Notes under the pieces: generated by a model
The model's database searches: none
What the model saw: only the letters and a program-made list of their open reading frames with translations
Told to the model about the DNA's origin: nothing
From: a virus
Length of the DNA: 33,142 nucleotides
Virus record (IMG/VR): IMGVR_UViG_3300034101_002886
Span: 1-33,142 of that record
Strand: one strand, 5' to 3'
In this document: positions 1 to 33,142 of the stretch, one piece after another
Layout of the letters: each line of letters opens with the position of its first letter
Position numbering within the stretch: position 1 is the first letter of the stretch
Position numbers and translations under genes: made by a program

Positions 1-522
1 CCGAGCTGCGAAGGGCTTCGCCGCCCCTTGGGTCGTCAGACGGAGCTTCACGCACCGATGGAGCAACGGGTGCTGCTCGATCGAGTCGTCCAATAGCAGC
101 TCCTCCCCTTCATTCGTCGTCGTGAAAATAACCGCGGCGGAGCTGTTCCCCTCGATTCGCTCCAGGACGTCGAGCAGTCGCCGAATGACCGGCGCCCGGA
201 GTCCGTGCGCTTCGTTGATGATCCAGACTTTCCCGCCGCGTCCCATTGCGTAGTACCCGAGCTCGTCTTCCATCGCGGCCACTTCATTGACGCCGAACGC
301 GTCCGCCGTCGTCTCGAACGTGCTCCACTTCTCGGCGATGTCATCGGCAAGGATCCGCGCCAGCGTCGTCTTACCCGTTCCGCTCGGGCCCGTGATCCAG
401 TACGATCGGCCGGCCCAGGTACCGAAACGGTTTCGGACCTTCTCAAGAGCCTCCGTCGCTTTCGGTTGTGCCACTACTTCGGCGAGCGAACGCGGACGGT
501 ACTTTTCGGTCAGTGCAAGCAT
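1..522 (-). CDS. Clamp-loader-like AAA+ ATPase (RFC small subunit/DnaX type), C-terminus outside window
   Basis: The frame opens at ATG 520-522 and is still open at base 1, giving 174 residues of a longer protein. It starts with the EKYRP box (residues 6-10) typical of replication factor C small subunits and related clamp loaders. A Walker A, GPSGTGKT, lies at 45-52, a Walker B-like WIINEAH at 100-106, and a sensor-1 TTTN at 134-137. This family uses ATP to load sliding clamps for DNA polymerase. In the Walker B the usual first Asp is Asn103, which may weaken Mg binding or be a family variant. The ribosome site AAGGAG is 6 bases before the ATG, and an 8-bp hairpin lies just upstream. The downstream lid and collar domains cannot be seen, so another RFC-like AAA+ role is possible. 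Confidence 0.85.
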   Translation of the reverse strand, partial: MLALTEKYRPRSLAEVVAQPKATEALEKVRNRFGTWAGRSYWITGPSGTGKTTLARILADDIAEKWSTFETTADAFGVNEVAAMEDELGYYAMGRGGKVWIINEAHGLRAPVIRRLLDVLERIEGNSSAAVIFTTTNEGEELLLDDSIEQHPLLHRCVKLRLTTQGAAKPFAAR

Positions 523-535
523 GCGTACTCCTTGC

Positions 536-563
536 GGGTTTCCGGCCCGCGTGTTGGAAACCC
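536..563 (-). promoter_or_regulatory. Hairpin in the leader of the clamp-loader-like gene
   Basis: Perfect 8-bp inverted repeat GGGTTTCC / GGAAACCC with a 12-base loop, lying directly upstream of the AAGGAG ribosome site of the ATPase gene. It is not followed by a T run in the transcription direction, so it is not a typical terminator. It could stabilise or process the mRNA, or modulate access to the ribosome site. Confidence 0.45.
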
Positions 564-599
564 CCGCCGCACCGTTAGGCGCGGGCAGGGGTGCTGTTT

Positions 600-1568
600 T
601 CAGGCGAGCGCGGCCCTGGTCGGCAGTTCCGTACCGCGCTCGAAGTATCGAACCACTGTGCCCGGATCGGTGCCGCCGCCGCCCGCGTAGCGGAACGTGG
701 TGCCGCCAGTGTTCCACCAGTCAGGGAACCGATGCGACTTGCTCAGAATCCCGACAACCGTGCCGGTGCTCCGGTCCCTTTTGTAGTTGGCGACCTGCTC
801 CAGCGGGCGATCTTCCCGGCGAAGGTAGACGCCAACCTTGACAACGCCGACGCCGGGAATCTCCGAGAACCAAGACGCCTCACACCAAGCATCTGAGTAG
901 TGCGGCGAATGAGCGGAGAACCAAACCGGCGCGATCGGCGTACACGTCTCCCGATCCTTCTTCGGGCGAGACTCGGGCACGATGCTGGTGCATCCGTCCT
1001 TTCGGATTTCCGCTGGGATCGGCGGGAGTGTGGCAACGAGCCGCAGCAGTTCCGACCACGAGACGCCGCCCTCTTTCCCGTATCCGGCGAGCCGGTCGCC
1101 GTAGGTGAGCCACGCCGCTTCGGTCGAGCGGGTGAAAACCGTCACTTGTCGGGGCGGATGCTCTCCGAGATGGTCTCGAATGAACGCTTCTGTTTCGGCC
1201 TTGGCTATCTCCTCTGCGCACTTTTCAACGGCCTTGACCACTGCGGCGGAAACCGGTACGGCAATGGTGTACGGCGTCGCGAGGTCGTTATGGGCGAAAT
1301 ACCCCTCCACCTCCGCGCCGCTCAGGAACCATTCCCCCTTTTTGGGCGGGCGGGTTTCTCTTGTTGCCCGTACTTTGGTAGCCGATCCCGCGTAGGTCCG
1401 ATCCGCTTCCGCGATTGGATAGAGGCGACTACCGGAAAACTCCCACCGCGCCGTGTCACTCAGGGCATCGGCAAGCCTGGCGTGCCCAGCATCATCGGGC
1501 GCACGCTCGGGGAAACACTTCGCCAGTTCACGCCGAAGGGCGGCGGACGCCTTATCATTGAGAGACAT
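600..1568 (-). CDS. Unknown early/replication-module protein, 322 aa
   Basis: The ATG at 1566-1568 has GGAG 7 bases upstream. The protein is soluble, with no signal peptide or membrane segment. A central Arg/Lys/Pro-rich stretch (about residues 66-84, ending GEWFLSG) and a Trp/Tyr-rich C-terminal third stand out. The stretch around residue 72-100 looks like a small domain I have seen in other phage early proteins of unknown role, but I cannot name a family. It sits between the 115-aa protein and the clamp-loader-like ATPase and shares a GGAGTA-type ribosome site with both neighbours, suggesting one early transcription unit. Confidence 0.8.
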   Translation of the reverse strand: MSLNDKASAALRRELAKCFPERAPDDAGHARLADALSDTARWEFSGSRLYPIAEADRTYAGSATKVRATRETRPPKKGEWFLSGAEVEGYFAHNDLATPYTIAVPVSAAVVKAVEKCAEEIAKAETEAFIRDHLGEHPPRQVTVFTRSTEAAWLTYGDRLAGYGKEGGVSWSELLRLVATLPPIPAEIRKDGCTSIVPESRPKKDRETCTPIAPVWFSAHSPHYSDAWCEASWFSEIPGVGVVKVGVYLRREDRPLEQVANYKRDRSTGTVVGILSKSHRFPDWWNTGGTTFRYAGGGGTDPGTVVRYFERGTELPTRAALA

Positions 1569-1603
1569 AGGGATACTCCATGTTCCTTGTCCACGCCCCC
1601 GGT

Positions 1604-1626
1604 GTTTGCAGCACGCGGGGGCAAAC
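1604..1626 (-). promoter_or_regulatory. Small hairpin in the leader of the 322-aa gene
   Basis: Inverted repeat GTTTGC / GCAAAC (6 bp) around a GC-rich loop, with a competing CCCCC / GGGGG pairing at 1596-1600 and 1617-1621. It lies between the repeat at 1630-1644 and the gene start, in the same relative place as the hairpin before the ATPase gene. Confidence 0.3.
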
Positions 1627-1629
1627 TAT

Positions 1630-1696
1630 GCGCCGTGTCACTATGACCGGCGCGAAGCGGAGCGAAACCCGGTAGGGCGTCGCGCCGTGTCACTAT
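1630..1696. repeat. 15-bp direct repeat pair, possible phage promoter element
   Basis: GCGCCGTGTCACTAT occurs at 1630-1644 and again at 1682-1696 (plus-strand reading), starts 52 bases apart. The second copy overlaps the stop of the 115-aa gene and both precede the 322-aa gene. The TCACTAT end resembles the core of T7/SP6-type promoters as read on the plus strand, although all genes here are on the minus strand. I saw no further copies by eye. Confidence 0.4.
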
Positions 1697-2043
1697 CAGG
1701 CAGCGTCGGGAACGTCGATCGTGACGGTTGCCAAGAAACCGGACTCGTCCACGCGGACAGACGCGGGAAGAGGCTTGTGCAAGTCAACGCACACGCCGCG
1801 GGCACCCTTGTAGCTGCCATGATCGGTGCATCCGTTGGCTATCGCGGCCTTGCGGATCGCGATTGGGAACATATCCGTGTTCGTCAGAAACCCAAACCGG
1901 CGAGACTTACGAGCAGCGTTCATGTCGGCCACGTGCCGCCGCTCAAGGTTCGGAACGCGGATATACCGCGCCGCCAGCGTGCCATCGGTGTAGTGCATTT
2001 CCTGAACCTTGCCACGGAACACAATCTGAAAAGCGGTAGCCAT
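1696..2043 (-). CDS. Unknown small phage protein, 115 aa
   Basis: The ATG at 2041-2043 has GGAG 8 bases upstream. The sequence is basic in the middle (ERRHVADMNAARKSRRFG, about residues 34-51) and has no membrane segment or signal. It is the first gene after the 780-bp gene-free region, so it is probably among the earliest expressed genes of this module. A hairpin-forming dyad at 2099-2128 lies in its leader. Its general look matches small early phage proteins of unknown function. Confidence 0.8.
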   Translation of the reverse strand: MATAFQIVFRGKVQEMHYTDGTLAARYIRVPNLERRHVADMNAARKSRRFGFLTNTDMFPIAIRKAAIANGCTDHGSYKGARGVCVDLHKPLPASVRVDESGFLATVTIDVPDAA

Positions 2044-2098
2044 CGTTCGTACTCCATTCCCGGTGCAGCGGGGTCGGGCTTCCGGCCTGACACGTTCA

Positions 2099-2128
2099 TT
2101 GTGACATCCATCGTGCGATTGTCCACAA
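2099..2128. promoter_or_regulatory. Dyad with DnaA-box-like half site
   Basis: TTGTGACA (2099-2106) and TGTCCACAA (2120-2128) pair with one bulged base. TTGTCCACA at 2119-2127 differs from the DnaA box TTATCCACA at one position. It lies about 60 bases before the start of the 115-aa gene, so it could be an operator or initiator-binding site. Confidence 0.4.
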
Positions 2129-2192
2129 CCAGTTTAGAATTTTTCCAAACTTTTCCCTCTTCTCTGCTACGTCGTCCAGGCGATCGGTCCTA

Positions 2193-2207
2193 CTAGAACG
2201 TCGTCCG
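2193..2207. repeat. CTAGAACGTCG repeat, copy 1
   Basis: CTAGAACGTCG followed by TCCG. A second copy with one inserted G is at 2750-2765. The two copies bracket most of the gene-free region, about 560 bp apart. Confidence 0.45.
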
Positions 2208-2271
2208 AACGGGTCGTTCGGGTTTCGCCTTTAGATACTTAAACTTCTAACCGTTCTACCCGTCTCTGTCT

Positions 2272-2312
2272 CTCGTTCTCTCGTCGCTCCTCCACTCGCT
2301 CTCTCGTCGCTC
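2272..2312. repeat. 18-bp imperfect direct repeat in a pyrimidine tract
   Basis: CTCGTTCTCTCGTCGCTC at 2272-2289 and CTCGCTCTCTCGTCGCTC at 2295-2312, one mismatch, period 23. The surrounding 65 bases are almost pure pyrimidine on the plus strand, i.e. purine-rich in the sense of transcription. Confidence 0.6.
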
Positions 2313-2562
2313 TCTCGGGGCTCTACCACTCGATCCCTGATAAGCAAACCTTTTCGCACTCTACGACGTCTCTTCTACAAACGTCTACTTTAGGGCGCTG
2401 TTCCGCGAGTTTTAGGTTGTACCGAACGCGGTATCTGTTAGGTGCCGTCGTCCGTTCCGCGGCGGTTTCCGTCGTCCTTTCGGACGGTTTCGGACCAGCT
2501 CGCGAGCCCCTTCTACCCTCGTCCCGTCGTCGCTTGTCCCGCCCAGCTCGTCCCGCGCCGGC

Positions 2563-2588
2563 CGCCCCTGCCGATCGGGACAGGGGCG
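2563..2588. repeat. Perfect 8-bp palindrome with nested CCGATCGG
   Basis: CGCCCCTG (2563-2570) and CAGGGGCG (2581-2588) enclose a 10-base loop that itself holds CCGATCGG. No T run follows in the direction of the genes, so a terminator is unlikely. A protein-binding or extrusion site is possible. Confidence 0.5.
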
Positions 2589-2645
2589 AAAACGATAGTC
2601 GGGTCGTCGGTACACTCACGAGACGCGCTCGCCCGCCCCGCTCGG

Positions 2646-2678
2646 GCCCGGTTTCCGCACGGTTTCGGCACGGTTTCG
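2646..2678. repeat. Three tandem 11-bp iteron-like units
   Basis: Three consecutive units: GCCCGGTTTCC, then GCACGGTTTCG twice. Two further CGGTTTC cores lie in the region at about 2465 and 2485. Closely spaced repeats of this kind are typical of initiator or repressor binding sites. Confidence 0.55.
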
Positions 2679-2714
2679 CGTGCGGACCCACGATCGGACC
2701 CACGATTCGCACGC
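2678..2714. repeat. 12-bp tandem repeat enclosed by an inverted repeat
   Basis: CGGACCCACGAT occurs twice head to tail (2683-2694 and 2695-2706). The pair is flanked by GCGTGCG (2678-2684) and CGCACGC (2708-2714), a perfect 7-bp inverted repeat. It follows directly on the 11-bp tandem units. Confidence 0.6.
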
Positions 2715-2749
2715 AAGTCCTTGTCAATGCTCATACTGTCAGTGCTTTT

Positions 2750-2765
2750 CTAGAACGTCGGTCCG
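2750..2765. repeat. CTAGAACGTCG repeat, copy 2
   Basis: CTAGAACGTCGGTCCG, matching the copy at 2193-2207 apart from one extra G. Beside it lie ACTGTCAG (2735-2742) and CTGACAGT (2806-2813), an inverted pair about 70 bases apart. Confidence 0.45.
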
Positions 2766-2825
2766 CCGCCGGCTCGCCCGGGCACGTCTGGGGGGTCGCG
2801 CGGTTCTGACAGTCAACTGGCCACC

Positions 2826-2963
2826 TCACGAAACGCGCAGCAAAAACACCCCCCTGCGATCGGAGCGGACGTAGACGACGTCGTTGACGGCGAGGGAGAT
2901 GGCGTCGTGGGGGACGGAGGCTTGGAGCCCGTCGTGGGGGCCACCGACGAGTTGGACGAGCAT
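2826..2963 (-). CDS. Small conserved phage protein, 45 aa
   Basis: ATG at 2961-2963 overlaps the stop of the upstream hydrolase gene as TGATG, and there is no ribosome site, so translation probably restarts from the upstream gene. The N-terminus reads MLVQLVGGPHDG, a pattern common in very small phage and bacterial proteins (LVGGPxDG) followed by a beta-rich body. Its function is unknown to me. It is the last gene before the gene-free region. No clear terminator follows it. Confidence 0.7.
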   Translation of the reverse strand: MLVQLVGGPHDGLQASVPHDAISLAVNDVVYVRSDRRGVFLLRVS

Positions 2964-3892
2964 CAGGCGTGGCGGTCTTCGCGACGGCGGAAGGGGATCA
3001 CGGCGTCGCGCGAGGTGGTTTCGACCTTTGGGACGGCGAGCCATTGCTGTGCTTCCTGCCACCAGGTGGCGTTGGGATCCCAGCCGTCGCCACCTTCGCG
3101 GGCGTAGCCGAACTCGTTGCGATCGGCGATGGAGAGTCCGGGTCGGCCGTAGAGGTTGGAGCCCCACCAGATTTCGGAGTCGGCGAGTTGGCGGGAGAGT
3201 TCGATCATCTGGCGAACGTGGGGTCGGGTCATGTAGTCGAAGCGGAGAGGGAGGGCTTGGTAGGACTGTGGGTAGCGGGCCCAGAGGGTGGACCAGAGAG
3301 GGAGGTGTGGGTAGAGGCGACGGGCTTCGGAGGCGAGTCCGTCGATGCGGCGGCGGTTGAGGGCGTCGTCGGAGTAGCAGCGGTAGAACGAGACGACGGC
3401 GGCGTCGAAGAGGTTGCCGATGCCGTTGGGGGCACCGGGGAATGGGGCGACGAAGACGGCGTCGTTGGTGTCGCGGTAGGCTCGGAGCCAGGCGGGGTCG
3501 TTGTCGGGGTGGAAGGTGCCGATGATGGACTGGTAGGTGCCGATCTTGGCGGAGGGGCAGGCGGAGCGGATGAGGTAGACGGTGCGGGCGATGGCGGCGG
3601 CGAAGCGGTCGCGGTTGGGGTGTGGGGCGAGGTTTCGGCCGGACCAGTCGATCATGCGGTGGAGCCACGGTTCGAGGTCGAGGAGGACGGTGGCGTCCTT
3701 GGGGAGCCCGCGGCCGAGTCGGTGGGCGCCGGCGGCGTTGACCTTGGCGGCGTCGGCTGGGCCGTCGTAGAAGCCGTTGCCGAGGTAGAACATGGGGACC
3801 ATGCCGAGGTCGGAGGAGAACGGCTTCTGACCGTTCTGCCCGGGCGCCCGGGTCGCGGAGTAGTCGAGGCAGTCAAAGGACTGGAAGGGCAT
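2963..3892 (-). CDS. Probable TIM-barrel glycoside-hydrolase-like protein (endolysin or glycan-degrading enzyme)
   Basis: 309 aa from the ATG at 3890-3892, which has AAGGA 7 bases upstream. A longer in-frame opening to 4009 is ruled out by its random Arg/Ser/Pro-rich sequence. The core reads like a (beta/alpha)8 hydrolase: a strand ending VLLDLEP (an Asp and a Glu at a strand end, near residue 70), a KIGTYQSIIG strand, and FYRCYSD and IWWGSNL near later strands. There is no signal peptide. Its place after terminase at the end of the late genes fits a lysis or wall-degrading role, as in many phages. I cannot assign a GH family, and a tail-associated depolymerase is an alternative. Confidence 0.65.
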   Translation of the reverse strand: MPFQSFDCLDYSATRAPGQNGQKPFSSDLGMVPMFYLGNGFYDGPADAAKVNAAGAHRLGRGLPKDATVLLDLEPWLHRMIDWSGRNLAPHPNRDRFAAAIARTVYLIRSACPSAKIGTYQSIIGTFHPDNDPAWLRAYRDTNDAVFVAPFPGAPNGIGNLFDAAVVSFYRCYSDDALNRRRIDGLASEARRLYPHLPLWSTLWARYPQSYQALPLRFDYMTRPHVRQMIELSRQLADSEIWWGSNLYGRPGLSIADRNEFGYAREGGDGWDPNATWWQEAQQWLAVPKVETTSRDAVIPFRRREDRHA

Positions 3893-4013
3893 GGCGTGTC
3901 CTTGCTGGCAAGGGCGTGATGGGCAGCGGATCCATGAAGAGCACGTCGAGGAGTTCGCCGTTGGGCGTGTCGGTGGCGATCGCCGCGATCTCGTCGTCGG
4001 AAGTCTCACGCAC
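3873..4013 (-). CDS. Putative small acidic protein, 46 aa
   Basis: A GTG at 4011-4013 follows a G-rich stretch resembling a ribosome site. The frame overlaps the start of the hydrolase gene by 20 bases and begins 16 bases after the metallophosphoesterase stop. The sequence begins with RETSDDEIAAIATDTPNGEL and looks protein-like, unlike the other two frames here. No family recognised. It would otherwise leave a 137-bp gap in a densely packed region. Confidence 0.45.
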   Translation of the reverse strand: MRETSDDEIAAIATDTPNGELLDVLFMDPLPITPLPARTRHALPVL

Positions 4014-4029
4014 GCCCCACCCCCGTTGG

Positions 4030-4920
4030 CTAGAGCTCGTCGGCGATGATCCTCTGACAGTTGGCGATGATGTTCGTCTCGTCACGATCGCCTCGGCTGG
4101 TCGTGAACGTCAGCCAGTACGCGCCTGAGACCTTGGGCGGCATTTCCTTCTCGTGTTCCCACGACAAGCCCTTGCCAGTCGATGAGTCTTTCAGGCTCGG
4201 GACGCTGATGTGTAGCTGCTCGTCTTGGGCCTCGTTCCCGTGGATCGTGAGGCGGTAACGGGCGATACGGAGGTTCCAGTCCTCGTGGATGTGACCGCTG
4301 ACAACGATGTCCGCGTCGGGCGTGTACGCGGCCCGGCGCTTGACCTTGAGCGTGCCGAATGTCATCTCGCCACCACCGCCCGCGCCGTGGCACCAGTACA
4401 TGTTCTTCGACCGCTTGCACGAGTCTCGGATCGTGAACTGCCAGCGGACCCACCCGCGATAGCCACCGGGGACGATCGTCTTGCCCGTGCGGTGGCGAAG
4501 TTCCTGGCACAACCGCGTTGTGAGGTTTGTGCCCGAGTGCTTCAGCACGGACGTTTCGTGGTTGCCCATGCCGATGTAGGCGAGCTGGTCCGCGTATGGC
4601 TCGTACACGTCGGCGGCGGTGTTCACGAGTCGGTCGAAGTAGTCCTGCCCGTCCAAGTCCGACCGCGTGCTGCCCTTCGCCGATCGCTTGTCGTGCGGCC
4701 CTTGCATGGCGTCGAAGGTGTCGCCGAGCTTGATGATTGGGGCGTTGGCTTCCTTCGCCGCGTCCAGAATCTTCCGGTGCGTGCGGTCGAGGTGGCACTT
4801 GCTGTCGATGTGAACGTCGGCGAGTAGCAGGGCTTTGAAGTGGCGGGCGCCGGCGGGGAGTCGCACGTTGACGATCGTGCAGACTTGGTTGACGGGCTCG
4901 ATCTTCCACGATGCGGGCAT
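4030..4920 (-). CDS. Calcineurin-like metallophosphoesterase
   Basis: 296 aa from ATG 4918-4920, preceded by a GGGGGGAG ribosome site. A longer frame to 5127 exists, but it overlaps the terminase gene and is shadow sequence. All family motifs are present: DVH (35-37), GD (66-67), GNHE (119-122), then a WCHGAG His and GHIHED near the C-terminal third. These bind two metal ions and hydrolyse phosphoester bonds in proteins, nucleotides or nucleic acids; the substrate here is unknown. The gene starts 20 bases after the large terminase, so it is late-expressed with packaging genes. Phages use such enzymes as phosphatases (lambda) or in DNA end processing (SbcD/Mre11-like). It is too short for a full SbcD and no partner nuclease subunit is seen. 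Confidence 0.85.
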   Translation of the reverse strand: MPASWKIEPVNQVCTIVNVRLPAGARHFKALLLADVHIDSKCHLDRTHRKILDAAKEANAPIIKLGDTFDAMQGPHDKRSAKGSTRSDLDGQDYFDRLVNTAADVYEPYADQLAYIGMGNHETSVLKHSGTNLTTRLCQELRHRTGKTIVPGGYRGWVRWQFTIRDSCKRSKNMYWCHGAGGGGEMTFGTLKVKRRAAYTPDADIVVSGHIHEDWNLRIARYRLTIHGNEAQDEQLHISVPSLKDSSTGKGLSWEHEKEMPPKVSGAYWLTFTTSRGDRDETNIIANCQRIIADEL

Positions 4921-4939
4921 GCTCCCCCCTGGTCGTTTG

Positions 4940-6658
4940 TTAGTGTTTGGTGCGGCCGAACCAGTTGTAACGCTCGCCGCGGGACCGATCGCGGTTCCGG
5001 CGGTCGAGCCAGATCTTGCGGGCCTCGTCGGAGGCGGAGACGGCAATGCGAGCGGGGTCGATGCGGGTGGTCTCGGACCAGTCGCCGAGGATCTGGCCGA
5101 GGACGTCGATGTAGTCGTCGTGCTCAAGGCACCCGGGCTCGCGGGTGAGGCGAGTCACCTGCCGCTGGAACTCGGGCATGGCGGCGATCTGGGGGGTGAT
5201 GACGACGCGGTGGTTGCCGAGGAAGGGCTCGACCTGCTCGATGATGCGGAGTTCCTTCTGGCCGGTGGTGTGCTTGGTCTCAACGACGCACGACCAACCC
5301 TCGGGACGGGCGGCGTTGCCGACCTCGATCTTGAGGCGGTTGCAGGCGGTCTGGAGCATGTTGGCGTAGGTGTCGCCGCCGAAGTTGGTCTCGACGGTGA
5401 TCGTCTGGACGTTGGCGTCGCGAGCGATCTCGGCGAGCTTCTGCATGTTGTAGTCGGTGCCGCCGCCCTTGAGACCGCCCAGCCGCTTGAGGAAGATGAA
5501 GCCGTTGAGGTGGCTGGCGACGGCGTAGGCCGTCACGTCGGCGCCGCGACCGGCCTGATCGACCCGCATCTTGGTCCCGGTGTAGCGGGCGACGTTCTGA
5601 TCGATCGAGAAGGGGGCGTAGAAGCGGTCGTCGCCGAAGCCCAGCGACTTGATGTCGAGGGCGGTGGAGCCGGTGTTGGTCCGCGTGCCCCACGCAAGAT
5701 GAATGGGGGCGACCAAGTTGTCCATCTCGTAGACGATGAAGTTTCGGAGTTTGAGCGGGTAGCGGTCGGACTCGCCGAGGGTGCGGACGATCTGGCACTC
5801 GCGGAGCCATTCGGACCGCTTGGCCCGGCGGTCAGAGACGTCCTCTTCGGTGAACCGGTGCGGCAGGAGGCACCCGTCGGACTTGCGGTAGCGGCCAGCG
5901 GCGATCATCTCGCGGACGGTCGGGGCGAGCGGGAAGTTGATCTCGCCGGGCTCGGGGACGCACAGGGGGTAGGTGCGAACGTCGAACCCTTCTTCCTCAA
6001 GGTCGTTGATGATCGTCTCTTCGTGCTTGGGCGTGATGAGGTAGACGATCTCATTGGGGTCGACGGGCCCGCCCTCTTCGGGGGGGCGTGAGGGGAAGAG
6101 AATGTTCACGAACTCGCCGCACATGCGGCGGAGTTCGGTGCGGGCGGCGAGCGTCGTGGTGTTCTTCTTGGTCTCGACGTCGTCGGCGACGATGGTGTGG
6201 GCGCGGTTGTTCTCAAGCTGACCGCCGATGCCGATGGCGAAGAACGACGGCTGTCGGTCGATCGTGGAGCATCCGACGTTGAACTTGATGATGCTGTCGA
6301 GCCCGGCCGGGGCGAGGTGCCGGAGGAACGGGACGGTGTTGAACCACGATCGAAGCAGGGTCGAGGTCTTGTTCGCGGCTTCCTGCGACTTGGAGACGTA
6401 GATCACCTTGCGGTTGGGGTCGCGGAACCACGCCCGGGCACACTTGCCGGCGGCGAGGTAGGACTTGCCGATGCCGCGGGTGCCGGCGATGACCCGGCGC
6501 CGGGGCCCGCTGTCGAGGTAGTCGATGAGGTCATACTCAACCTCGGAGAGCGGGGCGCGGCCCTTGCCGTCCTCGGTCTCGCTTCCGATTTCGAGCCAGA
6601 GCTCGCGGAAGAAAAATCGGGCGTCGGCGTAGAGCAACGCCTCGTAGTCGGTTGTCAT
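4940..6658 (-). CDS. Terminase large subunit (DNA maturase B, T7 gp19-like)
   Basis: 572 aa, close to T7 gp19 (586). It packages DNA into the prohead: an N-terminal ATPase drives translocation and a C-terminal RNase H-fold nuclease cuts concatemers. The Walker A variant GTRGIGKS is at 59-66 and the Walker B IVADD at 156-160. In the second half, RVDQAGRGAD, ETNFGGD and HDDYID supply the acidic residues expected for the nuclease. The start ATG has no clear ribosome site and lies 6 bases after the small terminase stop, so translation is probably coupled. Confidence 0.93.
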   Translation of the reverse strand: MTTDYEALLYADARFFFRELWLEIGSETEDGKGRAPLSEVEYDLIDYLDSGPRRRVIAGTRGIGKSYLAAGKCARAWFRDPNRKVIYVSKSQEAANKTSTLLRSWFNTVPFLRHLAPAGLDSIIKFNVGCSTIDRQPSFFAIGIGGQLENNRAHTIVADDVETKKNTTTLAARTELRRMCGEFVNILFPSRPPEEGGPVDPNEIVYLITPKHEETIINDLEEEGFDVRTYPLCVPEPGEINFPLAPTVREMIAAGRYRKSDGCLLPHRFTEEDVSDRRAKRSEWLRECQIVRTLGESDRYPLKLRNFIVYEMDNLVAPIHLAWGTRTNTGSTALDIKSLGFGDDRFYAPFSIDQNVARYTGTKMRVDQAGRGADVTAYAVASHLNGFIFLKRLGGLKGGGTDYNMQKLAEIARDANVQTITVETNFGGDTYANMLQTACNRLKIEVGNAARPEGWSCVVETKHTTGQKELRIIEQVEPFLGNHRVVITPQIAAMPEFQRQVTRLTREPGCLEHDDYIDVLGQILGDWSETTRIDPARIAVSASDEARKIWLDRRNRDRSRGERYNWFGRTKH

Positions 6659-6664
6659 GGGTGA

Positions 6665-7090
6665 TCAGGCTGACTCGATCTCGGTGCCGTCCTTGTCCTG
6701 CATGGGCGGCGGTCCCTTGTCGCCGTGCACGAGTTTGAGTCGCTGGGCGACACGCTGGGCACGCTTGGCGAGATCGCCGGCGGCGGTGCCGCTTCGGGCG
6801 GGGTCTCCGACGCCGAGCATCTTGAGGCGTGCCATGACGACTTCGAGGAGCTTGGCGTCGGGCGTGACCCTGACGACGTTGCCGTTGCCGTCTGCTTTCT
6901 CCTGCCCCTCGTCCAGCACTTTGATGAGGAGTTTGTCGAACGAGTCCTCAAGCTGCTGGCGGTCGTCAGCGTTTGGACTGCTCGGGGAGATTGAGGTAGT
7001 TGGCGAGTCGGTCGATGGCGCCGAACTGGTTGATGGCGTTGGGGATGAGGGCTCGCTTGATCGTCTGGAGATCCGCTTGGGAGAAGTCAT
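6665..7090 (-). CDS. Terminase small subunit (DNA maturase A-like); true start unclear
   Basis: The coding-like part starts near base 6975 (NADDRQQLEDSFDKLL) and runs to the stop at 6665, just before the large terminase, giving about 102 aa of mostly helical sequence. T7 gp18 is 89 aa in the same position. It should bind DNA and recruit the large terminase. The problem is the start. The only in-frame ATG is at 7090, 125 bases inside the preceding gene, and it would add about 39 Ser/Thr/Pro-rich residues that look like shadow. The next usual start, GTG at 6917-6919, would remove what looks like the first conserved helix. A non-standard start or a base error is possible. Confidence 0.75.
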   Translation of the reverse strand: MTSPKRISRRSSEPSSPTPSTSSAPSTDSPTTSISPSSPNADDRQQLEDSFDKLLIKVLDEGQEKADGNGNVVRVTPDAKLLEVVMARLKMLGVGDPARSGTAAGDLAKRAQRVAQRLKLVHGDKGPPPMQDKDGTEIESA

Positions 7091-10000
7091 GGTCGTCTCG
7101 GAGTGCGGGGTTGATGATCGCGCCGGGGACTTTGCTGAGTCGGCGGGCGTAGTCGAGGACGGGCACCTGGACGGACGGGTCGATGCCGCTGGTCCGCATG
7201 GCGGAGAAGACGGCGTCCTGACCGCCCAGTGCGAGTCCGGTGTCGGCGATGCGGGGGAAGAGCGAGGTCCACGAAGACCGGCCGACGGCGGCGGCGAAGA
7301 TCTTGCCCGGCGCCAGACGCTCCTCGCGATACTTCTGCGGGTCGTCCTGCGACTGCGAGTCGGCGTAGACGCGGAGCATGTAGAGCGTGCCGACCAGGGC
7401 GGTGTTCGCGGCCATGATCTGGAACGCCTCGGGGTCCTTCATGCTGACCGCCCAGCCGAGCTTGGCACGGGTCGATGCGACCATGAAGTTGTTGAACTGG
7501 GCGAGAGGCTTGGCCCACTCTTCGCTGAGGAACGCCGGCATGCCGTTGAGATCGGTGTCCACGAACTTGCGGCGGACCTCAAGACGGATCGAGTTCATCA
7601 CGGCGGCTCGTGCGGCGAGGTCGTCCCAGTTCTCGACCTGCATGTCCACGATCGTCGCGCCGACGGAGTTCTTGAACGTCGTGTGGTACTTCTTGCCCTG
7701 ATCGATGATCCGCTGGACCATGTCGGGCTGATCGGCGAGGCCGGACGGGAGCAACGCCCGACGGCCGGGAACCTTGCCCGACGCCGCCCACTGGCCCCAG
7801 CGGTCCTGGATGCCGTGGAAGGCCAAGAACTCGCCCATGTCCTGCGTGATCTCTTGCAGGCTGATCTTCTGGGTGAAGTTGGTCGCGATGCCGGTGGCTC
7901 GTTCGGCCTTTTCGAGACCGCGGCCGTAGGCGGTGCCGCTCTTGGTCGGGGCGCCGAACTCGGCGATGGTGTTGAGGCGACGCTGGCCGGCGTTGATCGC
8001 CATGCCGTAGTAGTCCGCCATCCGCATCATCTTGGCGTCGATCTTGCCGTCCAGGGCCCGCTGGCGGATCTCCGCGAGGTTGGGCATGGCCTTGAGCATC
8101 TTCGGCCCGAGGGCGGTGAACATGGCCGACAGGGGCTCGGTGAAGTTGGTCAGTCCGGTCCACGCCGACGACAGGCCCATCGCCTGCACGGTGTTGCGGG
8201 CGACGCGGCTGAGGCGGACGGCGTTCACGACCCACGGCTTGCTGGCGTCGTAGTGGGGCAGGCCGAGGATGTTGCGGCCCATCGTCTCGATGAGTTTGGC
8301 TTCGGTCTCGATCTTGTCGCGGTTGACGCCCAGTGATTCGGCCTCTGTGCGGTAGCGACGGATCAGGTCGTCCAGCGACGACATCGGCTCGATCGGGTTG
8401 GTCTCGGGCTCGATGCCGCGGAGGGTCGTCGCGAGCACGCCGCTGCCGAGCGCCCGGCGGGTGTAGTTGCGGGAGAGGACGTACAAGTCCTTCTCCATCA
8501 TGTCGCGGATCTTGAGCTTGCTGCCGTCGGGCATCGGGTGCTCGTAGGCAACGTCGAGCGGGATGCGACGCTTGAGGTTGGTCGGGGCGTTGGTGTCGCT
8601 CGCCCGCTTCTTGAGCTGCTTTTCGAGCTTGGCCCGCTCGACCGGGTCGGCTTCCTGCTGGATTCGCTTGAGGATCTTGACGTCGTCCGCGGCTGGCGCC
8701 ATCTGCTCCAGCATGTCTACGGCCCGCGCGATCATCGCGTCGTCGGCGCCGACCGAGCGGAGGGCGTCGACGACCGCGACATCGAGCGAGACGATCCGAG
8801 CATGTTCGCCCCTACTAACTTGACCGCCGCTCTTGATGATCGCCTTCGCCATCGACCGGATCAGCGTCTCGTCACCCTTGGCGAAGTTCCGGCCCATCTT
8901 GACCATCTGCGACCGGATCGCGCCGGCGTAGGCGTCGATCATCGGGTCGAGCCCGTGCTTGCCGACGTTCTCCTCGATGAGCGAGGCGATGTGGACGTGG
9001 GGGACGTAGTTGGGGTCGTCGGGCACGTCGACGGCGGAGTTCACGCCGGACCGCTTCTCGTAGTCCAGCATCTCCTTGAAGTTGGTGCGGACGGTATCGA
9101 CGAACCGCCGAATCGCCGGCGGTGCGGTCCCGTTGCCGACGGCAATATCGAGGAACGCGGCGTCGTCGAACTGGTCCTTGGTGAGCTTGACGCCGTTCTT
9201 GGCAAGCTCGGCTTCGGCGGACACGAGCGAGTCGTTGACGGCTCGGACCTTCTTCTTGAACGTGAAGTCGATCCAGGTCGATGCACCTTCGGCGAGCGCG
9301 CCGTCGGACTTGGGCAGGAAGTCGCGGCCCCATGCGTTGCCGATCATGCGAGCCATCGGCGACTTGCTGTCGCCCAGCCGGAGGTTGATCGCCCGGAACG
9401 GCTCGGGCACGAACGCCCACTGCCCGCGTGCCGACGCGTCGTTGGCCGAGAACCGCCAATCGTCGCCCTCGGGCGCGATGGTCCAGACCTTGCCGTAGGG
9501 CGACTTCACGCCTGACGGATTCGAGGCGCCGACGGCCATTCTGATCTCGTCGCTGACGGCTTGGGTGACGCCTTCGTCCGGCGGGACCGGGCTGCCGGCC
9601 CGCTTGATTGCTACGTCGTCGAAGGGCTCGTTCACAATCTCGATCGCGTCGGCGACGCGGCGGTTGTTGAGATCGGGGTCGAGCTGGGTCTTGAAGTACG
9701 CCTTGCCGTCTTCGCTGAGGGTGAACCCCGACGCGGCGACGTCGCCGTACTCGGCGTCTCGGATCATCCAGCGGACCGACTTGTCCATCGCCGCGGCGGA
9801 CTCTTTGGAGATCGCGCCGCCGAACGCGCCGAGGAGGAACCCGACGCCGGTGCTGACGGCGACCTGGTGGGCGTCGGCGTCGGGGTCGAGCGAACGGACG
9901 ACCGGCGTGGCGACGGCCTGTGACGAACCCTGAGCGAGCGCCCGGGCGAGACGACCGCTCTGGGCGGTGAAGCCCGACGCGACGCCGCCGAGTCCGCCGC

Positions 10001-10571
10001 CGAGGGCCGCTTCCATCACGGCGAACGGGTCGCCGGTCGGCTGCTGCGACTGACGGAACGCCTCGATCGATCCGAACGCCGTGCCGGAGATCAGGCCGGT
10101 GCGGGCCAGTGCGACCGCTCGGGCGGTCTGCGTGCCTTTGGCGAGGAAGCCGTAGCCGCCGGTAAACGCGCCCGCCGCGAACATGGCGGGGTCGGTGAAG
10201 TCGGCGAGGATCGCGCCAGCGATGCCGGAGATTCCCGACTTGGCGATCTCGGTGCGGTTCTGGAGGCGGAGGAGGTTCTTGACGTGGATGTCGCGGAGGT
10301 GTTCGTCGCTCACGGCGTCGCCGTAGGCGGGCCAGAGATCCTGCGGGACTTCCTGTAGAAGCGGGCGGACCTTGGCGTCGGTCAACTCGAAACCGGGCTG
10401 GCGTTCGTATCCGCGGCCTGCGGCAAGCTCAATCGCCAGGAACGTCGGCGTGTTCTGCTTCGCCCGGTTGAACGCGTCAAGGAACCCGGCTCCGGCCTCG
10501 GGCGTGAACGGAACGCGGCCCGGCGCGTCGAGGAGGCCGGTCTGAGCGGTCGAGGTGGTGAGTTGGCTCAT
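6966..10571 (-). CDS. Internal virion protein D / ejection protein (T7 gp16-like)
   Basis: 1201 aa, the largest gene here, in the position and size range of T7 gp16 (1318). Such proteins sit in the capsid core and enter the host envelope to form a DNA conduit. Small-residue and hydrophobic stretches occur near residues 113-150 (GISGIAGAILADF, AGAFTGGYGFLA), 190-205 and 240-260 (VGFLLGAFGGAIS), followed by a long helical, charged region. I see no lytic transglycosylase (SLT) motif at the N-terminus, unlike T7 gp16. The start ATG lies 3 bases after the previous stop, without a good ribosome site. The small terminase frame begins inside its 3' end. Confidence 0.85.
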   Translation of the reverse strand: MSQLTTSTAQTGLLDAPGRVPFTPEAGAGFLDAFNRAKQNTPTFLAIELAAGRGYERQPGFELTDAKVRPLLQEVPQDLWPAYGDAVSDEHLRDIHVKNLLRLQNRTEIAKSGISGIAGAILADFTDPAMFAAGAFTGGYGFLAKGTQTARAVALARTGLISGTAFGSIEAFRQSQQPTGDPFAVMEAALGGGLGGVASGFTAQSGRLARALAQGSSQAVATPVVRSLDPDADAHQVAVSTGVGFLLGAFGGAISKESAAAMDKSVRWMIRDAEYGDVAASGFTLSEDGKAYFKTQLDPDLNNRRVADAIEIVNEPFDDVAIKRAGSPVPPDEGVTQAVSDEIRMAVGASNPSGVKSPYGKVWTIAPEGDDWRFSANDASARGQWAFVPEPFRAINLRLGDSKSPMARMIGNAWGRDFLPKSDGALAEGASTWIDFTFKKKVRAVNDSLVSAEAELAKNGVKLTKDQFDDAAFLDIAVGNGTAPPAIRRFVDTVRTNFKEMLDYEKRSGVNSAVDVPDDPNYVPHVHIASLIEENVGKHGLDPMIDAYAGAIRSQMVKMGRNFAKGDETLIRSMAKAIIKSGGQVSRGEHARIVSLDVAVVDALRSVGADDAMIARAVDMLEQMAPAADDVKILKRIQQEADPVERAKLEKQLKKRASDTNAPTNLKRRIPLDVAYEHPMPDGSKLKIRDMMEKDLYVLSRNYTRRALGSGVLATTLRGIEPETNPIEPMSSLDDLIRRYRTEAESLGVNRDKIETEAKLIETMGRNILGLPHYDASKPWVVNAVRLSRVARNTVQAMGLSSAWTGLTNFTEPLSAMFTALGPKMLKAMPNLAEIRQRALDGKIDAKMMRMADYYGMAINAGQRRLNTIAEFGAPTKSGTAYGRGLEKAERATGIATNFTQKISLQEITQDMGEFLAFHGIQDRWGQWAASGKVPGRRALLPSGLADQPDMVQRIIDQGKKYHTTFKNSVGATIVDMQVENWDDLAARAAVMNSIRLEVRRKFVDTDLNGMPAFLSEEWAKPLAQFNNFMVASTRAKLGWAVSMKDPEAFQIMAANTALVGTLYMLRVYADSQSQDDPQKYREERLAPGKIFAAAVGRSSWTSLFPRIADTGLALGGQDAVFSAMRTSGIDPSVQVPVLDYARRLSKVPGAIINPALRDDHDFSQADLQTIKRALIPNAINQFGAIDRLANYLNLPEQSKR

Positions 10572-10574
10572 GGG

Positions 10575-12758
10575 TTAGTTCACGCGATTGCCGGAACGCT
10601 TCGGCTCGGGGATGTTCGCCATCTTTTCGAGCAAGTTGCGGAGCTTCACCGGGCCGTCGATGAGACCCTGCACGCCGAGGTCGATGCGGAGCTTTTCGAG
10701 CTGGTCGTTGCTGAACTGCCGACCCTCTTCCGGTCCGGTGACGGGCCGACCGAGCGTGTCCACGATCTCCCAGCGATTGCGGTTCTGGTTGTACTCGAAC
10801 GCGAGCGATTCCCGCTTGAAGTCCTTCTGTGACGCGACGTACTTGCCGATGATGTGGTCGCCGAGTGCTGGCAGTTCCGCCCTGGTCTCAAGACCAAGAC
10901 CTTGTACCGCTGTCCGCGTCCAACGTCCATTGATGACCGCGCCCATCGACTCCGCGTCGGCCTTGGCCTTGTTGAGTGCTTCGGTCGCGCTTGTGCCGGG
11001 CAAGTAGTACGTCGCCCGGTCGCGGATGAAGCTCATCACGTCGCCGATGTTGTTGGCGCCAGTCTGGACGGCCGCGCGTTCAATGTCCGGCATCGGAATC
11101 CGCTGCTCTATCTCGACCATCGTCCCGGCAGGCGGGTTGATCGCACGCTGGGCGACGCGAAGGGCGGTGAGCGGGTCGTTGGTGTTGGCGAGTGCGGCGA
11201 CCGCAGCGCCGTAGAACTTCCGCTCCTTCTCGGTGAGAAGACTGTCGAGGAACGCCGGCTGCTGGGCCTTCATCACGCGGTAAAGTCCGAATGTTTCGGA
11301 GACGTAGGCCGGAACTTTGTCGGACTGTTCCAGTTGCTCGGCCGACATGAGCACGGCGCGGAAGCGGCCCTGCCATTCGTGAACCGGCAGGGCGTGCATG
11401 GCCGCTTCGTTGACCTTGGCGCTGAGGTTGAGGGCGGGGTCCGTGATCGTCCGGTCGATCTCGGCGAAGATGCTCGGCTTGGCCGCGGCCCGAAAGTCGT
11501 TGCCGGTGAGTTTCACTTCTTTGTCGCCGGACTTGAAAGTCACGTCGCCGATCGTGCCGAGCGGGACGGAGTTGCGGTTGGCGACGACCGAGGACAGAAA
11601 CGCCTCCTGCTGACGCTTGATGTCGGTCTCGATCGCCTGCTTGCGGAACTGCTCTTGTCCGCGGGCGAACTCATTGATGAGCTTCGTCGCCCGTTCGGGA
11701 TCAGTCTTGGCGATCTGGTTGATCACGCCGACCTGGTCGTCGGTCTGGCCGTTGAGCCCGGCCGCGTAGTACTGCTGCTCAAGCTCGGCCATCGCCTTTG
11801 TCTGCATCGCGGCGTCGCGTTCGGCGACACGGCTGTTGAGCATCTTGCTCACGCCCGGCGACAGTACCTCGCCACCCTGACGAATGGCGTCGGCGACGAT
11901 GTCGGCCGGTGCCCCGCTGTCGATGAGTTCGGTGATTGTTCCTGCGAGAAGGGCCGACTGCTTGTTTTGCTGCTGGAGCGACACGGCCTGAGCGGAGTTG
12001 CGAAGCGTGGCGACCTCGCCCGCAAACTCGCCCTGCGGGATCGACGACGCGATCATGTCGAACTTTGTGGTGTCGCCGCTCTCGGCCGCGAGTTTGAGCG
12101 CGGGGAGCACGATCGACGCACGGGCTGCACGATCGGTCACGCCGAACTGAGCAACGGCGGACTGGACGGTTGCGTTGATGTCGTCGACCGACTTGGCGGT
12201 GTAGACGCCGTCGGCGAGAATCGACATCGTTTCCTTGGCCGCGACTTCTTTGTCGGTGGCGAGCTGCGACGCCAGGGTCCGAGCAAGATGCGGTTCCATG
12301 ATCGAGCGGTACTGCTCGACGTAGTCCTCGTCGGCGACGCCGGTGTTGGCGAGCTCGCGGTTCACGAGCTGCGTGGCGAACTCGCCAGCACGCGTTCCTT
12401 CGGGGACTTTGATCTTGCCGGCGGCGATGTCTTCGGAGTAGCGGACAGCGTCAAGGCGACCGTGCCGGGCCGCGATCGCTGCGTTGGCTCGGCCGACGAT
12501 GTCGTTGTTCCGCTCGACGTCGCGGATCTGGCCCTCGCGAACCGACGCGGCGGCGCCGAACGCCTGACCCACGAGACCAAAGATCTGGTTCACGGTCTGA
12601 ACGTCGGCGGCAAGCTCGGACGTCACCGGAACGATCGGGGCTCGCGGGATGTCAACCTGCACCGAGGGCGTGGCCGTGAGTGCCGCGGCTGACGTGTCGT
12701 ACCGCGAGCGGACCACGCTGGTCGCGTTCGCAAGCTCGTTGGACCCGAAACTCGCCAT
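10575..12758 (-). CDS. Internal virion protein C (T7 gp15-like)
   Basis: 727 aa, close to T7 gp15 (747), in the same order between the gp14-like and gp16-like genes. It is helical, rich in Ala, Gln and charged residues, with no membrane segment apart from a short apolar stretch near residues 58-72. It should form part of the internal core and the periplasmic DNA-ejection tube. The ATG overlaps the preceding stop as TGATG and has GGAGG about 10 bases upstream. No catalytic motif seen. Confidence 0.85.
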   Translation of the reverse strand: MASFGSNELANATSVVRSRYDTSAAALTATPSVQVDIPRAPIVPVTSELAADVQTVNQIFGLVGQAFGAAASVREGQIRDVERNNDIVGRANAAIAARHGRLDAVRYSEDIAAGKIKVPEGTRAGEFATQLVNRELANTGVADEDYVEQYRSIMEPHLARTLASQLATDKEVAAKETMSILADGVYTAKSVDDINATVQSAVAQFGVTDRAARASIVLPALKLAAESGDTTKFDMIASSIPQGEFAGEVATLRNSAQAVSLQQQNKQSALLAGTITELIDSGAPADIVADAIRQGGEVLSPGVSKMLNSRVAERDAAMQTKAMAELEQQYYAAGLNGQTDDQVGVINQIAKTDPERATKLINEFARGQEQFRKQAIETDIKRQQEAFLSSVVANRNSVPLGTIGDVTFKSGDKEVKLTGNDFRAAAKPSIFAEIDRTITDPALNLSAKVNEAAMHALPVHEWQGRFRAVLMSAEQLEQSDKVPAYVSETFGLYRVMKAQQPAFLDSLLTEKERKFYGAAVAALANTNDPLTALRVAQRAINPPAGTMVEIEQRIPMPDIERAAVQTGANNIGDVMSFIRDRATYYLPGTSATEALNKAKADAESMGAVINGRWTRTAVQGLGLETRAELPALGDHIIGKYVASQKDFKRESLAFEYNQNRNRWEIVDTLGRPVTGPEEGRQFSNDQLEKLRIDLGVQGLIDGPVKLRNLLEKMANIPEPKRSGNRVN

Positions 12759-13288
12759 CAGAGCGTCCCTCCGGTTCTGTTGTCGGCGACCGGCGTCTTG
12801 GCCGCGGGGATCGGCTTTGACAGCGACTCGGTCGCCTGGTAGATGCCTAGCCCGGTCGAATAGCCCTGCAAGCCGCCCGTGAGGAACGCCGCACCGACCG
12901 ACCGCTTCTGGCTCTGGAGCTGGTTGATCTGGCTCTGCAAGCCAAGCCGGAGCGAGTCGAGGTTGTTCTGGTAGTTCGTGTCGATCGTCGCCATATCGAT
13001 CGCCCCGCTTGCGGCGGCTGCGGCGTCCAGCATGGCGGCGTTGCCGCCGAACCCTGTTCCGTTCTCTGCGGCGGTCGCGGCGATCTTCCCGCGAAGCTGG
13101 TCGATCTGCTGACGCTTGCGAAGCTGCTCGACGGCCCGGCTGTCGGCAAGGGCTTTCGCCTGGGCGTCGGCGCTCGCCATCGCGTTGTCTTGGGTCTGCC
13201 TGATCGCCCGGTTCTGGCTGGAGGTGCCAGCCGCGCCGAGCGCGGCGAGACCGCCGGCGATCCCGAGAGAGATTGGGTCAAATGACAT
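12758..13288 (-). CDS. Internal virion protein B (T7 gp14-like)
   Basis: 176 aa from ATG 13286-13288, 2 bases after the previous stop; the longer frame to 13489 is shadow. T7 gp14 is 196 aa in the same place. It starts with MSFDPISLGIAGGLAALGAAG, a Gly/Ala-rich apolar N-terminus. A Gln-rich helical body follows (RAVEQLRKRQQIDQLRGKI), then a Gly-rich C-terminal part. T7 gp14 inserts in the outer membrane during ejection, and the apolar segment fits this. Assignment rests on size, order and composition. Confidence 0.8.
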   Translation of the reverse strand: MSFDPISLGIAGGLAALGAAGTSSQNRAIRQTQDNAMASADAQAKALADSRAVEQLRKRQQIDQLRGKIAATAAENGTGFGGNAAMLDAAAAASGAIDMATIDTNYQNNLDSLRLGLQSQINQLQSQKRSVGAAFLTGGLQGYSTGLGIYQATESLSKPIPAAKTPVADNRTGGTL

Positions 13289-13290
13289 GG

Positions 13291-13860
13291 TTAGTCGCGT
13301 CGTTTGTTGTCGTCGAGCTCGAAGAACACGCTGGCAATCAGAACACGCTTGGGTTCGGGCATGGTGATGCGGTACACAGACTTGTCGGCGTTGCCGTTGA
13401 GCCTTGCTCGGAATCGCCCAGTCGATTCGGCGTCCGCGGAGTTGCCGTCGCTGAACGTTCTGGTTCGCGTATTGCGGTTGTCGAGCCACGAGTGTTCGAC
13501 CGTGTACGGACCGCTCTTGTGGTGCGACACGTCAACGTGCCGAACCTGAGCGTGCGACGTGAAGTCGGGATTCTGTCCCGGAGTGCCCGAGAACGGCCTC
13601 GTGAGCTGCACGGACGCGGGGAACGCGACTCCGATCACAACTGGACCGGCGGTGAAGTTGCCAGAAAGCGTCACGGTGTTTCCCGACGGAACGACCGGGT
13701 AGACCGTTCCGGCGTTGGCGCCGAAGTCGTCCCCGAGGATGAGGGTGTCCACCTTGGCGTCGGCGATCGGGAGCGTCCACGTCGTCGTGTCGGGCCCGCT
13801 CGTCGTGCCCGAGTGCGTCAACTGGTACTGACGATCAAGGAGGGGGGAGAACGAAGCCAT
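13291..13860 (-). CDS. Tail tubular protein B (nozzle), C-terminal part, in a different frame
   Basis: If translated separately it would start at ATG 13858-13860 (189 aa), overlapping the upstream gene by 26 bases with no ribosome site; another ATG at 13890 is no better. The content matches the C-terminal beta domain of T7 gp12: LLDRQYQL at the start, an LTRPF and QVRHVDV strand region, then TGRFRARLNGNAD and a final VLIASVFFEL strand. The upstream gene supplies the N-terminal part and ends in a run of six C followed by CTCCTTGA. A +1 shift on that run would join them into about 719 aa (T7 gp12 is 794). So this is probably half of one protein, not an independent gene. Confidence 0.8.
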   Translation of the reverse strand: MASFSPLLDRQYQLTHSGTTSGPDTTTWTLPIADAKVDTLILGDDFGANAGTVYPVVPSGNTVTLSGNFTAGPVVIGVAFPASVQLTRPFSGTPGQNPDFTSHAQVRHVDVSHHKSGPYTVEHSWLDNRNTRTRTFSDGNSADAESTGRFRARLNGNADKSVYRITMPEPKRVLIASVFFELDDNKRRD

Positions 13861-15451
13861 GAAGTGGGTCCAGATAGAACGTGTCGCCATCCGATTCGGG
13901 GGCGTAGGTCGCGTCCGACGGAGTGACTTCCGACGTTCCGAGTTGGAGGGATGTTCCGAGGTTCATCGACTCGACTACGAACTGGTTGGCTGTCGTGGTC
14001 TCGGCGAGAATGAACACGGTGCTGTCGATGATCGCAATGTCGCAGATTCGATCGAGGTGATCGAACTTGAACTTCGACCACGCGCTCTGCACCCTCTGAT
14101 TGGCGACCCAGTATTCCTTGTGGACGTAGAGCGTGTCGGGGTGGCTCGCAGTGAGAATCGCGGTCGTGCCGTCGATGCTGCTGGTTGCCTCGCGTTCGAT
14201 GTCGCGTGGGATGAGGCCGACGACATGCTCGGAGACGTTCTCCGCCGTGTTGGAAACCTGAGTGTCGTCGTAGTAGTACTGGTAGACGATGCCCGAGTCC
14301 TTCGACGCTGTCGCAAAGACCACTCGATTCCCGAGCGTGGCAAGAGGGAGCGAAATGCTCGAATACGAAGTCGATTCGGTAAACGAGACGGTGCCGGGCT
14401 CAAGTGTGTCGGGCGACGACAACTGGAACTGCTTTGATGACTTGCAGAAAACGACCATGCCCTTGCGGAACGCGGCGAATCGATCGACGAAGTTCACGAA
14501 ACTGCCGGACAGCGACACGTCGATCGGGTCGGTCGCGACGATTGAGCCTGCGGTGGCAAGGTCGTACCAGAAGTCAAAGAAGTCGCCAGTCTGTGAGGCG
14601 ACGATGCGGTTGTTGATGCCGAAGAACAGTCGCTCACGGTGCACCACGAGATCGGCGATTGCTCGCGTTCCGTCGAACGACGTGAATAGCGGGTTAGTCG
14701 TGTTGGTCCCGCGAGACCCGCGGGCCTTCCACGTCTGCACGCCGCAAACGAACTTGAGCGGGCTGATCGAGGTTCGGGCAATGCCAAACGGGAACGTCGT
14801 TGCGGTGAGCGTCCCGGCGGTGTTGTTGCCTGCGAGCAAGACCTTGGTGTTCGCGACAAGCGAGAAGTCCGCTGCGGTGGTGATGCGGTAGTCGTCGGCG
14901 GTCGGGGAGCCCGATGCGAAGTAGGTCTCGGCGCCGGTGTTGGGCTCCACGATCCCCTCGGTGCCGTTGAGCGGATAGATGCGTGGCAGTCCGCCGGCCG
15001 ACAGGATCCACAGGTACCGCTCGCTGCTGTCTCGCTGCGTCGCGTAGAAGCGGATCTTGTCCCCGCTGGCCCACTGCGACTGAATCGCGGCCGTCGCCGA
15101 GGTCGATCCGCTGTTGACGGTGCCTGCGGCGAACGTGCCGGCGGTGGTGCGGATCGTCAGGTATGTGGTCGATCCGTCGGTCACGACCGACAGGATCACG
15201 CCCGACTTGCCGCCCGACTGCGTGATCGTGTTGCCAGCGACGAACGGACCATTGGCGACCGACGTGCACGAGATTCGGAGGTTCCCGACCTCGACCATGA
15301 ACTTCGTGCCGTTGCGTTTCATCGCCCCGAACTGGACCGAGAAGGCGACGTTCTCGGCGTCCTCGACCTGACCGGGCTGGCGAAGGTGCGGAGGCTGGGT
15401 TGAGATCCCGCCGAACAGTGCCGGCCGCTCAACCTGAATCTGCTCTGGCAT
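13835..15451 (-). CDS. Tail tubular protein B (nozzle), N-terminal part
   Basis: 538 aa. The N-terminus (LFGGISTQPPHLRQPGQVED, from about residue 12) is the standard opening of gp12-type nozzle proteins, which form the lower tail tube and carry the fibres. The body is beta-rich. It ends FYLDPLHGFVLPPP and stops just where the family normally continues into its last beta domain; that domain is present in the +1 frame. ATG 15449-15451 has GGAG 5 bases upstream and lies 1 base after tail tubular protein A. Confidence 0.9.
   Translation of the reverse strand: MPEQIQVERPALFGGISTQPPHLRQPGQVEDAENVAFSVQFGAMKRNGTKFMVEVGNLRISCTSVANGPFVAGNTITQSGGKSGVILSVVTDGSTTYLTIRTTAGTFAAGTVNSGSTSATAAIQSQWASGDKIRFYATQRDSSERYLWILSAGGLPRIYPLNGTEGIVEPNTGAETYFASGSPTADDYRITTAADFSLVANTKVLLAGNNTAGTLTATTFPFGIARTSISPLKFVCGVQTWKARGSRGTNTTNPLFTSFDGTRAIADLVVHRERLFFGINNRIVASQTGDFFDFWYDLATAGSIVATDPIDVSLSGSFVNFVDRFAAFRKGMVVFCKSSKQFQLSSPDTLEPGTVSFTESTSYSSISLPLATLGNRVVFATASKDSGIVYQYYYDDTQVSNTAENVSEHVVGLIPRDIEREATSSIDGTTAILTASHPDTLYVHKEYWVANQRVQSAWSKFKFDHLDRICDIAIIDSTVFILAETTTANQFVVESMNLGTSLQLGTSEVTPSDATYAPESDGDTFYLDPLHGFVLPPP
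13842..13847 (-). other. C6 run: candidate +1 frameshift site or sequence error
   Basis: In the sense strand the frame reads CTC CCC CCT CCT TGA. Reading CCC then skipping one C gives CTC CTT GAT CGT and enters the C-terminal frame (LLDRQ). Removing one C from the run makes a single uninterrupted gene. A stop codon 9 bases after the CCC fits a recoding site, but a homopolymer indel is just as simple. Confidence 0.6.
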
Positions 15452-15452
15452 G

Positions 15453-16247
15453 TCAACTCCAGTGGGTTGTTTGGCGGCGGTACGTCAAGTCCATCACGTC
15501 GGGCTGCTTGAGGATGTTGACCCGCACGATCTCCTGGTTCTGCTTGCGAGCCCGCATGCGGAAGCCCTGGAGTTCCTGCAAGAGCATCTGGTCGTCGGTC
15601 ACGCCGCGCCGCTTGTACCGCTGGAAGCGGACGGACGCGTTCGCGACAATGTACTCGGCAAGCCACTCAGGAAGCGTCGTGAAATCGTTCTGGACGATGC
15701 GATCGACCTTGACGCTGGTGCTGAACGTGTCGGTGTTGTTCTCGGGGTCGTAGAGGAACCCGCCGACGTTGTAGAACTCGCGGGTCTCGTAGACGCCGGG
15801 GCGAACCATGAGCCACGACGACGGAACGACGTGCTTGGCCGACGTGATCGTGGCGACGGCGGTTGGGACGTTTCGGTTGACGGCGCCGCTGGCGATCGTG
15901 TGCCCAACGGTGGTGGTGAACGCCGTCGTGTTGAGCTTTTTGCCGTAGACGATGCCGCCAGCCTCGTAGTAGAAGGTCATGGTCGCGAGCGACGTCGCCT
16001 GCGTGATCGTGCTGCCGTAGGTGAACGTGCCGGTGCCGCCGGTCGCGGTCAAGGCTGTGTCGGGAATCTCGACGGTGATGTTGTTCTGGGTGTTCGGAGC
16101 CCAACCCTCGGTCTGAATCTGTTTGTCCGACTCGTTGAGGAAGGTCTCGGCTTCGCCGGCGTCGGATGTGCCGCCGGTGTCGAGTGCGGGAACCGGAGGG
16201 TCGCCAAGACCGCGAAGGATCCGGTTGACGGCTTCAAGTCGCTGCAT
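15453..16247 (-). CDS. Tail tubular protein A (gatekeeper, T7 gp11-like)
   Basis: 264 aa (T7 gp11 is 196). Family landmarks are clear: an N-terminal LEAVNRILRGLGDPPV, then EAETFLNESDKQIQTEGW. The C-terminal half has LPEWLAEYIVANASVRFQ followed by the helical end. It forms the ring between portal and nozzle. About 60-70 extra residues in the middle are Thr/Gly-rich and beta-like (roughly residues 64-130) and look like an inserted decoration domain. Ribosome site GGAAGG lies about 7 bases before the ATG. Confidence 0.93.
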   Translation of the reverse strand: MQRLEAVNRILRGLGDPPVPALDTGGTSDAGEAETFLNESDKQIQTEGWAPNTQNNITVEIPDTALTATGGTGTFTYGSTITQATSLATMTFYYEAGGIVYGKKLNTTAFTTTVGHTIASGAVNRNVPTAVATITSAKHVVPSSWLMVRPGVYETREFYNVGGFLYDPENNTDTFSTSVKVDRIVQNDFTTLPEWLAEYIVANASVRFQRYKRRGVTDDQMLLQELQGFRMRARKQNQEIVRVNILKQPDVMDLTYRRQTTHWS

Positions 16248-16250
16248 GGT

Positions 16251-17435
16251 TTACCTTCCCTGCGAAGAGACGATCCGGCCGCTGGAGTCGCGGTAGGTCG
16301 TCCAGACGGCTTTCTTGACCACGCTGCCAACGTCGACCTGGTCGATCATCGGGATGATCGCCGCACACTTGGTGTTGGTGTCGGTCCACGAAGTTCCGTC
16401 CGCCGACGACGTGTACATGAACACGTCGGTGGAGCCGGTGCCGAAGAAGGCGTTGCGCTGGCCGCTCAGGGTCCACTCCAAGCAATAGAACTGCAACGCC
16501 GAGTTTGCGGTGGCGTCGGGCTTGAGGAAGATTCGCACCACGTCGCCAGCCGCAATCTCGGTTGCCGGAACGTCCACGTTTACGATGTTCTGAGCAGCGT
16601 TGGCGGCGAGGAACGTCCACGTATTGAACGAGGTCGTGCTGGTCGTCTTGAGCGTGGTTCCGTCGCTGGCGTAGACGTTCACGACGATCTCATGCGTCGC
16701 GTTCGCGGCCGGGCGATAGAGCAAGTTGACCGACTTGAGGCGGCACCCGAACTGCGCGTTCCACCGGATTCCGCGGCGGTTGGGATTGCTCGCCGAGTTC
16801 CAGTTGGTTTCGTTGGTCAGCAGCGGGACGTTGGACGTGTTGCTGATGACCGCGCCGGAGTTGTCGGACGCCCACAGCGTCGGCATGCTGCCGGTGTGCG
16901 ACCACGAGCCGCCGACGAGGCTCGAGTAGTGCGGGTGGACGAAGTTCGTGAGCCACGTCTGATAGCCCGCCCGAATCGTGATCGTGTTGGTGGCGTTGAG
17001 GCCCGAGCCGGTCGTGCCGGTGCGGATCGTGATAGCGATGAGCTGCGGGGTCGTGCCGTTGTTGGTGTAGGTGTCAGCGAAGTCGTGCGAGACGACCGCG
17101 CCGCTGGTAACGGCTGACCCAGGATTGTCCTCGACGATCATCGGCGTGGAGCCGCTGCCGTTGCTGGTCAGGGGCGTGCCGTTGGGCCGACCGCCGTAGC
17201 CAGAGCCGCTGTTGACGACGCCCTCGATCGTGACGTTGTACGTCGGGGTGCCAGCGGGCGCGCCGCCGCCGACGATGTAGACCGATCCAATCGTCTCGCC
17301 GGGCTGCAACATGCAGATCGCGGCGACGACGTTGTTGGTCGCCGTCGCGTTGTTCATCGTGATCGTCGCGTGGGCGACGTAGGGGAACTGCGACAGCCGC
17401 ATGAGCGGTGCAGATGGGATCGTGGTGAGTGCCAT
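16251..17435 (-). CDS. Beta-rich virion protein, probably tail-associated, 394 aa
   Basis: Thr, Ser, Asn and Gly-rich sequence with few charged residues, typical of beta-structured virion surface proteins. The N-terminal third includes short Gly-rich loops (GGGAPAGTPT, GSGYGGRPNG). The C-terminal half has motifs like CRLKSVNLLYRP and VRIFLKPDATANSALQF, suggesting a carbohydrate-binding-like beta-sandwich. ATG 17433-17435 overlaps the upstream stop (TAATG) and has AAAGGA upstream. It lies just before tail tubular protein A, so a tail, fibre or appendage role is likely but not proven. Confidence 0.7.
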   Translation of the reverse strand: MALTTIPSAPLMRLSQFPYVAHATITMNNATATNNVVAAICMLQPGETIGSVYIVGGGAPAGTPTYNVTIEGVVNSGSGYGGRPNGTPLTSNGSGSTPMIVEDNPGSAVTSGAVVSHDFADTYTNNGTTPQLIAITIRTGTTGSGLNATNTITIRAGYQTWLTNFVHPHYSSLVGGSWSHTGSMPTLWASDNSGAVISNTSNVPLLTNETNWNSASNPNRRGIRWNAQFGCRLKSVNLLYRPAANATHEIVVNVYASDGTTLKTTSTTSFNTWTFLAANAAQNIVNVDVPATEIAAGDVVRIFLKPDATANSALQFYCLEWTLSGQRNAFFGTGSTDVFMYTSSADGTSWTDTNTKCAAIIPMIDQVDVGSVVKKAVWTTYRDSSGRIVSSQGR

Positions 17436-17770
17436 TAGCGGTCCTTTTGTGTGTGCTGGGCCTGTGCCGTCGTGCCGCTGGCGACAAACTTGATTCCAAG
17501 CCCAACCAGTGCGGTGATCGCGGCGGCAATCGCCGCACCGATCGCGGTGTTGACGCGGGCATTGCGGGCCTTGTCAGCCTCTTCCTTTTCGCGTGCCTGA
17601 CGCTTCAACTCGGCCACCTGAAACAACAGCCCGCTTGACGGGTCGCCGTTGCCGGTGATGAACTTCTCGATGCGGTACTGCCCGTCCACAAGACGCCGAA
17701 CGTCTTGGGCAATGAGGGCGAGTTCATAGCCTGCCGAGTGTTCGGTGGGGTCGCTTTGCGGGGCACTCAC
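17435..17770 (-). CDS. Small membrane protein, XhlA/holin-like
   Basis: 111 aa from GTG 17768-17770, joined to the upstream gene by GTGA and with GGAG 7 bases upstream. Residues 14-70 are charged and helical (LIAQDVRRLVDGQYRIEKF, then LKRQAREKEEADKARN), likely coiled coil. One membrane helix follows at about 74-97 (NTAIGAAIAAAITALVGLGI), with a short polar tail. A cytoplasmic coiled coil then a C-terminal membrane anchor is the XhlA layout seen in phage lysis cassettes. It sits next to a lipoprotein-like membrane gene. A holin or holin-helper role is an inference. Confidence 0.6.
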   Translation of the reverse strand: MSAPQSDPTEHSAGYELALIAQDVRRLVDGQYRIEKFITGNGDPSSGLLFQVAELKRQAREKEEADKARNARVNTAIGAAIAAAITALVGLGIKFVASGTTAQAQHTQKDR

Positions 17771-18384
17771 GCTTTGTCTCCGAGTCGGGCCTTTCGTTCG
17801 GCACGACGCCACGCCGCGTCGTAGTACGGGTTCATGCGAGCCGCGAGGATACGGTCGCGTTGGGCGTCACGGTGGGGTTCGTCGGCCTCGCGGTAGAGTT
17901 CGTAATCACGCTCGGCAGCGATGCGGGTGGGCTTGGGGATGAGCCATTCCAGCCACTTCACGCCAGCGAGGAACACGGCCAGCACGGGCCAGAACTTGAT
18001 GGCGAAGATCGCGGCGGCAAGGATCGCGGCGAGGATGGTGAGGTTGCCAAGTGCCGACGCCCACCATGGGGCTGTGTCTTCAACTTTCGACAACGCTTCA
18101 TGCACCTTTTTCGTTTCGTGGTTGATGTCCCGTGCGGACTGGGCAATCTTGTCAAACGACTGCACGGCAAGAGAAACGTCCTGTGGGTTGGTTTGCAACG
18201 CTGCTTTGCCAATGCGGGCGTCTTCACTGATTCTCTGGGCAAGTTCGTTGGTGTTGTTCGCGGCACGGGCGATGTCCTTTGTGCCGGACGTGCAGCCGCT
18301 CAGGAACACGAGCGCGATGAGAAACCCAGCCGCGAGTAGGCCGATGCCCACGCGGATCAAAGCAGACCGGATGTTCTTCGTCAT
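17767..18384 (-). CDS. Putative lipoprotein with additional membrane segments
   Basis: 205 aa from ATG 18382-18384, with GGAG 5 bases upstream. Residues 9-30 form a signal segment ending FLSG before Cys31, a good lipobox. A helical, probably coiled-coil stretch follows (35-105). A long apolar block at about 107-147 (ALGNLTILAAILAAAIFAI, then FWPVLAVFLAGVKWLEWL) should span the membrane once or twice, and a basic tail follows. It lies between the deacetylase and the XhlA-like gene. Spanin, lysis accessory or superinfection-exclusion roles are all conceivable. Without the lipobox it would be an ordinary inner-membrane protein. Confidence 0.65.
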   Translation of the reverse strand: MTKNIRSALIRVGIGLLAAGFLIALVFLSGCTSGTKDIARAANNTNELAQRISEDARIGKAALQTNPQDVSLAVQSFDKIAQSARDINHETKKVHEALSKVEDTAPWWASALGNLTILAAILAAAIFAIKFWPVLAVFLAGVKWLEWLIPKPTRIAAERDYELYREADEPHRDAQRDRILAARMNPYYDAAWRRAERKARLGDKA

Positions 18385-18395
18385 GTGCTCTCCGT

Positions 18396-19994
18396 TCACG
18401 CGTAGAAGTCGCCAGTGCCGCGGGCGACCGCCTCCGCGAGCGTGATGCATCGGTACTCGCCCGACTTGATGAGCGGGTACGCCCGGTTCGTCACGGCGAG
18501 CATGTTCGCGTTCTCCTGCGAGCGGTTGGCGTGGCCGTAGAACACGGCGAGTCCGCCCTGTTCGTCGAGGATGTCGAGCGTCGCCAGCGAGACGGTCGAC
18601 CCGTAGGGCGTCGCGTGCTGCACTTCCAGACAGTCGAGGTGGTTGGTGAACGACGACTGCTCGGCACTGGTGCTCGTGTGCGAGATGATGTCGATGCCGT
18701 TCTCAAGCAAGAGATCGCGCTGGTCCGGCGTCATGTTGCCCTGGTGCGACGCGTAGATCCGCGAGCCCTGCTCGAACCCGTTGTCTTGGAGCCACGCCAT
18801 CGCGGGGTAGATGTGATACCGCCAGAAGTCCTCGGCCGAGACCTCACGCTGCTTGTAGTACGGGCCGACGGTGTCGCTGTCGCGGCGATCGCCCAGGAAC
18901 TTGTTCCAGCCGTGGTTGCCGATCATGTGGCCCGACCGCTGCATCGCCAAGAGATCGGCCTTGGTCGCGTAGCCCGACTGCCCGACCATGCGGGGGTGGA
19001 CGTGGAAGTTGCCGCGGATGCCGTGCTTGTCGAACTCCTTGGCGGTCAGGACGCAGTTGGCGTATCCGTCGTCGTCGCGGAAGGCGATGAACTTCTGCCT
19101 TCCGTCGTTGATGAGGAAGTGCATCGAGTCCAGCGTCATGTAGCAGGTGTTGCTTGCCGTCGGTTGGCAGTAGAGCCGGAACCACTTGATCCGCTTGAGA
19201 TCGATCGACGTGCCGATCGTCGTCGCGGTGGGTTGGGCGTAGCAGAGGTTCCAGCCTGGTCCACAGACGGCGGACGAATCGAACTGCTGCCAGTTCGCCA
19301 TTGTGATGTTGGTGTTGACGTTGTTGACGTCGGTGAGCCCGAGCGTGAGCTTGAAGACAGGTCCGCTCTGGACCTGCTGCTGAGCCGGATCGACGTAGAC
19401 CATCGCGCGGATGGTCGGCATGATGTTCGTGCCGCCGGTGATGTCCACCGGGTTTGCTGTGTAGTCGTACCGAAGTTCCGACGACGTGCCAGAAAGCGAC
19501 GTTTGCTTGATCGAATAGGGCTGCGACTCGCCGCTCTGGACTTCACCCGATCGGCAGTTGACGAAGTCCTTCTCGATCGTGCCGCTGATTGCGACGGCGG
19601 CGGACGCGTCGATGAAGTCGAACGGCAAGACGTGCGAGCATCGGAACCCGGCTTTGCGGACGCCGCGGGCCGTCGAACGCTGGCGGAACTGGAGCGACGG
19701 CGACAGCTTGTAGGGGTTGTCTTCGACGCGGAAGACGCCGCGTTGGACGTTGGAGATCGACGTGCCGACGGTGACGGCGACGGCGCGGTACTGGTCCATC
19801 GCCGGGACCACGAGCACGCCGCTCTCGGTCATAAAGCCGAGGATGGTGTGGGCCGACTGCTCGTCGTTGCGGCCTTCAATGCGGAGGAGCCCTTCGCCGC
19901 TGAACTCGGCTCGGATCGGAACCGTCGCCTCGGTCGCGTTGCTGCGAACCCAGTTGCCGGTGCCCGGCGCGGTGAATCGTGAGGCGAGGATCAT
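18396..19994 (-). CDS. Virion-type protein with C-terminal polysaccharide deacetylase (NodB/CE4) domain
   Basis: 532 aa. Residues 1-295 are beta-rich and look like virion attachment sequence. From about 300 a NodB-type domain follows: FRDDDG at 305-310 (motif 1, metal and base Asp), IGNHGWNK at 358-365 (motif 2) and VFYGHA at 484-489 (late His motif). CE4 enzymes remove N- or O-acetyl groups from peptidoglycan, chitin or capsule. The second His of motif 2 is replaced by Lys365, so metal binding may differ. There is no signal peptide. ATG has GGAG 8 bases upstream and lies just after the intrinsic terminator, the position of the first tail gene. A tail spike that edits host surface sugar during adsorption is the likely role. 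Confidence 0.8.
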   Translation of the reverse strand: MILASRFTAPGTGNWVRSNATEATVPIRAEFSGEGLLRIEGRNDEQSAHTILGFMTESGVLVVPAMDQYRAVAVTVGTSISNVQRGVFRVEDNPYKLSPSLQFRQRSTARGVRKAGFRCSHVLPFDFIDASAAVAISGTIEKDFVNCRSGEVQSGESQPYSIKQTSLSGTSSELRYDYTANPVDITGGTNIMPTIRAMVYVDPAQQQVQSGPVFKLTLGLTDVNNVNTNITMANWQQFDSSAVCGPGWNLCYAQPTATTIGTSIDLKRIKWFRLYCQPTASNTCYMTLDSMHFLINDGRQKFIAFRDDDGYANCVLTAKEFDKHGIRGNFHVHPRMVGQSGYATKADLLAMQRSGHMIGNHGWNKFLGDRRDSDTVGPYYKQREVSAEDFWRYHIYPAMAWLQDNGFEQGSRIYASHQGNMTPDQRDLLLENGIDIISHTSTSAEQSSFTNHLDCLEVQHATPYGSTVSLATLDILDEQGGLAVFYGHANRSQENANMLAVTNRAYPLIKSGEYRCITLAEAVARGTGDFYA

Positions 19995-20010
19995 GCGGCG
20001 TCTCCCAATG

Positions 20011-20041
20011 AAAAAGCCGCGCCCGGTGTCCCGGACGCGGC
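20011..20041 (-). terminator. Intrinsic terminator after the head genes
   Basis: Sense strand: GCCGCGTCCGG, loop GACA, CCGGGCGCGGC, then TTTTT. The stem is 11 bp with one G-U pair. It starts 20 bases after the stop of the decoration-protein gene and ends before the ribosome site of the deacetylase gene. T7 has its T-phi terminator at the same spot, behind the capsid gene. It should lower tail gene expression relative to capsid. Confidence 0.9.
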
Positions 20042-20061
20042 CTTGGTGATGTTGTTCCCGA

Positions 20062-20637
20062 TCAGACGTTCTGGGCGGTGTCGCCGAGGGACGTGGCGGT
20101 CAGGAGGAGGTGTCCGTTCACAGTCAGCGTGCGGCTCGAAGTAATGTCGTTCGAGGTCGCGACGTTGAAGATGATCGCGTTCGCCGTGGAAGTTCCGTTG
20201 AGCAAGCCGACCACGGTGGTCGTGCGAGCCTGGAGAACTCCAACGGAACTGGCCGTCATTGCCGCCGCGGTCGACGGGATGATGTTGGCCTCGGTCGAAT
20301 CAAGCGTGGCGTCTGCCGTGTTCGCGACGGTGCCGACCGAGATCACCATGTTGGCCGAAGTCAGCGACGCGCCGTCAGCGGTAATGCTGGTGATGCGAAG
20401 CGTGCCGCCGAGGATGTAGTCGAGACCCTTGGGGAATGTCGCGAGCGTGACGTTGCCGACTGCCAGCGACGAGCTGGAGCGGGTGAACGTCACCGGCATG
20501 TTCACAAACCTGATGACGTACTGGAACTCGTTGACCGGGGCCACCGAGAGCTGCACGCCGGAAGTGGTGGACGTGGGGACGTCGTTGTTGGGGTTCGGAC
20601 GATTGACGACAATCGTCGGGTTTCCTGAAATGCTCAT
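20062..20637 (-). CDS. Probable head decoration or minor capsid protein, 191 aa
   Basis: Very rich in Thr, Ser, Ala, Val and Asn, with few charged residues, so beta-structured. The C-terminal half alternates short strands (TTVVGLLNGTSTANAIIF, ending RTLTVNGHLLLTA). It lies 34 bases after the major capsid gene with its own AAGGA ribosome site, and just before the terminator, so it should be made in large amounts. Placement and composition suggest a capsid decoration protein. A tail or head-fibre protein is an alternative. Confidence 0.7.
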   Translation of the reverse strand: MSISGNPTIVVNRPNPNNDVPTSTTSGVQLSVAPVNEFQYVIRFVNMPVTFTRSSSSLAVGNVTLATFPKGLDYILGGTLRITSITADGASLTSANMVISVGTVANTADATLDSTEANIIPSTAAAMTASSVGVLQARTTTVVGLLNGTSTANAIIFNVATSNDITSSRTLTVNGHLLLTATSLGDTAQNV

Positions 20638-20671
20638 GTGTGATTCCTTGTCTGGCTGTGTGGTTGGTGAA

Positions 20672-21754
20672 TCAGGCGCTGATGACTTCGATCGAACCCA
20701 CGAGGTAGGTGTCGAGCGGGTCGAAACCGCAATGAGCGGTCACGGCGACGCCGTCGCTCTGGTACTCGAACAGGTACGCCGTCTCGACGTCGATCGGGCC
20801 GACCTGACGCATGCCGACGGGCGCTGTGCCCTCGGGTCCCTTGAAGACAGCGACAGCGACAGGCTCGCCGGCGCCAGCGGCATTGGTGCCGTAGGAGTAG
20901 TTGCCCCAGTACTTCGACGGGTAGCCGGTCGCGCCCGACGCCGAGTTGATGTTCGACGTGCGGATGCGGTCGGTGCCGGGAACGACGTAGATGTCGAAGT
21001 TGGCGATCATGCCGATCGCCGAACGCTGCATGTTGTTGACCGAGCGGTCCTGGTTGTACCGCTGGTCGAACAGCGTCGGGTCCTGCTGCAACGCGAGGGC
21101 CGCGTTGGGGGTGATGTAGAGCTTCGCGCCGTCCTCGGGCAGATCACGCTGACGGGCGAGGAGGCGGAGGTTGTCGATCTGGAGACGCAGAGCGGCGCCG
21201 CCGTTGGCCGTCGCGGGGAACGCGCCGGACGAGCCGTAGACGCTGCTGGCGTTCGTCACCTGCACGCGGTTCGCGCCGCGGTGCAGGGTCAGGTTGCCGT
21301 TGCTGTCGGTCGCCTCCGTGGTCTGGCGGCTGGCCTTGTGCAGCGCGAGGAACGCGCGACGGTCAAGTTCACGCATGGTCTCATCGACCGCGCCCTGGAC
21401 GATCGGACGGAAGGGCTCGAACTCCGAGATCCGGCGAAGGTGCTTCGGGATGTAGTGGGCGATGCTGATGGGGCGATCGTCCAGTTTGATCTCGATCTGC
21501 TGGAAGCCGTAGGCCGAACCCTGCAAGCGCGAACCGAACTCCATCGCGATGTCGGGCCGCGGCGTCCACGCCTTGCGGAAGAAGACGCTGGTGGTGCCGG
21601 ACGACTCGACCTTGCGAAGAATCGCCTGCGAGTCGTTGACAAGGATGGGGGCCGTGCGGAAGGCTTCGGCGACCATCGCGCTGCCTTCCTTGCGAAGCGT
21701 GAGAGCGAAATCGTCGGTTCCGCTTCGGAGGAAGGGAACGGTGGAAATGGACAT
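20672..21754 (-). CDS. Major capsid protein (T7 gp10-like, HK97 fold)
   Basis: 360 aa (T7 gp10A is 345). It shows the N-arm, an E-loop-like region with FRKAWTPRPDIAMEFGSRLQ (59-78), a basic segment (RPISIAHYIPKHLRR), the long spine helix region, and a C-terminal A-domain with DIYVVPGTDRIRT and VGPIDVETAYLFEYQSDGV, as in podovirus capsid proteins. It lies after the scaffold gene and before the terminator. ATG has GGAG about 7 bases upstream. Confidence 0.92.
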   Translation of the reverse strand: MSISTVPFLRSGTDDFALTLRKEGSAMVAEAFRTAPILVNDSQAILRKVESSGTTSVFFRKAWTPRPDIAMEFGSRLQGSAYGFQQIEIKLDDRPISIAHYIPKHLRRISEFEPFRPIVQGAVDETMRELDRRAFLALHKASRQTTEATDSNGNLTLHRGANRVQVTNASSVYGSSGAFPATANGGAALRLQIDNLRLLARQRDLPEDGAKLYITPNAALALQQDPTLFDQRYNQDRSVNNMQRSAIGMIANFDIYVVPGTDRIRTSNINSASGATGYPSKYWGNYSYGTNAAGAGEPVAVAVFKGPEGTAPVGMRQVGPIDVETAYLFEYQSDGVAVTAHCGFDPLDTYLVGSIEVISA

Positions 21755-21778
21755 GTGTTGACTCCGGGGTTGATTGCG

Positions 21779-21958
21779 TCAGTGAGAACCGCTTTCAGCC
21801 GCGAAGTCCGCGCGCAAGGTGTCGATCACGAGTCGCGGGCCGTTGCCGGGTGTCCGCGAATCGCTTTCGGCTTGAACTGGACTTTCGTGCTCGGTCGTCG
21901 TCGCGCTCTCGGCCTCTCGGCTGTGCTGCGACGAAACCTGGAAACCGCCCGCCGACAT
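21779..21958 (-). CDS. Possible small hydrophilic protein, 59 aa, before the capsid gene
   Basis: ATG 21956-21958 starts MSAGGFQVSSQHSREAES and runs 59 codons to TGA at 21779, filling most of a 245-bp gap. About 72% of codons end in G or C, as in neighbouring genes. The last 19 residues (PRLVIDTLRADFAAESGSH) look helical. There is no clear ribosome site. The ATG lies in the loop of a strong hairpin at 21948-21971. No family recognised. It could be a regulated small protein or a chance frame in a capsid leader. Confidence 0.45.
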   Translation of the reverse strand: MSAGGFQVSSQHSREAESATTTEHESPVQAESDSRTPGNGPRLVIDTLRADFAAESGSH

Positions 21959-21971
21959 TTCTGCCGGCGGG
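21948..21971 (-). promoter_or_regulatory. Hairpin upstream of the capsid gene
   Basis: Perfect 7-bp stem CCCGCCG / CGGCGGG with a 10-base loop, extendable with a bulge through ACC / GGT. It sits 29 bases after the stop of the 111-aa gene. Only TTT follows in the sense direction, so at most a weak terminator; an RNase III-type processing site or translation control element is more likely. Confidence 0.5.
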
Positions 21972-21999
21972 TCGGTAGGAGGAACGGTGGCTCGGTGAT

Positions 22000-22335
22000 T
22001 TATGTGGTGGGCGTGACCGGCTTGCCGTTCGTCTTGGCTGGCTTCTCCGACGACTTCTCGGCGAGCTGCTTCTGGAGCTCTTCGACCTTCGCCTTGAGTT
22101 CGTCGGTCTCGGTGGTGATGCCGTTGTTGTCAGGGAGTCGCGTCCACGCGTCCTCGAACGCCTTGTCGTCGCCGACGCCAAAGCCCTGACACAGAATCTT
22201 GCCGGTCGGCCCGTGCTTGATCGACATGCGGATCTTGCCGGCGTGCGGGCCGTTGCCCATGAAAGACGAATCGACGACAAGCTCGCGGTCGCGAAGAAGC
22301 GACGCTTGGGTCGTGCTGATGAAATGAGTGCTCAT
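22000..22335 (-). CDS. Small unknown head-module protein, 111 aa
   Basis: ATG 22333-22335 with AAGGA upstream. Residues 1-70 form a compact domain (RDRELVVDSSFMGNGPHAGK, then KHGPTGKILCQGFGVGD). A coiled coil follows at about 78-97 (TDELKAKVEELQKQLAEK), then a Lys/Pro/Thr-rich tail. It sits between scaffold and capsid genes. The charged coiled-coil tail could contact scaffold or capsid, but I do not recognise a family. Confidence 0.75.
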   Translation of the reverse strand: MSTHFISTTQASLLRDRELVVDSSFMGNGPHAGKIRMSIKHGPTGKILCQGFGVGDDKAFEDAWTRLPDNNGITTETDELKAKVEELQKQLAEKSSEKPAKTNGKPVTPTT

Positions 22336-22344
22336 GCGTGTTCC

Positions 22345-23181
22345 TTACTGGAAGCGGAGGAGAACGTGCTCGGGCGTCGCGCGGAAGATGGCCTCGGCCT
22401 CTTGGTCTCCCTGGCGGCGACGACGCTGGATGTTGATGAGGTCTTCGGCGGATGAGATCTGCCGCGGTGCCGTGACGTTGCCGCCGGCGAGGAGCGGGGC
22501 GATCTTGTCGGCTCCGGTCTTGCGGTCGTACATCGACCGAATCTCAAGGGCCGCGCCTTCCCACAAGTCGGGGTCTTTGAGGCGACGGTCGAGATCCGCG
22601 ACGACCTTCTCGGGCAAGGTCTTGACGAACTCCATCACGTTCTTCGCCTGGTCGTCGCCGCCCATGATCGAATCGAAGCGGGTCTTGACCTCGCTCTGGA
22701 ACTTGGCGTGAGCCTCGTTCCTGAGCTTGAACGCTTCGTGTGCGGTGGCGAACTGGTCGTCGATGACCTTCTTGGTCGCCCCGGGGATCGCCTTCTTGAT
22801 CGCCGCGTAGTCCGCGTCCGAGAGTTTGCCGTCCTTGGCAAACTTCTCAGACACGGCTTGGAGGTCAACGCCTGCGGTCTTGAGAATCGTGCCGTAGTCG
22901 GCGTCGTCGCCGTACTGCGGTGCGGCCGGTGCTTCTGGCGGCTTGGCCGGTGCTCCGGCGACGTGGTTGTAGAACGCGATGGCGGCGTCACGGCTGGCGA
23001 ACGTGCCGCCGTCGCCGTAGAGAACCGCCTTCTCGGGGAGTGGAACGCCGCGGCTCTTGAGGAGTTCGCCGAACCCTTGCTGGAACGCCGCCTCGTCCTT
23101 GTACTTGCCCGCGATCAACTCGGGGGCCTTGGGTGCTTCCGCCGTCGGCGCCGTTGACGCCGCGACTTCTTGATCTGCCAT
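22345..23181 (-). CDS. Scaffold (capsid assembly) protein, T7 gp9-like
   Basis: 278 aa from ATG 23179-23181 (MADQEVA), which has GGAG 6 bases upstream; a GTG one codon earlier is also possible. T7 gp9 is 307 aa. An acidic, Ala/Pro-rich N-terminal half includes a LIAGKYKDEAAFQQG motif near residue 22. The long helical charged middle runs from about 95 to 215, and a basic C-terminal segment (INIQRRRRQGD) fits the capsid-binding end of scaffolds. It lies between portal and capsid genes as in all T7-like phages. Confidence 0.87.
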   Translation of the reverse strand: MADQEVAASTAPTAEAPKAPELIAGKYKDEAAFQQGFGELLKSRGVPLPEKAVLYGDGGTFASRDAAIAFYNHVAGAPAKPPEAPAAPQYGDDADYGTILKTAGVDLQAVSEKFAKDGKLSDADYAAIKKAIPGATKKVIDDQFATAHEAFKLRNEAHAKFQSEVKTRFDSIMGGDDQAKNVMEFVKTLPEKVVADLDRRLKDPDLWEGAALEIRSMYDRKTGADKIAPLLAGGNVTAPRQISSAEDLINIQRRRRQGDQEAEAIFRATPEHVLLRFQ

Positions 23182-23196
23182 CACCGTCTCCGTTCG

Positions 23197-24780
23197 TTAC
23201 GCCGGCTGGAGAGCCTGCTGAGCGCCTTGCTCGGCGATGTTCCCTGCCGACTGAATCAACTGCTGCGTCGCCTGCTGGCGAGCTATCGCCTGCTCTGCGG
23301 CGCGACGCTCCTTCTCCACCATCTCTCGGGACTTCACAAGGCCCGGAGCGTCGAGAGACTGCATGCGGACGATCATGTCGAGGAGGATGTTCTGATCGAT
23401 CCGTTGCAGGATTTCGGGGTTGAACTGTGCGACCTTGGCGACAATGTCCATCGTCTCCAAGACCGTTGCGAGCTTCTGGCGACGACCGATCGCCTCAAGC
23501 CCGGTCGTCGTGCTGATCTGCGTCACCCGCTGCAAGTCGGGGTGAATGAGTCGCTGCACCTTCATCTCGTCCAGAAGGGCCGACACGAGCGGGATCTGGT
23601 TCTCTTCGCCGATCGCCGAGAAGACGCCGCCGGTCAAGCCCTGCAACTGTTCGAGCATGACCTTCCAGCCGAAGCTGTGGCGTCCGGCCTCGCCCTGCGG
23701 AGCGGAGTCGCCTTCCAGGAGCATCGCCTGCCCGAGCGACTTTGCCAGTCGCTCCATGACGACGTTGACGATCTGGAAATCGGGCATCTTGTCAACCTTG
23801 AGGTAGCCGACGTCCTGCACGATGCCGTTGACCACGCGACCGTCAAGAATCGCCTCGCCCGAGGGCTTGGTCAGATCCTTGGGGTTCATCTGCGTCTGCG
23901 AGTCGAGGACCGGGTTGATCTTCGACGCTGCGGCCGCGAAGTCGAGCGTGCGGCCGGTCAGGGCGTCGAACGCCGCGAGATCGGCCTGGTTGAGCTCAAT
24001 GAGCCCGCGGCCGTAGTTCTCGCCCGGGGGCAGCTCGTAGGCCGTCGCGTAGTACCGGCTCTGATCGTGCTGGACGTTGCCGATCTCTTTGCCGTTGATC
24101 TCTTGGGTGACGACCCACTTGCGAACGACCGGCTGATACTCGATCAGCGTGTAGAGGTCCACGTCCTCGGCGTTCTCGTCGATCTTGACGCCGGTCTTTT
24201 CGATCTGCTCGGGCGTCAGCGTGAGCGGGCTGACCTTCTCCCAAGTTATGAAGCGGAGCACGGTGCCGCTGCTGTCCCGCTTGGTGACGTACTGGTCGCG
24301 GCGGAAGACACGGATGCGGAAGTCGCTGGTCAGTTGCTCCAGCGTGTCGCCGGTGATGATGCACTGGTCGATCGAGACCCGCTTCTGGGCCCGGAACGAC
24401 CGCGAGATTCCAAGCCCGGATCGCTTGATGTGGGCGGACTCAAGCAGCGCCATAGCCTTCAACTCTTCGATGAAGAGCAAGTTCCGAATCCGCTGGTACT
24501 GCTCGTCGGGGTAGGAGTAGCGGAGCTTCGGGGCGAGATCGAGCGTGAAGAACGGCTCGCCGGCGGGGTACAGGATCGCCCCCATCTTGCCGCTGAGATT
24601 CGTCACGCCCATTTGAGCGATCGACGTGTAGGACTGCTCCAGCGAGTCGGTGTCGGTCTGGCCGATCGGAGGCAGGAACCACGGCTTGCTGTGGGCGGCG
24701 CACCAACGAGCACGCTCAAGGACCGCTGATCGAGCGTTGTGCTCGTTGTTCCAGCGATCAGCGATGGTTTTGGAGGGCAT
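23197..24780 (-). CDS. Portal (head-tail connector) protein, T7 gp8-like
   Basis: 527 aa (T7 gp8 is 536). Twelve copies form the channel for DNA entry and exit. Recognisable segments include ERARWCAAHSKPWFLPP, GVTNLSGKMGAILYPAGEPF, a central YGRGLIELNQADL, an SFGWKVMLEQLQGLTGGVFS stretch, and a Gln/Ala-rich C-terminal helix that would form the barrel. The ATG lies 3 bases after the previous stop with no ribosome site, so translation is likely coupled. Confidence 0.93.
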   Translation of the reverse strand: MPSKTIADRWNNEHNARSAVLERARWCAAHSKPWFLPPIGQTDTDSLEQSYTSIAQMGVTNLSGKMGAILYPAGEPFFTLDLAPKLRYSYPDEQYQRIRNLLFIEELKAMALLESAHIKRSGLGISRSFRAQKRVSIDQCIITGDTLEQLTSDFRIRVFRRDQYVTKRDSSGTVLRFITWEKVSPLTLTPEQIEKTGVKIDENAEDVDLYTLIEYQPVVRKWVVTQEINGKEIGNVQHDQSRYYATAYELPPGENYGRGLIELNQADLAAFDALTGRTLDFAAAASKINPVLDSQTQMNPKDLTKPSGEAILDGRVVNGIVQDVGYLKVDKMPDFQIVNVVMERLAKSLGQAMLLEGDSAPQGEAGRHSFGWKVMLEQLQGLTGGVFSAIGEENQIPLVSALLDEMKVQRLIHPDLQRVTQISTTTGLEAIGRRQKLATVLETMDIVAKVAQFNPEILQRIDQNILLDMIVRMQSLDAPGLVKSREMVEKERRAAEQAIARQQATQQLIQSAGNIAEQGAQQALQPA

Positions 24781-24783
24781 GGT

Positions 24784-25035
24784 CTATCGGGGAATGAAGA
24801 GCCCTGTGCCCGGGGTGTCCCGGGGCGTGATGATGAAGGCTTCGGTGCCGCGGCGGCGCCGTGCACGATCGGCGGCGGCGGCGGCCGCGGCCTCCTGGTC
24901 GGCGACCAATCGTGACGCGGCGTCGGCCTCGTACTGCGATCGGTTCTGCTCAATCTGGCGAGCGATGTCTTCTTGGCTTGGCCCTTTCGGGGCTCCAAGA
25001 CCCAAAGCGCCGAGTGCGTCGCCAGTAAAGCTCAT
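24784..25035 (-). CDS. Small head/tail assembly protein, 83 aa (T7 gp7.3-like position)
   Basis: ATG 25033-25035 overlaps the upstream stop as ATGA; the longer frame to 25167 is shadow. It has a Gly-rich N-terminus, a charged helix (SQEDIARQIEQNRSQYEADA), a poly-Ala/Arg stretch (AAAAAADRARRRRGT) and a short end GTGLFIPR. The helix, Arg cluster and Gly-rich tail just before the portal gene resemble the small assembly proteins found there in T7-like phages. Direct homology to gp7.3 is an inference. Confidence 0.7.
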   Translation of the reverse strand: MSFTGDALGALGLGAPKGPSQEDIARQIEQNRSQYEADAASRLVADQEAAAAAAADRARRRRGTEAFIITPRDTPGTGLFIPR

Positions 25036-25175
25036 GGTTTGAGATTCCTCAGAAATGCCCGCATGTCGGCGGCGACGGCACGCTTGCCGGATCGCCACAG
25101 GTACTCGTTGGGGTTCGCCAGCGTGTCGGGGCAGACGTGGATCACTTCGTAGCGGTCCTCGATCCACGCGGCCAT
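25032..25175 (-). CDS. Small unknown protein, 47 aa
   Basis: Starts at ATG 25173-25175, 4 bases after the previous stop, with GAGG close upstream; ATG 25256 with AAGGA would give 74 aa but its extra part reads like shadow of the upstream gene. The protein (AAWIEDRYEVIHVCPDTLAN, then YLWRSGKRAVAADMRAFLRN) looks genuine and helical. It is coupled to the next gene by ATGA. No family recognised. Confidence 0.65.
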   Translation of the reverse strand: MAAWIEDRYEVIHVCPDTLANPNEYLWRSGKRAVAADMRAFLRNLKP

Positions 25176-25179
25176 AGCC

Positions 25180-25677
25180 TCAAACTGGCTTGGCGAAACA
25201 CCCGGAGGCAGCGTCGAAGACGGCCTCGTGGATCGCGGCTGGGCGGATGTGTTCATAGAGGTCCTTGCAAGTGACGACCGACCGCGGCACGTCAACCCCG
25301 CACGCGACTAGGTACTCAGACACGCGATCGACGCAGTTGTTGACTCGCGGCCATCGCCCGCCCGAGTAGAAGCGGGTCAGCGACGCCGGCACGAGCCACG
25401 TCTTGGTCTTCGGGTTGACCGGCCACTCCAACGGGTTGACCGGGTTCGGACACGGGATGACGACCGCGGCCAACAGCCACGGGTATCGCTCCAGCACGGC
25501 GTCGTAGCGACGGATGTCCTCGCCCCGAAAGCTCGGGTCAAAGACGCCGCGACGATCGCCCACCATGCAATGCCCGGCGGGAAACCGCGACAGAACCCTC
25601 GCCAAACTGTCTGCGAACCGAAAAGGGTGCCCGGCGGCAAAAAACACCGTCAGACCCAAAACCGTAGAATCCCGCAT
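25180..25677 (-). CDS. Unknown protein, 165 aa, possible permuted NlpC/P60-like fold
   Basis: First gene after the RNA polymerase, 29 bases downstream, with a weak ribosome site. Residues near 36 read AGHCMVGD, and near 114 VNNCVDRVSEYLVACGVDVP followed by VVTCKDLYEHI. A His in a short GH motif followed later by a Cys at a helix start (NCVDRV) is the order in circularly permuted papain-like hydrolases, but this is only a pattern guess. The gene ends inside a small cluster leading to the portal gene, so a virion or packaging-linked role is possible. Confidence 0.75.
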   Translation of the reverse strand: MRDSTVLGLTVFFAAGHPFRFADSLARVLSRFPAGHCMVGDRRGVFDPSFRGEDIRRYDAVLERYPWLLAAVVIPCPNPVNPLEWPVNPKTKTWLVPASLTRFYSGGRWPRVNNCVDRVSEYLVACGVDVPRSVVTCKDLYEHIRPAAIHEAVFDAASGCFAKPV

Positions 25678-25706
25678 CTACAGACACGCCAAACATAACT
25701 CAAACG

Positions 25707-28115
25707 CTATGAAAAGAAGTAGGTGGAACCGAGCACTTCTTCGACATTGAAGTCGCCCTTTTCCGGCGGGTCTTCGATCGTCAGGTGGGGGTACTTTCCA
25801 CGCCAGTATCGCACGGCCATGTCGAGCGGTCGCATGTCCCGATGGAGGGTGACGAACGTCTCCCGGGCGATCTCCCCGAGCTGCCGGCCGTGCTGGGCGT
25901 GGGTCTTGTAGCAGTCGTGCACGCCCGCGAAAGCGATGCCCGTCGCGTTGCATCGATGAGCCGCCATGAACAGGTGGGTCGAATCGACGCTGTGGATGAA
26001 GTTCGGGGCGCACGCCGTCGCCTGCTTGGTCGGGTTAGTCGGCAGGCCGTCCAGCCGAATCCGCATCCGTCCCATCTTCGTCGTGATCGTCGCCATCTTG
26101 TCCCGCTTGTAGGGCTGGATGACCGGGAACCCGAGCGGCGTCACCCAATCGACCAGGTGCCCGTCGTTGGCGATGGTCTTGGCCGTCCGCTTGAGGTACT
26201 TCATGTACTCGCCCGCACGCTCGAACAGCGACCCGATCGCCCCCATCGTCGTATTCGCCAAGAGCACGCTCGCCTTGAACGCTTCCTCGCCCTCAAACCC
26301 AGCGTGATCAATCTTGCTGAACACCTGCTCGCGGGCCCCGATCGCCGTCACGCCGTAGACCGTCGTCATGGCGGGCTGCTTCACCACGTCGTCGTCCACG
26401 ATCTCGCGGAGCCTCGGCGCCAGCGGATTGTCGGACTCGGCGAGGATTCCCCGGACCTTGACAGCGATGTCGTTGTAGGGACGAAACGGACGGTCGGAGT
26501 CGCGGAGATTCGACAGCCGCGCCCCGACCTCGTCGCAACTGATCGCCGAGTAGTTCTGCAAGCCGTTGAACGTGCCGTCAACGCCGTACATGAGGTGAGC
26601 CGCCCGTTCTGGATTGCGAAGGGCCATGCACGCGGCGAGGAACTGGAACGGCTTCTTGGCGCCGATCCACCATCGCTCGTCCAGCGGCTTCTCCGCCGAC
26701 TTGAGGATCATCGCCAGGTTGTCGTAGGTCCACTGGATCCGCTCGTCGAACGGGAGCTTGTCGAGCCCGCCATGCTTCCAGAAGTTGGCGGCTTGGATCG
26801 CCACGTTCTTCATGCCCTCGGCGTCGCACGGAACGCCGTCCGCGAACTCCAAGAGCCCCCGCGGGATGTCGTTGCCGTGGTGATTGAGGTACATCGGGAT
26901 CGGGTACGCCCGCTGCCGCCAATCGCACTTGTGGGGGTAGTAGAGCTTGGGCCAGTGCCGCACGGCCTTAACCATGCTGTCAAGGTACTCGTAGAGACGC
27001 CGGCGCCCGAGCTCGTGCTTGTTGAACGTGTGGAGCCTTGCCGCTTCACGCTTCCAGAGCTTCTTGGCGGCGGGGTCTTCGGGGCATGGCTCGGGCTCCA
27101 CGTCGAAACGGTGGGGGAGTCCGGCGACGTTGCCGCCCTCTTTGTAGAGCTGAGCGACGACCGGGGCGAGCTCGGGGTTGACCCGCATCGGCGTTCCACC
27201 CAGCGACGCCAGGCACTCGTGGAAGTAGTCGAGTTTGGTCCCGGCGGTGCGAAGGGCGTCGCGCTGCTCGCGGGTGGCGTTGGCGATGATGGGCGTGCGA
27301 AGCTCGGTGTACCCTGCCCGCGACGCGCCGTCTCCCTTGAACGGCGGAACGACCATCGGGTGATAGACCGGACTGAGCTTCGCCAGTGTCGCGTGGTCCT
27401 TCTCAATCTCGGTCAGGACTCGCTCGTCCAGGACGATCATCGTCTTGGGCTTTCCGCTGGGAGCGACGATCTGCTTGTGGTGGAACGCGAGCTTGAACGG
27501 CTTCTCGTCGTAGCCGCCGGCACACGCGTTCTTGGTGACGGCCCAGAAGAGCTCCATGCCAATGTGCATGAGAACCGCGCGGTCGTAGATCGCGTTCTCG
27601 TCGTTGATCTTGGCGAACCAGTTGACCTTTTCGGCGGTGAGCTGGTACTTCTTCTGGTAGTGCCCGAGCTTCTTGAAGAAGTGGGTCCGCTTCTCTTTCG
27701 ACCACAGGGCCATTTGCGACTCGGCGAGGACTTCGCGGCCGATCGCGTTCACGAGTACATGCTTCGACACGCCGTCGGGTTCCACGGCGCAACGCGAGAA
27801 CATGACCCGCATCGCGATCGACGCGAGCTTCTTGGCGCTGAGGATCAGGAACACCGACCCGTAGTCGCGGTGCCCGGGCCCGGGGTTCTCGCCGCGGCGG
27901 AGTTTGGACTGAACGCGACGGATCTCCAGTGCGACCGGAAGATACCAGTGCGACAGCCAGCGTTGGCCTGGCGGAAGAGCGTGGGCGTCGCCTCGCTTCT
28001 CCGACTTGCGACGTTGATCGCGATACCGCTTGATCCCGAGAGAGATGGCCTCGCGTTCGAGGCCGATCTGTTCATGCCACTGCGTTCCCGCCAGTAGCGG
28101 GCTCGTCGTCACCAT
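25707..28115 (-). CDS. Single-subunit DNA-directed RNA polymerase (T7 family)
   Basis: 802 aa (T7 is 883). It transcribes the phage middle and late genes from phage promoters. Catalytic landmarks: CDWRQRAYP near 397-405; motif A with Asp513 in GVDGTFNGLQ (T7 Asp537); motif B with Lys579 and Tyr587 in VVKQPAMTTVYGVT (T7 Lys631, Tyr639); motif C with His733-Asp734 in GVHDCYKTHA (T7 His811-Asp812). The C-terminus ends in FFS, near T7's FAFA foot. All catalytic residues are intact. ATG 28113-28115 has GGAGGT 6-7 bases upstream and overlaps the preceding gene by 44 bases. Its place before the head genes marks a phiKMV-like layout. Confidence 0.97.
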   Translation of the reverse strand: MVTTSPLLAGTQWHEQIGLEREAISLGIKRYRDQRRKSEKRGDAHALPPGQRWLSHWYLPVALEIRRVQSKLRRGENPGPGHRDYGSVFLILSAKKLASIAMRVMFSRCAVEPDGVSKHVLVNAIGREVLAESQMALWSKEKRTHFFKKLGHYQKKYQLTAEKVNWFAKINDENAIYDRAVLMHIGMELFWAVTKNACAGGYDEKPFKLAFHHKQIVAPSGKPKTMIVLDERVLTEIEKDHATLAKLSPVYHPMVVPPFKGDGASRAGYTELRTPIIANATREQRDALRTAGTKLDYFHECLASLGGTPMRVNPELAPVVAQLYKEGGNVAGLPHRFDVEPEPCPEDPAAKKLWKREAARLHTFNKHELGRRRLYEYLDSMVKAVRHWPKLYYPHKCDWRQRAYPIPMYLNHHGNDIPRGLLEFADGVPCDAEGMKNVAIQAANFWKHGGLDKLPFDERIQWTYDNLAMILKSAEKPLDERWWIGAKKPFQFLAACMALRNPERAAHLMYGVDGTFNGLQNYSAISCDEVGARLSNLRDSDRPFRPYNDIAVKVRGILAESDNPLAPRLREIVDDDVVKQPAMTTVYGVTAIGAREQVFSKIDHAGFEGEEAFKASVLLANTTMGAIGSLFERAGEYMKYLKRTAKTIANDGHLVDWVTPLGFPVIQPYKRDKMATITTKMGRMRIRLDGLPTNPTKQATACAPNFIHSVDSTHLFMAAHRCNATGIAFAGVHDCYKTHAQHGRQLGEIARETFVTLHRDMRPLDMAVRYWRGKYPHLTIEDPPEKGDFNVEEVLGSTYFFS

Positions 28116-28359
28116 CCGTCACCTCCAGTTCGCCGGCGAACACTTGGTCGATCACGTCCAACACGTCGCGTAGGTGGAAACTGCCCGACCGCGAGATTAG
28201 AACCATCCGCGGCACGCCGTACTTGGCCCGGAACCGGGCGAGCGACTTCACGTTCTTCATGCCCATGAGGTCGGCGGCCTCGCTCATGTTGAGCACGAGC
28301 GGGGCTGGCTTTCCGCTACGGAGCATCGGGTGATAGGGGAGTCTGGTCGTCTCGTTCAT
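28072..28359 (-). CDS. Small HTH-like DNA-binding protein, 95 aa
   Basis: ATG 28357-28359 with AAGGAG 8 bases upstream. Residues about 22-70 (MSEAADLMGMKNVKSLARFR, then PRMVLISRSGSFHLRDVLDV) read like a winged-helix of the MerR/excisionase (AlpA) type: helix-turn-helix, a short wing and a following helix. It overlaps the RNA polymerase start by 44 bases, so both are made together. It might control early-to-late switching. An excisionase role is unlikely since no integrase is seen here. Confidence 0.75.
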   Translation of the reverse strand: MNETTRLPYHPMLRSGKPAPLVLNMSEAADLMGMKNVKSLARFRAKYGVPRMVLISRSGSFHLRDVLDVIDQVFAGELEVTDGDDEPATGGNAVA

Positions 28360-28387
28360 TGCGTGTCTCCTTGCAGCAGTCCGGGCA

Positions 28388-28459
28388 TCATGCCTCCTTG
28401 TGCGTTGCGTACGTTTTGTACAACTCCACCGCCTTCGCGTGGTCTGCGTCTGTGAACAT
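28388..28459 (-). CDS. Possible 23-aa mini-gene before the HTH gene
   Basis: ATG 28457-28459 has AGGAGG about 9 bases upstream and begins right after the upstream stop. It encodes MFTDADHAKAVELYKTYATH plus KEA and ends TGA at 28388. The TGA overlaps an ATGATG that opens an 11-codon frame (28356-28391), which in turn stops on the ATG of the HTH gene. It could be a tiny protein or a translational relay. Confidence 0.45.
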   Translation of the reverse strand: MFTDADHAKAVELYKTYATHKEA

Positions 28460-28460
28460 G

Positions 28461-28688
28461 CTACTTGCCTCCTGCCCGCGAGAGGGCTTTGTGTACGTCG
28501 TCGCCGGCGAACGGCAGTCCGTCCGGGTCATCTTGCTTGAGTGCTTTCCGCACCCAGGCCGCCAACACCTCCCGATCCGCCTTCGCCTGTGCGAGTTCGG
28601 CTTCGGCCTTCTCGGCTCGGCAGGCCATGCACGTTCCGTAAGCCGCCGTCCAGTATGAGTTGTGCTTGACGCACTTGGGATTACCCAC
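28461..28688 (-). CDS. Small zinc-finger-like protein, 75 aa
   Basis: Starts at GTG 28686-28688, overlapping the upstream stop by 8 bases, with AAGGAG 7 bases before it; longer upstream frame is Arg/Ser-rich shadow. An N-terminal CVKH and CMAC pair (residues 6-9 and 20-23) could bind zinc. A charged helix follows (RAEKAEAELAQAKADREVL). A C-terminal DDPDGLPFAGDDVHKALSRA resembles EF-hand-like or acidic loops only loosely. Function unknown. Confidence 0.7.
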   Translation of the reverse strand: MGNPKCVKHNSYWTAAYGTCMACRAEKAEAELAQAKADREVLAAWVRKALKQDDPDGLPFAGDDVHKALSRAGGK

Positions 28689-28917
28689 GCTTTCGCTCCT
28701 TCTTCGCCGCGGGCTTGCGGTTAAGGATGGCGGCGATTCTGTTTGTGGCGTATCTCGCACCCTTGATGTATTTCTTGTGCCACATGCCGTCAAAAATGTC
28801 CAACAGCAACGTCTCCATCTCAACAAACTCGGCCACCAACCTCACCGTCTCCGCGTCGTGGGCGGCAGTGTCAACTGCTGGCAACTTTCGGGATTTTGAC
28901 AGGTCACGCTTGGGCAT
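28681..28917 (-). CDS. Small basic unknown protein, 78 aa
   Basis: ATG 28915-28917 has AAGGAGG 6 bases upstream and lies 14 bases inside the preceding gene; upstream in-frame sequence is shadow. Basic N-terminus (MPKRDLSKSRKLP), an acidic helix (VRLVAEFVEMETLLLDIFDG) and a Lys/Arg tail (KPAAKKERKRG). The tail codons also encode the ribosome site of the next gene. No family recognised. Confidence 0.75.
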   Translation of the reverse strand: MPKRDLSKSRKLPAVDTAAHDAETVRLVAEFVEMETLLLDIFDGMWHKKYIKGARYATNRIAAILNRKPAAKKERKRG

Positions 28918-29719
28918 TGCTCGCCTCCTTGTTCGGACACTTCGCCCCGCTCCCATCGCACCGGATGTCGCCGGGCCTGACGACTTGCAGCGTGCAGTCG
29001 GGTTCGCACTTGTCGGCGGATGTGCCGAAGCCGTCGTCAACGATTTCCTGTTTCCCGGCTTTTTCCTGTGCAGGAAAATCGGTGGGTGACGGCGGGAGGG
29101 TGACGCGCGATCGTGGTCCGTCGTATTGATGTGCCGCCTGAATGCGGGCCAGACCGCCAGCGCCACCGATGAGGGTTGCACGCATCTTGTCGGCTCGCCT
29201 CACCACCGCTTCGAGGCGGTCGATCTTCTCCCTCATGGCCTTGATTTCGGCGGCGGGGTCGGCGAGGCCGGTGCAGGCGTTGACGCATGCGACGATGCGG
29301 CGTGCGTTGGCCTTCTCTTCGTCGCGCGGAATGTCTTTGCCTTCGACGTACGCGATGCGAAGTGGAACGCGAGTCATGCCGCCAAATCCATCCGGCGTCA
29401 GCGGCATTCGGTCGTCGTCGTCTTGGCGGTAGACGCTGGAAAACGGCTGTCCTGTGTCTCCGTAGTAGGACTGCGCATCTTCGCGTCCGGCCTGCCACGG
29501 CTCCGGCGTCCAGTTGCTCGCCTCCTCGTCGTACATGCCAGCCTCTTGGCACCTCGGGCACTTGTGGTCCATTGCGATCGCGTTCGGGAAACGGACCAGC
29601 CCCAACTTGTCCATGATTTCTGTGTACGACATGCCGCACTTCAACAGCGCGTCGATCGTCGCGTTGTGCCTGTCCCCGAACGCTCGGAGTTCACAGGTAC
29701 AGGGGTACTGCTTGGTCAC
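28904..29719 (-). CDS. Unknown early protein with two Cys-rich segments, 271 aa
   Basis: GTG 29717-29719, joined to the upstream gene by GTGA. An N-terminal region has CTCELRAFGDRHN and then HKCPRCQE (about 53-60), a possible zinc knuckle. Around 136-150 the stretch EKANARRIVACVNACTGL is a short motif common in uncharacterised phage early proteins. A coiled-coil-like helix follows (AAEIKAMREKIDRLEAVV). The C-terminus has four Cys (CEPDC, IRC, AKC), a second possible metal site. Function unknown. Confidence 0.8.
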   Translation of the reverse strand: MTKQYPCTCELRAFGDRHNATIDALLKCGMSYTEIMDKLGLVRFPNAIAMDHKCPRCQEAGMYDEEASNWTPEPWQAGREDAQSYYGDTGQPFSSVYRQDDDDRMPLTPDGFGGMTRVPLRIAYVEGKDIPRDEEKANARRIVACVNACTGLADPAAEIKAMREKIDRLEAVVRRADKMRATLIGGAGGLARIQAAHQYDGPRSRVTLPPSPTDFPAQEKAGKQEIVDDGFGTSADKCEPDCTLQVVRPGDIRCDGSGAKCPNKEASNAQA

Positions 29720-29982
29720 TTGCTCGCCTCCTTCACCTCAACGCCAGCGGCGGCGAGGGCGGCACGCCATGCACGATCCGCCTGCCTCCACCCGTCTCGC
29801 CAAACCGGGGTGTGCATTCCGTCCGCTTCCGGTGCCACCACCCGCACCTTTGCGGGGGTTGCGGCCTCCAACTTCGCCACTCGCTCCCCCAACCGCTTCA
29901 CCGTCGCGGCGAGGCGGGTTTCGAGTACGTTGATGCGGTCGTGCGCGTGTTGCAGGCTTTCCCTATCCACACTGTCGCTCAT
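29716..29982 (-). CDS. Small coiled-coil protein, 88 aa
   Basis: ATG 29980-29982 overlaps the DnaA-like gene stop as ATGA and has AAAGGA upstream. Residues 8-42 form a heptad-patterned helix (HDRINVLETRLAATVKRLGE and RVAKLEAA). A Trp-containing second half follows (PVWRDGWRQADRAWRAALAA). It overlaps the next gene by GTGA. A DnaA-box-like CTATCCACA lies in its first codons (29963-29971). Function unknown. Confidence 0.8.
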   Translation of the reverse strand: MSDSVDRESLQHAHDRINVLETRLAATVKRLGERVAKLEAATPAKVRVVAPEADGMHTPVWRDGWRQADRAWRAALAAAGVEVKEASK

Positions 29983-30344
29983 GCTGCCGTCCTTTCAATG
30001 TGTCCCTTGATCGCCTCGTACACCTTCTGCGGTTCGATCGCCTCGCCGTTGATGAGAATGAACGACGACTGTTCGCTGTTCTTCGATAGTTCCAGCCGTC
30101 GCTCCCACCGATCGAGTGCCGTGTACGCCGTCGAGTGGTTCGGGCGCCGCATGGCCCGAGCGATTCCGGGGAACGACAGCCTGGTCAGCTTCACGGCCAG
30201 CGCCACGACCATCTCGCGGGCGGCAACGACTTGGCATGATCTACTGCTTGAGTGGAACTCCTCAAACGTAACGCCGAGCGTGCCACAGACTGCGCCGACG
30301 ATGTCGTTCATCGGGACGTTGGGGTTGTTCGATCGGTCTTTCAT
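29979..30344 (-). CDS. Stand-alone DnaA domain IV-like DNA-binding protein, 121 aa
   Basis: Residues about 14-78 match the C-terminal DNA-binding domain of bacterial DnaA: a first helix (IVGAVCGTLGVTFEEFHS), then SRSCQVVAAREMVVALAVKL, then the signature loop RRPNHSTAYTALDRW, where DnaA has GRDHTTV (Asp replaced by Asn). The AAA+ ATPase domain of DnaA is absent. About 40 more residues at the C-terminus are unlike DnaA. Such a protein could bind DnaA boxes to start phage replication, block host initiation, or act as a repressor. It is coupled by ATGA overlaps on both sides. Confidence 0.85.
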   Translation of the reverse strand: MKDRSNNPNVPMNDIVGAVCGTLGVTFEEFHSSSRSCQVVAAREMVVALAVKLTRLSFPGIARAMRRPNHSTAYTALDRWERRLELSKNSEQSSFILINGEAIEPQKVYEAIKGHIERTAA

Positions 30345-30514
30345 TTGTGCTTCTGGTCTTTCCGCTTCTGGTAGATCCTGGCATTCAACTTCGCGGCGTG
30401 AACCGCCTGCATGTGCGTGTTTTCCCCGGTGCTTTTCACGGCGTCACCTATGCAAGAAACACACAACTTGCGGGTAGGGCTGTCGAGTGGTCCGAAACAT
30501 TGGGGGCACTTCAT
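30341..30514 (-). CDS. Small zinc-ribbon protein, 57 aa
   Basis: ATG 30512-30514 has a strong AAGGAGG ribosome site and overlaps the RusA gene stop as ATGA; its own TGA overlaps the next ATG the same way. It begins MKCPQCFGPLDSPTRKLCVS and ends with a basic tail (ARIYQKRKDQKHK). Two CxxC pairs (Cys3/Cys6 and Cys18/Cys21) make a classic zinc ribbon. It may bind nucleic acid. No family name assigned. Confidence 0.85.
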   Translation of the reverse strand: MKCPQCFGPLDSPTRKLCVSCIGDAVKSTGENTHMQAVHAAKLNARIYQKRKDQKHK

Positions 30515-30873
30515 CCGGTCCTCCTTACCGTCATCACCAACTTCGCCTCGTCGCCCTTCTCGATGGTCATCGGCAGGTGCGTGAGGCCCGAGTCGTCGTC
30601 AATAAGTCCCGCGTCCCGAAGCCCGTCGAAGTACGCCTTGCAACGGGCGAGCAAGTTGTCTTGGTCGCGCTTGCGGGCGTCCTTGAACGTCCACGCCAGT
30701 TGGACCGATGCCCGCACCCATCGCGGCTCGTCGCGGTTCAGGGCACCCATCGCCACCAACTTCGCGGCCTGCCGGTGCTGCTTTGTTACCTTCGCCTTCG
30801 CCATGTAGTGCGGGCGTGCGTTGGGCGACAGCATGGGGCTGGGTACGGGCAGTGTGAGAACGACGTGGTTCAT
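30511..30873 (-). CDS. rusA: RusA-family Holliday junction resolvase
   Basis: 120 aa if started at the second ATG (30871-30873), which has GAGGG 6 bases upstream. The first ATG (30877-30879) overlaps the previous stop but has GAGGG directly against it. Family residues are clear: RDQDN (Asp70 and Asp72 with this start, as in E. coli RusA) and LIDDDSG (Asp92-94, where E. coli has Asp91). RusA cuts four-way junctions, resolving recombination or branched replication intermediates before packaging. The basic N-terminal half fits DNA binding. Confidence 0.93.
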   Translation of the reverse strand: MNHVVLTLPVPSPMLSPNARPHYMAKAKVTKQHRQAAKLVAMGALNRDEPRWVRASVQLAWTFKDARKRDQDNLLARCKAYFDGLRDAGLIDDDSGLTHLPMTIEKGDEAKLVMTVRRTG

Positions 30874-30875
30874 GT

Positions 30876-31064
30876 TCATCCCTCGTTCATCTCCGCGCGT
30901 TCATCGCGGGCCTTGCGTTCGGTCAAGTCCTCTTCAAGCAACACGCGAAGTTTGGCAAGGGCGCGTTTCTCAGTCTGGATCACGGCGTTCTTGCTGATGC
31001 CCAGGATGCGGCCAACCTCGCGGCAGGAGCGGATCGGGGCTGTGAGCGGGTCGCGGTCGATCAC
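30876..31064 (-). CDS. Sigma-factor region 4-like HTH mini-protein, 62 aa
   Basis: GTG 31062-31064 overlaps the upstream stop as GTGA and follows a GGGGGAAG ribosome site. Residues about 11-43 (SCREVGRILGISKNAVIQTE followed by KRALAKLR) match the helix-turn-helix of sigma-70 region 4.2, with the xRxLxKLR end. Regions 1-3 of sigma are absent. The rest is a charged tail (EEDLTERKARDERAEMNEG). It could bind -35 elements or the beta-flap of host RNA polymerase, or be a plain transcription regulator. Confidence 0.8.
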   Translation of the reverse strand: MIDRDPLTAPIRSCREVGRILGISKNAVIQTEKRALAKLRVLLEEDLTERKARDERAEMNEG

Positions 31065-31267
31065 TTCTTCCCCCCCGCCGCGGCTTCGGCGGCTTGCTTG
31101 GTGGAGCGGAGGACCGACACGCGAAACCATCGAAATGGCGTTGCAATCTCAATACGAACGCCGCATCGAGAACGCTCGACCACGAGTGCCGTGCATCCAA
31201 TCTGCAACCAGAGCAGGCACCCGTAGGCTTGGCTGTACATCACGTTTCTTTGAATGCTGGTCTTCAC
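31061..31267 (-). CDS. Small protein, 68 aa; C-terminal half weakly CsrA-like
   Basis: GTG 31265-31267 joined to the upstream gene by GTGA. The sequence is apolar in the first half (YSQAYGCLLWLQIGCTALVV) and then VRIEIATPFRWFRVSVLRST. The second part resembles the last strands of CsrA (VRIGVNAP-EVSVHR type) with two or three extra residues, but the CsrA N-terminal strand is not recognisable. A small membrane-associated or unknown protein is equally possible. It ends in a Lys tail that encodes the next ribosome site. Confidence 0.65.
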   Translation of the reverse strand: MKTSIQRNVMYSQAYGCLLWLQIGCTALVVERSRCGVRIEIATPFRWFRVSVLRSTKQAAEAAAGGKK

Positions 31268-31518
31268 AATTCGGCCTCCGCTTTGGTCTGTCGGTTGACG
31301 GTGTTACGGGCACGCTCAAAGTCACGGAGCGTCATCGCCTCAGCCTCTGCACGCTGGGCACGTTCCTTCCAGTGCGCGGTGTTTGCACGCTCGGCGGTGA
31401 GGGCGTCTTCGATGTCGTGTTCCAACGCCTCCCACTCACGATCGAGGATCACCCTGTCGTCACCCCGCTTGCGTGCGGCGCTGACGATCTTCTGAACGAT
31501 GTCACGAACGCTTTCCAT
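31264..31518 (-). CDS. Small charged helical protein, 84 aa
   Basis: ATG 31516-31518 with AAAGGAG about 6 bases upstream, overlapping the preceding gene by 17 bases; an upstream in-frame ATG at 31542 lacks a ribosome site. Nearly all helical and charged (VRDIVQKIVSAARKRGDD, then WEALEHDIEDALTAERANTA), probably a coiled coil. No family recognised. Confidence 0.75.
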   Translation of the reverse strand: MESVRDIVQKIVSAARKRGDDRVILDREWEALEHDIEDALTAERANTAHWKERAQRAEAEAMTLRDFERARNTVNRQTKAEAEL

Positions 31519-31894
31519 CGCCGCTCCTTTCGCCGTTTCCACTCAACAACCCAGCCTCGGACGCGATCATCTGAGCCTGCGCCAGCAAGGCGCAATGCAG
31601 CCGCGTTTCCGCCTTCACGTCCTCTTTGATCTCTCTTGCTCGCGTCGGGTTGATGCTCGGATCGGCGAGACAGATTGCCGCGATCCTGAGCCTCGACGCG
31701 CAGTAGCCCAACTCGCTGAGAATCGCGCCCATTCGGTTCGGGTGCGCGTACCACTGGCGCGTGACGATCAACTCGCCCGCCATCGGTCCATCGTCGGCCA
31801 CGCGGTAGTGGTGCCAGCCGTTGCCGGTGGACTTGATGTGTTCGATGGCTTGAATCGTGGTTCCCTGCGCGATCGTGCGATAGACCCTGCTCAC
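31502..31894 (-). CDS. Unknown early protein, 130 aa
   Basis: GTG 31892-31894 overlaps the upstream stop as GTGA and has AAAGGAG upstream. N-terminal half is mixed (YRTIAQGTTIQAIEHIKSTG, then WHHYRVADDGPM). The C-terminal half is helical (REIKEDVKAETRLHCALLAQ). It ends NGERSGDGKRS, where the codons double as ribosome site for the next gene. No family recognised. Confidence 0.75.
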   Translation of the reverse strand: MSRVYRTIAQGTTIQAIEHIKSTGNGWHHYRVADDGPMAGELIVTRQWYAHPNRMGAILSELGYCASRLRIAAICLADPSINPTRAREIKEDVKAETRLHCALLAQAQMIASEAGLLSGNGERSGDGKRS

Positions 31895-32259
31895 GCTCCG
31901 CTCCTTTGCCCAAATAAAGCCGACTTGATCTGGTCCGCCGTGGCTACAAGTCCGCAGCGTTCCATTGGGCGAACCGCCATTGCCGCCGCCCGTTCAAGTT
32001 CTTCAATTCGCTTCTCAAGCCGTTCAATCTGGTGCATCGCCTCAATGCACGTTGCAGCGGTGTCGTGTTCGCGGATGTCTTCGCACCGAGCCGACGCATC
32101 CCGCAGGTCACGCCACACGCGAGTGCTTTCCAGTTTCATCCCCGTTTCCGGTGCCGGAAAACCCTTCCGAAGTGCGTCCAAGTCTTCAACGCACCGACCA
32201 CACAGCCGGTCGTCGTCTTCCTCGTGGTAAGTTCCGCATCCGTGACAATGCCCGCTCAT
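31891..32259 (-). CDS. Zinc-ribbon and coiled-coil protein, 122 aa
   Basis: ATG 32257-32259 overlaps the upstream stop as ATGA with AAAGGAG upstream; the longer frame to 32451 is shadow. Begins MSGHCHGCGTYHEEDDDRLC, with a CxxC pair at 5-8 and another at 20-23: a zinc ribbon. A helix of heptad type follows (about 85-105, MHQIERLEKRIEELERAAA). Could bind nucleic acid or a protein partner; function unknown. Confidence 0.8.
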   Translation of the reverse strand: MSGHCHGCGTYHEEDDDRLCGRCVEDLDALRKGFPAPETGMKLESTRVWRDLRDASARCEDIREHDTAATCIEAMHQIERLEKRIEELERAAAMAVRPMERCGLVATADQIKSALFGQRSGA

Positions 32260-32510
32260 GATTTGCTCCTTTCGCTCGCCGTCGCTTGTAGCATCGCGGC
32301 TTGTGCAACAACCACCAGACCAATCTTGCCAGTTCCCGGCTTCTCGTATCTCTCGGTGACGATCAACGGCTCGCCCTTCTCGTCCGCAAACGCCGCGAAC
32401 TTCGCACGCTCGGCGCGGAGGGCGGCGGCGTGGTCGCTGTACCGCACCCACATGCCTTGCTCATGCTGAACAACCAAATCGCTAGTCACCAAGTAACGCT
32501 CAACGCTCAT
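32256..32510 (-). CDS. Small unknown early protein, 84 aa
   Basis: ATG 32508-32510 with AAAGGAG 6 bases upstream, overlapping the methyltransferase end by 11 bases. The motif QHEQGMWVRYSDHAAALRAE (about residues 16-35) is a short stretch common in small phage early proteins of unknown function. A compact alpha/beta part follows. The C-terminal ATASERS equals that of the upstream protein, because both ends lie in a duplicated 22-base sequence. Confidence 0.8.
   Translation of the reverse strand: MSVERYLVTSDLVVQHEQGMWVRYSDHAAALRAERAKFAAFADEKGEPLIVTERYEKPGTGKIGLVVVAQAAMLQATASERSKS
32264..32285 (-). repeat. 22-bp ribosome-site cassette, copy 2
   Basis: Sense GCGACGGCGAGCGAAAGGAGCA, identical to the copy at 32514-32535. 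It encodes the C-terminal ATASERS of the 84-aa protein and contains the AAAGGAG ribosome site of the next gene. Confidence 0.8.
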
Positions 32511-33090
32511 CGCTGCTCCTTTCGCTCGCCGTCGCCCACTGCTCTGCCATCGCATCTGCGATGCCCTGGTACGTCACGCTTCGTCGCTTCCACCTGTCGG
32601 GACCGGGCGACTCGCCATGCACGCGGCCCTTGCGACCTTCGACGATCTGCGTCGGCTTCAACGCGGGCAGTCCCCGCAACCACAGGCACGTTCGCTTTGA
32701 CTCGCCGTGCCCGAACTGCCACGGCTGGATGGTCTGGGTGTACTCGCCGATCCTGGCAACCGCGTGTCCGTGCGGAACGGGGTTCTCGACAGCGATGCGG
32801 GGGCAGGGCAGGGCGAGCATCGCGTTGAAGAAACCGCACGCCGCTTCCATCTGGGCACGCCGCATCGGGTCTGTCTTCAACCACCGAACGCCGCTGTTGC
32901 AAAGGAACGTGCAAGGCGGATGCGCCACAATCAGGTCGTAACCGGACCAGTCCACCGTCAGGCAGTCAGCCTGGATGTGCGGCTCGCCAGCATCGGACGG
33001 CAGCACGTCGCAAGAGACGGCATCATGCCCGCGACGGCGGAAAGCATCGCGCACCACGCCGGAGAACTCGCAGAGGACGGCGACTTTCAT
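32500..33090 (-). CDS. C5-cytosine DNA methyltransferase-like protein
   Basis: 196 aa from ATG 33088-33090 with GGAGGT upstream and an ATGA overlap with the previous gene. Residues 1-30 form a nucleotide-binding opening (VAVLCEFSGVVRDAFRRRGH). VAHPPC at 55-60 carries the catalytic-type Cys60 (motif IV), and VENP at 101-104 is motif VI. It is short for a full C5 methyltransferase, and the QxRxR motif VIII and a large target-recognition domain are not evident. Many phages carry such compact enzymes; they may modify phage DNA against restriction. Activity is not certain. Confidence 0.82.
   Translation of the reverse strand: MKVAVLCEFSGVVRDAFRRRGHDAVSCDVLPSDAGEPHIQADCLTVDWSGYDLIVAHPPCTFLCNSGVRWLKTDPMRRAQMEAACGFFNAMLALPCPRIAVENPVPHGHAVARIGEYTQTIQPWQFGHGESKRTCLWLRGLPALKPTQIVEGRKGRVHGESPGPDRWKRRSVTYQGIADAMAEQWATASERSSDER
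32514..32535 (-). repeat. 22-bp ribosome-site cassette, copy 1
   Basis: Same 22 bases as at 32264-32285, starts 250 bases apart. It encodes the ATASERS near the methyltransferase C-terminus and holds the ribosome site of the following gene. Confidence 0.8.
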
Positions 33091-33142
33091 CCCCGCACCT
33101 CCCCGCGTTCTTTGCGTCCATCCATCCACTCCACCAACTTCA
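33087..33142 (-). CDS. C-terminal end of an upstream gene (rest outside window)
   Basis: A frame open from the window edge ends KLVEWMDGRKERGEVRG and stops at TGA 33087-33089, overlapping the methyltransferase ATG as ATGA. Its last codons contain the GGAGGT ribosome site of that gene, the same arrangement as at the other junctions in this operon. Too little is visible to identify it. Confidence 0.6.
   Translation of the reverse strand, partial: KLVEWMDGRKERGEVRG

Follow-up and report, generated by a model that had tools for sequence, protein, structure and literature searches.

A tail nozzle gene carried as two adjacent open reading frames in an uncultured T7-like podovirus

Two open reading frames for one nozzle

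The tail nozzle, which retains the genome and docks the fibers, is encoded at the locus analysed here by two open reading frames (ORFs) lying in different frames, and the question is whether the gene is truly divided, is joined by a ribosomal frameshift or only appears broken through an error in the sequence. The window, that is, the whole stretch of 33,142 bases that was analysed (IMG/VR virus record IMGVR_UViG_3300034101_002886, positions 1 to 33,142), belongs to an uncultured T7-like podovirus. An earlier note had ascribed both ORFs to tail tubular protein B, the T7 gp12-type nozzle, and this was confirmed by the PF25675 and phrog_457 matches of the two. ORF1 (13835-15451, minus strand, 538 aa) matches PF25675 Phage_nozzle with E=8.9e-67 and phrog_457 with E=1.1e-69; these profiles, together with fold search and dN/dS, assign to it the N-terminal platform strands and the beta-propeller of the nozzle. 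Its C-terminal end is YLDPLHGFVLPPP, followed by the stop codon. ORF2 (13291-13860, minus strand, 189 aa), whose open frame spans 13291-13890 on the minus strand in +1 relative to ORF1, has its own ATG at 13860 and matches the same profiles with E=1.7e-7 and E=1.8e-14, respectively; profiles, alignment to a relative and the AlphaFold2 model assign to it the fiber-dock and C-terminal platform part. Both matches are above cut-off and cover consecutive profile stretches that meet at phrog_457 589/591, the family sequence amounting to about 690 aa in all (502 + 189).

A T7-type late operon surrounds the nozzle ORFs. The tail adaptor gene, gp11-like (15453-16247, minus strand, PF17212), lies directly upstream of ORF1 and passes into its start through TGA-C-ATG, and a gp14-like internal virion protein (12758-13288, minus strand, PF24072) is encoded directly downstream of ORF2. 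Further downstream are a gp16-type protein and the large terminase, and farther upstream the head-tail connector and a single-subunit RNA polymerase. The structural region also encodes a 532-aa protein (18396-19994, minus strand) that weakly matches polysaccharide deacetylases (PF01522, E=1.7e-5) and may be a tail spike enzyme; over 18393-20040, DNA identity to relatives is 92.6%, as against about 85% in the flanks.

The nozzle is encoded in one ORF in 87 other loci, namely 11 of 11 named autographiviruses (including T3 and SP6) and 76 IMG/VR contigs, and the single polypeptide typical of the family is replaced by two ORFs in the window and in three related IMG/VR contigs, L001, L002 and L003. 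Among the loci compared, a split between the propeller and the C-terminal part occurs in this lineage only, apart from contig L030. The latter was not counted as an independent split, since it differs by one base at the junction (GAG to TAG, L030 4875-4877) from the intact, 99.9%-identical L031; the position is almost the same nozzle junction as that of the window split. Other breaks were seen elsewhere in the nozzle frame: near the N-terminus in L004 (945-4386), where an ORF at 1504-2184, with no Pfam match, stands between both parts, and near profile position 130 in L060 (3303-5721), with overlapping ORFs in different frames. The nozzles next nearest to the split lineage are about 30% identical, and no close single-ORF relative was found; a search of bacterial and archaeal genomes confirmed no closer relatives, and tblastn of ORF2 against named phages gave no match. 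A literature search of incomplete coverage yielded no relevant paper on a tail tubular protein B that is split.

The junction and its C run

The junction has the sense-strand sequence CTC CCC CCT CCT TGA, and skipping one base there gives a continuous frame of 719 aa, both as the earlier note had described; its statement that this length is close to T7 gp12 was loose, the latter having 794 aa. The note placed the split at the C6 run (13842-13847 on the minus strand, G6 on the plus strand), the proposed slip site. The run does sit in the overlap of the ORFs, but it is not the split point, since the frames overlap by 128 nt from stop to stop and the run is one feature within this overlap. Runs of at least six C or G occur seven times in the window, so that about 0.025 would be expected by chance per such overlap, a post hoc figure; a +1 or a +2 relation of overlapping frames is a 50:50 matter. 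The note gave ORF2 the +1 frame, correctly, and no ribosome site, while its own ATG, upstream of the run, was missed. From this ATG to the TGA of ORF1 the overlap is 26 nt (13835-13860, minus strand), with 20 nt between both codons, within termination-reinitiation distance.

Comparison of relatives for the same run, as the note had suggested, found it in L001 and not in L002 or L003, the last two being identical to each other. L001 is 99.9% identical to the window over 8.7 kb and repeats the junction and the C6 exactly; none of its 9 mismatches falls in the nozzle genes past about residue 320 of ORF1. In L002 and L003, whose ORF1 is 84% identical to that of the window, the nozzle gene has the same two parts and the break reads CTC TGA C: ORF1 closes with ...ESLDLATSL and TGA, after which a single C precedes ATG GCA AAC TTC ACC CAC ATC CTC GAC CGT. 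A homopolymer or assembly error, with a true C5 and an intact nozzle gene, would fit a break in a C6 run at which deletion of one C joins the frames. It is the least likely of the readings weighed here, as L001 is a second, slightly different contig with the same C6, which makes an isolated base error unlikely, as the diverged relatives are split without any run, and as the start and length of ORF2 are conserved.

The start of ORF2 is MASFSPLLDRQ in the window (ATG GCT TCG TTC TCC CCC CTC CTT GAT CGT) and MANFTHILDRR in L002 (position 4502), and from the common ATG 189 of 189 aa align gap-free with 80% identity. The first four codons, which include a synonymous change (GCT in the window, GCA in L002), precede the C run, and the start is therefore read in the ORF2 frame ahead of any slip. 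Another ATG upstream, at 13890 (MATRSIWTHF), was rejected as the ORF2 start, being absent in L002. The earlier note had named as refuting its proposal two independent genes, each with its own start and ribosome site; the start is present in L002 and L003, and a strong ribosome site is not. Since the same split, with the ORF2 ATG conserved, exists in a relative that has no C run, the data select the real gene split over sequencing error and ribosomal frameshift.

Selection and codon usage were examined along both ORFs. In comparison with L002, dN/dS is 0.158 for residues 1-502 of ORF1 and 0.121 for ORF2 in its own frame, the other frames giving 1.7 and 2.7. A recent inactivating split, by which the nozzle would be broken and the phage a defective population variant, has a counterpart in the nonsense difference between L030 and L031, indicating that broken consensus copies occur in the collection; it is nevertheless even less likely than a frameshift, because purifying selection acts strongly on either half in a lineage diverged by 16-20% in protein and each half retains a full domain. 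Regarding codon usage, the 85-nt linker (13945-13861) scores +6.2 in the ORF1 frame and -5.9 in the ORF2 frame, and the overlap from ATG 13860 scores -4.2 and +3.5, respectively. The coding frame thus switches from ORF1 to ORF2 at the ATG and not at the C run, a result that supports the start without proving it, since the overlap comprises only 8 codons.

The remaining option of the earlier note, a programmed +1 ribosomal frameshift at CCC-CCU (or CCU-UGA), would yield two nozzle forms, a short one of 538 aa and a fused one of 719 aa. The P-site tRNA-Pro would re-pair perfectly in +1 at CCC C (CTC CCC CCT), and the downstream frame is open and conserved. A +1 frameshift at CCC_UGA serves a tail gene of the Listeria phages PSA, A118 and A500 (PMC5009743), and their tail shaft gene has in common with the window the proline codons before TGA, a second frame in +1 and being a tail structural gene. 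Unlike the Listeria site, that of the window is not conserved, being absent in L002 and L003; its downstream frame has a conserved ATG of its own upstream of the run, and what this frame encodes is a conserved core domain rather than an optional extension. Moreover, the coding signal changes at the ATG, RNA structure around the run was no better than in shuffled sequence (z 0.22 and 0.36), and a fused product would exceed single-chain relatives by about 24 residues in its linker. Stimulatory RNA structure is not needed at every known frameshift site. With no conserved shift site, no RNA structure and no coding switch at the run, a programmed shift is judged very unlikely. Low-level +1 slippage at CCC-C may take place in the window, and nothing marks it as programmed or needed. 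The CTC TGA C of L002 was also considered as an RF2-like site (CTT TGA C) and rejected: the middle base would not re-pair, and there is no AGGGGG-like element upstream.

Domains and predicted structures of the two chains

The chain of T7 gp12 runs from N-terminal platform strands through the propeller, one blade of which carries the nozzle tip as an insertion, to the fiber dock and the C-terminal platform, and the N-terminal 45 residues supply three strands of the platform barrel (PMC6702177). By this domain order, the split falls in the linker that joins the propeller to the fiber dock (profile 577 to 590). Structures were predicted from alignments from which rows of named phage records were left out. 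ORF2 alone gave a model with pLDDT 84, and 15 of 15 PDB matches with E<=0.001 were tail-complex chains of short-tailed phages, including T7 gp12; ORF2 by itself is thus predicted to fold as solved nozzles do in their C-terminal part. Confidence in the ORF1 model is moderate (pLDDT 63), with order ending at residue 497, and its top 14 Foldseek matches were nozzle proteins; the top matches of ORF2 were nozzles as well. Disorder is predicted for residues 1-23 and 25-29, which belong to the strands that should pair with ORF2, and for residues 502-538 (pLDDT <50). This predicted pattern of order and disorder fits two chains completing one another.

The disordered C-terminus of ORF1 largely coincides with a 36-residue extension (residues 503-538 plus stop, 13835-13945, minus strand), delimited by alignment, pLDDT and codon usage, that is present in the window/L001 type and absent in L002. 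The linker before ORF2 (13861-13945, minus strand) is 81 nt, exactly 27 codons, longer in the window than in L002; a multiple of three would arise by chance in one of three cases, and two independent genes would not need it. Towards the other end of ORF1, in the region of residues ~57-210 (14822-15283, minus strand), the profile alignment lacks ~137-295, the expected nozzle-tip stretch, in place of which stands an unmatched segment at residues ~57-120. Single-ORF relatives of about 680-700 aa, such as L031, also look short.

A two-chain nozzle and its relation to known systems

The locus is very probably explained, on the evidence of sequence comparison, by a lineage-specific fission of the nozzle gene into two genes, 12N and 12C, whose products would form a two-chain nozzle, 12C being translated by reinitiation or from a weak start of its own. 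A T7 gene 12-type gene would have been split at the propeller/fiber-dock linker into adjacent genes, 12N (13835-15451) providing the propeller together with the N-terminal platform strands, and 12C (13291-13860, from ATG 13860) the fiber dock with the greater part of the platform barrel. ORF2 would most likely be reached by termination-reinitiation: ribosomes finishing 12N would restart nearby, aided by a weak GGA upstream of ATG 13860. The layout for such a restart is TGA-C-ATG in L002, and in the window the ATG precedes the TGA by 23 nt. On this reading, the C6 run is incidental. Points counted against fission are that neither the window nor L002 has a strong Shine-Dalgarno for ORF2, that the lineage is known from two distinct sequence types only, and that the linkers differ in length by a multiple of three.

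The two chains probably reform a normal nozzle, reassembling into one hexamer, because in T7 gp12 the N-terminus contributes three strands of the platform barrel and the C-terminus the remaining ones. A variant in which the fiber-dock/platform subunit would be exchangeable and the window phage would add a little +1-frameshifted fusion, both forms being in the virion, is as improbable as the programmed frameshift.

The fission reading has likenesses and differences with known arrangements. With T7 gp12 and PF25675 the two genes share the consecutive profile parts, the order adaptor-nozzle-gp14 and the folds of solved nozzles; T7 gp12, however, is one chain, whereas the window has two genes and lacks the match to the stretch noted above. 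With TGA-N-ATG reinitiation pairs it shares the ORF1/ORF2 junction of L002 and the gp11/ORF1 junction of the window, although in the window ORF1 overlaps ORF2 rather than ending just before its ATG.

What is new here is a two-gene form of a nozzle family in which nearly every relative examined has a single chain. The homopolymer at this ORF break, which is no sequencing error and, so far as is visible, no recoding site, calls for caution in metagenome annotation. If the fission is true, this lineage would possess a natural two-chain nozzle, in which the linker between propeller and dock need not be covalent, and would offer a ready-made split point for studies of nozzle assembly.
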